55,676 bases of DNA from Bacteroidota bacterium (GTDB lineage: Bacteria; Bacteroidota; Rhodothermia; Rhodothermales; JANQRZ01): contig JBCDKT010000025.1 in assembly GCA_038746285.1 (NCBI GenBank), positions 1 to 55,676 on the forward strand, written 5' to 3'. This document shows, one piece after another, positions 1 through 55,676 of this stretch. The notes below the pieces were generated by a model. It had not been told where the DNA came from, did not search any database, and saw only the letters and a program-made list of their open reading frames with translations. A program made the translations under genes and the position numbers. The first letter of the stretch is position 1; every line of letters starts with the position of its first letter.

Positions 1-114
1 ACGCCCTCCACGCCCTCCACGCCCTCCACGCCCTCCACGCCCTCCACGCCCTCCACGCCCTCCACGCCCTCCACGCCCTCCACGCCCTCCACGCCCTCCA
101 CGCCCTCCACGCCC
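1..114. repeat. 9-bp tandem repeat (12 copies), half of a hairpin element
   Basis: Twelve perfect copies of the nonamer ACGCCCTCC (1-108) plus a partial copy. The complementary nonamer CGTGGAGGG also forms an arm of the element at 40197-40302, so this is probably the pyrimidine arm of another member whose purine arm lies before the window. It precedes the first plus-strand gene. There are no spacers, so it is not a CRISPR array. Confidence 0.9.
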
Positions 115-238
115 GACGCCTCAGCCGTTTTCGCCGATGCTTAAACCTCTGGCGTCTGAACGAGCCGGCGCGGCGAAGTATTTTCGCAGGCTTTCAGCCC
201 TAGCTCCTCCGACGTCCACCGGTACCCAACGACTCGCC

Positions 239-2299
239 ATGCAGCTTCTCCGCTCTGCCCTTCTGCCCGCCCTCGCCGTCCTCCTGGTCGCCGGCCTCGT
301 CGCCGGCTGCTCGTCCGGCCCGCGCATCCCCGCCGACCCTGACGCGGCGGCCGTCGCCGAGTTCACGGGCGAGACCCTGACGCTCGGCGAGTTCGAGAAC
401 CGCTACGCGCTGACCGTCGGCAGCCGCGAGGCCGCCGCCGCCGACTCCCTGGCGGCCTACGAGGACTTCCTCCAGCGCTACGTCGACTTCCGCCTGAAGG
501 TCCAGCAGGCCCGCGACCTCGGCCTCGACCGGGACTCGACGATCCTCGCCGAGATCGACGACTACCGCGCGCAGCTTGCCAAGCCGTACCTCGTCGAGCG
601 CGAGGTCCTCGAAGACATCACGCGCGACCTCTTCGAGAAGCAGAAGGAGGAGATCCGCGCCGCGCACGTCCTGATCCGCGTCGACGAGACCGCCGCCCCC
701 GAGGACACCCTCGCAGCGTTCACGAAAATCGCGGCGCTCCGCGACTCCGTCGCCGCCGGGGCCGACTTCGAGGAGATCGCCGTGCGCAACTCCGAGGACC
801 CGTCGGCCCAGAACAACCGGGGCGACCTCGGCTATTTCTCGGGCGGCCGGATGATCCAGGCGTTCGAGGACATGGCCTACGCCACGCCGGTCGGCGAGGT
901 CTCGCCCGCCTTCCGCACGCGCTTCGGCTACCACATCCTGAACGTCACCGACCGCCGCCCGGCCGAGGGCGAAATCCAGGCGTCCCACATCCTCGTCCGC
1001 ATCAGCCCCGAGGCGACGGCCACCGACTCCACCGAGGCCCGCACCCTGGCCGCCTCGCTGCGCGACCGCGCCCTCGCCGGGGAGGACTTCGCCACGCTCG
1101 CCCGCCAGTATTCCGACGACGAGGCCTCCGGCAAGCGCGGCGGCGACCTCGGCTTCTTCGCCCGCTCACGCATGGTGCCGCCCTTCGCCGACGCCGCCTA
1201 CGCGCTCGGAGAGATCGGCGACCTCTCGGACGTGGTCGAGACGCGCTTCGGGTACCACGTCATCCTCCTCACCGGCCGCAAGGAGCTCGAGACCTACGAC
1301 GAGGCCTACCCCGACCTCAAGCAGACCGCCGAGCGCCTGCCGCGCACCGCCGTCCGCCGCCAGGCCGTCGGCCGCGCCTTCCGCACCGAGGCCGGCAGCA
1401 CGGTCGACGCGAACATGCTGCGCCGCGCCACGGCTGCCTACACCCCGGACAGCCTCCTCTTCCTCGCCGCGACCCAGAACTTCGGCGACTTCGCCGGCGA
1501 GACCTTCGCCACGGTCGGCGACTCGACGTTCACGCTCGGTGCCTTCGCCGACTACATCCGCCAGGCCCGCCCGGTACCCGGGGCCGACCAGTTCGGCCAG
1601 CTCTTCGACCTCGCCGACGACTTCCTCAACGAGGAGTCCGTCGAGCTCGTCGCGCTCCGCCTCGAAGAGCGCGATCCCGAGTTCCGGCGGATCATGGAAG
1701 ACTACGCCGACGGCGTCCTCCTCTTCCGCATCTCCGAGGACTCCGTCTGGAACGCCGCCACGCGCGACTCGCTCGCCCTCGTGGCGCACTACGACGCGAA
1801 CACCGCCGACTACCAGTTCCCCGAGCGCCGGCGCGTCGTCGGCTTCTACAGCCGGAGCGACTCCTTGCTCCAGGTCGTGGCCTCGGCCCTCGACGCTGGG
1901 CAGGGGCCGGTGGAGATCGAAGCGCTCGTCGCGGGGGCCGACCAGGGCGTGCAGATCGACACCGTGTTCATCAACAACGAGCCCACGATGACCGCCGAAG
2001 GGTCCGAGACGATCTTCGACCAGGCCCGCGTGCTGAACGTCGGGCAGCGCTCCTCGGTGCTCCCCTACCAGAGCCGCCAGGCGGTGCTCTTGCTCGACGC
2101 GATCGAAGCTCCGCGCCCGATGACGTTCGACGAGGCCCGCGCCCAGGTGGTCGCCGACTACCAGGACGTGCTCGACGAGCGGCTGCGCGCCCGGCTGCGC
2201 CAGGCCTACGGAGCGGCGCTCTACCCCGAACTCCTCCGCTTCGCCTTTGCCGGCGAGCCCACGATGGAGGCCATGATGGGCAGCGCCTCGATGCAATAA
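239..2299 (+). CDS. Lipoprotein peptidyl-prolyl isomerase with two parvulin (PpiC) domains
   Basis: This is a 686-residue periplasmic foldase expected to catalyse cis-trans isomerisation of prolyl bonds in outer-membrane or secreted clients. The chosen ATG gives a clean lipoprotein signal peptide with lipobox LVAGC (Cys24). An upstream in-frame ATG would add 34 unlikely residues. Two parvulin domains are visible: about residues 136-240 (opening AAHVLIRV, closing RFGYHILNV) and 245-348 (opening ASHILVRI, closing RFGYHVILL). The remaining C-terminal 340 residues are alpha-helical and carry no recognisable motif. It is the first of three parvulin-type genes in a row (71- and 39-base gaps), an arrangement that suggests an envelope-biogenesis operon. 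Family assignment is firm; the client proteins are unknown. Confidence 0.9.
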   Translation: MQLLRSALLPALAVLLVAGLVAGCSSGPRIPADPDAAAVAEFTGETLTLGEFENRYALTVGSREAAAADSLAAYEDFLQRYVDFRLKVQQARDLGLDRDSTILAEIDDYRAQLAKPYLVEREVLEDITRDLFEKQKEEIRAAHVLIRVDETAAPEDTLAAFTKIAALRDSVAAGADFEEIAVRNSEDPSAQNNRGDLGYFSGGRMIQAFEDMAYATPVGEVSPAFRTRFGYHILNVTDRRPAEGEIQASHILVRISPEATATDSTEARTLAASLRDRALAGEDFATLARQYSDDEASGKRGGDLGFFARSRMVPPFADAAYALGEIGDLSDVVETRFGYHVILLTGRKELETYDEAYPDLKQTAERLPRTAVRRQAVGRAFRTEAGSTVDANMLRRATAAYTPDSLLFLAATQNFGDFAGETFATVGDSTFTLGAFADYIRQARPVPGADQFGQLFDLADDFLNEESVELVALRLEERDPEFRRIMEDYADGVLLFRISEDSVWNAATRDSLALVAHYDANTADYQFPERRRVVGFYSRSDSLLQVVASALDAGQGPVEIEALVAGADQGVQIDTVFINNEPTMTAEGSETIFDQARVLNVGQRSSVLPYQSRQAVLLLDAIEAPRPMTFDEARAQVVADYQDVLDERLRARLRQAYGAALYPELLRFAFAGEPTMEAMMGSASMQ

Positions 2300-2323
2300 G
2301 CCGTCCCCGTACCGCGTATGGAA

Positions 2324-2362
2324 GAGGGGAGCCGCACGCACGCCGGCTCCCCTCCTCGTTTC
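2324..2362 (+). terminator. Terminator-like hairpin between the first two parvulin genes
   Basis: GAGGGGAGCCG (2324-2334) and CGGCTCCCCTC (2344-2354) form a perfect 11-bp stem with a 9-base loop, followed by CTCGTTTC. The T tract is weak. It may terminate partially or protect the mRNA, so that the first gene is expressed more than the following ones. Confidence 0.5.
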
Positions 2363-2370
2363 AGCCCGCC

Positions 2371-3279
2371 ATGCCCCGTTTTCTCTGCCTGCTCCTTGCG
2401 CTTGGCCTCGCTGCGTGCGGCGACCCGGCCCCGCCGGTGCCCGAGGACTACGTCGCCCGCGTGGGCGGCGAGGTCCTCACCGCAGGCGACCTCGAGCGGG
2501 CCCTCGACGTGGCCCCGGTAGGGCTCGACAGCGTGACCGCCCGGCGGCAGGTGATCGAGCAGTGGGTGACGGCGGAGCTGATGGCGCGCGAGGCCGAGGC
2601 CCGGGGCCTGCGCGAGCAGCCCGACGTGCAGCGCCAGCTCGAAGAGAACGAACGGGCCGTCCTCGCCGCCGCCCTCCTGGGCTCGCTCTACGAGGAGGAC
2701 GCCACCGACCCTAGCCAGGCGAACCTCGACACCTACTTCGAGCGCAACCGCGAGCGCCTCCGCCTGCGCGAGCCGTTCGTGCGCGTGCGCTTCATCGAGA
2801 CCGCAACGCGCGGCGAGGCGCAGGACGCGCGGCGGGCGATGCAGCAGGCTATGCTGAGCGCAAGCCCGGACTCGCTCTGGGAGGCGGCCGCCCGGACTTT
2901 CGCCCTCGACACGACGGCTTCGCTCACGCTCGGACGGACCTACGTCCCCGAGAGCCGCCTGCTCGCCGACCAGGCCTCAGCCTGGCAGGCGATCCGCCAG
3001 CTCAGCCCGGGCCAGATCAGCGCTGTGCTCGAGACCGACACCACGTTTCACGTCCTCCAACTCATAGCCCGCGCGGCGGCCGGCAGCGAGCCCGAACTGG
3101 CGTGGATCGAGGACGAGGTCCGCCAGCAGGTCACGCTCGGCGTGCGGAAACAGATGGTGGCCCGTCAGGTGCAACGCCTCCGCAACGAAGCCCTCTCGCG
3201 CGGCCACCTCGAAATCCGCGAGCCGAGGCCCATAGCCGCGCCGCTGTCCGACTCCACGCGCCAAGCGCCCGAAGCCTAG
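2371..3279 (+). CDS. Parvulin-like (PpiC/SurA-type) lipoprotein
   Basis: This 302-residue protein has a short lipoprotein signal peptide (MPRFLCLLLALGLAAC, lipid-modified Cys16). The N-terminal half is a SurA_N-like helical chaperone module (EDYVARVGGEVLTAGDLE, then helices rich in Arg and Glu). Residues about 134-236 correspond to a parvulin domain that is strongly degenerate: the GGDLG and RFGYH motifs of the neighbouring genes are missing. It may therefore be a chaperone without isomerase activity. It lies 39 bases before surA and is probably co-transcribed with it. Confidence 0.8.
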   Translation: MPRFLCLLLALGLAACGDPAPPVPEDYVARVGGEVLTAGDLERALDVAPVGLDSVTARRQVIEQWVTAELMAREAEARGLREQPDVQRQLEENERAVLAAALLGSLYEEDATDPSQANLDTYFERNRERLRLREPFVRVRFIETATRGEAQDARRAMQQAMLSASPDSLWEAAARTFALDTTASLTLGRTYVPESRLLADQASAWQAIRQLSPGQISAVLETDTTFHVLQLIARAAAGSEPELAWIEDEVRQQVTLGVRKQMVARQVQRLRNEALSRGHLEIREPRPIAAPLSDSTRQAPEA

Positions 3280-3318
3280 CGTCTTCGTTTCTACCCCCCG
3301 TTTTTACCCACTCTGTCG

Positions 3319-4671
3319 ATGACTCTACCCCGCCCGCTCCTTGCCCTCGCCGGTGCGCTCGTCCTCTGCGCGGCCCCCGCCTCTGCCCAACTCGTCGGCG
3401 AGGTGGACGGCATCGTCGCCGTCGTCGGGGACAACGTCATCCTCCGCTCGGACGTCGAGGCGCTGTCGCTCCAGCTCGCGCGCGGCGGGGCGGTGAGCGA
3501 CGAGGTCCGCCGCCAGGCGTTCAGCGACCTCGTGACGCAGGAGGTGCTCGTCGAGCACGCCGGGCGCGACACGACGGTCGTCGTCAGCCCGGACGAGGTC
3601 AGCGAGGCGCTGGACCAGCGCACGGAGGCCCTCATCCAGCAGCTCGGCGGCGAGGACGCCGTCGTCGAGCTCTACGGCCGGAGCGTGAACCAGATCCGCG
3701 AGGACTTCCGGGACCAGGTCCGCGACCAGCTCCTCGCTCAGAACTTCCAGCGCCGGCGCTACTTCCAGATCCGCATCACGCCGCAGGAGGTCCGCGCGTG
3801 GTTCGCCGAGATCCCGGCCGACTCCCTCCCCGAAGTGCCCGAGCTCGTCCGCGTAGCCCACATCGTGCGCTTCCCGGCCGTCGACCAGCGCGCCCGCGAG
3901 GCTGCCCGCGCCACGATTGACGCCATCCGCGACTCGGTTGACACCGGGGCGCGCACGATCGAAGCCCTCGCCGGGGCGTTTTCCGAGGACCCCGGCAGCG
4001 CGCAGCGCGGCGGCCGCTACGAGCGCGTCAATATCCGCGACCTCGTCCCGGAGTTTGGGGCGATTGCCGCGACGCTCGAACCTGGGGCGCTGTCCCAGGT
4101 CTTCGAGACCCAGTTCGGCTTCCACGTCATGCGCCTCAACCAGCGCCTCGGGGACCTCGTGGACTTCAACCACGTCCTCATCCGCATCGACGCCTCGCAG
4201 ACCGACCCGACCGAGGCCCTCGCCACGCTTCGCACGGTCCGCGACTCCGTCCTCGCAGGCGGCTCGTTCGCGCTCCTGGCCAAGACGTTCTCGGAGGACG
4301 AGACCTCGGCCGCGCGCGGCGGCAACGTCACCGTCCCCCAGACCACAAACCGCGACCTGCGCTACGAAGCGCTCAGCCCGGCGTGGCACGCCGCCATCGA
4401 CACGCTCGCCATCGGCGAGGTGAGCGCGGCGGCCGAGGTGGACCTCCTCGACGGTCAGCGAGCCTATCACATCGTCAAGCTGCAGAAGCGCACGCCGGCG
4501 CACCAGATGACGCTCGCCACCGACTACCCGCTGATCGAGGAGTTCGCGCTCCAGGAAAAGCGGCAGCGCGAGATGCAGCAGTGGATCGAGGAACTCCGCG
4601 AGACCGTCTACATCGCCATCAAAGACCCTCGGTTCGAGCGCGACGCGTTGCAAACGTCGAATGCTCAGTGA
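3319..4671 (+). CDS. surA: Periplasmic chaperone / peptidyl-prolyl isomerase SurA
   Basis: This is a 450-residue protein with a Sec signal peptide ending APASAQ (cleavage about residue 23). The SurA N-terminal chaperone domain begins VDGIVAVVGDNVILRSDVE, the usual SurA signature. Two parvulin domains follow, at about 176-278 (VRVAHIVRF ... FGFHVMRLN) and 281-391 (FNHVLIRID ... YHIVKLQKR). The second is less canonical. SurA escorts unfolded outer-membrane proteins through the periplasm. Length and domain order match the family. It is the third parvulin-type gene of this cluster. Confidence 0.92.
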   Translation: MTLPRPLLALAGALVLCAAPASAQLVGEVDGIVAVVGDNVILRSDVEALSLQLARGGAVSDEVRRQAFSDLVTQEVLVEHAGRDTTVVVSPDEVSEALDQRTEALIQQLGGEDAVVELYGRSVNQIREDFRDQVRDQLLAQNFQRRRYFQIRITPQEVRAWFAEIPADSLPEVPELVRVAHIVRFPAVDQRAREAARATIDAIRDSVDTGARTIEALAGAFSEDPGSAQRGGRYERVNIRDLVPEFGAIAATLEPGALSQVFETQFGFHVMRLNQRLGDLVDFNHVLIRIDASQTDPTEALATLRTVRDSVLAGGSFALLAKTFSEDETSAARGGNVTVPQTTNRDLRYEALSPAWHAAIDTLAIGEVSAAAEVDLLDGQRAYHIVKLQKRTPAHQMTLATDYPLIEEFALQEKRQREMQQWIEELRETVYIAIKDPRFERDALQTSNAQ

Positions 4672-4724
4672 CACCGGCTCCCCCTTCCCGTCCGTAGCTC
4701 GCCGCTCGTAACTCGCAACTCGCC
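4672..4724. repeat. Half copy of the stop-to-start hairpin element (7-base words)
   Basis: The gap between the surA stop and the moxR start ends in heptameric words (CGTAGCT, CGCCGCT, CGTAACT, CGCAACT). This matches the pyrimidine arm of the elements described at 18454, 20114, 52022 and elsewhere. I see no complementary purine arm, so this looks like a decayed or half copy. Confidence 0.5.
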
Positions 4725-5711
4725 ATGGTCCCCACCTCTTCCGACCCCGCCGCCGTCGAGGCGCTCCACGACGCCTACGAGCGGCTGCGCAGCGAAATCG
4801 GCAAGGTCATCATCGGGCAGGACGAGGTCGTGCGCGGCGTGATCGTGTGCCTGCTGGCGCGGGGCCACTGCCTGCTCGTCGGCGTCCCCGGCCTCGCCAA
4901 GACGCTCCTGATCCAGACGCTCGCGCAGGCACTCGACCTGCGGTTCAGCCGCATCCAGTTCACGCCCGACCTCATGCCGAGCGACATCACCGGCACCGAG
5001 ATCATCGAGGAGAACCAGGAGACCGGGCGGCGCGAGTTCCGGTTCGTCCGCGGGCCGGTCTTCGCCAACGTCGTCCTCGCCGACGAGATCAACCGGACGC
5101 CGCCCAAGACGCAGGCGGCGCTGCTGGAGGCGATGCAGGAGCACCGCGTCACCGCCAGCGGCGAGACGTTCGCGCTCGAGGAGCCGTTCTTCGTGCTCGC
5201 CACCCAGAACCCGATTGAGCAGGAGGGCACCTACCCCCTCCCCGAAGCCCAGCTCGACCGCTTCATGCTGAACCTGTGGCTGGACTACCCGAGCTTCGGC
5301 CAGGAGGTGGACGTGGTCCGCTCCACGACCGGCGCGCGCGTGGCCGACGTCGCGCCCGTCCTCGGGCACGAGGAGCTGCTCGCCTACCAGGACCTCGTCC
5401 GGCAGGTGCCGGTGGCGGACAACGTGATCGAGCACGCTGTCCGCCTCGTGGCGCGCACCCGGCCTGGGCGAGACGGCACGCCGCAGGCCGTCAACGACTA
5501 TCTCAGCTACGGAGCCGGGCCGCGCGCCTCGCAGTACCTCATCCTCGGCGCCAAGGCTCAGGCCCTGCTCGACGGCCGCCTGACGCCGCTCGTGGCGGAC
5601 GTCGACCGCATGGCGATCCCCGTCCTGCGCCACCGCATCGTCCCCAACTTTAACGCCGAGGCCGAGGGCAGGTCCGCCGTGGACGTGATCCGCGGCCTGC
5701 TCGAGGGGTAA
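4725..5711 (+). CDS. MoxR-family AAA+ ATPase
   Basis: This 328-residue MoxR-type AAA+ ATPase is thought to act as a chaperone in maturation of metal- or VWA-domain protein complexes. The Walker A region reads GVPGLAKTLL (about 52-61). Walker B and the following signature read VVLADEINRTPPKTQAALLEAM (about 116-137). Sensor residues lie in LATQNPIEQEGTYPLPEAQ, and the C-terminal lid domain is complete. Usual partners (a DUF58 or VWA-domain protein) are not next to it: the downstream gene encodes a TerB-like protein. It starts at an ATG 53 bases after surA, preceded by heptameric repeat words. Confidence 0.92.
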   Translation: MVPTSSDPAAVEALHDAYERLRSEIGKVIIGQDEVVRGVIVCLLARGHCLLVGVPGLAKTLLIQTLAQALDLRFSRIQFTPDLMPSDITGTEIIEENQETGRREFRFVRGPVFANVVLADEINRTPPKTQAALLEAMQEHRVTASGETFALEEPFFVLATQNPIEQEGTYPLPEAQLDRFMLNLWLDYPSFGQEVDVVRSTTGARVADVAPVLGHEELLAYQDLVRQVPVADNVIEHAVRLVARTRPGRDGTPQAVNDYLSYGAGPRASQYLILGAKAQALLDGRLTPLVADVDRMAIPVLRHRIVPNFNAEAEGRSAVDVIRGLLEG

Positions 5712-5785
5712 CGCTTCAACCGGGAGATGCTCTCCGGGACAGGCCGGGACGCGCCAAATACTCGCTTCCTCGCACGGTCTTTCCG

Positions 5786-5793
5786 TATCTTGG
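5786..5793 (+). promoter_or_regulatory. Candidate -7 box TATCTTGG upstream of the TerB-like gene
   Basis: TATCTTGG lies 33 bases before the ATG at 5827. It resembles the Bacteroidota -7 consensus TAnnTTTG. The same TATCTTGN word occurs 20-35 bases upstream of purM, dprA and the EEP-family gene in this window. No clear -33 TTG is present. Confidence 0.4.
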
Positions 5794-5826
5794 CCCTCCC
5801 TTCTGACAATCCCTTCTCCTCCGCTG

Positions 5827-6306
5827 ATGACCGACTCGACGCCCGCTACCGTACCTGAGGTACTCGACCTCTCCGGCCTCACCGAGCGCCAGCAACTCGC
5901 CTTCTACGGGGCTCTCTTCGCCCTCGCCGCCGCCGACAACTCGATCCACGAGCGAGAGTCCGAAATCATCTTCGAATCGCTCCGGCTCGACGCGCTCTCC
6001 GAAGATGCCCGGCAGCGCGCCTTCGCCCTCAGCATCTCGCCGCCGTCGCTCGACGCCTGCCTCGACCTCCTCCACGACGCCGACGAGACCATCCGCCGCG
6101 CCCTCATGCTCGGCCTCGTGGACGTTGCTCTCGCCGACGACGAGATCGAGCCTGGCGAGCCGCAGACGCTGGAGCGGGTGCGCGCCGCACTCGGCGTCAC
6201 GCCCGAGGACTTAGCCGCGATGCACACCTACGCCTACCGGGTCCGGCAGCAGGCCGGCGGCAAGCCGATCGCGCGTCCGCTCGCCTGCCCGCCCGCATTC
6301 GACTGA
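5827..6306 (+). CDS. TerB-like tellurite-resistance-fold protein
   Basis: This 159-residue cytoplasmic helical protein resembles the TerB/DjlA-N fold: LAFYGALFALAAADNSIHERE is the typical first helix pair with an acidic patch, and LVDVALADDEIEPGEPQTL is the second acidic helix-turn. TerB domains are associated with metal or stress sensing and membrane complexes, but the biochemical activity is not established. There are no transmembrane segments. It has its own candidate promoter (5786-5793) and is followed by tRNA-Lys. The fold call is reasonably sure; the role is unknown. Confidence 0.7.
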   Translation: MTDSTPATVPEVLDLSGLTERQQLAFYGALFALAAADNSIHERESEIIFESLRLDALSEDARQRAFALSISPPSLDACLDLLHDADETIRRALMLGLVDVALADDEIEPGEPQTLERVRAALGVTPEDLAAMHTYAYRVRQQAGGKPIARPLACPPAFD

Positions 6307-6378
6307 CCGCGCGGCACTCTTCGAGCGCGCTTCAACAGAGAACGGAACAGCCTTCCGGTCCCCGTGGTACGCTGCGGT

Positions 6379-6452
<74 letters not shown>

Positions 6453-6462
6453 CTCTAGCAGG

Positions 6463-6497
6463 CTGGCGCTCACGTCCGAGTGCCAGTCTTTCTTTTT
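6463..6497 (+). terminator. Rho-independent terminator of tRNA-Lys
   Basis: CTGGCGCTC pairs with GAGTGCCAG (one G-U pair) around a 6-base loop, followed by TCTTTCTTTTTG. It lies 10 bases after the tRNA. Confidence 0.85.
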
Positions 6498-6618
6498 GCT
6501 CTGCCGAGTTGCGGGCCCTGTGTCTCATGCGGAGCACCGGAGCACACTGACGATGTCCTCCTGGGGTCAACCTAGTGCTATACTCCAGGCTCTTACCGTT
6601 CTTCCGCGCCCACGGCCC

Positions 6619-8286
6619 ATGCACTGCTTCTCGGCAGTCCTCCTCTTTCTCTTCGCCCTACCGACGGTGGCGCAGCCCGCCCACGGCCCCGAGCCGGAGG
6701 TGCCAGTCCGCATTATGCCCGTCGGCGACTCCATTACCGAGGGCAACGACGGTGGCTTCCGCATCCCGCTGATCAACATGGTCACGCAGGCCTTTGAGAT
6801 GCCGGACCTCGTGGGGCGGCGGATGAGCCGCGACCAGGACAACGGCGTCGGGCACGACCACGACCAAGACGGCTACTCAGCCTACCGCATCGACCAGATC
6901 GCCAGTGGCGAGGGGTTCTGGGGGGCCCCGCCCATCGAGGAGCGCCTCGACGATTGGGACCCGGCCGTCGTGCTTCTGCACGCAGGCACCAACGACGCGC
7001 AGCAGAACTACCACCCCTATGGCAGTGCCGCGCAGGGCATCCCGAACGTACTCCAGCGGCTTGACGACCTTGTCTCCCGCATCGTCGCCCACGCGCCGCA
7101 CGTCTACGTGATCGTGGCGCAGATCATCCCGGCCAACCCGCCGGCGAGCCAGCAGACGCGGGACTACATCGTCGCCCTCAACCGCCGCATCCCGGCCATG
7201 GTGACGCGGCACCAGGCGCTCGGGCACCGCGTGACGATGGTGGACATGTACACCCCAATGCTCGCCTTCCCGAATCCCGACGGCATCCACCCAAGCCTCG
7301 GCGGGTTCCAGACGATGGCTGAAGTCTGGTTCGAGGGCCTGCGCGCCATCGGCTTTCTCGACGGCGAGATCAGGAACCCGAACCCAGGCCGCGACGACGG
7401 CGTGCGCCAGCGCGACTACTACAGCACTTCGTCCGCGACGCCCTGGCAGCCTTCCCGGAACAGCCTCATCCAGGCTGGCAGCACGACGCTGCAGCGCGCT
7501 ATCCACACCGACTACGATGGCGAGACGGACCCCGGTGTCCTCAACGACGGGCTCACGGGCGTCTACAACGGCCTCTCGGACGACTTCGCCCAGGACCCCG
7601 ATCACACCTGGACCAGCACGTTCGCTCTCAACACGAACGAGAACGCCGCCGGCTACGACATCGACCGTATCCAGTCGGGAGCCGGCGGGAACGAGCACGG
7701 CAAGCTCCCGCAAGCCTACGAGGTCTGGTATTCCCTGGTCGATGCCCCCGCGGCGTTCCTGCGACTCGGTGCCTTTCAGCACATTCCGGTCAACGATCTC
7801 CAGAGAGGGTCGGCCCTCGTCATCACGGGGCTCGAGGGCGCGCCGCTGGCCACCGGCGTGAAGGCGATCCAGTTCCGGTTCACGGAGCCGCCCTGGCGGC
7901 AGTGGGGGTTCTTCGAACTCCCCAAGCGCGCGCGCTACTACGAGATCGAGGCCTTCGGCACCCCGACCGTTCCGCAGCAGCGTGCGGCGACTGCCTCGGC
8001 GGCCGCACGAGGAGCGTTTGCGCTCCGCCCGGCCTACCCCAACCCTTTCGACACAGCCACAGCGCTCAGCCTCGACCTGCCGACCGCCGCGAAGGTCCAG
8101 CTTGTGGTGCACGACGTGCTGGGGCGCACGGTAGCAACCCTCGTGGACGGCCCGTTGGGCGCAGGGTTTCATCACGTCGCCTTCGACGCCGCCCACCTTC
8201 CGAGCGGGACCTATCTCGTTCGAATGCAGGCTGAGGGGCAGAGCGGTACCGTCGTCCGAACGCAGCAGGTCTCGCGGCTGCGCTAG
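6619..8286 (+). CDS. Secreted SGNH/GDSL esterase with type IX secretion sorting domain
   Basis: This 555-residue secreted hydrolase probably deacetylates or de-esterifies polysaccharide or lipid substrates. The chosen ATG gives a Sec signal peptide (MHCFSAVLLFLFALPTVAQ). SGNH block I is PVGDSITEG (nucleophile Ser38), block III is HAGTND, and block V is DGIHPS (catalytic Asp and His). After the catalytic domain comes a beta-rich region of about 200 residues. The C-terminal module of about 80 residues (AYPNPFDTATALSLDLP ... VLGRTVATLVDGPL ... LPSGTYLVRM) is a Por-type sorting domain, which directs export by the type IX system of Bacteroidota-related organisms. It is monocistronic, with a strong terminator right after the stop codon. 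The substrate cannot be read from sequence. Confidence 0.9.
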   Translation: MHCFSAVLLFLFALPTVAQPAHGPEPEVPVRIMPVGDSITEGNDGGFRIPLINMVTQAFEMPDLVGRRMSRDQDNGVGHDHDQDGYSAYRIDQIASGEGFWGAPPIEERLDDWDPAVVLLHAGTNDAQQNYHPYGSAAQGIPNVLQRLDDLVSRIVAHAPHVYVIVAQIIPANPPASQQTRDYIVALNRRIPAMVTRHQALGHRVTMVDMYTPMLAFPNPDGIHPSLGGFQTMAEVWFEGLRAIGFLDGEIRNPNPGRDDGVRQRDYYSTSSATPWQPSRNSLIQAGSTTLQRAIHTDYDGETDPGVLNDGLTGVYNGLSDDFAQDPDHTWTSTFALNTNENAAGYDIDRIQSGAGGNEHGKLPQAYEVWYSLVDAPAAFLRLGAFQHIPVNDLQRGSALVITGLEGAPLATGVKAIQFRFTEPPWRQWGFFELPKRARYYEIEAFGTPTVPQQRAATASAAARGAFALRPAYPNPFDTATALSLDLPTAAKVQLVVHDVLGRTVATLVDGPLGAGFHHVAFDAAHLPSGTYLVRMQAEGQSGTVVRTQQVSRLR

Positions 8287-8300
8287 GGGAAACCGACTGC

Positions 8301-8345
8301 GCAAAGCGGGCGGTTACCGTCAGGGCCCCGCCCGCTTTGCTCCTG
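8301..8345 (+). terminator. Terminator of the SGNH esterase gene
   Basis: GCAAAGCGGGCGG (8301-8313) and CCGCCCGCTTTGC (8328-8340) form a perfect 13-bp stem with a 14-base loop, followed by TCCTGTTCC. Confidence 0.75.
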
Positions 8346-8533
8346 TTCCGAGCCCACCAGGGACTGTTGGGGGACTGTTTAAGATTCACCGCCACGCGCT
8401 GCGAAGGGCTGCGAGACAGCCCGTCAGCGTTGCGCTGCATCATCGATGCTGCGGCATCTAGCTCCTGGCACGCCTCAACGGGAGCCTTTTCCATTCGCTC
8501 TCGCTTCGGCACCCGCACTTCCAACAGTCTCTC
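8341..8533. other. Intergenic segment between converging genes, no supported gene
   Basis: This stretch separates the esterase terminator from the end of the YceI gene. It is less GC-biased than the genes around it. The minus strand can be read as a short open frame without start context or recognisable domain, possibly a decayed transposase end. I cannot support a gene here. Confidence 0.4.
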
Positions 8534-9157
8534 TCAGGACTGCACGGCCTGGAGTTCGAGGAAGATGCGCACGTCGTGCCCGACGATGATGCCGCCGGCC
8601 TCGGTGAGGCCGTTCCACTCCAGCCCGAACGCGCGCCGGTCGACCGTCGTCTCGGCCTCGATGCCGATGCGGCGGTTGCCACCTGGCCCCTCGGCCGTGC
8701 CGATCACGTCGCCCTGGAGGACGACGGGCTGGGTCACGCCGTGGATGGTGAGGTCGCCGGCCAGCTCGAACGCGCTGCCGTCGACCGAGACGACCTCGGT
8801 GCTCTGGAAGCGGATGTCGGGGTAGGTCTCGGCCTCAAAGAAGTCAGGCGAGCGGAGGTGGTCGTCCCGGCGCGCGTTACCGGTGTCGACGCTCTCGACC
8901 GAGATCCGCGCCGCCACTTCCATCGTGCGGAGGTCGCCCGGGTCGAGCTTGATGCGGGTGCTGTAGTCGGAAAACGTCCCGGTGACGTTCGTGATGCCGA
9001 GGTGGCGCACCTTGAAGCCGATGACGGAGTGCGCCTTGTCGATCTGGTACATCGACGGCTCGGAGGCCGGACGGTCCGGGGCGGCGGGCAGGGCGAAGCC
9101 TGCGAGGGCGACAGCGACGAACAGGACGGGAATGAAGTAGGGTCGGGTGACACGCAT
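8534..9157 (-). CDS. YceI-family periplasmic lipid-binding protein
   Basis: This 207-residue protein has a Sec signal peptide or N-terminal anchor (about residues 7-24). The YceI lipocalin-like barrel follows: YQIDKAHSVIGFKVRHLGI, GTFSDYSTRI, the DDHLRSPDFFEAETYPDIRF signature, and GDLTIHGVTQPV. YceI proteins bind isoprenoid or fatty-acid ligands and respond to acid or osmotic stress in some bacteria. It is transcribed divergently from the GntR-type regulator at 9300, with about 140 bases between the start codons, so control by that regulator is plausible. Confidence 0.93.
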   Translation of the reverse strand: MRVTRPYFIPVLFVAVALAGFALPAAPDRPASEPSMYQIDKAHSVIGFKVRHLGITNVTGTFSDYSTRIKLDPGDLRTMEVAARISVESVDTGNARRDDHLRSPDFFEAETYPDIRFQSTEVVSVDGSAFELAGDLTIHGVTQPVVLQGDVIGTAEGPGGNRRIGIEAETTVDRRAFGLEWNGLTEAGGIIVGHDVRIFLELQAVQS

Positions 9158-9299
9158 GGGGGCCTCCGGTAGGTGTAGATTGACGGTAGCAACCGGGCCA
9201 ACCGAAGGCAGGACAGCGACGGCCCGGCTCCTCTGTCTTTCGAGACGGCCTGCGCCAAGTTGCAGCGCCCCTTCCCTTTTTTCCAAGCGGCGGGTAGTG

Positions 9300-10217
9300 A
9301 TGATCCAGCTCGACCGGGACGCCAGCACGCCGATCGCCGAGCAGCTCGCCGAGCAGCTCCGGTTCCACCTCGCCACCGGGCGGTTCCGGCCGGGCGAGCG
9401 GCTTCCTTCGACGCGGGCGTTCGGCCAGCAGCTTGGCGTCTCGTTCCATACCATCCGCAAGGCCTACCAGCAGCTCGAAGCCGAGGGCCTGCTCGACGCC
9501 CGCCGGGGCAGCGGCTACACCGTCACCCAGCGCGCCCCGGCCCCGGCGGCGGACCGGATGGAGCGCGGTGCCGCTGTCGTCCAGGACGCCATCCAGAAGC
9601 TGATCGGGCTCGGGCTCGACGACGGCGAGGTCGAGTACCTCTTCCAGGAGCAACTCGCCTTCCTCGACGACCCCGGCGTACGCCCGAAGGTAGTCTTCGC
9701 GGCGGCCTACCGGGAGCTGGCCGAGACGTGCGCCGAGCAGGTGAGCGCCGCCATCCAGGAGCGCGTCGAAGCCGTCCGCCTCGACGCGCTCGCGCACCAC
9801 GCCGACGCCGACCTCGTCGTGACGCCCCACGCCTCGGCGCAGGCAGCGGCGCAGGCCGTGCCGCTCGGAGAAACGGTGAGCGTGCTCGTCCACCCGCCGC
9901 CGGCCACGCTCGCGCGCGTCGCCCGCCTCCTGCCGACCGACACCCTCGGCGTCGTCACGCGCCACGACGACGCCGTCGCGCCGCTGCTGGCCGAGCTACG
10001 CAGCCTGACCGCCTTCTCGGGGACGGCCCTCGCCTTGCCCTCGGACGCCAACCGTGAACGCCTGGCCGGCTTTTGCGAGGACATCGACCTGCTGCTGTTC
10101 ACGCCGCAGGCGCGGCGCAAGCTCCGCCCGCTGCTGACCGACACAGCACACGCGCCGCTGCGCCACCTCGTCAACCCTGCCTCACTGGACGGCGTCCGCG
10201 AGGCCGTGCGGCGCTAG
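9300..10217 (+). CDS. GntR-family transcriptional regulator with unassigned C-terminal domain
   Basis: This is a 305-residue DNA-binding regulator. Residues 1-75 are a textbook GntR winged helix: PIAEQLAEQLRFHLATGRF, PGERLPSTRAFGQQLGVS, and HTIRKAYQQLEAEGLLDARRG. The C-terminal 220 residues are neither an aminotransferase (MocR) domain nor an obvious UTRA or FCD domain, so the effector is unknown. It diverges from the yceI-like gene, which is its likeliest target besides itself. The ATG is preferred over a GTG one codon upstream. Confidence 0.85.
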   Translation: MIQLDRDASTPIAEQLAEQLRFHLATGRFRPGERLPSTRAFGQQLGVSFHTIRKAYQQLEAEGLLDARRGSGYTVTQRAPAPAADRMERGAAVVQDAIQKLIGLGLDDGEVEYLFQEQLAFLDDPGVRPKVVFAAAYRELAETCAEQVSAAIQERVEAVRLDALAHHADADLVVTPHASAQAAAQAVPLGETVSVLVHPPPATLARVARLLPTDTLGVVTRHDDAVAPLLAELRSLTAFSGTALALPSDANRERLAGFCEDIDLLLFTPQARRKLRPLLTDTAHAPLRHLVNPASLDGVREAVRR

Positions 10218-10454
10218 CGCGGTGTTTGCGCTCCGCAGCCTACCGATGTATGTTCGGGGCCGCGAGTGCCTCTGGCGCTCCAGCCCAACCCACCCACCAC
10301 GTTGACCGGTCGACGCTCCCACCACGTAGCGGCGTCGGCGAGGACGCACCGGTCGGCTCCACCACCGGCTGCACGCACCGGGCCTCACCGCCCCGGCCTT
10401 TCCCTGCCCGAGTGACAGAGCCTGTCGCGGAGCAGCCGCCCATCCCCCACCACC
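10218..10454. other. Intergenic region upstream of the large secreted protein, no gene seen
   Basis: 237 bases between the GntR-type gene and the 981-residue secreted protein. I see no stable hairpin or clear TAnnTTTG box. It should hold the promoter of the downstream gene. Confidence 0.4.
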
Positions 10455-13400
10455 ATGCCCTACCTGTTTCGGCAGGCGGCCGCCCTGTGCGCCGCCCTCA
10501 CCCTGCTCGTCCCTGCTGCACTGGCCCAACCGGCTGTCACCGATCTCGCGCTCTACAACGCCGACACCGACCAGCAACTCGGCCTGCTCGCCACCGGCGA
10601 CACGCTCGACCTCGCGGCGCTGCCCACGACCAACCTCAGCATCGTGGCAAACGCCTCGGGCAACGTGGGGAGCGTGCGGTTCGCCTTCGCGGGCAATCCC
10701 GACTACCAGACGGAGAACGTCGCTCCCTACGCGCTAGGCGGCGATACGGGCGGCGACTTCAACCCCGTCCCGGAGCTGGCCCAGCCCGGCGCGTACACCC
10801 TTACCGCGACACCCTTCACCGGCACGAACGGCGGCGGCCAAGCCGGCGACGCCCTCGCGGTCCAGCTCACCGTCGTCCAAGGCGACGACCCGCCGCCCAC
10901 GAACTGCACCGGCGACGAGGGCGACTACACCGTCGAGGGTACGCGCAGCGCGTCCGGCCAGCTCATGGCCTGGCACCCGGTCACGATCACCCTCACCGGC
11001 CCGTGCCTGAGCGAAGACGGCGCGCCCAACCCGTTCCTCGACTACCGGCTCGACGTCCAGTTCACGAGCTACGACGACGGCTCGGGCTTCACCGTCCCCG
11101 GCTACTTCGCCGCCGACGGCGACGCGGCCAACACCGGTGCCACGTCGGGCAACAAGTGGCGCGCCCACGCGACGCTCCCGGCCGGGTCCTGGGCGGTCAG
11201 CTTCGAAACCTACGAGGGTCCGGGCGTCGCGATTGCCGACGACCCCGGCACGCCGGGCGGCGCGGGCACGGCCCTCGTCCTCGTCCCCTCCGAGGCGTGC
11301 GACGGCGTCACCGACTGCCGCGACAACCGCGGCAAAGGCGTCCTCCGCTACGTCGGCGAGCGCTACCTCCGCTTCGACAACGGCGAGTACTTCGTCAAGG
11401 GCGGGGCCGACAGCCCGGAGAACCTCCTCGCCTACGTCGACTTCGACGACACCTTCGACACGAACGGCCAAGCCAAGACCTGGGCACCCCACGTCGCCGA
11501 CTGGAACCCGGGCGATCCGACGTGGGCCGGCGGCCGCGGCAAGGGCCTCATCGGCGCGCTCAACTACCTCGCCAGTGAGGGGATGAATGCGTTCAGCTTC
11601 CTCCCCTTCAACAACCCCCTCGGCGACGGGCGCGACGTGTGGCCGTGGACGACGCCCGGCCAGTCGTCCACCGCCCGCCTCCGCTACGACGTCTCGAAGC
11701 TCGACCAGTGGGAGATTGTCTTCACCCACGCCGACAGCCTCGGCCTCTTCCTGCACTTCAAGACGCAGGAGACCGAGAACGACCAGGTGCTCGACGGCGG
11801 CGCACTCGGGACTGAGCGCAAGCTCTACTACCGCGAGCTCGTCGCCCGCTTCGGGCACCACCTCGCGCTCAACTGGAACCTCGGCGAGGAGAACACCAAC
11901 ACGACCACTCAGCGCGCCGCCTTCGCCGAGTACTTCGACCGGCTCGACGCCTACGACCGGCCCATCGTCATCCACACCTACCCCGGCCAGAAGGAGCAAG
12001 TCTACGGGCCGCTCCTCGGCGATCCCCACATGACCGGAGCCTCGCTCCAACTCTCGAGCATGAACGGCGGCCACGACCAGACGCTGGAGTGGCTCGACCG
12101 CTCCGCCGCCGCCGGCCGGCCGTGGCACGTCGCCATCGACGAGCCGGGCAACGCCAACACCGGCGTGAGCTGCGACGGGCCGGGCAACAACCACACGGCC
12201 GCACGCACCGAAGCGCTCTGGGCCAACCTCATGGCCGGCGGGACCGGCGTCGAGTGGTACTTCGGCTACCAGACCTGCGCCGGCGACCTCAGCGCCCAGG
12301 ACTGGCGCACCCGCGACCGGCTCTGGGACTACACCCGCCACGCGCTCACGTTCTTCCGCACCCACCTCCCGTTCTGGGAGATGGAAAGCGCCGACGACCT
12401 CGCGGCGGACAACGACGACTACGTGCTCGCCCTCCCCGGCGAGGTCTACGCCGTCTACGCCCCCGACGCGGGCAGCGTCCGCCTCGACCTCCCGAGCGGC
12501 ACCTTCGACGTGCAGTGGTTCGACCCGCGCGACGGCGGGGCGCTCCAGGCCGGCTCCGTCGCCTCGGTCGAGGGCGGGGGCACGCGCAGCCTCGGCACGC
12601 CGCCGTCCGACGCGGGGTCCGACTGGGCCGCGCTCGTCACGCGCGAGAACCCGGTGGGCGAGGTCGTCGGGGCCGTCAACGCGGGCGGCGCGGCGTACAC
12701 GTCTGCGAGCGGCGTAGCCTACCTCGCCGACATCGCCTTCTCCGGCGGCCGGACCTACGCCACCGCCGACCCCATCGCTGGGACCGACGACGACGCGCTC
12801 TACCAGTCGGCGCGCTACGGGGCGTTCTCCTACGCCGCCCCGCTTGCGAATGGGACCTACGAGGTGACCCTCCAGTTCGCCGACATCGCCCCGATCCCGG
12901 GCACGCGCGTCTTCAGCGTCGAGGCCGAGGGCGAGACCGTCGTGGCCGACTTCAACATCGACGACGTGGCCGACGACGACACGGCCTACGACCTCACGGC
13001 AACGGTCGAGGTCGCGGACGGACAGCTCGACCTCGCCTTCGTCCCGACGACCGGCGCGGCGGGTGTGGGTGCGATCGTCGTCCGCACGGTCGGTGCGGCG
13101 GCTCCCCAGAGCGAAGCCGGACCCGAGGCAGCGGCCAGCGCGGCGGTTCCCGTCCTCGCCTATCCCAACCCGGCGCGCGGCGTAGCGACGTTCGGGTATG
13201 CCCTGGACGAGGCGGCACCGGTCCGCCTCACGGTCTACGACGCCCTCGGCCGCCGCGTCGGCGTGCTCGTCGACGCCTGGCAGGAGGCCGGTAGCCACAC
13301 CGCCCGTCTCGATGGGAGCGCGCTCCCGAGCGGGGTCTACCTGTGGCGGCTCGAGGCCGGCACCCGCACCGAGTCGGGCCGGCTGGTGCTCACCCGCTAG
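10455..13400 (+). CDS. Secreted glycoside-hydrolase-like protein (DUF5060-like, malectin-like, sorting domain)
   Basis: This 981-residue protein has a signal peptide ending AALAQ. An Ig-like N-terminal region (about 25-150) leads into a DUF5060-like beta domain (about 155-290; GDYTVEGTRSASGQLMAWHPV). A TIM-barrel-like region resembling putative glycoside hydrolases or collagenase-associated domains follows (about 300-640; FVKGGADSPENLLAYVDFDDTFDT, LNYLASEGMNAFSFLPFN). Likely catalytic acids are Glu478/Glu479 in NLGEEN and Asp562/Glu563 in IDEPGN. A beta domain (about 650-715) and a malectin-like domain (about 730-880; VNAGGAAYTS) come next. The last 85 residues (LAYPNPARGVATFGY ... LPSGVYLWRLEAG) form a type IX sorting domain. 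It probably attacks an extracellular polysaccharide or glycoprotein, of unknown identity. Confidence 0.82.
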   Translation: MPYLFRQAAALCAALTLLVPAALAQPAVTDLALYNADTDQQLGLLATGDTLDLAALPTTNLSIVANASGNVGSVRFAFAGNPDYQTENVAPYALGGDTGGDFNPVPELAQPGAYTLTATPFTGTNGGGQAGDALAVQLTVVQGDDPPPTNCTGDEGDYTVEGTRSASGQLMAWHPVTITLTGPCLSEDGAPNPFLDYRLDVQFTSYDDGSGFTVPGYFAADGDAANTGATSGNKWRAHATLPAGSWAVSFETYEGPGVAIADDPGTPGGAGTALVLVPSEACDGVTDCRDNRGKGVLRYVGERYLRFDNGEYFVKGGADSPENLLAYVDFDDTFDTNGQAKTWAPHVADWNPGDPTWAGGRGKGLIGALNYLASEGMNAFSFLPFNNPLGDGRDVWPWTTPGQSSTARLRYDVSKLDQWEIVFTHADSLGLFLHFKTQETENDQVLDGGALGTERKLYYRELVARFGHHLALNWNLGEENTNTTTQRAAFAEYFDRLDAYDRPIVIHTYPGQKEQVYGPLLGDPHMTGASLQLSSMNGGHDQTLEWLDRSAAAGRPWHVAIDEPGNANTGVSCDGPGNNHTAARTEALWANLMAGGTGVEWYFGYQTCAGDLSAQDWRTRDRLWDYTRHALTFFRTHLPFWEMESADDLAADNDDYVLALPGEVYAVYAPDAGSVRLDLPSGTFDVQWFDPRDGGALQAGSVASVEGGGTRSLGTPPSDAGSDWAALVTRENPVGEVVGAVNAGGAAYTSASGVAYLADIAFSGGRTYATADPIAGTDDDALYQSARYGAFSYAAPLANGTYEVTLQFADIAPIPGTRVFSVEAEGETVVADFNIDDVADDDTAYDLTATVEVADGQLDLAFVPTTGAAGVGAIVVRTVGAAAPQSEAGPEAAASAAVPVLAYPNPARGVATFGYALDEAAPVRLTVYDALGRRVGVLVDAWQEAGSHTARLDGSALPSGVYLWRLEAGTRTESGRLVLTR

Positions 13401-13414
13401 CCGAGCGAGCGACC

Positions 13415-15928
13415 TTAGCCGAGCGAGGCGCGCTCTTCCGTGGACGGGTCCTGCGCGCGCCCGGCGGTGCCTCCAGAGGCACCGTCGGGGCGCGCGGGGA
13501 CGTCCTGGGGGCGCTGCGGGACTTCGGGAGTCCCGGACTCCTCCTCGGCCGGCGTGGGTGCCGCGTCGGCCTCCTCGGCACCGATCGTTTTGTCCTGGTC
13601 CGGGTACTTGACGCGGAGGTGGTAGATGCCGTTCAGGATCGAGAGGAAGGCCTCCTTGATGCGGTTCAGGTCGGCGAAGGTGAGGGCGCAGCCGTCGAGC
13701 TGCCCGTCCTCGATGCGGGCGCGGAAGATGTCATCGACGAGCCCTTCGAGCCGCTTCGGGGTGGGCTTGTCGAGGCTCCGGCTGGCGGCCTCGACCGAGT
13801 CGGCGAGCATCACGATGCCGTGCTCGTTGGTCTGCGGGCGCGGGCCGGGGTAGCGGAACTCCATCTCGTCGACGGGCGGGTCCTCGGGGCCGCGCAGCTC
13901 CTCGGCCTTGCGGTAGAAGAACTCCATCATCGTCGTCCCGTGGTGGGTCGGGATGAAGTTCCGCACGACTTCGGGGAGGTTCTCCTGCTGGGCGAGGTCG
14001 AGGCCGTCCTTGACGTGGCTGGCGATGACGAGCGCGCTCATGTAGGGCGTCACGCGGTCGTGCGGGTTCTCGCCGCCCTGCTGGTTCTCGATGTAGTACT
14101 CCGGCTTGATCATCTTGCCGACGTCGTGGTAGAGCGCCCCGACGCGGGCCTGGAGCACGTTCGCACCGACGGCGTCGGCGGCGGCCTCGGCGAGGTTGGC
14201 GACCTGGAGGACGTGGTTGAACGTCCCCGGCGCGCGCAGCGAGAGCTCTTTCAGGAGCGGCCGGTTGGTGTCCGAGAGTTCGAGCAGCGTCAGGTCCGTC
14301 GTCACCCCGAAGGTGCGCTCGAAGATCCAGAGCAGCGGGTAGGCCAAGAGCAGGAGGATGCTGTTGATCCCGATGAACGACAGCTCGGAGAGCAGGCGCT
14401 CGACCTCGCCGGCGCGGAGCAGGAAGTAGCCCCCGAGGATGAGGGCGTAGGCCCCGAAGACGAGCGCGGCCGTGAGGATGATCTGGCTCCGGTTCTTGAC
14501 GTCGCGCACGCTGAAGACGGCGAGCATCCCGGCGAAGATGGTGGCGAACGTGAACTCGAAGTTGTAGCCGAAGATGAGCCCGCCGATGCAGGCCAGCGTG
14601 ATCGTGGCGAACATCCCGACGCGCGAGTCGAAGATCACCGTCAGCAGGATCGAGGCGAGGCCGACCGGCACCGCGAGGTCGGCCACTTCGGGGAGGCGGA
14701 CGGCCACGCCGAAGAACCCGATGATGGCGGCGAAGACGAGCCCGATCAGGAGCAGGTAGCGGGCCTCGTAGAACACCCGCCGCCGCATCAGGAAGAGGTA
14801 GAGGAAAAAGATCAGGAACGCTGCCAGCGACAGGAGGGTCTCGCCAAGCAGGACCTGCAGCGGCCCGACGTTGCCCTGCTGGTCGGCGCGGATGCGGGCC
14901 AGCGAGTAGAGCTGGCGCTGCACCTCCTCCGTCACCCGGTCGCCGCGCCGCACGACCGACTGCCCCTCCTCTACGACACCGGTCACCTGGGAGACGTCCT
15001 CGGCCGCCTCCTGCCACCGCGCCTCCGACTCCTCGCGCATGTACTGCAGCGAGGTCTGGAGGGTCTGGCCAACGAACGCCATCCCGATCTCGACCGCGTC
15101 CGGCCGGTTCGGGAAGCGGATGCGGAGCTCGTTTCGGATCAGGGTCAGCCCTTCGTTGAGGCCGTAGACGTCCTCCTTCGGGATCAGCGTCTCAGTCCGC
15201 TCCTCCGCGTCGACGAGCGCGATCTGGGACGTCAGCACGCTGTCCTTCGGCACGTCGAGCATGCCGAACGGGAGCAGGCGGCTGGAGACCGTACCGACGG
15301 CGCGGGTGAGGAGGTCGTGGAGCGCGGGGCCGGACGTGTTGGCCCGCGACGTGGTAGCGAGCCCGGCGCGGGCGGCGTAGGAGGCGACGAGGAGGTCGAC
15401 CTGCGCCCGCGACAGCCAGCGCTGGAACGTCACGAGGCGCTCGCCATACTGCACCGAGTCGCGCTGGGCCGCCTCGGCCTGGCCCCGCGAGCGGTTCTGC
15501 TGCCAGTTGACGTAGGCCTGGAGGAAGCTCTCGAACCGCCGGTCGAGCGAGTCGACAGCGGCCTCGGTCTGCTGGGCGGCGTCGGGGACGCGCACGAACA
15601 GCGGCGGCTCTTCGTAGCGGACCGAGTCGCGCTCGGCGCGGAGCTGGGCCTCGCTCTTGTAGACCGGGAACCGGAACGGCGCGATCACCTCCTGGCGCTG
15701 CCACACGTCGCCGGGCTGGACCTGGGTCCCCTGCTCGTAGGGTTCCAGGTTGGGAAAGGCGAGCGTGGTCAGCAGCAGCAGCGTCCCGAAGATGCCGACG
15801 CGCACCAGGACCTCGTTGCGCGTCATGCGGCGACCCGGCTTCGGCTTCGCGGTCGAAAGCTGAAGCCCGACGCGGCTCGGGCGGCGGCCCGTCTTGCGGC
15901 CCAGGCCCAGGCGCTCCAGGATGCCCAT
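13415..15928 (-). CDS. 7TM-HD family phosphohydrolase (PgpH-like c-di-AMP phosphodiesterase)
   Basis: This is an 837-residue membrane enzyme. A first membrane segment at about residue 45 is followed by a large extracytoplasmic 7TMR-HD extracellular domain (about 70-340). A seven-helix membrane block (about 355-533) and a cytoplasmic HD domain come next. Metal ligands are visible in FNHVLQVANLAE (about 567), GALYHDVGKM (HD about 598) and FIPTHHGTTMMEFFY (about 660). In characterised members (PgpH) the domain hydrolyses cyclic di-AMP. The C-terminal 70 residues are an acidic, Pro-rich tail. It ends 14 bases from the convergent glycosidase gene. The promoter probably uses the TACCTTTG box at 15963-15970. 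Confidence 0.9.
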   Translation of the reverse strand: MGILERLGLGRKTGRRPSRVGLQLSTAKPKPGRRMTRNEVLVRVGIFGTLLLLTTLAFPNLEPYEQGTQVQPGDVWQRQEVIAPFRFPVYKSEAQLRAERDSVRYEEPPLFVRVPDAAQQTEAAVDSLDRRFESFLQAYVNWQQNRSRGQAEAAQRDSVQYGERLVTFQRWLSRAQVDLLVASYAARAGLATTSRANTSGPALHDLLTRAVGTVSSRLLPFGMLDVPKDSVLTSQIALVDAEERTETLIPKEDVYGLNEGLTLIRNELRIRFPNRPDAVEIGMAFVGQTLQTSLQYMREESEARWQEAAEDVSQVTGVVEEGQSVVRRGDRVTEEVQRQLYSLARIRADQQGNVGPLQVLLGETLLSLAAFLIFFLYLFLMRRRVFYEARYLLLIGLVFAAIIGFFGVAVRLPEVADLAVPVGLASILLTVIFDSRVGMFATITLACIGGLIFGYNFEFTFATIFAGMLAVFSVRDVKNRSQIILTAALVFGAYALILGGYFLLRAGEVERLLSELSFIGINSILLLLAYPLLWIFERTFGVTTDLTLLELSDTNRPLLKELSLRAPGTFNHVLQVANLAEAAADAVGANVLQARVGALYHDVGKMIKPEYYIENQQGGENPHDRVTPYMSALVIASHVKDGLDLAQQENLPEVVRNFIPTHHGTTMMEFFYRKAEELRGPEDPPVDEMEFRYPGPRPQTNEHGIVMLADSVEAASRSLDKPTPKRLEGLVDDIFRARIEDGQLDGCALTFADLNRIKEAFLSILNGIYHLRVKYPDQDKTIGAEEADAAPTPAEEESGTPEVPQRPQDVPARPDGASGGTAGRAQDPSTEERASLG

Positions 15929-15962
15929 ACGGTCAGAGGGTGGCTCTATGCGGCGGTCTCAG

Positions 15963-15970
15963 CAAAGGTA
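15963..15970 (-). promoter_or_regulatory. -7 box TACCTTTG upstream of the 7TM-HD gene
   Basis: On the minus strand TACCTTTG is an exact match to the Bacteroidota TAnnTTTG motif and lies 35 bases before the ATG. It sits at the edge of the tandem-repeat element, whose left arm begins immediately upstream. Confidence 0.5.
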
Positions 15971-15975
15971 CGACA

Positions 15976-16178
15976 GACGGGGGACGGAGGACGGTGAGAC
16001 GGAGGACGGTGAGACGGAGGACGGTGAGACGGAGGACGGTGAGACGGAGGACGGTGAGACGGAGGACGGTGAGACGGAGGACGGTGAGACGGAGGACGGT
16101 GAGACGGTTGGCGCTTCGTGCGAACGGTCTCGTTGACTTAATCGGTTTTATTTCACTCTCCCACTCTCCCGTGCTCAC
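15976..16178. repeat. Stop-to-start element with expanded 15-bp tandem arm
   Basis: Seven perfect copies of GAGACGGAGGACGGT occupy 15996-16100, with degenerate flanks. A core beginning TTGGCGCTTCGTGCG (related to TTGGCGCGGAGCGC at 20114-20233) follows. The right arm CACTCTCCCACTCTCCCGTG is only roughly complementary. The element fills the gap between the stop of the EEP-family gene (16175) and the start of the 7TM-HD gene, both on the minus strand. The 15-mer reads as a 7-mer plus an 8-mer (ACGGAGG, ACGGTGAG). Confidence 0.85.
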
Positions 16179-17227
16179 TCGCGGGCTTTGTCCAGGATCT
16201 CCTCCGCAGCGTCCTGGTCTTCGGCGTCGGCCTCCGGGGCCGCCTGCTCGTCGCTCCGCTCCGGTTCGTAGGCGAGGTCGATCATGATCGGGAAGTGGTC
16301 GCTGCCGACGTGCGCGAGGCGCTCGATCCGGATGACCTGAAGGTCCTCGGAGTGGAAGACGTGGTCGAGCGGCCAGCGCATCACGGGGTAGTCCGCGTGG
16401 AACGTCGCGTAGAGCCCGCGCCCGATGCGGGGATCGAGGAGGCCGGAGATGCGCTGGAAGAGCCGCGTCGTGTAGCTCCACGCGACGTCGTTGAGGTCGC
16501 CCGCCACGACGACCGGCCCGTTCTCACCCTCCAGTTCGCGTGCGACGAGGACGAGTTCGGCGTCGCGCGCCTCGGAGTCCTGCTGGATGTCGGGGCGCGG
16601 CGGGCGCGGGTGGATGAACGCGAACCGCACCCGGTCGCCGCTCGGCAACTCGACCCGGCCCCACATCGAGGGCACGTCGTCCTGGACGAGGTAGCGCGTC
16701 TCGGTCTCGGAGAGCGGCCAGCGCGAGTAGACCAGCATCCCGTAGGTGTTCTCCAGTGGCTCCAGCACGGTGTGCGGCCACTCCGCTTCGAGCGCCCGCG
16801 CCTGCTCGGCCCACCACGCGTCGGTCTCGACGGCCACCACCATGTCGGGGTCCGCGTCGCGGATCACCCGGAGCCACGTCTCGCTGTCGCGGTTGTCCAT
16901 CAGCACGTTCGAGACGACGAGCCGGAAGGTCCGGTCGCTACTCGTCATCGCTGCGGGTGCAGACTGCACCGGGTGGAGGCCCGTGTACGGCCAGATGCGC
17001 CAGAGTTGAAAGACGAGGCAGAGCCCGACCAGCCCGAGGACCGCATAGTCGGGCCAGCTCCCCCGCTCGTAAAACGCTAGCATCAGCCCGAGCGTGACCA
17101 CGCCGAGCACCGCGAGTTGGGCGCGGGGAAAGTCGAACATCCGAATCCACCAGTACGGCTCGCGGATCAGTGGCAGCGCGGTGGCGACGACGAAGAACGC
17201 CGCGAGGCAGAGGAGGCTGGTCTTCAT
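16175..17227 (-). CDS. Endonuclease/exonuclease/phosphatase-family membrane-anchored protein
   Basis: This 350-residue protein has three predicted membrane helices in the first 80 residues, then an EEP (DNase I-like) domain at about 100-330. Motifs are LVVSNVLMDNRD (metal-binding Asn), VAVETDAWW (catalytic Glu), FIHPRPPRP (His), VVAGDLND (Asp-x-Asn) and AHVGSDHFPIMIDL (SDH catalytic motif). It is likely an extracytoplasmic phosphodiesterase or nuclease of unknown substrate. The last 25 residues are acidic and disordered. A TATCTTGA box lies about 27 bases before the start. The stop codon touches the right arm of the repeat element. Confidence 0.88.
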   Translation of the reverse strand: MKTSLLCLAAFFVVATALPLIREPYWWIRMFDFPRAQLAVLGVVTLGLMLAFYERGSWPDYAVLGLVGLCLVFQLWRIWPYTGLHPVQSAPAAMTSSDRTFRLVVSNVLMDNRDSETWLRVIRDADPDMVVAVETDAWWAEQARALEAEWPHTVLEPLENTYGMLVYSRWPLSETETRYLVQDDVPSMWGRVELPSGDRVRFAFIHPRPPRPDIQQDSEARDAELVLVARELEGENGPVVVAGDLNDVAWSYTTRLFQRISGLLDPRIGRGLYATFHADYPVMRWPLDHVFHSEDLQVIRIERLAHVGSDHFPIMIDLAYEPERSDEQAAPEADAEDQDAAEEILDKARE

Positions 17228-17253
17228 GTAAGCGAGACGTGAGAGAGGCCTCT

Positions 17254-17261
17254 CAAGATAG
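17254..17261 (-). promoter_or_regulatory. Candidate -7 box TATCTTGA upstream of the EEP-family gene
   Basis: Minus-strand TATCTTGA lies 27 bases before the ATG, the same word as upstream of dprA. No clear -33 TTG is present. Confidence 0.4.
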
Positions 17262-17280
17262 TCGTCACGTCCCGACTTGT

Positions 17281-18417
17281 TCAGGCGCGGAAGAACTGCT
17301 TGCCCGCGAGTTGGCGGACGAGGCCCTTGAACTCAAGCGACAACAGGTAGACCAGGGCCGACGACGCGTCCAGTCCCGCCCGTTCGCAGAGCGTGTCGAG
17401 GTGGACCGGCTCGGCAGTGAGCGCCTCGTAGAGTTTCTTCTCCGCTCCGCCCAGCACCGGCGGCGCGGGCGCTGCCTCGGTCGTGGGCTCCGCACCCGGC
17501 ACCTTCGGCAGTTGCCCCTCGATCTCTTCGAGCAGTTCGTCCACGCTCGTCACGAGCGTCGCGTAGCCCTTGCGGATGAGTTGGTTGGTACCGGTGCCCG
17601 TCGGCGAGAAGAGCGCGGCCGGGGCGGCCCAGACGGCGCGGTTCTGCTCCGTTGCCATCCACGCCGTGATGAGCGCCCCGCCCGTCGCCCGCGCCTCAGC
17701 GACGAACGTGCCGAGCGAGAGGCCCGCGATGATCCGGTTGCGGCGCGGGAAGTTCGGCGCGTCCGGCGAGGCTCCGAGGCCGAACTCGGAGAGCACACCA
17801 CCCTGCCCCGTGATCTGCTCGGCGAGGGCTTTGTGCTTGGCCGGGTAGATGCGGTCCACGCCGGAGCCGAGGATGGCGAGCGTCCGGCCCCCGGCGTCGA
17901 GCGCCCCCCGGTGCGCCGCCGCGTCGATCCCGTAGGCGAGGCCGCTGACGACGGTGAACCCGCGCCGCGCGAGTTCGAAGGCGAAGTCCTGCGCGACGCG
18001 CTTGCCGTAGGCCGTCGCCCGCCGCGTCCCGACGATGGCGACAGCGCGCTCGTCTTGGGGTACCAGGTCGCCGCGCAGCCAGAGGACGGCGGGTGGGTCG
18101 TAAATCTGCCGGAGGAGCGACGGGTAGCGCGCGTCCCACAGCGGGACCAACGCTGCCCCGATCCGCTCGGCGCGTTCGAACTGCTCGTCGACCTCGGCCT
18201 CGCCCTCGAACCGGGCAATGGCCTGGGCTGTCTTGCGCCCGACGCGCTCCACCCGGGCCAGCGCCTGCGGCGGGGCCGCGAGCACCTCCGTCGCCGAGCC
18301 GAAGTGCGCCAGCAGCGACCGGATGCGCCCCGGCCCCACGCCCGGCACGAGCGAGAGCGCGACGAGCGCGCGCAGTTCGTCGGCGTCGGTCGGCGCGGTG
18401 CGGGCGAAGAGGTCCAC
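17281..18417 (-). CDS. dprA: DNA-processing protein DprA
   Basis: This 378-residue protein loads RecA on incoming single-stranded DNA during natural transformation. A helix-hairpin-helix region (VPGVGPGRIRSLLAHFGS) is followed by the Rossmann-like DprA core: AIVGTRRATAYG, VSGLAYGIDAAAHRGAL, LAILGSGVDRIYPAKH, FPRRNRIIAGLS and VVEA-like VAEARATGGALIT. The C-terminal winged helix (KKLYEALTAEPVHLDTLCERAG) completes the usual architecture. It lies downstream of obgE, separated by a hairpin element, with its own TATCTTGA box at 18445-18452. Confidence 0.95.
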   Translation of the reverse strand: MDLFARTAPTDADELRALVALSLVPGVGPGRIRSLLAHFGSATEVLAAPPQALARVERVGRKTAQAIARFEGEAEVDEQFERAERIGAALVPLWDARYPSLLRQIYDPPAVLWLRGDLVPQDERAVAIVGTRRATAYGKRVAQDFAFELARRGFTVVSGLAYGIDAAAHRGALDAGGRTLAILGSGVDRIYPAKHKALAEQITGQGGVLSEFGLGASPDAPNFPRRNRIIAGLSLGTFVAEARATGGALITAWMATEQNRAVWAAPAALFSPTGTGTNQLIRKGYATLVTSVDELLEEIEGQLPKVPGAEPTTEAAPAPPVLGGAEKKLYEALTAEPVHLDTLCERAGLDASSALVYLLSLEFKGLVRQLAGKQFFRA

Positions 18418-18444
18418 GGTCAGGCGAGGAAGAGCGGAAGAGAT

Positions 18445-18452
18445 TCAAGATA
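18445..18452 (-). promoter_or_regulatory. Candidate -7 box TATCTTGA upstream of dprA
   Basis: Minus-strand TATCTTGA lies 28 bases before the dprA ATG, right at the border of the hairpin element between obgE and dprA. dprA can therefore probably be transcribed independently. Confidence 0.45.
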
Positions 18453-18453
18453 G

Positions 18454-18563
18454 GAGCGTGGAGGGTACGGAGGGCAGGGAGGGTGACGGGCTCCAGCGTC
18501 ATGCTTCTCAGCCGGCGTTCTCCTCCTTTCTCTCCCTGCCTTCCACGCCCTCGTTCACCCTCT
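18454..18563. repeat. Stop-to-start hairpin element (9-base words), obgE-dprA junction
   Basis: The left arm has nonameric words (CGTGGAGGG, TACGGAGGG, CAGGGAGGG). The right arm read in reverse complement has CGAGGGCGT, GGAAGGCAG and GGAGAGAAA, so the two arms can pair over about 35 bases with mismatches. A core of about 25 bases separates them. The right arm overlaps the end of obgE and encodes the last residues of ObgE. Confidence 0.75.
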
Positions 18564-19542
18564 TCCAAAGCGCCTCCTTCAGCCGGTCCAGTCCGCGCTG
18601 CGCGACGGCGGAGACGGGCAGCATCTCTACGTCGTCCGGGAAGCCGCTGCGGGCGTCGGCGACGAAGGCGCCCAACATATCGGCCGGGAGGAGGTCAGTC
18701 TTGGAGAGCGCGACGAGGCGGGGCTTGCGGAGCAGGTCGGCGTTGAACGCCTCAACCTCGGCGAGGAGGGTGCGGTACTGCGCGCCGGGGTCGTCTTCGT
18801 CGGCGGGGACGACGAAGAGGAGAACCGCGTTGCGCTCGATGTGCTTGAGGAACCGGAGGCCGAGGCCCTTGCCGTCGCTCGCGCCCTCGATGATGCCAGG
18901 GATGTCGGCTATGACGAACGAGCGGTGGTCGCCGAGGTAGACCATCCCGAGGCTCGGCTCCAGCGTCGTGAACGGGTAGTCGGCCACCTTCGGCTTGGCC
19001 GCCGAGAGGGTCGAGACGAGCGTACTCTTGCCCGCGTTCGGAAACCCGACGAGGCCGACGTCGGCGAGGAGCTTGAGTTCGAGCGTGACCTCGCGCTCCT
19101 CGTTCGGCTCGCCGGGCTGGGCATACGTTGGGGCCTGGTTCGTGGCGCTCTTGAAGTGGACGTTCCCGAGGCCGCCGCGCCCGCCCTGCGCGAGCACGAC
19201 GCGGTCGCCATCGCCCATTAGTTCGCCGAGGAGGGCGTCCGTCTCGCCGTCGCGCGCGACCGTCCCGAGCGGGACGCGGAGCACGATGTCGTCGGCGCTC
19301 TTGCCGGTCTTCTGGGCCTTGCCGCCGGGCTGCCCGTGCCCGGCGAAGTGGTGGCGGTTGTAGCGGAGGTCGAGGAGCGTGTAGAGGTTCTTGTCGGCTT
19401 CGAGAACGACGGAGCCGCCCGTCCCGCCGTCGCCACCGTCGGGGCCGCCCTTCGGTTCGTACTTGGCGCGGCGGAAGGTGGCCGCCCCCGGCCCGCCGCG
19501 CCCGCTGCGCACGGAGATGGTGACGTAGTCGACGAATTTCAT
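18508..19542 (-). CDS. obgE: GTPase Obg
   Basis: This 344-residue ribosome-associated GTPase acts in large-subunit assembly. The chosen ATG begins MKFVDYVTISVRSGRGG. A Gly-rich Obg fold (1-158; AKYEPKGGPDGGDGGTGGS) precedes the G domain: G1 GFPNAGKST, G3 DIPGIIEGAS, G4 SKTD, G5 SAVAQRG. No C-terminal OCT domain is present. The tail of about 15 residues (NEGVEGRERKEENAG) is encoded by the right arm of the repeat element, so it is probably a non-conserved addition. It diverges from rnhA, with another element between the starts. Confidence 0.95.
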   Translation of the reverse strand: MKFVDYVTISVRSGRGGPGAATFRRAKYEPKGGPDGGDGGTGGSVVLEADKNLYTLLDLRYNRHHFAGHGQPGGKAQKTGKSADDIVLRVPLGTVARDGETDALLGELMGDGDRVVLAQGGRGGLGNVHFKSATNQAPTYAQPGEPNEEREVTLELKLLADVGLVGFPNAGKSTLVSTLSAAKPKVADYPFTTLEPSLGMVYLGDHRSFVIADIPGIIEGASDGKGLGLRFLKHIERNAVLLFVVPADEDDPGAQYRTLLAEVEAFNADLLRKPRLVALSKTDLLPADMLGAFVADARSGFPDDVEMLPVSAVAQRGLDRLKEALWKRVNEGVEGRERKEENAG

Positions 19543-19543
19543 G

Positions 19544-19630
19544 GAGTGCGTAATGCGTGAAACGTGATGCGTGACGGCGCGCTGCTCCGCCTTTTCGCTG
19601 CGGGCACCCTTACGTTTCACGCACCGCCTT
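19544..19630. repeat. Hairpin element (7-base words) between divergent obgE and rnhA
   Basis: Left-arm heptamers TGCGTAA, TGCGTGA, AACGTGA, TGCGTGA. The right arm contains TTACGTTTCACGCA, whose reverse complement TGCGTGAAACGTAA matches the left arm with a 12-base exact run. The core is rich in CGCGCTGCTCCGCC. This is the only member seen between divergent genes. Confidence 0.7.
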
Positions 19631-19654
19631 GTATCCCACTTCCTCCCGATCTCC

Positions 19655-20113
19655 TTGAAAGACGTAGTCCTCTACACCGACGGCGCGTGCTCCGGCAACC
19701 CCGGGCCCGGCGGCTGGGGCGTCCTCCTCCAGTCTGGCCCGCACGAGAAGACCCTCAAAGGTGCCGAGCCAGAGACGACCAACAACCGGATGGAACTGGT
19801 GGCGGTAATCGAGGGGCTGCGGGCGCTGAGGGAGCCCTGCCGCGTCGCCGTCCACACCGACAGCGCCTACATCGTCAACGCCTTCGCCGAGGGGTGGATC
19901 GACGGCTGGCAGCGGCGCGGCTGGAAGACCGCCGGCAAGAAGCCCGTCAAGAACCGCGACCTCTGGGAAGACCTCCTCCGGCTTAAAGCGAACCACGAGG
20001 TCGAGTTCGTCAAGGTCAAGGGCCACGCCGACGACGAGCGCAACAACTACGTCGACGGCGTCGCCGTCGGTGCCATCGACGACCTGCGGATCGAGCTAGG
20101 GCTGGACCGGTAG
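19655..20113 (+). CDS. rnhA: Ribonuclease HI
   Basis: This 152-residue enzyme cleaves RNA in RNA-DNA hybrids. The start is taken as TTG (19655), giving MKDVVLYTDGACSGNPG; upstream in-frame codons fall in the repeat element. Catalytic residues match E. coli numbering closely: Asp9 (YTDGACSGN), Glu47 (NNRMELVAV), Asp69 (HTDSAYIVN) and Asp134 (NNYVD), with His124 in KGHADDE. The basic protrusion (WQRRGWKTAGKKPVKNRDLW) is intact. Another element starts directly after the stop codon. Confidence 0.93.
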   Translation: MKDVVLYTDGACSGNPGPGGWGVLLQSGPHEKTLKGAEPETTNNRMELVAVIEGLRALREPCRVAVHTDSAYIVNAFAEGWIDGWQRRGWKTAGKKPVKNRDLWEDLLRLKANHEVEFVKVKGHADDERNNYVDGVAVGAIDDLRIELGLDR

Positions 20114-20233
20114 ACAGCGGACGGAGGACAGTGGACGGTGAGGCCCTACGCGGTTGGCGCGGAGCGCTGCGGCCTCGGTAGTTTTCTGAGCCCCTACCGT
20201 TTTCTGTCCTCTGTCTTCCGTCCTCTGCCCTCC
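20114..20233. repeat. Stop-to-start hairpin element (7-base words), rnhA-dctQ junction
   Basis: It fills the junction exactly. Left-arm heptamers are ACAGCGG, ACGGAGG, ACAGTGG, ACGGTGA. The right arm in reverse complement reads GCAGAGG, ACGGAAG, ACAGAGG, ACAGAAA. By hand alignment 22 of 29 positions of the two arms are complementary. The core contains GGTTGGCGCGGAGCGC. Confidence 0.85.
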
Positions 20234-20779
20234 GTGCTCCGCCTCGCCCGCGCCATCGACCGGATCAACGCCGCCATCGGCAAGGTGGCGTGCGGGCTGA
20301 TGATCGCCCTCGTCGGCCTCGGGGCGCTGACGGCGCTCCTGCGCTACGCCGGGCGGCCGCTCGGGCTGTCGCTGACCTCGAACGCGTTTCTGGAGGGCCA
20401 GTGGTACCTCTTCAGTGCGGTCTTTCTGCTCGCCGCCGCGTGGGTGCTCCGCGAGAACGACCACGTCCGCGTCGACGTGCTCTACGGCCGCCTCGGGCCG
20501 CAGGGCCGGGCCTGGACCGACCTCCTCGGGACGCTCCTCTTCCTGCTCCCCTTCTGCGGGCTGATGCTGTGGGCGACATGGCCGAGCGTCGCCGAGTCGT
20601 GGGCCGTGCGCGAGGTCTCGCCCGACCCCGGCGGGCTGCCGCGCTACCCGGTCAAGGCGCTCGTCCCGGTCGCGTTCGTGCTGCTCCTGCTGCAAGGCAT
20701 CGCCGAGATCATCAAGGTGGCGGCACGCCTGCGGAGCGGTAGCACCCCGCCGGAGTCCCACGCAGCCGAGGGGGCCTGA
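20234..20779 (+). CDS. TRAP transporter small permease (DctQ-type)
   Basis: This 181-residue membrane protein has four hydrophobic segments (about 14-34, 55-73, 92-110, 140-160). The DctQ signature is recognisable: NAFLEGQWYLFSAVFLLAAAWVLRENDHVRVDVLY. TRAP carriers use sodium gradients to import organic acids such as C4-dicarboxylates, 2-oxoacids or taurine-like compounds. A GTG start is preferred because the upstream in-frame region is the repeat element. The large permease follows after another element. No DctP-type solute-binding protein is encoded nearby. Confidence 0.85.
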   Translation: MLRLARAIDRINAAIGKVACGLMIALVGLGALTALLRYAGRPLGLSLTSNAFLEGQWYLFSAVFLLAAAWVLRENDHVRVDVLYGRLGPQGRAWTDLLGTLLFLLPFCGLMLWATWPSVAESWAVREVSPDPGGLPRYPVKALVPVAFVLLLLQGIAEIIKVAARLRSGSTPPESHAAEGA

Positions 20780-20782
20780 GAT

Positions 20783-20884
20783 GAGGCCGGGAGTCCGGGT
20801 GGTTGGGAGTGCGGGAGTAGGTTCATCCCCACCGCATGCTCATCCCCATACCCGCACCCGCCCACCCGCCCACACCCGAATCCC
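20783..20884. repeat. Stop-to-start hairpin element (8-base words), dctQ-dctM junction
   Basis: Left-arm octamers are CGGGAGTC, CGGGTGGT, TGGGAGTG, CGGGAGTA. The right arm in reverse complement reads CGGGTGTG, GGCGGGTG, GGCGGGTG, CGGGTATG. It spans from the stop of the small permease to the GTG of the large permease. Confidence 0.75.
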
Positions 20885-22207
20885 GTGACGGCCGACCTCC
20901 TCGGGCCGCTGATGTTCGCGGCGGCGCTGCTCCTGATCTTCAGCGGCTACCCCGTCGCCTTCGCCCTCGGCGGGACCGCACTCGGGTTCGCCCTCCTCGG
21001 GGTCGAGTTCGGGTTCTTCGACTGGCCCTACCTCCTCGCGCTCGGCGACCGAACGTTCGGGGTGATGTCGAACGCGATCCTGCTGGCGGTCCCGTTTTTC
21101 ATCTTCATGGGGACGATGCTGGAGAAGAGCCGCCTCGCCGAGGACCTCCTGACGACGATCGGCGCGCTCTTCGGCCGCATGCGCGGCGGGCTGGCCTTCG
21201 CCGTTGTGTTCGTCGGCGCGCTCCTGGCGGCGGCGACGGGCGTGGTCGGCGCGAGCGTCGTGGCGATGGGGATGATCTCGCTCCCGGTGATGCAGCGCTA
21301 CGGCTACGACGCGGCGCTCTCGACCGGCGTCATCACGGCCTCGGGCACGCTCGGGCAGATCATCCCGCCGAGCGTGGTCCTGATCGTCCTCGCCGACCAG
21401 CTCGGGGTGTCCGTCGGCGACCTCTTTGTCGGGGCCCTCATGCCCGGCCTGCTGCTGGCCGGGCTGTACGCGCTCTACATCGTCGGCGTCTCCGTCCTCA
21501 AGCCCGAGGCTACGCCTGCCCTCCCGCCGGAGGCACGCCGCGAGCGCGGGGCGGCGCTCCTCGGCCGCGTCCTCAAGGTGATGCTCCCGCCGCTGGTCCT
21601 CATCGTCGTCGTCCTCGGTAGCATCTTCGCCGGCATCGCCACCCCGACCGAGGCCGGCGCGCTCGGGGCCGTCGGCGCCACCCTCCTCGCGCTCGTCAAC
21701 CGGCGGCTGACGCGGTCGGCGCTGTGGGAGACGGCCAAGACGACGACGCTCCTCACGACGATGGTCGTCTTTCTGCTGATCGGGAGCACGGCCTTCGCAC
21801 TCGTCTTCCGAGGCCTCTACGGCGACCTCTGGATCGAGGACCTGCTCACGAGCCTGCCCGGCGGCGTGATCGGGCTGCTCGTCGTGGCGAACCTCGTGAT
21901 CTTCGTGCTCGGCTTCTTCATCGACTTCTTCGAGATCGCCTTCATCATCATCCCGCTCCTCGCGCCCGCCGCCGCTCTCCTCGGGGTCGACCTCGTGTGG
22001 TTCGGGGTGATGGTGGGGATGAACCTCCAGACCTCGTTCCTCACCCCGCCGTTCGGGTTCGCGCTGTTCTACCTCCGCGGCGTCGCCCCGCCCGAGATCA
22101 AGACGACGGACATCTACCGGGGCGTACTCCCGTTCATCGGCATCCAACTCGTTGGGCTGCTGCTGATCATCCTCTTCCCCGAACTCGTGACGGGACTGCT
22201 CGACTGA
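20885..22207 (+). CDS. TRAP transporter large permease (DctM-type)
   Basis: This 440-residue protein has 11-12 membrane segments and forms the transport channel with the small permease. Typical DctM stretches are visible: VPFFIFMGTMLEKSRLAEDLL, ATGVVGASVVAMGMISLPVM, ITASGTLGQIIPPSVVLIV, IATPTEAGALGAVGA and MNLQTSFLTPPFGFALFYLRG. The DctM family belongs to the IT superfamily. It starts at GTG directly after the hairpin element. The ligand is unknown because no binding protein is nearby; a distant DctP gene is expected. Confidence 0.93.
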   Translation: MTADLLGPLMFAAALLLIFSGYPVAFALGGTALGFALLGVEFGFFDWPYLLALGDRTFGVMSNAILLAVPFFIFMGTMLEKSRLAEDLLTTIGALFGRMRGGLAFAVVFVGALLAAATGVVGASVVAMGMISLPVMQRYGYDAALSTGVITASGTLGQIIPPSVVLIVLADQLGVSVGDLFVGALMPGLLLAGLYALYIVGVSVLKPEATPALPPEARRERGAALLGRVLKVMLPPLVLIVVVLGSIFAGIATPTEAGALGAVGATLLALVNRRLTRSALWETAKTTTLLTTMVVFLLIGSTAFALVFRGLYGDLWIEDLLTSLPGGVIGLLVVANLVIFVLGFFIDFFEIAFIIIPLLAPAAALLGVDLVWFGVMVGMNLQTSFLTPPFGFALFYLRGVAPPEIKTTDIYRGVLPFIGIQLVGLLLIILFPELVTGLLD

Positions 22208-22347
22208 CCCAGGGCCCGCCGCCCGACACGTCGGGATTATTCCCTGACGAAAAGCAGGGCGTCCCCCCCACCTCGCGGCTTGCGTTCTGTAGGCGTCTCC
22301 TTTTGGAGAATGTCATCCCTACAAAACAATTCAGACAGGTATTCCCC

Positions 22348-24279
22348 ATGAGTGGAGTTATCGGAACGCCCAACCCGGACCGCGCCCCCCGGGCCGACGC
22401 TGCCTACGAGCACCGGCGTCACGCCGGCAGCCGCGCCGGAGAGCGCGGAGCCGTCCGCACGAACGCCAACGACGAGGAGGTCGCCTACGGCGACACGTTC
22501 GCGGCCAACTATCACAAGAGCCTACCCCACGACGCCGATGGCTTCGTCGACCCCGACGCCTACCGCGACTTCGTCGAGGCCCTGCTCAGCCAGGACCATC
22601 GCCGGTTCGAGGGGGTCCTGGCCGGCGACAACTTCCCGGAGGGCACGCACCCCCGCCGGACCACAGGCACGGAGGGACGCCGCAAGCTGACCAGCCCCTT
22701 CACCGGCCACGCCTTCGACCTCCAGGGAGCGGACGCCGGCGCCCTCTCTGTCGACGCCGCCCCACGCCTCGGCAGTGACGAGTTTGCGGCCGAACTCGCC
22801 GAGGTATACGGCATGGCGCTCCTCCGCGACGAGTCGTTCGAGGACCTCCAGGCCGGCACCCCGGCCAGCACGATGGTGACCGACGCGCTGCGGAGCATGT
22901 CGTGGTTCGACGGCAACACGGCCGGCATCCCGAGCGGGGCCGGCCGCATGCTCGGCGGGCCGGACACGCTCTTCCGCGGCTCGACGCCGGGGTCCCAGGC
23001 CGGGCCGTGGCTCTCGCAGTTCATGCTCGTCGGTAACCGCGGCCCCGACACCGGGCCGTCCAAGCCGTCGGTCTGCAAGCGCACCGCCATCGAGGTCGAC
23101 GACGGGTACGTGTTCTACGGCTCCGCCTTCATCGACCAGCGCAGCGCCGTGGCCGAGGCCGGCGTGGACTGGCTCCAGACCTGGGCCTCGTGGCTCGACG
23201 CCCAGAACGGGGCCGACTTCAACGGCAAGGACCAGTTCCAGCCGGAGCGCCGCTTCCTCACCACGCCCCGCGACGTGGCCACCTACGTCCACTTCGACGC
23301 GCTCTACCAGGCCTACCAGGTCGCGTGCAACCTCATGCTCGCCGGCGGCGCGCCGTTCGGGTTCGACCGCGGGATGCCGGAGACGCTCAGCCGGACGCGC
23401 TCGGCGTTCGCCAGCTTCGGCGGGGCGCACGTCCTGAGCCTCGTTGCCGAGGTCGCCACGCGCGCCCTCAAGCTGGTCTGGCGCCAGAAGTGGCTCCACC
23501 ACCGCCGCCTCCGCCCCGAGGTCGCCGCCGCGCTCCTCACGCTCTACGCTAACGACCCGGCGCGCATCCCGAACGACGCGCTCCGCAGCGCGCTCGCCGA
23601 GCTCCACAGCAAGATGCCGGCGGACCTCCTCTCGGCCATCGCTGCGAAGAACGCGGAGCCGGATGCCCAAGACCGCATCACGTCGAACGGCAACACGGCC
23701 GACCTCCCGGTGATCGACGACGCGAAGAACTACCTCCTCCCGATGGCCTTCCCCGAAGGCTCGCCGACGCACCCCTCCTACGGGGCCGGCCACGCGACCG
23801 TCGCCGGGGCCTGCGTGACGGTGCTCAAGGCGTTTTTCGAGATGTACGACGAGCGCGGCGACGAGCTGCCGTGGCCGCTCGACGCGGGCGACGGCCCGGG
23901 CGGCAGCGGAGCCTACGGATTCAACCACGCCTATGTCGGCAACGGCAGCACGATCCGGCGCGCGCCGGGCTCGCACGACCTCACCCTGCAGGGCGAACTC
24001 GACAAGCTCGCCGCCAACATCTCGATTGCCCGCAACATGGCCGGGGTGCACTACTACACCGACTACTTCGCGTCGGTGCGGCAGGGCGAGCGCCTCACGG
24101 CCTCGATCCTGGAGGAGCAGCTCGCCTGCTTCAACGAGCCGGTGTCGATGAGCTTCACGAGCTTCGACGGCGACCGCATCCGCGTGCGCGGGCACGGCCT
24201 ATCGTCCGAGGTGTCGGTCATCGACCGGCACGGCCACCCCATCGGCGCGGACGCGTGGTACCAGCGCTACGGAGGCTGA
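22348..24279 (+). CDS. Vanadium-dependent haloperoxidase
   Basis: This 643-residue enzyme of the PAP2/vanadium peroxidase superfamily uses peroxide to oxidise halides. Vanadate-site motifs are in order: Lys and Arg in QKWLHHRRLRPE (about 380-391), SPTHPSYGAGHATVAGA (about 472-488, with the acid-base His), and the Arg-His pair in ARNMAGVHYYTDYFAS (about 561-576). Length and motifs are closer to algal or bacterial bromoperoxidases than to PAP2 phosphatases. There is no signal peptide, so it may be cytoplasmic or exported otherwise. The ATG at 22348 lacks a Shine-Dalgarno. It sits alone after the TRAP genes with a strong terminator. Halide preference cannot be read from sequence. Confidence 0.92.
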   Translation: MSGVIGTPNPDRAPRADAAYEHRRHAGSRAGERGAVRTNANDEEVAYGDTFAANYHKSLPHDADGFVDPDAYRDFVEALLSQDHRRFEGVLAGDNFPEGTHPRRTTGTEGRRKLTSPFTGHAFDLQGADAGALSVDAAPRLGSDEFAAELAEVYGMALLRDESFEDLQAGTPASTMVTDALRSMSWFDGNTAGIPSGAGRMLGGPDTLFRGSTPGSQAGPWLSQFMLVGNRGPDTGPSKPSVCKRTAIEVDDGYVFYGSAFIDQRSAVAEAGVDWLQTWASWLDAQNGADFNGKDQFQPERRFLTTPRDVATYVHFDALYQAYQVACNLMLAGGAPFGFDRGMPETLSRTRSAFASFGGAHVLSLVAEVATRALKLVWRQKWLHHRRLRPEVAAALLTLYANDPARIPNDALRSALAELHSKMPADLLSAIAAKNAEPDAQDRITSNGNTADLPVIDDAKNYLLPMAFPEGSPTHPSYGAGHATVAGACVTVLKAFFEMYDERGDELPWPLDAGDGPGGSGAYGFNHAYVGNGSTIRRAPGSHDLTLQGELDKLAANISIARNMAGVHYYTDYFASVRQGERLTASILEEQLACFNEPVSMSFTSFDGDRIRVRGHGLSSEVSVIDRHGHPIGADAWYQRYGG

Positions 24280-24299
24280 CCTGACCCGGCCGCACTTGA

Positions 24300-24337
24300 G
24301 CGCCGCTCCTCGCATGCCGAGGGGCGGCGCTTTCGTG
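24300..24337 (+). terminator. Terminator of the haloperoxidase gene
   Basis: GCGCCGCTCCTCG (24300-24312) pairs with CGAGGGGCGGCGC (24318-24330) over 13 bp (one G-U) around loop CATGC, followed by TTTCGTG. Confidence 0.85.
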
Positions 24338-24370
24338 TGGACCCAGCCCGGTTACCTGCCCAGCTGACGA

Positions 24371-24769
24371 TCAGGCCGTCTTCGCCTCGAAAGCCCAGAA
24401 CTCGCTCGGGCGCAGGATGGGAAGGCCTTCGAACCGTCGCAGGACGAGCAGGTCGTTGTCGCCTGTAACCAGGCAGGCGCTTCCTCTCGCAGCCGCTAGC
24501 ACGGCGTCGTCATCCGGGTCGCGGCAGACGGGCTCCGCCAGCGGCTCCGGCTCGGTGATCTCCAGCCGTGTACGCAGCAGCACGGCGGCCTCATCGACCT
24601 CGGCTTCGGGCATCTTGAACTTCCCCGCCAGCTTCTCGCGGAACTCGCCGAGGATGAACGGCGAGGCAGCCGGCGTGTGGTGGCGGACGAGATGCTCCAG
24701 TAAGTCGGCGCATGTGCCACGAGCGATGAAGGCCGCGATCAGCACGTTCGTGTCGAGCGTGACTCTCAC
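24371..24769 (-). CDS. PIN-domain toxin of a type II toxin-antitoxin pair
   Basis: This 132-residue protein is a putative toxin PIN-family (COG1569-like) ribonuclease. Acidic metal ligands are visible in TLDTNVLIAAF (Asp6), FREKL (Glu), CRDPDDDAVLAAA (Asp cluster) and LVTGDNDLL (GDND). It overlaps the upstream ribbon-helix-helix gene by four bases (ATGA), the usual translational coupling of such pairs. It probably cleaves RNA when unbound. It looks intact. Confidence 0.85.
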   Translation of the reverse strand: MRVTLDTNVLIAAFIARGTCADLLEHLVRHHTPAASPFILGEFREKLAGKFKMPEAEVDEAAVLLRTRLEITEPEPLAEPVCRDPDDDAVLAAARGSACLVTGDNDLLVLRRFEGLPILRPSEFWAFEAKTA

Positions 24770-24984
24770 GAGACGCGGCCGAACACGTCGTCGTCCGTGA
24801 AAATGCCTTGCGCCTGCGCCCTGCTCATCATGCTGGCGCGAAGCTGCCGGAAGCGTCGGACAAAGAGGTAGTCGCGCAGCGCCTGCCGGACGAGGTCGCT
24901 GCGCGAGAGTCCCTCTTGCTCGACGGCAGCGTCGAGCTCGGCTTTGACCTCCTTAGGTAGACTGATCGAGACAGTATCACGCAT
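24766..24984 (-). CDS. Ribbon-helix-helix antitoxin
   Basis: This 72-residue protein begins MRDTVSISLPKEVKAELDAA, a CopG/RHH N-terminal strand and helix. SRSDLVRQALRDYLFVRR follows as the second helix, then a C-terminal toxin-binding tail. An ATG 11 codons upstream is rejected because it lies in a perfect palindrome that looks like the operator. It should neutralise the PIN toxin and repress its own promoter. Confidence 0.85.
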   Translation of the reverse strand: MRDTVSISLPKEVKAELDAAVEQEGLSRSDLVRQALRDYLFVRRFRQLRASMMSRAQAQGIFTDDDVFGRVS

Positions 24985-25000
24985 AGTCGCGTCGTCAGGT

Positions 25001-25017
25001 GTGTTGAGGTTCAACAC
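25001..25017. promoter_or_regulatory. Palindromic operator upstream of the RHH/PIN operon
   Basis: GTGTTGA GGT TCAACAC is a perfect 7-bp inverted repeat with 3-base spacing, 16 bases before the antitoxin start. RHH antitoxins typically bind such sites for autorepression. The role is inferred. Confidence 0.55.
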
Positions 25018-25113
25018 AGCCTCAGCCTGTCAGTTTCCGCCGAGGTGACTCCGCATACCAGTTCGCTGAGATGGTGGTGCAGGGTGCCTGCACGGTGCTC
25101 CGCCTCAATCGCT

Positions 25114-25140
25114 GTAGGGCGTACGGCCGTACGCCCCTAC
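25114..25140. repeat. Dispersed palindrome (GTAGGG CGTAC GCCCCTAC type)
   Basis: GTAGGGCGTACGG is followed by CCGTACGCCCCTAC, a nearly perfect inverted repeat with almost no loop. It belongs to the same type as 25243-25270, 41355-41383 and 44774-44802, which share GTAGGGGC/GCCCCTAC ends and differ in the centre. Confidence 0.75.
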
Positions 25141-25242
25141 GCCGGCAGGGTGCACAGTGAACTCAGAGAGACGGTAGCAGACCTGCATGCCAAGGGCTTC
25201 GACGTCGAGCGCTTCGACGCCGACAGCATTCGACGCCGACAG

Positions 25243-25270
25243 GTAGGGGCGTACCGGTGGTACGCCCTGC
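25243..25270. repeat. Dispersed palindrome, second copy upstream of the peptidase
   Basis: GTAGGGGCGTACC GGT GGTACGCCCTGC is an imperfect inverted repeat matching 25114-25140. The two copies may be the ends of a small non-autonomous element. Confidence 0.7.
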
Positions 25271-25365
25271 GACGGTGGGCAGGCTGTGACCCCACCAAAC
25301 GCGATGGCGTACCGTACCTTGAACACCACCGCACCTTCCGTTCTCCAGCCCTACCGCCCGAGCCG

Positions 25366-27534
25366 ATGAAGTCCGACCGACTGCCGATTCTCCTGCTGGT
25401 TCTTTTCCTCACTACCCACACGGCAGCCTCCATGCCCCAAGACAACGAGCCGGCCCCTGCTGAGGCCAAACCTGAAGCGGCTGCAGTCGTCGCCGATGAT
25501 AACCCGCTGCTGGCGGCGTGGGACACGCCGTTCGGCACTCCGCCGCTGGACGAGATTGAGGAATCGCATTTCCTGCCGGCCTACGACGTGGCCCTGTCCA
25601 AGCACACCGCCGAGATCGAGGCGATTGCTTCCAACCCCGAGCCGGCGACCTTCGACAACACGATGCTGGCTATGCAGCAGGCGGGGCGCGAGCTGGGCCG
25701 GATCTCGCGGGTGTTCTTCAACCTGACCAGCTCGGCCTCGAACGACGAGCTCCGGGCCATTCAGCGCGAGATGAGTCCGCGCCTGGCGGAGCACAGCGCG
25801 TCGATTACGCTGAACCCGGACCTGTTCGCGCGCATCGATGCACTCTACCAGGCGCGCGGTACGCTCGGGCTGGCGCCCCAGCAGATGCGCCTGTTGGAGA
25901 CTAGGCACGAGGACTTCATCCGTGCCGGTGCCCAGCTCGAAGGCGCGGACCGCGAGCGCTTCGCCGAGATCCGCTCGTCGCTGGCCGGGCTCTACACCCA
26001 GTTCGCCCAGAACGAGCAGGCCGACCGCGAAGCCTGGACGCTGGAGCTGAGCGCAGAGGACGTGGCGGACCTGCCGGACTACATCGTCTCGGCCGCGGCC
26101 GGGGCGGCGGCCGACCGCGAGATGGAGGGCCACGTCATCACCCTGGCACGCTCCAGCGTGGAGCCGTTCCTCCAGGCCTCCCCGAACCGCGCGCAGCGCG
26201 AGACGGCCTGGCGCGCCTGGACCCAGCGCGGGTCGAACGCGAACGACAACGACAACGAGGACACGATCCGCGAGATTCTGGCCCTGCGCCTCGAACTGGC
26301 CAACCTCCTCGGCTTCGAGACCTTCGCCCATTACCGCACGGCCGGGACGATGGCCGGTACGCCGGTGGCGGCGATGTCGCTGATGGAGCAGGTCTGGTAC
26401 CCCGCCCGCGACCGCGCCCTCGAAGAAGCCGCCGACATCGAGGCGCGCATCGCCGCGGCGGGTCTCGACCACGACCTCGAGCCCTGGGACTGGCGCTACT
26501 ACACCCAGCAGGTGCGCGCCGAGCGCTTCGACCTGGACGAGAGCGAGGTCAAGGCCTACCTCCAGCTCGACAACATGGTCGAGGCGATGTTCTACGTCGC
26601 GGAGCGACTCTTCAGCATCACCCTCACCGAGCGCGAGGACATCCCGACCTACCACCCGGACGTGCGAACGTGGGAGATGCGCGACGCCGAGGGCGAGATC
26701 GCGGGCATCTTCTACGGCGACTTCTTCGCCCGTCCCGGCAAGCGCGGTGGGGCCTGGATGTCCAGCTTCCGCCCCCAGAACGGGCTGACCGGCGAACTCC
26801 CGCTGATCCTCAACAACTGCAACTACAACAAGCCCGCCGAGGGCGAGGCCGCCCTCCTATCGTTCACCGACGCGACGACGCTCTTCCACGAGTTCGGCCA
26901 CGGCCTCCACGGGCTGCTCTCCAACACCGAGTACCCCTCCCTCGCGGGCACATCGGTCGACCGCGACTTCGTCGAGTTCCCGGCGCAGATCTACGAGCAC
27001 TGGCTGTCGCAGCCCGAGGTGCTGGAGCGCTTCGCCCTGCACCACGAGACCGGCGAGCCGATGCCGGCCGCGCTTCTGGAGCGCGTGCTCAGCGCGACCA
27101 CGTTCAACCAAGGCTTTGCGACGGTCGAGTTCCTGAACTCGGGCTTCGTCGACCTCGCCTACCACCTGAACACCGACCCGGCCTCCCTCGAGATCGACGC
27201 GTTCGAGACCGAGGTGCTGGCCAGCCGCGAGAACCTGGAAGACATCCCGATGCGCCACCGCTCGACGCACTTCCTGCACACGTTCGCGGGCGAGGGCTAC
27301 TCGTCGGGCTACTACAGCTACCTGTGGGCGGGCGTCCTCGACAACGACGGCTTCGCCGCGTTCGAAGAAGCCGGCGACATCTTCGACCCCGAGCTAGCGC
27401 AGAAGCTGTACGAAAATGTCTTCTCGGCTGGTGATACGCAGCCCGCCATGGACGCCTACGTCGGCTTCCGCGGCCGCGAGCCGAACGTGGACGCCCTGCT
27501 GCGCAACCGAGGCTTTATCGAGACGGAGTCGTGA
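25366..27534 (+). CDS. dcp: M3-family zinc metallopeptidase (dipeptidyl carboxypeptidase-like)
   Basis: This 722-residue peptidase degrades peptides and may release C-terminal dipeptides. The chosen ATG (MKSDRLPILLLVLFLTTHTAAS) gives a signal peptide, so it is probably periplasmic. The zinc site is HEFGH (His508, Glu509, His512) with the third ligand Glu537 in DFVEFPAQIYEHW, exactly 25 residues downstream as in thimet/Dcp peptidases. Further family signatures are NNCNYNKP, GYSSGYYSYLWA and the C-terminal GREPNVDALLRNRGF. It is monocistronic. Dcp versus oligopeptidase A activity cannot be settled from sequence. Confidence 0.9.
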   Translation: MKSDRLPILLLVLFLTTHTAASMPQDNEPAPAEAKPEAAAVVADDNPLLAAWDTPFGTPPLDEIEESHFLPAYDVALSKHTAEIEAIASNPEPATFDNTMLAMQQAGRELGRISRVFFNLTSSASNDELRAIQREMSPRLAEHSASITLNPDLFARIDALYQARGTLGLAPQQMRLLETRHEDFIRAGAQLEGADRERFAEIRSSLAGLYTQFAQNEQADREAWTLELSAEDVADLPDYIVSAAAGAAADREMEGHVITLARSSVEPFLQASPNRAQRETAWRAWTQRGSNANDNDNEDTIREILALRLELANLLGFETFAHYRTAGTMAGTPVAAMSLMEQVWYPARDRALEEAADIEARIAAAGLDHDLEPWDWRYYTQQVRAERFDLDESEVKAYLQLDNMVEAMFYVAERLFSITLTEREDIPTYHPDVRTWEMRDAEGEIAGIFYGDFFARPGKRGGAWMSSFRPQNGLTGELPLILNNCNYNKPAEGEAALLSFTDATTLFHEFGHGLHGLLSNTEYPSLAGTSVDRDFVEFPAQIYEHWLSQPEVLERFALHHETGEPMPAALLERVLSATTFNQGFATVEFLNSGFVDLAYHLNTDPASLEIDAFETEVLASRENLEDIPMRHRSTHFLHTFAGEGYSSGYYSYLWAGVLDNDGFAAFEEAGDIFDPELAQKLYENVFSAGDTQPAMDAYVGFRGREPNVDALLRNRGFIETES

Positions 27535-27694
27535 GCGGCTCGGAAGTCACGCGGTAAGCCCAGACCACGAACTGCTTGCGGCACCTCTGCCATTCCGATG
27601 AGCCGTATCGCTTCTTCGCTGTTGTGAAGAAGTAAGGTGGCTATTTTGCTCAGTCACTGGTCATGTACACTCTCCAGAACTAGAACGCTGAGCG

Positions 27695-28705
27695 ATGACC
27701 GTCCGACGGCTGACATCTCCTCTCTGGTTTGCAGCACCGCTCCTCGCCGTTTACGCTGCCACGTTCTTCATCGTTGAAGTTCTGCCCCAGGCCAGCGCAC
27801 CGGGTGCCGTAGCCGTGGGGATGACGGCCGACCTCGTCATCCTCGTCCCGGCCCTCTACTACGTCGTCCTGGTCCGTGGGCGGGGTTGGCCAGCAATCAC
27901 GCTCGCCCCGGTCTTCCTTCTCAGTTTCGGGTTGGCGTCGCTCATCGTTCCTGCGGAGCACCAGTCGGTGCTGAGAGCCATCGGATACGCGCTCCCGGCA
28001 GTCGAGCTGGCGCTCGTCGGATATGTCGGCCACAAGGCGTGGCGCGTTGTCCGCGCGAACCGGGAAGCGAGCGCGGCAGGAGGTGACTTCTACGACCGCG
28101 TGAGGGAGGCGCTGCGGGGGGCGTTCGACGTGCCAGCCGTCGCGGGCGCGCTGGCTTACGAGGTCTCGCTTTTCCACTACGCCTTCTTATTCCGGCGCAC
28201 GGAGCCACCGGTGCACAGCTTCGCTTACCACCGCCGAAGCGGGTATGGTGCTGTATTCGCCGCCGTACTCATGGTTGCTGCGGTCGAACTCGTTGCAGTC
28301 CACCTTCTCCTTCAAGCCTGGAGCGAGACGGCGGCGTTCGCTCACGCCGCGCTCTCGCTCTACGGCATCATCTGGCTGATCGGAGACTACCGGGCCATGC
28401 GTAGTCGTCCACATGAACTCGGGGTCGACGGACTCCGCCTCCGTTACGGCCTGCGTTGGGACCTGGCTGTAGCGTGGAGGCATGTCGCCGGCGTCAGCCG
28501 GACACGGCAACCGGCCCCCGGTGACGACTACCTCAGCACCGTCCCGGTCGGCAGCCCCCAGTACGTCGTGGAACTCCACATGCCTCTTGAGGCGACTGGC
28601 CCCTATGGGGTCGCCCGGAGCGTTCGCCGTATCGGCCTTGTCGTGGACGAGCCGGAGGCGTTCGAGGGGCGTCTGCGAAGTTTGGGTATTCGCTTGGAGC
28701 CTTGA
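27695..28705 (+). CDS. Hypothetical multi-pass membrane protein
   Basis: This 336-residue protein has about six hydrophobic helices (about 10-30, 39-57, 67-83, 92-110, 190-212, 217-235) and a C-terminal soluble region (about 240-336) with alternating beta strands (HELGVDGLRLRYGLRWDLAVAWRHV), somewhat like a bacterial PH domain. Codon use is less GC-skewed than in the neighbours, which may reflect recent acquisition. I do not recognise the family. Confidence 0.65.
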   Translation: MTVRRLTSPLWFAAPLLAVYAATFFIVEVLPQASAPGAVAVGMTADLVILVPALYYVVLVRGRGWPAITLAPVFLLSFGLASLIVPAEHQSVLRAIGYALPAVELALVGYVGHKAWRVVRANREASAAGGDFYDRVREALRGAFDVPAVAGALAYEVSLFHYAFLFRRTEPPVHSFAYHRRSGYGAVFAAVLMVAAVELVAVHLLLQAWSETAAFAHAALSLYGIIWLIGDYRAMRSRPHELGVDGLRLRYGLRWDLAVAWRHVAGVSRTRQPAPGDDYLSTVPVGSPQYVVELHMPLEATGPYGVARSVRRIGLVVDEPEAFEGRLRSLGIRLEP

Positions 28706-28767
28706 CCGACCAGGGTCCAGATAACGGACCTCTGTCACACGTTTAGCTCTCCAACCAAGGCTGACTC

Positions 28768-28983
28768 ATGACCTTACGGATGCGCCCCCTCTACGAGATT
28801 ATTCGCGCTGGGCACGCCGCGCTCGTGCGAGAGCTAGGTGTCGTGGACGCGATCCGTTTCCTGAACCAATACGCGACGGGGCACGGCGACTACACGGCGG
28901 AGCGTCACGAGTGGCTCGGTGACGAATCGCTCGAGGATTTGGTCAAGCAGGCTCAGGAGATTGACCGAGCGCGGGACGCCTAA
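28768..28983 (+). CDS. Small conserved hypothetical protein
   Basis: This 71-residue acidic protein contains EIIRAGHAALVRELGVVDAI, then RFLNQYATGHGDYTAERHEW. From memory, similar short proteins with the pattern I-R-F-L-N-Q-(x)7-GDYT-x-ER are scattered in cyanobacteria and other bacteria, often near toxin-antitoxin-like genes, with no known function. Here it stands 62 bases after the membrane protein and converges with parE 10 bases downstream. The start is the first ATG. Confidence 0.65.
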   Translation: MTLRMRPLYEIIRAGHAALVRELGVVDAIRFLNQYATGHGDYTAERHEWLGDESLEDLVKQAQEIDRARDA

Positions 28984-28993
28984 GCGCCCTCTG

Positions 28994-30925
<1,932 letters not shown>

Positions 30926-30950
30926 GCGTGGTCGGTCGTCTGTCGTTGGT

Positions 30951-31625
30951 TTAGGCAGCGAGGAGGCTGCGGAGGGCGGCGAGGTTCTCGGCATCGTCGA
31001 AGGCGGCGCGGAGGGGAACGGCGAAGCCTTCGACGGCGACGCTGGCAAGCGTGCCGTGGTCAGACTTCAGCCGGAGCGCATAGGTCTCGCTCTCCTCGTC
31101 GAGGACGTAGACCTCGGCCGTCTCAGCGTCGGGGTCGAGCAGCCAGTATTCGGCGACGCCGTGGGCGGCGTAGTCTTCGAGCTTGACGCCGCGGTCTCGC
31201 ACTTCGGTGCTCGGGCTGAGCACTTCGATCACGAGGTCGGGCGCGGGGTAGCGGAGCGTGTCGGGTGTGATCTCCGATGTCTTCTCTCGGCCGAAGAAGC
31301 ACACGTCCGGCTCGTAGTCGTTGCGGGTCAGCGAGATGAGCGCCTTTTCGGCTACGACCGTCCCGAGGTCGTGGAGCGTCACGTACGGCTTGAGAAGCGC
31401 GACGAGGCGAGCGGTTACATCGTTATGGCGGTGGCGGGCGGGGGAATGCACAATCACCTCTCCGTTTATGAACTCGGACTTCTCGTCCGGCGACAGCGCC
31501 TCAAGAAAGTGCTCGCGGCGGGCGGCTTCCTGAGCCATCGTCTCCTGCAGCGCCCGGAGGTGACGCGGGAGCGTAGGCGAGTCGAGGAGCGCACGGGCAG
31601 CAGGTGGGATCGAGACCGTAGGCAT
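30951..31625 (-). CDS. Uma2-family (DUF820) nuclease-like protein
   Basis: This 224-residue protein belongs to the PD-(D/E)XK-like Uma2 family. Putative catalytic residues are Glu in EFINGEVIV, Asp in YEPDVCFF, Glu in [11 protein letters not shown] and Lys in [17 protein letters not shown], so the core looks intact. The real start is taken as [14 protein letters not shown] because the upstream in-frame codons lie in a repeat element. The family is abundant in cyanobacteria and related bacteria, with no settled function. It is inserted between parC and parE in the same direction, an unusual position. Confidence 0.8.
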
Positions 31626-31629
31626 AAGA

Positions 31630-31714
31630 TCACTGGATAGTCGAGTACGGAGTACGCTGGTGCGGCCTTGGCCGTTCAGAAACTCGTCGCTCGTCGTTCG
31701 GCATTCGTCACTCA
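31630..31714. repeat. Stop-to-start hairpin element (7-base words), parC-uma2 junction
   Basis: The right arm in reverse complement reads TGACGAA, TGCCGAA, CGACGAG, CGACGAG. The left arm has AGTCGAG, TACGGAG, TACGCTG and is only partly complementary. The parC stop codon (31712) is inside the distal edge of the right arm. The core differs from the GGCGCGG type. Confidence 0.6.
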
Positions 31715-34045
31715 TTGGCCGTTCAGGTGAAGCTCGACCGGCGGCGGGACGACACGGCGGAGCGTGCCGCGCTGGATCACGTTCTTGCCCTTGTTACCCC
31801 GGTTCGAGACCTCAAACTTGGTCGTCCGCACGATCTCCGTCCGGCCCCGGTTGGTCTCGACCTCGAAGCCCTCGCGGGCGGCGTCGGAGAGGACGAACCC
31901 GAGGACGCGGTCCTTCTCGTCGAGCCGCATCGCGATGACGCCTTTAGCGGCACTCTTGAAGACGGGGATCTGCGGCGCGGGGAAGATCAGCGCCCGGCCC
32001 TCGCGCGAGGCGAGGCACACGTTCTCGTCGCCCCGGCTGACCGCCGCCCCGACGACCCGGCTCCCCTTGCCGACCCGCATGAACACGCGGCCGTTCTTGT
32101 TCGACGGCTCGGCGAAGGCGTCGAGCGTGAAGCGGACCGCCATCCCGTCGTCCGTGAGGGCGACGCCGAAGGGGCCGACGTCGAGGTCGGCCGGGGCACC
32201 GTCGCCGCCGAAGAGTTCGGGCTCGGCCTCACCCACCGGGATCGGCGTGGGCAGGACGCGCTCGTCGAGCGAAGCGACGCCGACGACGTGCTCCTTGTCC
32301 CTGAAGTCGAAAAACTTCTGGACCGGGTCGCCGTAGCCGGTCGTCTGCGGGAGGTCGTCGATGCGGGCGGTGAAAACGCGGCCTGCGCTCGTGAAAAAGG
32401 CGACGGTGGCGCGCGTCGAGCCGGCGAGGGCGTAGGCCACCTCGTCGCCGTCGCGGACGCGGATCGCGCCCATCTCGGTGTAGGAGCGCTGGCGCTTGAC
32501 CCACCCGTCGCGCGTCACGATGACGTAGACATCTTCCTTCGTGATGTAGTCCTCGGCGGAGTATTCCAGCACCGCGTCGGGACCGATGACTTCGGAGAGC
32601 CGATCGGTCGCATACTGCTTGCGGAGGTCGCGCAGCTCTTTTTTGATGAGGGTCCACAGGCCCTTCTCGTCGCCGAGGAGGGTGCGGAGCGCAGCGGCGG
32701 CCTTCTCCTTCTCGGCGAGTTCGGCGCGGATGGCGTCGACCTCCATCCGGGCGAGGCGGTAGAGCTTGATCTCCAGGATCGCGTCGGCCTGCAGGTCGTC
32801 GATCCCGAAGCGGTGCATGAGGCGCTGCGCGGCGTCGGCCTTGTTCTTCGAGCTTCGGATGAGCTTGATCGCCTCGTCGAGCGCGTCGAAGATTTTGACG
32901 AAGCCCTCGAGGATGTGGATGCGCTTTTCGAGCAGCTCGAGGTCGTACCGCAGCCGCTTGACGACCACCTCGAACCGGAAGTCGAGGAACGCCTGGAGCG
33001 CCTCGCGGAGGTTGACTTTTTTCGGCGCGGCGACCTCCGGGTTCTCGGTCGGGACGAGGCACGTCATGTTGACGTGGAAGCGGGTCTGGAGCGGCGTGTG
33101 CTTGAAGAGGTAGGCGAGCGCGGCCTCGGCGTCCGCGCCGCGCTTGATCTCGAGGACGACCCGCACCTCGTCCGTGCTCTCGTCGCGGATATCGACGATC
33201 TGCGGGACCCGGCCCGTGCGGATGTGGTCGGCGATCTTCTCGATCAGGTCGCCCTTTGCCAGTCCGTAGGGCACCGAGGTCAGGATCACCTTACCCTTGC
33301 CTTCCATCTCGTAGCCGCCGCGGAGGTCGACCGCGCCCTCGCCCTTCTCGTAGATCGAGACGAGTTCGTCTGGCGTGTTGAGGATACGCCCGCCGGTCGG
33401 GAAGTCTGGGGCCGGGATGAACTTCTCGACGAGCGTCGAGATGCGCGCGTTCGGGCTGCCGACGAGGTAAATGGCGGCGTCGATCACCTCGCCGAGGTTG
33501 TGCGGCGGAATGTTCGTCGCCATCCCGACCGCGATGCCGGTCGCGCCGTTGACGAGCAGGTTCGGGAACTGCGCTGGGAGGACGACCGGCTCGAAGAGCG
33601 TCCCGTCGTAGTTCGGGCGGAACGGGACCGTCTTCTTGCGGATCTCCTCCGAGAACGACGCGCCGAGCGGGGTCAGCCGCGCCTCGGTGTAGCGCATCGC
33701 GGCCGGGTTGTCGCCGTCGAGCGAGCCGAAGTTGCCGTGGCCGTCGACGAGCGGCGCGCGGAGGCTGAACGGCTGCGCCATGCGGACGGCGGCGTCGTAG
33801 ATCGCCGTGTCGCCGTGGGGGTGGTACTGCCCCATCACCGAGCCGACGACCGTCGCGCTCTTGCGGAAGCGGGCGTCGGGCGTGAGGCGGAGGTCCTTGT
33901 GCATCGCGTGGAGGATGCGGCGCTGGACCGGCTTCAGGCCGTCGCGGATGTCGGGGAGCGCGCGGCTGGTGATGACCGAGAGCGCGTAGTTGAGGTAGCG
34001 CTCTTTCGCGGTCTCGTGGAGGGGGATGACGTCGACGACGGGCAC
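31712..34045 (-). CDS. parC: Type II topoisomerase A subunit (ParC/GyrA)
   Basis: This 777-residue DNA cleavage subunit starts at GTG. The active-site tyrosine is Tyr119 in [11 protein letters not shown]. The quinolone-resistance region ([23 protein letters not shown]) has Asp rather than Ser at the usual first position only if counted loosely; I see no clear resistance change. The tower, coiled-coil and C-terminal beta-pinwheel are present ([23 protein letters not shown]). No canonical GyrA box (QRRGGKG) is seen, which favours ParC. A promoter lies at 34101-34130. Confidence 0.9.
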
Positions 34046-34100
34046 GGCGGGAGGGTCGAGTTACGGGTGACGGACGACGAGCGGGCGAAGTGTGCCCGGT

Positions 34101-34130
34101 GTAACCTACGGGCAAGACAGCGGATGTCAA
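34101..34130 (-). promoter_or_regulatory. Bacteroidota-type promoter of parC
   Basis: On the minus strand TTG (34130-34128), 19 bases, then TAGGTTAC (34108-34101) fits the -33/-7 consensus TTG-N19-TAnnTTTG with two mismatches at the end. The 5' leader would be about 50 bases. Confidence 0.5.
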
Positions 34131-34286
34131 GTCATCTCACAATAACAGACAACCGGTTGCCTTCCTGCGGCGACCGCAACATACCACCCGGGGGTGTCAA
34201 CCCGTGTCACTCCGCTTCTAGTTTGCAAAAACGGACTCAACCGGCCGAGGCCTCCCGCCGCACAGGCGCGCTACGCCTCTCCTGAC

Positions 34287-34312
34287 GGGTCCCGGATCGA
34301 GTCTAGGATGAC
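34287..34312. repeat. Partial copy of the GTCATCC dispersed repeat
   Basis: GGGTCCCGGATCG followed by AGTCTAGGATGAC matches, with some divergence, the reverse complement of the first 27 bases of the repeat at 39337-39409. Confidence 0.6.
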
Positions 34313-34346
34313 GGAACGCTGACGATCGCTACCCGGCCTGCGTCGA

Positions 34347-35432
34347 TCAGCCTGCCGGTACCACCTGCTCCTGCGCTGCGTGTGCCTGCGCGACGACGGT
34401 GTGGACGTCGGCGAGGATCCCGCCTGCGGTCACGTCGGCCCCAGCTCCCGGGCCGGAGATCGTGATCGGGGCGTCGCCGTAGCGCTCGGTGCGGAACGTG
34501 AAGAGCGTGTCGGTCCCGGCGAGCTGCCCGAGCGCCGAGTCCGTCGGCACCTCGCGGACGCCGACCGCGATCCGGCCGTCCTCGAACCGCCCGACGTAGC
34601 GCAGCACTTGGCCTTCGGCTGCTGCCGCTGCTGCCCGGTCGGACCAGGCCGCGTCGTAGGCCGCGAGCCGGTCGGGGACCTCGGCGGCGGGCACGTCGGC
34701 GAGGGCAGGCGGGGTGAGCGGCTCGACCTCGACCTCGCTCCGCTCGACGCGGTAGCCGGCCGTCCGCGCGAGGATTATCAGCTTGCGCACCACGTCCTCG
34801 CCCGAGAGGTCGTCGCGGACGTCGGGCTCGGCATAGCCGCGCTGCCGGGCTTCGACGACGGCCTCGCTGAACGACGCCCCCTGCCCCAGCCGGTCGAACA
34901 CAAACGTGAGCGTCCCCGAGGGCGAGCACACGATCTCCTCGATCCGGTCCCCGCTCGCCCGAAGGTCGCGGACGGGCTGGACGACGGGCAGGCCGGCCCC
35001 GACCGTCGTCTCGTAGCGGTAGCGGACGCCACCGCCGGACGCCGCGAGGAGCGCGTCGAAGTAGGCCTGCTCGAACGTGTTGGCGTGCTTGCTCGGCGTG
35101 ACGACGAGGACGCCCGCTTCGAGCAGGCGGAGGTAGGCCCGCCCCACGTCGGGATCGCTCGTGGCGTCGACGAACACGACCGGCCGCGCCCCGCCTGCGG
35201 CCTCTTCGAGTCGCGGCAGGATGGTATTCCAGTCGGTCGGCTCGTCCCACGACGGGGTTGCGGCGAGCGCGGCAGGCGCGAGGCCATCGGGGTTCCACAC
35301 CGCACCGCGTGTGGTGCAGGCACCGACGAGACGGGGCGCGCCGTCGCTGAGCGCCTCGAGGCGGCCCAGGAGCGCGGTGCCGACGGCACCGACGCCGGCG
35401 AGGTAGAGGTCAGCGGAGGCGGACGAGGTCAT
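34347..35432 (-). CDS. hom: Homoserine dehydrogenase
   Basis: This 361-residue enzyme reduces aspartate semialdehyde to homoserine. The NAD(P) site is LYLAGVGAVGTALLGRL. The catalytic domain has TPSKHANTFEQAYFDALL (Lys), RYRYETTVGAGLPVVQPVRDL and SPSGTLTFVFDRLGQG. Sequence style is that of the C-terminal half of the bifunctional ThrA, without an ACT domain. It overlaps the aspartokinase gene by four bases (ATGA) and is the last gene of the methionine operon. It feeds homoserine to MetX. Confidence 0.93.
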   Translation of the reverse strand: MTSSASADLYLAGVGAVGTALLGRLEALSDGAPRLVGACTTRGAVWNPDGLAPAALAATPSWDEPTDWNTILPRLEEAAGGARPVVFVDATSDPDVGRAYLRLLEAGVLVVTPSKHANTFEQAYFDALLAASGGGVRYRYETTVGAGLPVVQPVRDLRASGDRIEEIVCSPSGTLTFVFDRLGQGASFSEAVVEARQRGYAEPDVRDDLSGEDVVRKLIILARTAGYRVERSEVEVEPLTPPALADVPAAEVPDRLAAYDAAWSDRAAAAAAEGQVLRYVGRFEDGRIAVGVREVPTDSALGQLAGTDTLFTFRTERYGDAPITISGPGAGADVTAGGILADVHTVVAQAHAAQEQVVPAG

Positions 35433-36388
35433 GGCGTGGAAGCGTGAGCGGGTTCGGGAGTCAGAGAGTCGGCAGGCGAAGCGTCGGCAGAGGTTGGTAG
35501 CAGCCAGGAGCCGGGCGCGTCGGGGGCGGCGGTGGAGCGGACGCGGACGCGCGTGGCCGTCCCGACGAGCGGGTCGAGCGCGCGGGGGTGCATCCCGAGG
35601 CGGCCCTGACGGGCGAGCGCGGCGGCCTCGTCGAGGCGGAGCGTGGGGACCGGCGCGGCGTCGGGGTTGAGGTTCGGGTCGTCGTCGTAGAGCCCGTCGG
35701 TGTCGGTCCAGCGCTCCAGCAGGTCGGCCCCGAGCGCGGCGGCGACGAGGCCGGCCGTGTAGTCGCTCCCGCCGCGCCCGAGCGTCGTCACGGTGCCCCG
35801 GTCGGTGCTGCCGAGGTAGCCGGTCACGACGGGGACGACGCCGGGACGTAGTGCTCGGTGCCAGGCCCGCAGTGCAGGGTACGTCGCAAGGGCATCGACC
35901 GAGGCCACCCCGTGGCGGTCGTCCGTGCGAACGAGCCGAGCGGCGTCGACGGGCTGCGCGTCGAGCTTCGTCTCGCTCAGCAGCGCCGCCACGAGAGGAG
36001 CCGAGAGCCGCTCGCCGACCGCGAGCGCGGCGTCGCGGAGGGCGAACGTCGCGCACTCGCCGGAGACCTCTCTCAGCACCCGGCCGAGGGCGGCGGTGTG
36101 GATGCCGAGGGCAACCTCGTAGCGTCGGAGGCCGTCGCGGCTGAGCGCAGCCGCCGCGAGCCGAGCGTAGCGGTCACGCACGCGCGCGACGTGCGGGCCG
36201 GCATCTGACCCCGTCCCGTCGAGGGCGGCGACGGCGTGGGCGAGCGTGTCGGTCACGCCGGACGCGGCCGAGACGACGACCACGACCTGAGCCTCCGCCG
36301 CTGCGCGGGCGACGATCTGGGCGGCGTTCGAAAGCGCCGTCGGGGCGCCGACGGAGGTACCGCCGAACTTGAGGACGTGGAGAGGCAT
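35429..36388 (-). CDS. Aspartate kinase catalytic domain without ACT domains
   Basis: This is a 319-residue protein, where LysC-type kinases are usually about 400-460 and ThrA about 820. The kinase motifs are complete: KFGGTSVG at the N terminus, TLGRGGSDYTAGLVAAAL, and WTDTDGLYDDDPN. The sequence stops after the kinase domain (about residue 285) with a Pro/Ser-rich tail. There is no regulatory ACT pair. Feedback inhibition by lysine or threonine is therefore unlikely. With the overlapping hom gene it looks like a ThrA split into two chains with loss of the regulatory middle. It lies 4 bases after metX. Confidence 0.9.
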   Translation of the reverse strand: MPLHVLKFGGTSVGAPTALSNAAQIVARAAAEAQVVVVVSAASGVTDTLAHAVAALDGTGSDAGPHVARVRDRYARLAAAALSRDGLRRYEVALGIHTAALGRVLREVSGECATFALRDAALAVGERLSAPLVAALLSETKLDAQPVDAARLVRTDDRHGVASVDALATYPALRAWHRALRPGVVPVVTGYLGSTDRGTVTTLGRGGSDYTAGLVAAALGADLLERWTDTDGLYDDDPNLNPDAAPVPTLRLDEAAALARQGRLGMHPRALDPLVGTATRVRVRSTAAPDAPGSWLLPTSADASPADSLTPEPAHASTP

Positions 36389-36392
36389 GGGG

Positions 36393-37445
36393 CTACGAGG
36401 TCAGGGCTTCGGTGGAGGGCGAGGCGGCGTGGCGCTCGACCCACGGCCGGAGGAGGGTGCCGAGCTGGTCGAACTCGATCAGAAACGCGTCGTGGCCGTA
36501 GGGCGAACGGACCACGCCGAGCGTGGCGTCGGGGAGCGCCGCCGCGAGTGCTTCCTGCTCGGCGAGCGGGTAGAGCACGTCGCTGTCGATCCCGACGACG
36601 AGCGCGGGCACGGTGATGTCAGCGAGGCCGCCGTCGCCCTCGCTCCGGGTCGCGTCGTGGCTGTCGAGCGTGTGGGTGAGGGCGACGTAGCAGGCGGCGT
36701 CGAAGCGGTCGGCGAGCTTGGCACCCTGGTAGCGGAGGTAGCTCGCCGCGGCGAACAGACCGGGGTCATCGGGCATCGCCCGTCGTCCGTGGCGCTCGGC
36801 GAAGGCGGCGGGCGAACGGTACGAGAGCATCGCCACAGCCCGAGCGGCGGCGAGGCCTGCGCGGGGCGGCGTCGCCGGGTCGTAGTCGCCCCCGGCCCAG
36901 GCGGCGTCGGCGAAGAGGGCCTGCCGCTGCGCCTCGTTCCAGCCAATCGCCCACGCCTCGTGCCGCACCCCGACCGCGACCGGCGCGACGGCGCGGACGA
37001 ACCCAGGGTAGCGTCCCCATTCGAGCGCGAACATCCCGCCGAGCGAGCCGCCAATGGCAAGCGCGACGCCGCGGACGCCGAGCGCGTCGAGCGCCGCCCG
37101 GTGGAGCCGGACGCTGTCGCGGACGGTGAAGCGCGGGAACGTGCTCCCGTAGTCCCGGCCTGTCGCGGGGTCCGTCGCGCGCGGCGAGAGCGCGCCGTAG
37201 GGCGACCCCGGAGCGCTCAGGCAAACCACGAAGTACCGGTCGGTGTCGAGCGCGCAGCCGGGACCTATGAGCGGCCCCCACCAGTCGGTCGCGTCGGGGC
37301 TCCCGGTGAGGGCGTGGCAGACGACGACGGCGTTGTCGGCCCCGTCGTTCAGGCGGCCCCACGCGCCGTAGGTCACCGTCGGTCGGTCGAGGGTCGCGCC
37401 GGCGTCGGTGACGAACGAGGCGTCGAGCGTGATGGATTGGAGCAT
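36393..37445 (-). CDS. metX: Homoserine O-acetyltransferase MetX
   Basis: This 350-residue alpha/beta hydrolase-fold enzyme activates homoserine for sulfhydrylation. The nucleophile elbow is AIGGSLGGMFALEW (Ser134). The acid lies in VVGIDSDVLYP and the His in SPYGHDAFLIE. The oxyanion region is VCHALTGSPDATDWW. Acetyl- rather than succinyl-specificity is inferred from the neighbouring O-acetylhomoserine sulfhydrylase. The ATG at 37445 lies 13 bases after tRNA-Cys; upstream in-frame codons belong to the tRNA. Confidence 0.95.
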   Translation of the reverse strand: MLQSITLDASFVTDAGATLDRPTVTYGAWGRLNDGADNAVVVCHALTGSPDATDWWGPLIGPGCALDTDRYFVVCLSAPGSPYGALSPRATDPATGRDYGSTFPRFTVRDSVRLHRAALDALGVRGVALAIGGSLGGMFALEWGRYPGFVRAVAPVAVGVRHEAWAIGWNEAQRQALFADAAWAGGDYDPATPPRAGLAAARAVAMLSYRSPAAFAERHGRRAMPDDPGLFAAASYLRYQGAKLADRFDAACYVALTHTLDSHDATRSEGDGGLADITVPALVVGIDSDVLYPLAEQEALAAALPDATLGVVRSPYGHDAFLIEFDQLGTLLRPWVERHAASPSTEALTS

Positions 37446-37458
37446 GATGAAGGGTTGG

Positions 37459-37534
37459 TGGAGTCCGGGGCGGGAATCGAACCCGCGAGTAGCGGTGTTG
37501 CAGACCGCCGCGTTAGCCACTTCGCCACCCGGAC
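37459..37534 (-). tRNA. trnC: tRNA-Cys (anticodon GCA)
   Basis: A cloverleaf is present: acceptor GTCCGGG/CCCGGAC, anticodon stem GCGGT/ACCGC around CTGCAAC, T stem GCGGG/CCCGC, discriminator T followed by an encoded CCA. It lies between metY (34 bases before) and metX (13 bases after) in the same direction, so it is part of the methionine operon transcript unless it has its own promoter. Confidence 0.97.
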
Positions 37535-37538
37535 GGAG

Positions 37539-37564
37539 GCGCTGCCCGTCGAGGCGGGCAGCGC
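37539..37564 (-). other. Hairpin between metY and tRNA-Cys (possible processing site)
   Basis: GCGCTGCCCG and CGGGCAGCGC form a perfect 10-bp stem with a 6-base loop, 4 bases before the tRNA 5' end and just after the metY stop codon. There is no T tract, so it is more likely an RNA-processing or mRNA-stabilising hairpin than a terminator. Confidence 0.55.
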
Positions 37565-37568
37565 ACGC

Positions 37569-38930
<1,362 letters not shown>

Positions 38931-38941
38931 TCAGGGCAAAC

Positions 38942-38973
38942 GAAAACCCCTCCGGCCGGATGGCTGGAGGGGG
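38942..38973 (-). terminator. Attenuator terminator ahead of metY
   Basis: On the minus strand CCCCTCC (38972-38966) pairs with GGAGGGG (38953-38947), with an inner GCC/GGC pair around AUCC, followed by TTTTCGTTT. It lies 36 bases before the metY start, where only conditional termination makes sense. The 5' arm CCCCCTCC is also exactly complementary to GGAGGGGG in the leader (39019-39012), giving an alternative antiterminator. Confidence 0.8.
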
Positions 38974-38998
38974 TGCAGTGGTGCGACGAAACGCGCGC

Positions 38999-39021
38999 GG
39001 ACGCTAGGCGTCCCCCTCCAT
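38999..39021 (-). promoter_or_regulatory. Antiterminator strand and overlapping small hairpin
   Basis: TGGAGGGGG in the RNA (39020-39012) is complementary to CCCCCTCCA of the terminator 5' arm over 9 bp; a nearby GGC may add three pairs with GCC across a bulged A. The same region can also fold as GGACGC/GCGTCC (39013-39008 with 39004-38999), a 6-bp hairpin around the leader stop codon. The three structures are mutually exclusive. Confidence 0.65.
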
Positions 39022-39102
39022 GCCACGGCAAGGCATACACATCCCTTTACACTGCATCGCAGCAGCGCGGAGGAAGGTGTTGGAGGGAGCGAAGGTTGAC
39101 AT
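39004..39102 (-). CDS. Met/Cys-rich leader peptide of the methionine operon
   Basis: A 32-codon reading frame (ATG to TAG) encodes a peptide whose residues 16-28 read MQCKGMCMPCRGM: four Met and three Cys in 13 positions. Using the ATG at 39057 would give a 17-residue version with the same run. It ends 31 bases before the terminator hairpin, and its Met28-Gly30 codons contain the antiterminator strand GGAGGGGG. A ribosome stalled in the Met/Cys run would leave that strand free to pair with the terminator arm. A ribosome reaching the stop would cover it. This is the classical layout of amino-acid attenuation. Translation itself is inferred, and there is no Shine-Dalgarno. Confidence 0.75.
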   Translation of the reverse strand: MSTFAPSNTFLRAAAMQCKGMCMPCRGMEGDA

Positions 39103-39123
39103 GCGGGTCCGAGTGGTTTCGCG

Positions 39124-39154
39124 GAAGACTAGCTCCGGCGGGCGGGAGGTGCAA
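39124..39154 (-). promoter_or_regulatory. Candidate promoter of the methionine operon leader
   Basis: TTG (39154-39152), 20 bases, then TAGTCTTC (39131-39124) fits the Bacteroidota -33/-7 pattern loosely. Transcription would begin close to the leader ATG at 39102. Confidence 0.35.
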
Positions 39155-39336
39155 GAGGCGCGCGTGCTCGGTGGCTAGGATTCGTCTCCTCTACACGCAA
39201 CGGCGCGTTCGGTTTCCGACACCCTGTCGGTTCTGCGGGCACTGCGGGCCAGGCCTGGCCCTTCCGACAGTACCCATCAGCGAAGCTCCAAATGCTGCGG
39301 TTCCGCTTGTGACGACTTCCAATCCTGGAAGCATAT

Positions 39337-39409
39337 GTCATCCCGGACCCCGATCCGGGACCCACCGACTGGCTCCGCCTGTGGGTCCCCGCCTGCGCGG
39401 GGACGACGA
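39337..39409. repeat. Dispersed nested-palindrome repeat (GTCATCC type)
   Basis: The element begins GTCATCCCGGACCCC and ends GGGGACGAC. It contains CCCGGACCCCGATCCGGG, a perfect 9-bp inverted pair GGGACCCAC/GTGGGTCCC, and CCCCGCCTGCGCGGGG. From general knowledge, very similar palindromes are common dispersed repeats in many proteobacterial and other genomes. A partial copy is at 34287-34312. Confidence 0.75.
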
Positions 39410-39484
39410 GTGTAGGGATTGGGTTCGGATTCGCCCAGCCTGCGAAGGCTCCTCCCCGCTCTCCATGTTCCCCCACCGTCTGTC

Positions 39485-40144
39485 TTACTCCACGTCGTAG
39501 GCGAGCGTGAAGTAATCGGCCTGCTCGCTCGGGTGGAGCCGGAGGAGGTTGGCCTTCGCGAGCAGAACCAGCGTCTGCGAGGCGCGGCGCTTCGGGATGT
39601 CGACGAGGCGGGCGAAGCCTTCAACGGTGATCTGCTCGTGACGGTCGAGGTAGCGCATCAGGACCCGCTCCTTGTCGCCGAACTCGAACCGGACGTCGCC
39701 GGGCGCGCGCTCGTGCTTCATCAGCCGGACCGCCTCGCGGCTGGCCTCGATGCTCTGGTCGGCAACGCGGACGTAGGGGGTCCGCGCCCGCCCGTTGCCG
39801 TTCAGGGCACCGACGAGGTAGTGCGGCTTCTCGGTGCTCTCGGGGACGTCGATCACGAGCACCTCGCGCTTGCGGGTGACCGGCACCTGCTCCATCGTGT
39901 GCGCCACCGGCGGGTCGCAGTGCGTCTCGAGCGCCTGCTGGAACGCGAAGCGCTCCTCTTCCACGTCGCGCACCCCGCGAATCGTCCCGTCGTCTTCGAC
40001 CCCGACGAAGAGCTTGCCGCCGCGGGCGTTGGCGAGCGCGATGATCTCCTTGGCGATCCGCTCCGGCCGCGGGGCGCGGTGCTTGAACTCGATGTGCTGC
40101 CCCTCGCCGAGGCGGACGTACCGTTTGATGTCGGACAGGTCCAT
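39485..40144 (-). CDS. AlbA_2/Schlafen-type nucleic-acid-binding ATPase-like protein
   Basis: This 219-residue cytoplasmic protein has an AlbA_2 (divergent AAA_4, Schlafen-type) domain: GEGQHIEFKHRAPRPERIAKEI, ALANARGGKLFVGVEDDGTI, GVRDVE, and a strand-rich middle (VLVIDVPESTEKPHYL). Residues about 165-219 form a winged-helix-like end (HEQITVEGFARLVDIPKRRASQTLVLL). Such proteins are putative regulators or nucleases; no substrate can be assigned. It is downstream of gpsA with a hairpin element between. Confidence 0.8.
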   Translation of the reverse strand: MDLSDIKRYVRLGEGQHIEFKHRAPRPERIAKEIIALANARGGKLFVGVEDDGTIRGVRDVEEERFAFQQALETHCDPPVAHTMEQVPVTRKREVLVIDVPESTEKPHYLVGALNGNGRARTPYVRVADQSIEASREAVRLMKHERAPGDVRFEFGDKERVLMRYLDRHEQITVEGFARLVDIPKRRASQTLVLLAKANLLRLHPSEQADYFTLAYDVE

Positions 40145-40196
40145 GCCAGAGATATGGCCGGGGGCCGGGGGATGTTTCGGCTCGGAGGGTTAGTTC

Positions 40197-40302
40197 AGCG
40201 TGGGGGGCAGGGAGGGTAAGGGCGTCGGCGCGGAGCGCGAGGGTTTCGGTACCTTTCTCGGCTTTCCTTGAGACGCCCTCCACGCCCTCCACGCTCACCC
40301 CT
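40197..40302. repeat. Stop-to-start hairpin element (9-base words), gpsA-albA junction
   Basis: The left arm GCGTGGGGGGCAGGGAGGG and the right arm (two and a half copies of ACGCCCTCC) are complementary. The core has GCGTCGGCGCGGAGCGC and CTTTCTCGGCTTT, both shared almost exactly with the element at 55444-55658. The gpsA stop codon (40295) lies in the right arm. Confidence 0.85.
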
Positions 40303-41338
40303 TCCCCACCTCGGCCAGGGCGTCCTCCCGCTTCGCCGCCCGCGTCATCAGCTCGTAGACCGCGTCCTCGGGCCGGAGGTGGTTGAACAGGATGTCGTAG
40401 ACCGCCTCGGTGATCGGCATCTCGACCCCGTGCCGCTCGGCGAGCGCCTTCGCCGAGTTGGTGGTCTTGACGCCCTCGGCGACCATGCGCATCTCGTGCT
40501 CCACGTCGCCGAGCGAGCGTCCGCGCCCGATCTGCTCGCCGAAGTAGCGGTTGCGGCTGTGGCGGCTGAAGCAGGTCACGATGAGGTCGCCCAGGCCCGC
40601 GAGGCCGGCGAAGGTCAGCGGGTCCGCGCCGAGGGCGAGGCCGAGCCGCTTGATCTCGGCCAGGCCGCGCGTGACGAGCGCCGCCTTCGCGTTGTCGCCC
40701 AGCCCGACCCCGTCGGCCATCCCCGCGGCGAGGGCCATGACGTTCTTGACCGAGCCCGCGATCTCGACCCCGACGAGGTCGGCGTTGACGTAGACCCGCA
40801 GCCGGTCGGTCATGAACGCCTGCTGGGCGCCGTGGGCGACGGCGTCGTCCGGCATCGCCACCACGACGGTCGTCGGTTTGCCCGCGCCGACTTCCTCGGC
40901 ATGGCTCGGGCCGTAGAGCACCCCGATCCGGTCGGGGTCGGCCGCGGGGAGCACCTCGCGGAGCACGCCGGTCGTCGTCAGGAGCGTCCCGATCTCAATG
41001 CCTTTGGCCACGGAGACGACGGCGTGCTCTGCCCCGAGCGCGCCCGCGACCGACCCAGCGACCGCACGCACCGACTGCGAGGGCGTGGCAACGACGACGA
41101 GCGCGCACCCGTCGACGGCCTGGTCGATGTCCGAGGTAACTACGACGCGCTCAGGCAGGACGGCGTTGGGGAGGTATTCGAGGTTGCGCCGCTCGCGCCG
41201 GACGGTCTCGACGAGTTCGGGGCGCCGCGCCCAGAGCCGGACCTCGTGCCCGCCGAAGACGGCGAGGCTGTGCGCGAGCGCCGTGCCCCAGCTCCCGGCC
41301 CCGAGCATCGCGATAGGTTGGTCAGCGAGATTCGACAT
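40295..41338 (-). CDS. gpsA: NAD(P)-dependent glycerol-3-phosphate dehydrogenase
   Basis: This 347-residue cytoplasmic enzyme makes sn-glycerol 3-phosphate for phospholipids. The dinucleotide site is MLGAGSWGTALAHSLA. The active lysine is in EIAGSVKNVMALAAG, and GLGDNAKAALVTRGLAEI is typical. GARNRYFGE-like sequence (HSRNRYFGEQIGRG) binds substrate. Length is normal. It is 41 bases downstream of purM with a dispersed palindrome in the gap, so they are probably co-transcribed. Confidence 0.95.
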   Translation of the reverse strand: MSNLADQPIAMLGAGSWGTALAHSLAVFGGHEVRLWARRPELVETVRRERRNLEYLPNAVLPERVVVTSDIDQAVDGCALVVVATPSQSVRAVAGSVAGALGAEHAVVSVAKGIEIGTLLTTTGVLREVLPAADPDRIGVLYGPSHAEEVGAGKPTTVVVAMPDDAVAHGAQQAFMTDRLRVYVNADLVGVEIAGSVKNVMALAAGMADGVGLGDNAKAALVTRGLAEIKRLGLALGADPLTFAGLAGLGDLIVTCFSRHSRNRYFGEQIGRGRSLGDVEHEMRMVAEGVKTTNSAKALAERHGVEMPITEAVYDILFNHLRPEDAVYELMTRAAKREDALAEVGKG

Positions 41339-41354
41339 GGCAAGATGGGTTGTC

Positions 41355-41383
41355 GTACGGGCGGGTTGCAGACCCGCCCCTAC
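41355..41383. repeat. Dispersed palindrome at the purM stop codon
   Basis: GTACGGGCGGGT TGCAG ACCCGCCCCTAC is an inverted repeat of the GTAGGGGC/GCCCCTAC type. It supplies the purM stop codon (CTA on the plus strand, 41380-41382). Confidence 0.75.
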
Positions 41384-42375
41384 CCGGTGATGCGACCGAT
41401 CTCGAACGGCGTCTCCCCCATCGCCTCCCAGACGGCGACGGCCTCGTCTTTCCTATCCGGCGCGACCACCGCGACCAGCCCCGCGCCGAGGTTGAAGGTG
41501 CTCCGCAGGTCCTCCTCCGGCACCTCGCCGAGCCGCCCGATCAACTCGAAGATCGCAGGCCGCGTCCAGGCGCTCCAGTCGATATCCAGCCCCAGCCCGT
41601 CTGGCACGACCCGGCGCGTGTTGCCCTCGATCCCGCCGCCCGTGACGTGGGCGAACCCGTGGGCCAAGTCTTGGTCGATGAGGGCCTGGATCGCATCGAG
41701 GTAGGAGCGGTGGACCCGCAGCAGCGCCTCGCCTACGCTCTCCCCGCCCAGTTCGCCGGGCCGGCCGGTGACCTCGAAATGCTCGAAGAGGACGGCGCGG
41801 GCGAGGGAGTAGCCGTTCGTGTGGAGGCCCGTCGACGGGAGGGCGAGGAGCACGTCGCCCGCCTCGACCCGGCTGCCGTCGAGGACCCCGTCGCGCTCGA
41901 CGATCCCAACGATGCAGCCGGCGAGGTCGTAGTCGCCCACGTCGTAGATGCCGGGCATCTCGGCCGTCTCGCCGCCGACGAGTGCGCAGCCGTTGGCCTC
42001 GCACGCCGCGACGAACCCGCTGACGATCTGCTCGGCCACATCGGGGTCGAGCCGCCCCGTGCCGAGGTAGTCGAGGAAGAACAGGGGGCGCGCCCCGCAG
42101 ACGGCGATGTCGTTGACGCAGTGGTTGACGAGGTCCTGCCCCACCGTGTCGTGCCGCCCGGCGCGGACGGCCACCTTGAGCTTCGTCCCGACGCCGTCGA
42201 TCGACGAGACGAGCACCGGCTGCCGGTAGCCCGCCGGCAGCTCGAAGAACCCGCCGAACGCGCCGATGTCGGCGAGCACGCCCGGCGTGAAGGTCTGGCG
42301 GACGAGGCCTTTGATGCGGTCGACGGTCTCGTCCCCGGCGGCGATGTCGACGCCGGCGTCGCGGTAGGTAGTCAT
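41380..42375 (-). CDS. purM: Phosphoribosylformylglycinamidine cyclo-ligase
   Basis: This 331-residue AIR synthetase carries out the fifth step of purine synthesis. Signatures are YRDAGVDIAAGDETVDRIK, SSIDGVGTKLKVA, HCVNDIAVCGARPLFFLDYLGTG, ALVGGETAEMPGIYDVGDYDLAG and GGGIEGNTRRV. The ATG at 42375 is chosen over one nine codons upstream by family alignment. A TATCTTGC box sits 24 bases before it. Confidence 0.96.
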   Translation of the reverse strand: MTTYRDAGVDIAAGDETVDRIKGLVRQTFTPGVLADIGAFGGFFELPAGYRQPVLVSSIDGVGTKLKVAVRAGRHDTVGQDLVNHCVNDIAVCGARPLFFLDYLGTGRLDPDVAEQIVSGFVAACEANGCALVGGETAEMPGIYDVGDYDLAGCIVGIVERDGVLDGSRVEAGDVLLALPSTGLHTNGYSLARAVLFEHFEVTGRPGELGGESVGEALLRVHRSYLDAIQALIDQDLAHGFAHVTGGGIEGNTRRVVPDGLGLDIDWSAWTRPAIFELIGRLGEVPEEDLRSTFNLGAGLVAVVAPDRKDEAVAVWEAMGETPFEIGRITG

Positions 42376-42398
42376 GAGCGGCAGGTTCGGGTGGGGCT

Positions 42399-42406
42399 GC
42401 AAGATA
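42399..42406 (-). promoter_or_regulatory. Candidate -7 box TATCTTGC upstream of purM
   Basis: Minus-strand TATCTTGC, 24 bases before the purM ATG, one of four TATCTTGN boxes in the window. Confidence 0.4.
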
Positions 42407-42524
42407 GGCGAGCGCCCGGTGGACCGGCAGTTAAATGTGGGCGCTCCATTCCCGTGTACACTAGGCGCACGTCGCGGGTAGTTTCACCGGTGTTTACCTC
42501 TCGCTCCTATACCCTGTCACTCCT

Positions 42525-43109
42525 ATGCCGTACGCTACCTTTCTCCTCGCTGCCCTCCTCTTCGCCTCCGTCCCGATGGCCTCCGCCCAAGACGCCGCAC
42601 CGCGCGTCCTCATCGACTTCTCCGAGCCCGACCAGGCCGACCGCTGGCGCATCGTCAACGACAACGTGATGGGCGGCCGCTCTGAGGGCGGCCCCGCCTT
42701 CACCGACTCGACCCTCGTCTTCTCCGGGTCCACCAACACCAACGGCGGCGGCTTCTCCTCCATCCGCACCCGTGCCGCCGGTTTCGCGCTCGGCGACGCC
42801 GACGGTATCCTCGTCCGCTACCGGGCCGACGGGCGCACCTACGAAATCGGCCTTCAGACGGGCGAGCGCGCCGGGGGCTTCCCGATTGCTTACCGCGCCT
42901 CGTTCGAGACCGCGGCCAGCGACGGGACCTGGCAGGAGGCCAAGCTGCCCTTCACCGCCTTCCGCGGCTCCAGCATCGGCCGCCCGGTCGAGGGCGCGGT
43001 GCTCGACCCGGCGGGGGCCACCGTGCTCGAACTGTTCATCTACGACGGACAGGATGGCCCCTTTCGCATCGAGGTGGACCGGATCGCGGCCTACACAGAA
43101 CCAGGCTGA
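42525..43109 (+). CDS. Secreted CIA30-family protein
   Basis: This 194-residue protein has a Sec signal peptide (ending MASAQ) followed by one CIA30 domain: LIDFSEPDQADRWRIVNDNVMGGRSEG (the NDxVMGGxS signature), ILVRYRADGRTYEIGLQTG, TWQEAKLPFTAF and EVDRIAAY. The domain is named for a mitochondrial complex I assembly factor, but bacterial secreted members have no proven role and may bind carbohydrate. It stands alone, convergent with dps. Confidence 0.88.
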   Translation: MPYATFLLAALLFASVPMASAQDAAPRVLIDFSEPDQADRWRIVNDNVMGGRSEGGPAFTDSTLVFSGSTNTNGGGFSSIRTRAAGFALGDADGILVRYRADGRTYEIGLQTGERAGGFPIAYRASFETAASDGTWQEAKLPFTAFRGSSIGRPVEGAVLDPAGATVLELFIYDGQDGPFRIEVDRIAAYTEPG

Positions 43110-43130
43110 GACCCTGCGGGGCCGGGACAC

Positions 43131-43166
43131 AAAAAGCGGGGCAGCCTCGGAAGGGCCGCCCCGCTC
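43131..43166 (-). terminator. Terminator of the dps transcript
   Basis: A 12-bp stem with one mismatch (AGCGGGGCAGCC with GGCCGCCCCGCT) around a 7-base loop, followed on the minus strand by TTTTTGTGTCC. It can also serve the convergent CIA30 gene weakly. Confidence 0.85.
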
Positions 43167-43190
43167 AGGTTGTTCGGGCCGTGAGCGCGT

Positions 43191-43841
43191 CTATTTGAGG
43201 TCCGACGCGTCGTGGAACAGGCCGATGGCGAGGCTGTCCTCTTCGAGGAAGTGCTCGAGGTGGTGCGCCCGGTCCTCGGCGTGCTGGAGCATCTTCTCCA
43301 GGAGCTTTTTCGTCCCGAAGTCGCCGTGCTCCAGGCAGAGCTTCACGGTCTCGCGGAGGCTGATGCTCACCTTGCGCTCGGCGGCGAGGTCGAGATCGAG
43401 CATCGTGCGGACGCGGAACTGGCCTTCCGGCTCGTGGCGGATGTAGCTCAGCTTCTCCTGCTCGATGGGGCTACATGTCGGGACGAACCCGAGCACGGTC
43501 AGGCGCTCGGCCACCTTGTCCATGTGCTCGTGCACCTTCTGGTAGTGTTCTTCGAGGAAGAGGTGGAGGTCGCGGAACTGCGGCCCCACGACGAGCCAGT
43601 GGTGCTTGTGGTACTGGTGGTAGAGCACGTTGTAGGCCGCGAGGTGCTTGTCCAACTCCGGCGCGATAGCCTTGCAGGCTTCCTCGCTGAGGCCGATGGG
43701 GTTGCCCTCGTACTCGCCGACCTTGCGGATGGGCTGGGCGTGCATGGAGGCTTTGAGTTCAAGGCCGCTGTCCTGCCCGCTGGCTTCGGGCGCGTGCGCA
43801 GTTTGAGGTTGAGCGGTTTGGGTGGCGACAGATTCAGACAT
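43191..43841 (-). CDS. dps: Dps-family ferritin-like DNA-protection protein
   Basis: This 216-residue protein has a 30-50-residue N-terminal extension before the Dps four-helix bundle. Ferroxidase ligands are visible in LYHQYHKHHWLVVGPQFRDLHLFLEEHYQKVHEHMDKVAER (His, Asp and Glu of the Dps signature). The bundle continues with the insertion CSPIEQEKLSYIRHEPEG and a final helix ending AHHLEHFLEEDS. Such proteins store iron and protect DNA under oxidative stress. The long N terminus could be a DNA-binding tail. It is downstream of the enoyl-CoA hydratase gene; the gap holds a decayed repeat arm. Confidence 0.88.
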   Translation of the reverse strand: MSESVATQTAQPQTAHAPEASGQDSGLELKASMHAQPIRKVGEYEGNPIGLSEEACKAIAPELDKHLAAYNVLYHQYHKHHWLVVGPQFRDLHLFLEEHYQKVHEHMDKVAERLTVLGFVPTCSPIEQEKLSYIRHEPEGQFRVRTMLDLDLAAERKVSISLRETVKLCLEHGDFGTKKLLEKMLQHAEDRAHHLEHFLEEDSLAIGLFHDASDLK

Positions 43842-43944
43842 GGTAGAAGAGAATTCGTGAGAAGAGGCCCCGCGCTGGGGCTGACTGTGCTGTGGTTTCT
43901 TCAACGAACAACTCGGGGCCCTGTGTTCCACTCCGGGCACTCCT

Positions 43945-44739
43945 TCACCCTCCCTTTGCCACTCGCCACGGCGGGTCCGTCTTGCCGAGGAACGCGGCGA
44001 TTCCTGCCTTGCAGTCATCGGTGCCTCGGGCGAGGGCGTTGAGCTTCGCGGCGTGGCCGAGCGCTTCGGCAAGCCCCATCCCCGGCACGTCGGCGAGGAG
44101 CTGCTTGGTGAGGGCGACGGCGGTCCCGCTGGTCTGGCTCGCGAGCTCGTGCGCGAGGGTGCCCGCGGCCTCGTCGAGGTCGTCCGCGGCAACGGCCCGG
44201 GTGACGAGCCCGGCGGCGGCCGCCTCGGCTGCGGTGACGAGGTGGCCGCGCAACATCAGGTCTCGCGCCGCCGCCTCGCCGAGCTTGCGGAGCACGAAGA
44301 CGGAGACGATGGCCGGGACGAACCCGATCCGCACCTCGGTGAAGCCCAGCTTGGCGCGCTCCGAGACGAGGGCGAAGTCGCACACCGCGGCGAGCCCGCA
44401 GCCGCCCGCGATCGCGTGCCCGTTGACCTTCGCCATGACCGGCTTCGGGTGCCGGTAGATCGCCTCGAAGAGGCCGGCGAGGTGCTGGCTGTCGGCGAGG
44501 TTGTCCATCGGCGAGGCCGTCTGGAGCGCCTCCAGTGCCGCGAGGTCGGCCCCGGCGGAGAATACTTTGCCCGCCCCCGTCAGCACAACGACACGAACCG
44601 CATCGTCGGCGGCGGCCTCTGCAAGGGCGTCGCCCAGCGCCCCAACGAGGGCGGCGCTGAGCGCGTTGCGCTTGTCGGGGCGGTTGAGGGTGAGGGTGAG
44701 GACAGGGCCGTCGTGGTCGCGCAGTACGAGGTCAGACAT
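43945..44739 (-). CDS. Enoyl-CoA hydratase/isomerase family protein
   Basis: This 264-residue crotonase-fold protein has oxyanion-hole sequences FSAGADLAALEAL and GHAIAGGCGLAAVCD, and the catalytic Glu region FTEVRIGFVPAIVSV. It resembles methylglutaconyl-CoA hydratase/short-chain enoyl-CoA hydratases; one of the two catalytic Glu positions is Ala in GCGLAAVCD, as in several branched-chain pathway members. The exact substrate is uncertain. It is transcribed toward dps. Confidence 0.88.
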   Translation of the reverse strand: MSDLVLRDHDGPVLTLTLNRPDKRNALSAALVGALGDALAEAAADDAVRVVVLTGAGKVFSAGADLAALEALQTASPMDNLADSQHLAGLFEAIYRHPKPVMAKVNGHAIAGGCGLAAVCDFALVSERAKLGFTEVRIGFVPAIVSVFVLRKLGEAAARDLMLRGHLVTAAEAAAAGLVTRAVAADDLDEAAGTLAHELASQTSGTAVALTKQLLADVPGMGLAEALGHAAKLNALARGTDDCKAGIAAFLGKTDPPWRVAKGG

Positions 44740-44773
44740 GGGGCACGTACGCCATGAGCGGGGGTAGAAAAAA

Positions 44774-44802
44774 GTAGGGGCAGCCCGTTGGGCCGCCCCT
44801 AC
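44774..44802 (-). terminator. Dispersed palindrome acting as terminator after the Bor-like gene
   Basis: GTAGGGGCGGCCC AACGG GCTGCCCCTAC on the minus strand is immediately followed by TTTTTTCTACC, a convincing rho-independent terminator for the lipoprotein gene ending at 44837. It has the GTAGGGGC/GCCCCTAC ends of the dispersed palindrome family. Confidence 0.75.
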
Positions 44803-44836
44803 GCGTGGAGTGTTGAGCCGCACCCCATCGCCGGAG

Positions 44837-45265
44837 CTAGGGGGTAAACTGCACGTAGACCGGGCTGCCGGTCTCGACGGCCTGATCGGCAGCAGTCCCG
44901 ATAACACTACGGATCTCCTCCGCGGAGGCGTCGGCAGCCACGTCAAGCGTCTGACCCGGTGCTGCCGACGTACCGCCGGCAGCGCACGTCACCTTGATCG
45001 TCATCGGCGTGAACAGGTTGAACGTCAACCCGGCAACGAGTCCATTGAGGAAGCTAATCTGGCTCTCGACGATAGCGACGCCCGTCGGGCACTCTGCCGC
45101 GCCGTCAACCGGCGGCGGTGGGACGAGCCCGAAGAGGAAACTGGGCGCGAAGGTGTTTTCGTAGCCCACAGCCCCTGGCGGAAGACCGGTCTCGACGCGG
45201 GTGTGGAAACAACCCGTCGCCGCGACGACGAGGACTAGGAGGAGCATGCTGGAAGCGTGACGCAT
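44837..45265 (-). CDS. Bor/Iss-like lipoprotein
   Basis: This 142-residue lipoprotein has lipobox VAATGC (Cys19). The middle part (FLFGLVPPPPVDGAAECPTGVAIVE, then FLNGLVAGLTFNLFTPMTIKVTC) follows the layout of the Bor protein family of phage lambda and its bacterial relatives (a Cys before and after an NGL-x-IYTP-like segment). An extra C-terminal region (about residues 100-142, DVAADASAEEIRSVIG) is not part of Bor. It is an outer-membrane lipoprotein of unknown role; no phage genes are nearby. The start is chosen for the signal peptide. Confidence 0.75.
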   Translation of the reverse strand: MRHASSMLLLVLVVAATGCFHTRVETGLPPGAVGYENTFAPSFLFGLVPPPPVDGAAECPTGVAIVESQISFLNGLVAGLTFNLFTPMTIKVTCAAGGTSAAPGQTLDVAADASAEEIRSVIGTAADQAVETGSPVYVQFTP

Positions 45266-45421
45266 GAGGGTAAGGGGAGTCAATTTGAAACAGGATGAGT
45301 GAGAGCGCGGCTCCCGGCGGAAGGTACAGGAGCCATACTGAACCATGCAACGGCGAGGAGACCGCTGCCTCGACCCCGCCGACCCGATACGCAGACCCCG
45401 TCCTGGCGTGCTTCACTGCGT

Positions 45422-46198
45422 CTATGCGCCCTCAGCCCACCACGCGTAGAGCGGCCACAGCTCCGCCTGCGCGCCGATGGCGTGGCGCACGAGGTCCGGC
45501 CCGGCTTCGAGCACAGCCTCGCGCGGCATCCTCCGCCGCATCCACAGCCCCTTCGCCCGGCCCAGGTCGTCCGGGAGGGCGTCTATCGGCTCGGCGAAGC
45601 TCGGCGAGGTTTGCTTCTTGGTCACCGTCGGGGCGTAGCTGAACGTGTAGCCCTGCTCGATGAGGTCGTTGATGAGCGCGAGCGTCTGCTCGGGGTGCGC
45701 CTGCATCCGCGCCTTCGCCTGCGCGAAGAGGTCTTTGGCGTACTCGCCGGCGTAGAGGCCGAACGCGAAGCCGTCGGGGTAGACGCCGTGCGAGAGTTGG
45801 ACGTCGGAGAGGCGGCGGCGCGGCGGGCGGTAGAAGGCCATCCACAGGTGGTGGTGGCAGCCGCCGGCCCCGAAGTCATTCTTGAGGAGGCGGCTGAAGA
45901 CGTTCTTCTCGGTCTCGAACCCCAGCCGGTTCGGGATCACCCAGTTGAGGGCGAGGTCGTCGCGGTAGCGCTTGAAGGGGTCGGTGACGAACTGCTTGAT
46001 CGCCTCTTTCTCCTTCCGGTACTGTCCGATGTGCGGCTCCTCGCGCAGCCGCTCCAGCACGGCAAAGGTCTCCTCGCCGAAGCCTTCGAAGTCCAAACTC
46101 AATGGTGACGGTGTGAGGAACGGCCGGGCTTCCGCGGACACAGCTGGGTTGTGTGAAGGGTCCGCTGTTTTGCTTACTACGTGAAGGGGTGATGCCAT
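45422..46198 (-). CDS. Stand-alone protein resembling the N-terminal domain of McrB-like restriction ATPases
   Basis: This 258-residue soluble protein contains FGEETFAVLERLREEPHIGQYRKEKEAIKQFVTDPF and GFETEKNVFSRLLKNDFGAGG, then a strand-rich region (DVQLSHGVYPDGFAFGLYAGEYAKDLF). From memory this pattern resembles a DUF2461-like N-terminal region of AAA+ 5-methylcytosine restriction proteins, where it precedes the GTPase/ATPase. Here no ATPase follows, and the C terminus ends in a helical region. It may be a solitary regulator or a remnant. It is transcribed away from the beta-barrel genes. Confidence 0.5.
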   Translation of the reverse strand: MASPLHVVSKTADPSHNPAVSAEARPFLTPSPLSLDFEGFGEETFAVLERLREEPHIGQYRKEKEAIKQFVTDPFKRYRDDLALNWVIPNRLGFETEKNVFSRLLKNDFGAGGCHHHLWMAFYRPPRRRLSDVQLSHGVYPDGFAFGLYAGEYAKDLFAQAKARMQAHPEQTLALINDLIEQGYTFSYAPTVTKKQTSPSFAEPIDALPDDLGRAKGLWMRRRMPREAVLEAGPDLVRHAIGAQAELWPLYAWWAEGA

Positions 46199-46216
46199 TG
46201 AGTGACCTGCCTTGCT

Positions 46217-46224
46217 TATTTTTG
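46217..46224 (+). promoter_or_regulatory. -7 box TATTTTTG upstream of the beta-barrel gene
   Basis: Exact match to TAnnTTTG. A TTG lies 16 bases before it, shorter than the usual 19. The 5' leader would be about 70 bases. Confidence 0.5.
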
Positions 46225-46298
46225 TCGTGATGGACCGGGGGTACTCACCCCCCTACGCGACACCCTCCCCCCTCGTTCAACCCAACCCCGAATACGCT

Positions 46299-46841
46299 AT
46301 GCGTAAAGCATTCGCCCTCGCCCTCCTCATCGCCGTTGCTCTGCCCTTCACGGCGCAAAAGGCCCAAGCTCAGTTCGTCCTGATGCCCTACATCGGCTAC
46401 AACATCGAAAGCGGCTTTGGCTTTCTCGTCGGCGTCGGAGGCGAGTTCGTGGCCCCCTTCGAGATCAGCAACCTCGACCTCAGCATCGCGCCGAGCGTCG
46501 AGTACGTCTTCACGGAAGACTTCGACGGAGGCTTCGGCTTCGAGGGCGTAAGCACCAGCTACATCCAGATCAATGGCGACGTAGTGGCCAAGTTCGCGCC
46601 GAACGGCTCCATCGCTCCGTTTGCGTTCGCCGGTCTGGCCTTCGGCATCTTCTCCGTCGACAGCGACATCAGCGGTTTCGACGCCAGCAGCAGTGATCTC
46701 GGCCTCAACCTCGGTGGCGGCGTGTCTTTCCCCGGTGCCTTCGGTTTTGGCGAGCCGTACGTCCAGGGCCGCCTGACCCTGCTCGATGGAAGCGCGATTT
46801 CCATCCTCGGTGGTCTTCGCATTCCGCTCGGTGCCAACTAG
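46299..46841 (+). CDS. Outer-membrane beta-barrel protein, small
   Basis: This 180-residue protein has a Sec signal peptide (ending KAQAQ) followed by alternating amphipathic strands (LMPYIGYNIESGFGFLVGVGGEF, LDLSIAPSVEYVFT, YIQINGDVVAKF, LGLNLGGGVSF, EPYVQGRLTLL) ending ISILGGLRIPL: the layout of an eight-stranded OmpA/OmpX-like barrel. No specific function is indicated. It has its own promoter box and a strong terminator. Confidence 0.8.
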   Translation: MRKAFALALLIAVALPFTAQKAQAQFVLMPYIGYNIESGFGFLVGVGGEFVAPFEISNLDLSIAPSVEYVFTEDFDGGFGFEGVSTSYIQINGDVVAKFAPNGSIAPFAFAGLAFGIFSVDSDISGFDASSSDLGLNLGGGVSFPGAFGFGEPYVQGRLTLLDGSAISILGGLRIPLGAN

Positions 46842-46862
46842 TGTCTGCTGCGTTCCGCGAGC

Positions 46863-46898
46863 GCCCCGGTCTGCTTCGGCGGGCCGGGGCTTCTTTAT
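46863..46898 (+). terminator. UUCG-capped terminator after the first beta-barrel gene
   Basis: A 12-bp stem (GCCCCGGTCTGC with GCGGGCCGGGGC, two G-U pairs) closed by a C(UUCG)G tetraloop, then TTCTTTAT. Confidence 0.88.
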
Positions 46899-46906
46899 CT
46901 TCCGGC

Positions 46907-47461
46907 GTGTCCGTCTTTCGCCTTTTGCTCCTCTGCCTCGTGTGCGGCGCGCCGGGCGCGCTCGCCCAGCTCGCCGCGGTCCCGCACGCTGGCTACGCTT
47001 TTGGCGCCTCCGGCCCGCTTGTGGGGGCCGAACTGAACGTGCCGGTCTTGGAGCGCGGCGCGTTCGCGCTCTCGGTCCGCCCCGCTGTCGACTACGTGTT
47101 CCTCGACGCGGTGGACACGGCGCTCGTCGACGCGACGGCGTCCGGGTTCCTGGCGAGGACCGGACTGAGCGCCCGGGTGGGAGCCGAGGGCCTCCGTCCG
47201 TTCGGCGGGGTCGGGCTCGCGCTGTACTACGTCACGACGGGCTTCGACTGCGGCGGGGACCCGGCGTGCGACGCGTTCCAGGGGTCGTTCGAAGGTGCCG
47301 ACGACGGGCTGCGGTTCGGGCCGAGCGCCTCGGCCGGCGTGCAGTTTCCCGACATCAACGTAGCCGAAGCGGCGGTCGGCGCTCCGTTCGCGCAGCTTCG
47401 GCTCGCGCTCGTCGGCGAGGTGCTCCTCGCGGCCTCCGTCGGGTTTGCTGTCTTCCTGTAG
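46907..47461 (+). CDS. Outer-membrane beta-barrel protein, second
   Basis: This 184-residue protein has a GTG start placed after the terminator, giving signal peptide VSVFRLLLLCLVCGAPGALAQ. Mature strands (VPHAGYAFGASGPLVGAELNV, FALSVRPAVDYVFL, TGLSARVGAEGLRPFGGVGLALYYV, FAQLRLALVGEVLLAASVGFAVFL) suggest another small barrel, similar in size to the one before. A GTG at 46841 is rejected because it lies before the terminator hairpin. The two may descend from a tandem duplication, but identity is low by eye. Function unknown. Confidence 0.65.
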   Translation: MSVFRLLLLCLVCGAPGALAQLAAVPHAGYAFGASGPLVGAELNVPVLERGAFALSVRPAVDYVFLDAVDTALVDATASGFLARTGLSARVGAEGLRPFGGVGLALYYVTTGFDCGGDPACDAFQGSFEGADDGLRFGPSASAGVQFPDINVAEAAVGAPFAQLRLALVGEVLLAASVGFAVFL

Positions 47462-47499
47462 CCTCCCCCGGTCGCTCCTCACGCTGCCTGGCTCGTTGT

Positions 47500-47787
47500 T
47501 CAGATCAAGCTGTCGATGTCTCGGCTGCCGTGTAGAACGCGAGCCACCTCGACCCCGTCCCTCGTCGCTCGGTAGAAGATCAGGTAGCTCCCGACCGGCC
47601 CTTTGCGCAGTCCTGGCCGCCGGTGCTCCTGCGACTGGCCGAGCAGCGGGTTCTCTGCGAGCATCCAGCACTTGTCGCGTACCTCGTCGACGAACCGGTC
47701 GGCAGCGGCAGGATTGCGCTCGGCGATGTGGAACTAGATGTCGTCGACATCGAGGCGGGCTTGGTCGGCGAAGCTCAGGCGCGCCAT
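47500..47787 (-). pseudogene. ParE/RelE-type toxin interrupted by an amber codon
   Basis: Reading the minus strand from ATG 47787 gives MARLSFADQARLDVDDI, then TAG (47736-47734), then FHIAERNPAAADRFVDEV and a full ParE-like sequence to LHGSRDIDSLI and the final TGA. In ParE toxins the stopped position is usually Trp (consensus L-x-x-I-W-x-Y-I-A-x-x-N-P), so the change is probably TGG to TAG. The rest (95 codons) is uninterrupted. The toxin is therefore likely dead unless amber is read through. The start overlaps the antitoxin stop (TGATG). Confidence 0.8.
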
Positions 47788-48032
47788 CAGTCTGCCGCCG
47801 CTTGCCGGTTCGCCAGCCGCTCTCGGCCTCGGCGCTTGACCTCCTCGAAGTCTACAGGTCCAGACTCTCCTCGGTCGAGCTGATTCAGCCCAACGTCTAG
47901 GGCAGCCAGCAGGTCGGCTTCCTTGCGCCGCTCTTCCTCGACATGGACCAGGATGCGATGCGCCAGCATTTCCTGCCGGTCCTCCGGCAAGGTCGCTATC
48001 TCTTCGATAGCCTGCTTCAGTATCTGCGTCAT
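47787..48032 (-). CDS. ParD-like antitoxin of the broken toxin pair
   Basis: This 81-residue protein begins MTQILKQAIEEIATLPEDRQEMLAHRIL and ends VDFEEVKRRGRERLANRQ. The helical N terminus and the short acidic linker before a basic C-terminal helix resemble antitoxins paired with ParE toxins. The reading frame is intact. It may have outlived its toxin. Confidence 0.75.
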   Translation of the reverse strand: MTQILKQAIEEIATLPEDRQEMLAHRILVHVEEERRKEADLLAALDVGLNQLDRGESGPVDFEEVKRRGRERLANRQAAAD

Positions 48033-48064
48033 GATGCGCTGGGAAGGTAGGCGATACGGCGCGC

Positions 48065-49105
48065 TCAGCCTGGGGTTCGTTTCGGCAACGCCTCCATCGC
48101 CGTGCGCTCCGTGCGGAGCCGGCCGCCGAAGCGCACGGTCTTCCGGTAGTCCACGCCGAGCACGGTGCCTCGCCTCTGCTCCACGCGGTACGTCGCCTCC
48201 TCCTCCACCCCGAACCGCTGAGCGATCTCGTCGGGAGAGAGACGAGGACTGCCCGGTGCGACTTCGCGCAGGAGGTTGATGATCACGCGGGCGAGGGCTC
48301 CGGCGTCGGGCGTCTGCTGCCAGCGCACGGTGAGCACGGAGTCGGCCGCCGCCGGCGTGCTCAGGCGGAAACTGGTCACGGCCGGAATCGGCGCGCCTCC
48401 GAACGGGTTGGGCAGCAGCGAGCGCGACGTGAGGGCGCGCCCAGGGGGGTAGCGCCCGCCGGAGGCGAGGTAGAAACGCTCGGCATCGGCGAGGAGCAGG
48501 TTCTCCAGCCCGTCGTCGGTGGCGGCGGTGGCGCGGACCACGTCGAGGGCGGGGCGCTGCTCCGGAGCGAGGCGCGGGGCGAGCCGGCGGAGCGCCCGGT
48601 CGAGTGCCGCACGGAGGCTGTCGCCGTTGGCGATCTCGTACGGCTGCCCGGTGCGGTCGGTGCGGAAGACGATGGGGACGCCTTCGAGCGTGTTCGTCCG
48701 GAGGTCGAAGCGGATGGCGCGGCGGGCAAGGCTGCCCGGTGCGGCCCCCGTGTCCTCGGCGCGGTAGGTCCAGGCGAGCGTGTACCCGCGCGGCCGGGCC
48801 GCGAGCACCCGCGTCTCGACCAGCCACGCGCCGCTGAGGCTGTCGGCGAGGAGGCCGTCCTCCCGCTCGGCGAGCGTCTTGGTGACGCGCAGCGTCCCGC
48901 GCTCCCCCGGCTGCCGCTCGAACGGCACCTCGACGGTGGCAGGGGCCGCCGGCTCTGCCTGCCTCATCGTCGAGTCGGCAGGCTGGGCGAGGGCGGGGCA
49001 AGCGAGAAAGAGCGGAAGAACGGAAGAGCGGAAGAGGATCAGGCAGAACCGTGGTCTCCATGCCCTTTTTCGCTCTTTCCCGCGTCCGCTCATCCGCTCT
49101 TTCAC
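48065..49105 (-). CDS. Secreted hypothetical protein
   Basis: This protein of up to 346 residues has a hydrophobic signal segment ([15 protein letters not shown]) after a basic n-region. Its first 35 codons overlap the repeat element between fbp and this gene, so the true start is uncertain. The mature part is about 300 residues, beta-rich in the first half ([55 protein letters not shown]), helical later. No family recognised. It is probably co-transcribed with fbp. Confidence 0.6.
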
Positions 49106-49107
49106 CC
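49001..49107. repeat. Stop-to-start hairpin element (8-base words), downstream of fbp
   Basis: Left-arm octamers are GAAAGAGC, GGAAGAAC, GGAAGAGC, GGAAGAGG. The right arm in reverse complement reads GAAAGAGC, GGATGAGC, GGACGCGG, GAAAGAGC. By hand 25 of 31 positions match. The fbp stop codon (49102) abuts the right arm, and the arms encode the signal peptide region of the next gene. Confidence 0.8.
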
Positions 49108-50160
49108 CTTCAGCGTGCGGCGGCCGGCGACGAAGTCCTCGGCCATCTCCACCATGTCGGCGCTGCCGATGTAGACCGGGGTGCGCTGGTGCAGCATCTC
49201 CGGCTTCACGTCGAGGATCGGCTGGGTGCCCGTCGAGGCGCGGCCGCCGGCCTGCTCGACGATGAAGGCCATCGGGTTGGCCTCGTACATCAGGCGGAGC
49301 TTGCCGCGCGGGTCGCGCACGTTGGCTGGGTAGATGTAGATGCCGCCCTTGAGGAGGTTGCGGTGGAAATCAGCGACGAAGGAGCCGATGTAGCGCGAGG
49401 TGTAGGGGCGCTCCGTGGCTTCGTCCTCGATCTGGAGCCACTTGATGTAGTCCTTCGTCCCGGCCTCCCACGAGCGGTAGTTGCCCTCGTTGATAGAGTA
49501 GATGCGCCCCGTGTCCGGGGTCTGGATGCTGGGGTGCGACAGCAGGAACTCGCCGATGGAGGGGTCGAGCGTGAAGCCGTTGACGCCCGCCCCGGTCGTG
49601 TAGACGAGCATCGTCGAGGAGCCATAGACGACGTAGCCGGCGGCGACCTGGTCGCGGCCCGGCTGGAGGCAGTGCTCGGTCGTCGGCTCCTCGCAGCCCT
49701 CGGGGAGGCGGTAGATCGAGAAGATGGTCCCGATCGAGACGTTGACGTCAACGTTCGAGGAGCCGTCGAGCGGGTCCATGAGCACGATGTAGCGGCCAGA
49801 GTGGCCGGCGGTGCGGATCGGGATGGCCTCGTCGTGCTCCTCGGAGCCGATCATGCAGACCTCGCCGCCGCGCCGAAGCGCCCGGACGAACTCGTCGTGG
49901 GCGAGCACGTCGAGCTTCTTCTGGGTGTCGCCAGTCGCGTTCTCGCCCCCGGCCTCGCCGAAGATGTCCACGAGGCCGGCCTTGCGCACGTCGCGGTCCA
50001 CGATCTTCGCCGCGAGGGCAATGTCGCGGATCAGGCGCGAGAACTGCCCCGTCGAACCGGGCACGTCGCTCTGGCGCTCGAGGATGAACTGTTCGAGGGT
50101 CTTGAGCTTGCCGCCGCCGTTGGCGAGCGACTGCTGGGTCGGAGCGGTTACGGTGTGCAT
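49102..50160 (-). CDS. fbp: Fructose-1,6-bisphosphatase, class I
   Basis: This 352-residue gluconeogenic enzyme has a metal/phosphate site in [25 protein letters not shown] (DPLDGSSN signature), GSEEHDEAI, and the sugar-phosphate region [18 protein letters not shown]. Length matches plant- and bacterial-type class I enzymes. The ATG at 50160 is nine codons after an alternative start. It follows the DUF2064 gene by 66 bases. Confidence 0.96.
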
Positions 50161-50226
50161 AGGAGGGGCAAAGGCTTGGAGATTCAACCTATCGGCACGG
50201 GCGCAGGACGGGTTAACGCTGGCAAT

Positions 50227-50940
50227 CTACACTAGCGCTTCGTATTTCTCGCAAAGGATGGCGAGGAGTTCACGGGTTCTGCGTGGCGCGTGCGCGGCCT
50301 CCCCGTCCGCGAGGTCGGCGGCGAGGCGGCCGAGCGCGTCGGGCGTGTCCACGTCGTACCACGGAGGGAGCACGCTGACGGCCGCCCCCGTAGCCTGCGC
50401 CCGGTCCAGGGTCTCGGCGAAGACATGGGGGTGGCTGTAGGTCATGTCCTGGAAGAGCTGCGGGTAGACCTCGTTCATCCCGAGGAGGTAGTACCCGCCG
50501 TCGTCGCTCGGCCCGAGGACGACGGAGAGCGGCGCGGCCAGCTCCTCGAACGCGCGTGCGACGAACGCGAGGGGCAGCGTCGGGTGGTCGGTCCCGATCA
50601 CGGCGACGCGCTCGTAGCCCGCGACGAAGGTCTCGACGAAGGCGCTCAGCATCCGAGCACCCAGGCCGTCGCCGCGCTGTGCGTGGACGGAGGCCCCGTC
50701 GGGGGCAAAGCCTTCGGGCGCGGGGCGGGCCGACGGGGCGAGGTAGAGCCGCACGTCGAGCGGCACGGTCTCCGCCAGGTGCCGGTAGGCGTCGAGACTG
50801 TCGAAGAGGAAGGCTGCGTAGAGATCGGCCGCTTCGCCCGGCGTCAGGAGGGCCGTCAGCCGGGTCTTGACGGCCCCCGGCTCGGGCTGCTTGGCGAAGA
50901 CGAGGAGCGCCGCGCGGCGCGGCTGGGCGGGTGCGCTCAT
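50227..50940 (-). CDS. DUF2064 / TIGR04282-family glycosyltransferase-like protein
   Basis: This 237-residue protein has a nucleotide-sugar transferase fold: LLVFAKQPEPGAVKTRLTALLTPGEAADLY is the signature N terminus, then VAVIGTDHPTLP, VVLGPSDDGGYYLLGM and PPWYDVDTPDAL. Databases usually call this family arsenosugar biosynthesis glycosyltransferase, but that role is proven only for some members and no arsenic genes are nearby. It overlaps the response-regulator gene by four bases (ATGA), so it is translationally coupled to the signalling genes. Confidence 0.85.
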   Translation of the reverse strand: MSAPAQPRRAALLVFAKQPEPGAVKTRLTALLTPGEAADLYAAFLFDSLDAYRHLAETVPLDVRLYLAPSARPAPEGFAPDGASVHAQRGDGLGARMLSAFVETFVAGYERVAVIGTDHPTLPLAFVARAFEELAAPLSVVLGPSDDGGYYLLGMNEVYPQLFQDMTYSHPHVFAETLDRAQATGAAVSVLPPWYDVDTPDALGRLAADLADGEAAHAPRRTRELLAILCEKYEALV

Positions 50941-52019
50941 GCCGGCCCCGGCAGCCGGAGGGTGAGGACGTGGCGGCCGCTGGCGTCGCCCTGGCGCAGC
51001 GCCTCGCCGCCGGCCAGGCGCATGGTCTGCTCGACCACGCTGCGGCCGAGCGCGACGCAGTCGGCGGCGGCGTCGAGCGACGCCCGGCTCTCGGTCCACA
51101 CCGCCTCGACGACGGCCTGCGGCCCCTCGACGCCGACGCGGAGTTCGACGCCGGCCGCGTCGGCCGCCTGCAAGGCATCGACCACGAGGCGGCGCAGCGT
51201 GCCGGTGACGAGGTTGCGGTCCGCCTGCGCCATGACCTTTTTGCGCTCCGAGTCTACGTGGAGCGGGACGCCGCACTGCATGGCCAGGCCTCGCTGCGCC
51301 GCGGCGGCCTGCCGCGCGAGGTCGAGCACGTCCACGCCCTCCGGCTGGACCCCGACTTCGCCCGCCGCCACCCGGTGCAGGTCGAGCGCCGAGCGCAGCA
51401 CGTCGGCCATCCACGCGCTGCGACGCTCGGAGCGCTCGGCGAAGGCGAGGGCGCACTCGGCCGCGCCGCGCAGCAGCCCGTCGGCCTGCGGCGTCGACGG
51501 GCCGGCCAGCGGATCCGCCGGCTCCGGCGTGCCGGGCTCGGGGAGCGGGTCCGGGGGCGGACGCTCGGCTTCGGGCTCCTCGGCGGCCGGCGGCGGGGCC
51601 GGGCTAGGTTCTGCGACCGTCTCGTCCGCAGCACGCTTTCGCTCTATCTCGTACTGCGCGATCGCGTAGCGGATGTAGCGTGCCAGCGAGGTGCTGTCGA
51701 CGTACCACTTGACGAGGTAGTCCACGGCCCCGAGGCGCTTGGCCTCGGCGGCCGAGGCCGCGTCGTCCAGGCCGGTCAGCACGATCAGCGGCACGTCGGG
51801 GGCAGCGTCGCGGACCTGGCCGACGGTCTCCATCCCCTGCGCGTCGGGCAGCGAGAGGTCGACCATCAGGATGTCGAAGGCCGCACCGCCCAGGTGCTCG
51901 AGGCCCTCGCCGAGGCGCTGGGCGTGGACGAGGTCGTAGTCCAGCTCGCTGCCGTCCAGCGTCTCGCGGAAGATGACGGCGTCGCCGGGGTTGTCCTCGA
52001 CCAGCAGGATACGGGTCAT
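50937..52019 (-). CDS. Response regulator with C-terminal histidine-kinase-like domain
   Basis: This 360-residue protein has a receiver domain at residues 1-120: acidic pocket LLVEDN, phospho-acceptor Asp54 in ILMVDLSLPDA, Thr in LTGLDD, Lys104 in DYLVKWYVD. A Pro/Glu-rich linker (about 135-185) leads to a C-terminal domain of about 170 residues resembling the dimerisation and ATPase parts of a histidine kinase (RSAWMADVLRSALDLHRVA, RNLVTGTLRRLVVDALQAAD) but without a clear phospho-His or G boxes. It is probably a phosphorelay output with a degenerate kinase module. It is separated from the Rcp1-type gene by a hairpin element. Confidence 0.8.
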   Translation of the reverse strand: MTRILLVEDNPGDAVIFRETLDGSELDYDLVHAQRLGEGLEHLGGAAFDILMVDLSLPDAQGMETVGQVRDAAPDVPLIVLTGLDDAASAAEAKRLGAVDYLVKWYVDSTSLARYIRYAIAQYEIERKRAADETVAEPSPAPPPAAEEPEAERPPPDPLPEPGTPEPADPLAGPSTPQADGLLRGAAECALAFAERSERRSAWMADVLRSALDLHRVAAGEVGVQPEGVDVLDLARQAAAAQRGLAMQCGVPLHVDSERKKVMAQADRNLVTGTLRRLVVDALQAADAAGVELRVGVEGPQAVVEAVWTESRASLDAAADCVALGRSVVEQTMRLAGGEALRQGDASGRHVLTLRLPGPA

Positions 52020-52021
52020 GT

Positions 52022-52100
52022 CAAATGCCGAGTGTCAAGTGGCGAATGTCGAGCGGCCTGTCGCAGCGCCCACTCGTCATTCGGCATTCGCAGTTCGTCA
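52022..52100. repeat. Stop-to-start hairpin element (7-base words) between response-regulator genes
   Basis: Left-arm heptamers are TGCCGAG, TGTCAAG, TGGCGAA, TGTCGAG. The right arm in reverse complement reads TGACGAA, CTGCGAA, TGCCGAA, TGACGAG. By hand 21 of 30 positions are complementary. It fills the gap between the Rcp1-type stop and the next start. Confidence 0.8.
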
Positions 52101-52541
52101 TTCCGAGGGCAGTTTGACGAGGGAGAGCCAGAAGTCGTCGATGGCGCGGACGACTTCGAGGAACTGGTCGAGGTCGACGGGCTTGGCGACGTAGCAGTTG
52201 GCGGCGAGGTTGTAGACGGCCGCCACGTCGTCCTCACTCTGCGACGTCGTCAGCACCACGACGGGGATCTTCTTGAACCGGTCGTCGGCGCGCATCTCGG
52301 CCAGGACCTCGTGCCCGCTCTTCTTGGGCATGTTCAGGTCGAGCAGCATCAGGTCGGGGCGGGGGACGCCCTCGAACTCGCGCTCTTTGCGGAGGAAGCG
52401 GAGTGCCTCCTCGCCGTCGCGGGCCACATGGAGGTTGTTGGCCACCTTGGCGTCGCGGAGCGCCTCGATGGTCAGGGTCACATCGCCGGGGCTGTCTTCG
52501 ACGAGGAGGATTTCGATAGGACGTGGGGTTTCATCAACCAT
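52098..52541 (-). CDS. Rcp1-type single-domain response regulator
   Basis: This 147-residue stand-alone receiver has [18 protein letters not shown], Asp68 in [26 protein letters not shown] and the signature [16 protein letters not shown] of Rcp1-like partners of phytochrome-type kinases. It overlaps the kinase gene by eight bases and is the kinase's likely phosphoryl acceptor. It has no output domain. Confidence 0.92.
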
Positions 52542-55383
52542 CGGTGCGGCCGGAAGGGAATGGAGACGTGGGCAGGGTGAAGTAGAACGTCGTGCCCTCG
52601 GTGGCGCTCTGAGCAGCGTCCGGGGCGGACTCGAACCAGATGCGCCCGCCGTGGCGCTCGACGATCTTCTTGCACATCGCGAGCCCGATCCCCGTTCCCT
52701 CGTACTCGTCGCGGGTGTGGAGGCGCTGGAAGATCTGGAAGACGCGCTCGGCGTGCTGCGGCTCGATGCCGATGCCGTTGTCGGCGACGGCGAAGCGCCA
52801 CACGCGGCGGCCGCCGTCCTCGACCTCGTCGGCGGAGACGCGGACGACCGGGGCGGCCTCGGCGCGGAACTTGACGGCGTTCGCGACGAGGTTCTGGAGG
52901 AGCTGCCGCATCTGGGTCTCGTCGGCCGAGACCGTCGGCAGGGTGCCGACCTCGACCGTCGCCCCGTGGTCGGCGAGCGCCTGGCTGAGGTCCGTCTGCA
53001 CGGTGCGGGCGAGCTCGTTCATGTCGATCGGGCGGAACGCCTTGCCCCGCGTGCCGACGCGGGAGTAGGCCAGGAGGTCCTGGATGAGCTTCTGCATCCG
53101 CTTAGCCCCGTCGACGGCGTAGGCGATGTACTCGTCGGCGGTGTCGTCGAGCTGCTCGCCGTAGCGCCGCTGGAGGAGCTGGAGAAAGCTCGACACCATG
53201 CGCAGCGGCTCCTGGAGGTCGTGGCTGGCGACGTAGGCGAACTGCTCGAGCTCAGCGTTGCGCTCCTCGAGTTGGTCGGCGTAGCGCTGGAGCGCAGCCT
53301 CGGCCTCGACCTGCTCGGTCACGTCCTGCGCCGTGCCCTGGATCCCGACCGCCTCGCCGCCGGCGTCGAGCACGGTCGCGCCCAGCGCGTGGATGTGCCG
53401 GAGGCGTCCGTCGGGATGGACGACGCGCTGGTTGATCTCGTAGCTCGACTTGTGCTCGAGGGTGCGGGCGAGGAGGACCCGGATGGGCTCGCGGTCGTCG
53501 GGGTGGAGGCGCTCGATGGCGCTGTCGAGCTTCGGCTTGATGGCGTCGGGCTCGAGCCCGAAGATGCGGAACATCTCGTCGGACCACGTGAGGTCGTTCG
53601 ACTCGATGTCCCAGTGCCAGCTCCCGATGTGGGCGATCTCCTGGGCCTTCTGGAGCTGCGCCTCGGACTCGCGGAGGTCGGCCTCGGCCTGGCGCTGCTC
53701 GGTGACGTCGCTGAACGAGAGCACGACCGAGACGACGGCCCCGTCGGCGGCGCGGTCGGCGGCGCGGGCGTTGACCGAGTACCAGCACGTCTCGCCGCTG
53801 GGCTTGACCACGCCCTGGACGACGCCGCTGACCGGCCGGCCGGTGCGGAGGACCTCGCGCTCGGGCAGGTCGTCGTCGGGGAAGCGCGAGCCGTCCTCGC
53901 GGAGCAGGCGCCAGCGCGGGAGGCCCGCCACGCGCTCGAAGACCATGCGCTCGTCGAGCCCGAGCATCTCCTGCGCCGCCGGGTTGCTCATCAGCACGCG
54001 CCCCTCGGCGTCGACCATCATCAGCCCCTCCTCGACCGTCTCGACGACCGAGCGGATGCGGGCGTCGGCCTCGCGGCGGGCGGCCTCGGCGCGCTCCAGG
54101 CTGAGGAGCTGCACGACGGACTCGGCCATGACCTCGACGAGCTCGTGTTCGTGGGCGGCGAAGCCCTCGGGGCGCGGCTCGGGCGAGACGAAGTTCAGTG
54201 TCCCGAAGAGCGCGCCGTCGACGACGAGCGGGGTCCCGATGAAAGCGCGGAGGCCGTGCTCGGCATGGGCAGCCTTGCACGTCACGCTGTCGTCCTCGGC
54301 CGACACGTCGGCGTAGCTCACCGTCGTCCCGCGCTCGACGACAGCGTCGCAGAACGACTCCCGGAGCGGCATCTCGATCCCGGCGTGGACCTCCGGCACG
54401 GGGCTCTCGACCGTGCGCAGGCGGTAGCTCCGCTCGCCCGTGGCCTCGTCCACGACGGGCGTCTCGCTGAGGATGCCGATGGGCATCTCGAAGATCTCGC
54501 AGCCGGTGCGGAGGTAGGCCTGGAACGCCTCGGCGGCGGTCTCGTGGCGCGTCGTGGTAATGCGGTGGAGGAGCTTGAGGTCCTCGGAGAACCCGGCGAG
54601 GTCGTCGGTCCGCTCGGCGAGCCGGGCCGCGGCGCGGCGGCGCTCGGTGACGTCGCGCTGCGTGGCCACCCAGTGGGTGACGCGGCCGCCGCTGTCGCGG
54701 ATGGCGTCGATTTCCCAGTCCATGACGAACGGGGTGCCGTCCTTGCGGTAGTTGTAGGTCTCGCCGGAGAAGGACTCGCCCGCCTCCAGGCACGCCCGCA
54801 GCCGGTCGAGCACGGCGCGCTCCGTCTCCGGCCCCTGGAGGAAGCGCGGGTTCCGCCCGAGGACCTCGGCGAGGGTGTAGCCCGTCAGCCGCGTGAAGGC
54901 GGCGTTGGCGTAGACGATCTCCGGCCCCGGCTCGTCGAGCCGGGCGTCGGTGATGACGACGGAGTCGCGGGCGTTCTCGACGGCGCTCGTCAGCAGGCGG
55001 AGCCGCCGCTCGTTGCTCTGCCGCCGGCTGACCTCCTCGAAGAGGACGCCGACGCGCCGCCCCCTCAGCGGGAACGCGCACACGCGGAAGACGCCGCGCT
55101 CGACCCGGTCGTCGCCGTACTCGACCGCGCCGAGGTCACGCGCCTCGCCGGTCAGGGCTACGCTCGCGTACGCCGCCGCGTGGTCCGTCCCCAGCGCCTG
55201 CGACGACGCCTCGCGGATCGTCCTGCCGAGGTCCGGCCGCACGTCGAAGCCGAGAGCGACCGAGGCGGCCTTGTTGGCCTGGACGAGCCGGAGCGAGCCG
55301 GGGTCCTCGGGGTCTTCGAGGTGGTAGACGAGGATGCCGAGCGGCAGCTTGTTGAGCAGGTCGAACGCGAGGTCGTCGGACAT
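52534..55383 (-). CDS. Multi-PAS/GAF sensor histidine kinase, phytochrome-type
   Basis: This 949-residue soluble kinase has domains in order: PAS (about 5-115), PAS (130-255), GAF (290-440), PAS (455-570), PAS (580-700), HisKA with phospho-His about 721 ([17 protein letters not shown]), and HATPase (about 820-945: [42 protein letters not shown]). The second PAS has [14 protein letters not shown], the LOV-domain motif with Pro in place of the flavin-binding Cys, so it should not form the photo-adduct. No biliverdin-binding Cys is seen. There are no membrane helices. It overlaps the Rcp1-type gene, indicating a two-component pair. Confidence 0.92.
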
Positions 55384-55443
55384 GGCGCGAGGGGCAGCGG
55401 GAGAAGGGCGAGGACTCCAACGGCGCAGGCGGTGGGCTGATCC

Positions 55444-55658
55444 GGGAGTGCGCCTTCGGCGCGGAGTGGGAGGAATGGGGAGAACGGGAGGAAGGGGAAG
55501 GAAGAGCGTCGGCGCGGAGCGCAACGGGGTCAGTAACTTTCTCGGCTTTTCTTTCCACTCCTCCCACTCCTCCCACTCCTCCCACTCCTCCCACTCCTCC
55601 CACTCCTCCCACTCCTCCCACTCCTCCCACTCCTCCCACTCCTCCCACTCCTCCCACT
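55444..55658. repeat. Stop-to-start hairpin element with expanded 9-bp arm (11 copies)
   Basis: Left-arm words AGTGGGAGG, AATGGGGAG, AACGGGAGG, AAGGGGAAG are complementary to the right arm, which has eleven perfect copies of CACTCCTCC (55556-55654). The core GCGTCGGCGCGGAGCGC and CTTTCTCGGCTTTT is shared with 40197-40302. It precedes the histidine kinase gene on the minus strand. Confidence 0.9.
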
Positions 55659-55676
55659 CTACCGCCCCTCCAGCAC
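55659..55676 (-). CDS. Possible 3' end of a gene continuing beyond the window
   Basis: The last 18 bases read on the minus strand as Val-Leu-Glu-Gly-Arg-TAG, with the stop codon touching the hairpin element. By analogy with the other elements, this is probably the end of the gene upstream of the histidine kinase. Too short to identify. Confidence 0.3.
   Translation of the reverse strand: MLEGR

Follow-up and report, generated by a model that had tools for sequence, protein, structure and literature searches.

The window analyzed here is a stretch of 55,676 nucleotides from a bacterium of the order Rhodothermales (Bacteroidota). Its minus strand carries a methionine biosynthetic gene cluster in which a short open reading frame and a hairpin precede the first structural gene, metY. 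In the direction of transcription, the features are as follows.

39124..39154, minus strand: candidate Bacteroidota-type promoter, TTG-N20-TAGTCTTC; weak, picked by eye and inferred from the sequence only
39004..39102, minus strand: putative leader peptide ORF, 32 codons plus TAG, MSTFAPSNTFLRAAAMQCKGMCMPCRGMEGDA
39019..39057, minus strand: Met/Cys control codons of the leader ORF sequence, residues 16-28 (M,C,M,C,M,C,M)
39012..39024, minus strand: antiterminator strand 2 (GGCATGGAGGGGG), overlapping the final leader codons and pairing with 38962-38973
38962..38973, minus strand: strand 3, CCCCCTCCAGCC, common to the antiterminator and the 5' arm of the terminator
38947..38972, minus strand: intrinsic terminator hairpin, CCCCTCCAGCCATCCGGCCGGAGGGG, about -19.8 kcal/mol
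38938..38946, minus strand: T tract of the terminator (TTTTCGTTT), read from the sequence
37569..38906, minus strand: metY, O-acetylhomoserine sulfhydrylase, first structural gene (TIGR01326, 670.6 bits, cut-off 495.1)
37459..37534, minus strand: tRNA-Cys (GCA), between metY and metX (ARAGORN)
36393..37445, minus strand: metX, homoserine O-acetyltransferase (TIGR01392, 375.8 bits, below the cut-off of 500; NF001209, 329.3 versus 331)
35429..36388, minus strand: lysC, aspartokinase, catalytic domain only (PF00696 only, no ACT)
34347..35417, minus strand: hom, homoserine dehydrogenase (PF00742, PF03447)

As the aspartokinase lacks the ACT regulatory domain, we suggest that it escapes the usual feedback inhibition.

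Residues 16-28 of the leader ORF comprise four Met and three Cys, that is, seven Met/Cys in 13 codons. Since none of 3000 dinucleotide shuffles of the 400-nt upstream region reached even six in 13, we judge that this run did not arise by chance. That the leader is translated is inferred from synonymous codon variation, and the start codons of the leaders were likewise assigned by inference. NCBIfam holds no family for the peptide. A sigma-70 promoter scan at the leader returned no site, and a regular expression for Bacteroidota-type promoters gave no consistent match.

The terminator hairpin begins 31 nt past the leader stop codon; another 31 nt separate the end of its T tract from the metY start (ATG at 38906, minus strand). 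Because this hairpin is bulged, it was missed by a simple terminator scan. The core of strand 2, TGGAGGGGG, occupies 39020-39012 of the minus strand and is preceded by GGC with a one-base bulge (A). The duplex of strands 2 and 3 has a predicted energy of -28.4 kcal/mol, which only 0.15% of shuffled strand-2 sequences match (p = 0.0015; the native strand beats 99.85%), and the folding energy of leader plus terminator lies 4.1 SD below that of shuffles. In folds with a ribosome stalled within the Met/Cys run, the antiterminator forms. A preliminary description of this region, made from sequence alone, had claimed the 32-codon minus-strand frame, its Met/Cys run, the terminator and the complementarity between them, and all of these hold as described; only its placement of GGAGGGGG in codons 28-30 needs correction, as this element spans codons 28-31.

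Among 114 genomes of the order searched for this metY lineage, it is found only in the window genome (G000) and in five members of family f12 (G032, G062, G039, G053 and G013), with a metY identity of 80-90%. In all six, a Met/Cys-rich leader is located at the same place before metY. The leaders of the five relatives read as follows.

G032: MTRSSHIITAPAAMRCMGMMIMCCMAHTGQERSRHGRR
G062: MTRSTYILTAPAAMCCMGMIMCCMADTGQERTRHGRR
G039: MTRSSHIIAPAAMRCMGMIMCMARSGQERSRLGRR
G053: MTRSLSISIIRPASADAIRCMAMCMMMMPTGRTGVHAVPR
G013: MTRSASVLRTSHVAMCMAMMMCGMARPGPEAARTARP

The Cys codons of these leaders vary synonymously between TGC and TGT. Five of the six begin at GTGACCCGCTCC, and the leader of the window genome begins at an ATG three codons further in. 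By comparison with L006, L035 and L007, the position of the relatives' GTG start is CGG in the window genome (39091-39116), so that the ATG three codons downstream represents a shifted leader start. Within the order, a profile built from the six leaders recovers these six sites and no others at E<1e-11, that of the window genome at E 1.7e-13; elsewhere in the order nothing scores better than about E 1e-3, and we judged these weak matches outside the six to be chance. No Met/Cys leader was found before metF in the seven genomes examined.

The RNA elements recur along with the peptide. Each of the six loci possesses a terminator with a T tract 24-31 nt past the leader stop (-17.6 to -29.1 kcal/mol), and the region from the Met/Cys run to the stop pairs with the 5' arm of that terminator through partly different sequences at a similar spacing of ORF and terminator: GGCCAGGAG/CTCCTGGCC in G032 and G062, GGCAGGA/TCCTGCC in G053, and GGC.TGGAGGGGG/CCCCCTCCA.GCC in the window genome. 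The 2:3 pairing lies below its own shuffles in all six genomes (p 0.0015-0.024), the whole antiterminator folds have z-scores of -2.6 to -4.4, and in a swap matrix each strand fits its own partner best or nearly so; the arm of the window genome, for instance, pairs with its own strand 2 at -28.4 and with those of the others at only -13.3 to -18.5. These p-values are not independent, as they derive from only six sequences, three of them closely related. Outside the run, the six leaders align poorly in MAFFT, and we therefore judged the structure sequence by sequence rather than by column covariation. The preliminary description had proposed, as its test, to look in relatives for conserved Met/Cys codons and for both pairings, and these are indeed present in G032, G062, G039, G053 and G013.

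We then walked a ribosome codon by codon along each leader, folding the RNA up to, but not including, the second terminator arm. In all six genomes the antiterminator is predicted to hold the terminator arm for as long as the A site lies within the Met/Cys run, and the arm is freed at or just after the final codon of the run. The hold is only partial in G062 when the ribosome stalls in the first half of this run, and since release begins at Pro24 in the window genome, its last Cys and Met codons contribute little. With the ribosome at the leader stop, the terminator alone can form in the folds of all six genomes. All of this is predicted from thermodynamics. Nearly all equilibrium folds of the complete RNA favor the terminator, so that the order of synthesis matters and the antiterminator must form first; partial transcripts without a ribosome mostly fold as antiterminator. 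A 1:2 protector hairpin appears in G039 and in the full-length fold of the window genome but is absent from most no-ribosome folds. As the protector hairpin of trp-type systems is thus not clearly predicted, transcription may continue past the terminator when the leader is not translated, which refines the mechanism proposed in the preliminary description.

Collectively, we consider it very likely that a ribosome-mediated attenuator of the trp/his type, with a dual specificity for Met and Cys, controls the metY-tRNA(Cys)-metX-lysC-hom operon; this conclusion rests on computation only, without transcript, reporter or ribosome-profiling data. In the regulatory model that we infer, RNA polymerase would produce the leader and a ribosome would translate the 32-codon peptide. 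When either Met-tRNA or Cys-tRNA is scarce, the ribosome would stall in the Met/Cys run and leave strand 2, which lies just downstream of the run, free to capture the nascent 5' arm of the terminator; on the evidence of folding only, the antiterminator would then form and the operon would be read. When both charged tRNAs are plentiful, the ribosome would cover strand 2 and reach the stop codon, the 5' arm would be released, and the terminator would end transcription near 38938, again as judged from folding only. The preliminary description had proposed just such an opening of the operon by a stalled ribosome and its closure by a ribosome at the stop, and the folds and the ribosome walk support this proposal as a prediction whose function in vivo is untested. 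By computation, the locus has four features of the attenuator class: a control-codon ORF, an intrinsic terminator, a mutually exclusive antiterminator with compensation (in few sequences), and selection between the two structures by ribosome position (in the in silico walk). The model would further predict that read-through rises when the cognate aminoacyl-tRNA is limiting.

Elsewhere in the order, as far as sampled, metY is found behind a different device. The order's other metY loci that were sampled are preceded by a SAM-I (S-box) riboswitch, detected by Rfam scan for L010-L024 and by a sequence profile for L025-L034. RF00162 occurs nowhere in the genomes G000, G032, G039, G062 and G013, and Rfam gave no match within 38880-39480 of the window even at E<=1, neither S-box nor T-box being matched there. 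In the metY tree, the proteins of the six genomes group together (100/100), and a long branch sets this clade off from the SAM-I-linked metY proteins of the order. The sixth genome, G053, carries both devices in series, a SAM-I aptamer with its own terminator (L008, 3135-3234, minus strand) and, downstream of it, the leader with its own terminator. From this distribution we infer that the leader travelled with the operon and, at metY, replaced or joined the S-box riboswitch. The tandem is possibly a two-input leader that responds to both SAM and charged tRNA. An S-box and a Met/Cys leader also lie in series before metY at L082, L084, L086, L089, L091, L092, L094-L096 and L103.

As a further refinement of the preliminary description, the system is not confined to this phylum. 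A protein scan of species genomes added 80 metY loci, so that about 108 loci were examined in all; 106 upstream regions, the order's own loci included, were testable for an ORF with at least five Met/Cys in 13 codons. Such an ORF is present in 42 of the 106 (41 without one spurious ORF), against an expectation of 0.62 from shuffles and a single case on the reverse strand, and runs of at least seven in 13 codons occur in 17 upstream regions versus 0. The match at L018 was discarded as a long ORF over a SAM riboswitch. By record title, the leader-bearing metY genes belong to Acidimicrobiia, Pseudomonadota, Acidobacteriota, Gemmatimonadota, Chloroflexota and Bacteroidota; some of these titles may reflect misbinning, and several phyla are represented by one or few MAG contigs. 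At 30 loci from several phyla, the leader is followed by a terminator at a distance of 18-31 nt, and the 2:3 pairing between the leader end and the terminator arm is significant at p<0.05 in 21 of them. In Acidimicrobiia the peptide ...MMCMA...PC... is conserved in 17 peptides with synonymous change of Cys and Ala codons, and one antiterminator pair remains paired in 18 of 18 sequences, of which nine carry G-C, eight A-U and one G-U; conservation is weaker at the neighboring pairs. The leaders of Bacteroidota (Psychroflexus, Sphingobacteriales and others) follow a SAM-I riboswitch and precede metY, and most lack a recognizable intrinsic terminator. The metY tree requires several gains or losses of the leader, which fits either repeated origin or transfer. 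The metY genes and leaders of L059 and L077, titled Armatimonadetes and Acidobacteria, cluster tightly with those of Acidimicrobiia; these are likely misbinned contigs or cases of recent transfer. On balance we lean, with due reserve, toward a bolder reading as well: an unnamed class of Met+Cys leader attenuators at metY in at least six phyla, shaped by repeated origin and horizontal transfer, and swapping with S-boxes or stacking behind them.

Four other explanations need to be weighed against the attenuator. The one that survives best holds that the same leader acts through Rho-dependent termination or through translational coupling to metY, the hairpin being a weak or constitutive terminator. 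In its favor, the Met/Cys leaders of Bacteroidota mostly lack an intrinsic terminator, as do the poly-Cys leaders of mycobacteria (PMC1262725). Against it stand strong terminators, each with a T tract and a fitting antiterminator, in the six Rhodothermota genomes and at about 24 other loci, and the position of the T tract in the window, which ends 31 nt short of the metY start and does not overlap it; we thus regard this alternative as unlikely. Much weaker is the idea that the peptide itself is the effector, either while still nascent or as a small protein that binds metals or thiols, with Met and Cys residues that bind copper or sense redox state. Met- and Cys-rich motifs do resemble metal ligands, but within this order the leader is found only before metY, its flanking residues change between clades while the codon class and the RNA pairings persist, and there is no NCBIfam family. 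Also very improbable is a chance ORF ahead of an ordinary terminator, whether constitutive or read-through. GC-rich DNA abounds in short ORFs and GC-rich hairpins, but the shuffles, the reverse strand and the recurrence in six of six clade members and in several phyla contradict this view. A degenerate S-box or T-box with an incidental ORF, suggested by the S-box found at this position elsewhere in the order, is practically ruled out by the lack of any Rfam match at E<=1, by the absence of RF00162 from G000, G032, G039, G062 and G013, and by G053, where an intact S-box and the leader exist as separate units.

The attenuator that we prefer shares with the trp, his, thr, ilv, leu and phe attenuators of Proteobacteria a control-codon ORF, a terminator before the first gene, an antiterminator that uses the 5' arm of this terminator, and the stalling logic. 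It differs from the trp/his type in its Met+Cys specificity, in the lack of a consistently predicted protector hairpin, and in an antiterminator whose long hairpin has several parts and encloses the leader stop codon. Methionine biosynthesis is usually reported to be under riboswitch, T-box or repressor control. The metL leader of Streptomyces lividans (MSTTSDRTPATEATTTPGARCMCRRMCAF), located upstream of metNIQ and described as containing Met and Thr without having been tested (PMC8079986), is likewise short, contains Met and Cys, and precedes a methionine gene set; in contrast to the metY leader, it lies before a transporter, is leaderless and has no clear terminator (PMC8079986). Poly-Cys leaders without terminators precede mycobacterial and actinobacterial cys operons (PMC1262725; Canestrari 2020, cited in PMC13236596). 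They resemble the metY leader in sensing a sulfur amino acid through Cys codons close to the stop, but they contain Cys only, lack an intrinsic terminator and serve cys operons, whereas the metY leader mixes Met with Cys, possesses a terminator and serves a metY operon. An actinobacterial survey found no RNA structure before methionine operons (PMC1262725). In Bacteroidota and across most of the order, the S-box (SAM-I, RF00162) takes up this position upstream of metY; unlike the leader, which would sense translation, it is a SAM aptamer, it is absent from the window genome, and in G053 and several Bacteroidota it stands in series with the leader. Naville and Gautheret stressed that few if any leader peptides had been demonstrated beyond Proteobacteria and Actinobacteria (PMC2965389), and a flavobacterial transcriptome paper mentions, in general terms, attenuation by leader peptides upstream of amino-acid operons (PMC9723704). 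In the open-access literature that we searched, which did not include the supplement to PMC9723704 and the met genes it possibly covers, no leader-peptide attenuator at metY is described.

The attenuation logic itself is classical; what our predictions would add is the dual Met+Cys specificity at metY, its spread over phyla, the exchange and stacking with S-boxes, and the co-transferred tRNA-Cys. If correct, they supply an amino-acid specificity missing from classical attenuation and extend this form of control well outside Proteobacteria. They would also show metY governed by either a SAM aptamer or a translating ribosome, as natural replacements, and by the two together, as tandems; on a single mRNA, a stacked leader would integrate the SAM level through the aptamer and the level of charged Met- and Cys-tRNA through the ribosome. 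This poses the question whether the cell senses the end product SAM or charged tRNA, and why Met is combined with Cys. The Rubricoccaceae-type operon, moreover, encodes a tRNA-Cys that the switch itself would control. This tRNA-Cys lies between metY and metX in five of the six genomes (G000, G032, G062, G039 and G013), and since the f12 genomes carry a different tRNA-Cys elsewhere, their operon-borne gene is an extra copy under the proposed Met/Cys switch; a second tRNA-Cys gene was not located for the window genome.

The operon of the window genome forms an island (window positions 34236-39486) between parC and a gene for an AlbA_2-domain protein. These two flanking genes are adjacent in a genome of the same genus (G001; 222 bp apart) and in one of the same family (G002; about 137 bp) (L116, L117), and neither relative has a metY of this type. 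The parC and purM genes of the window genome are 93% and 90% identical to those of G001 and only 72-75% and 68-70% identical to those of f12, to which its metY is 80-90% identical. As the island is absent from these two relatives and its metY resembles f12 much more than the housekeeping genes do, the most economical account is that leader, operon and tRNA-Cys came in together from an f12-like donor; horizontal acquisition of the operon with its leader is thus the simplest reading, although it remains an inference. A misbinned contig was considered and rejected, given the identity of parC (93%) and purM (90%) to G001; the met island alone is foreign. Its gene order is that of G053 (metY-metX-lysC-hom), and its tRNA-Cys is of the type found in G032, G062 and G039.
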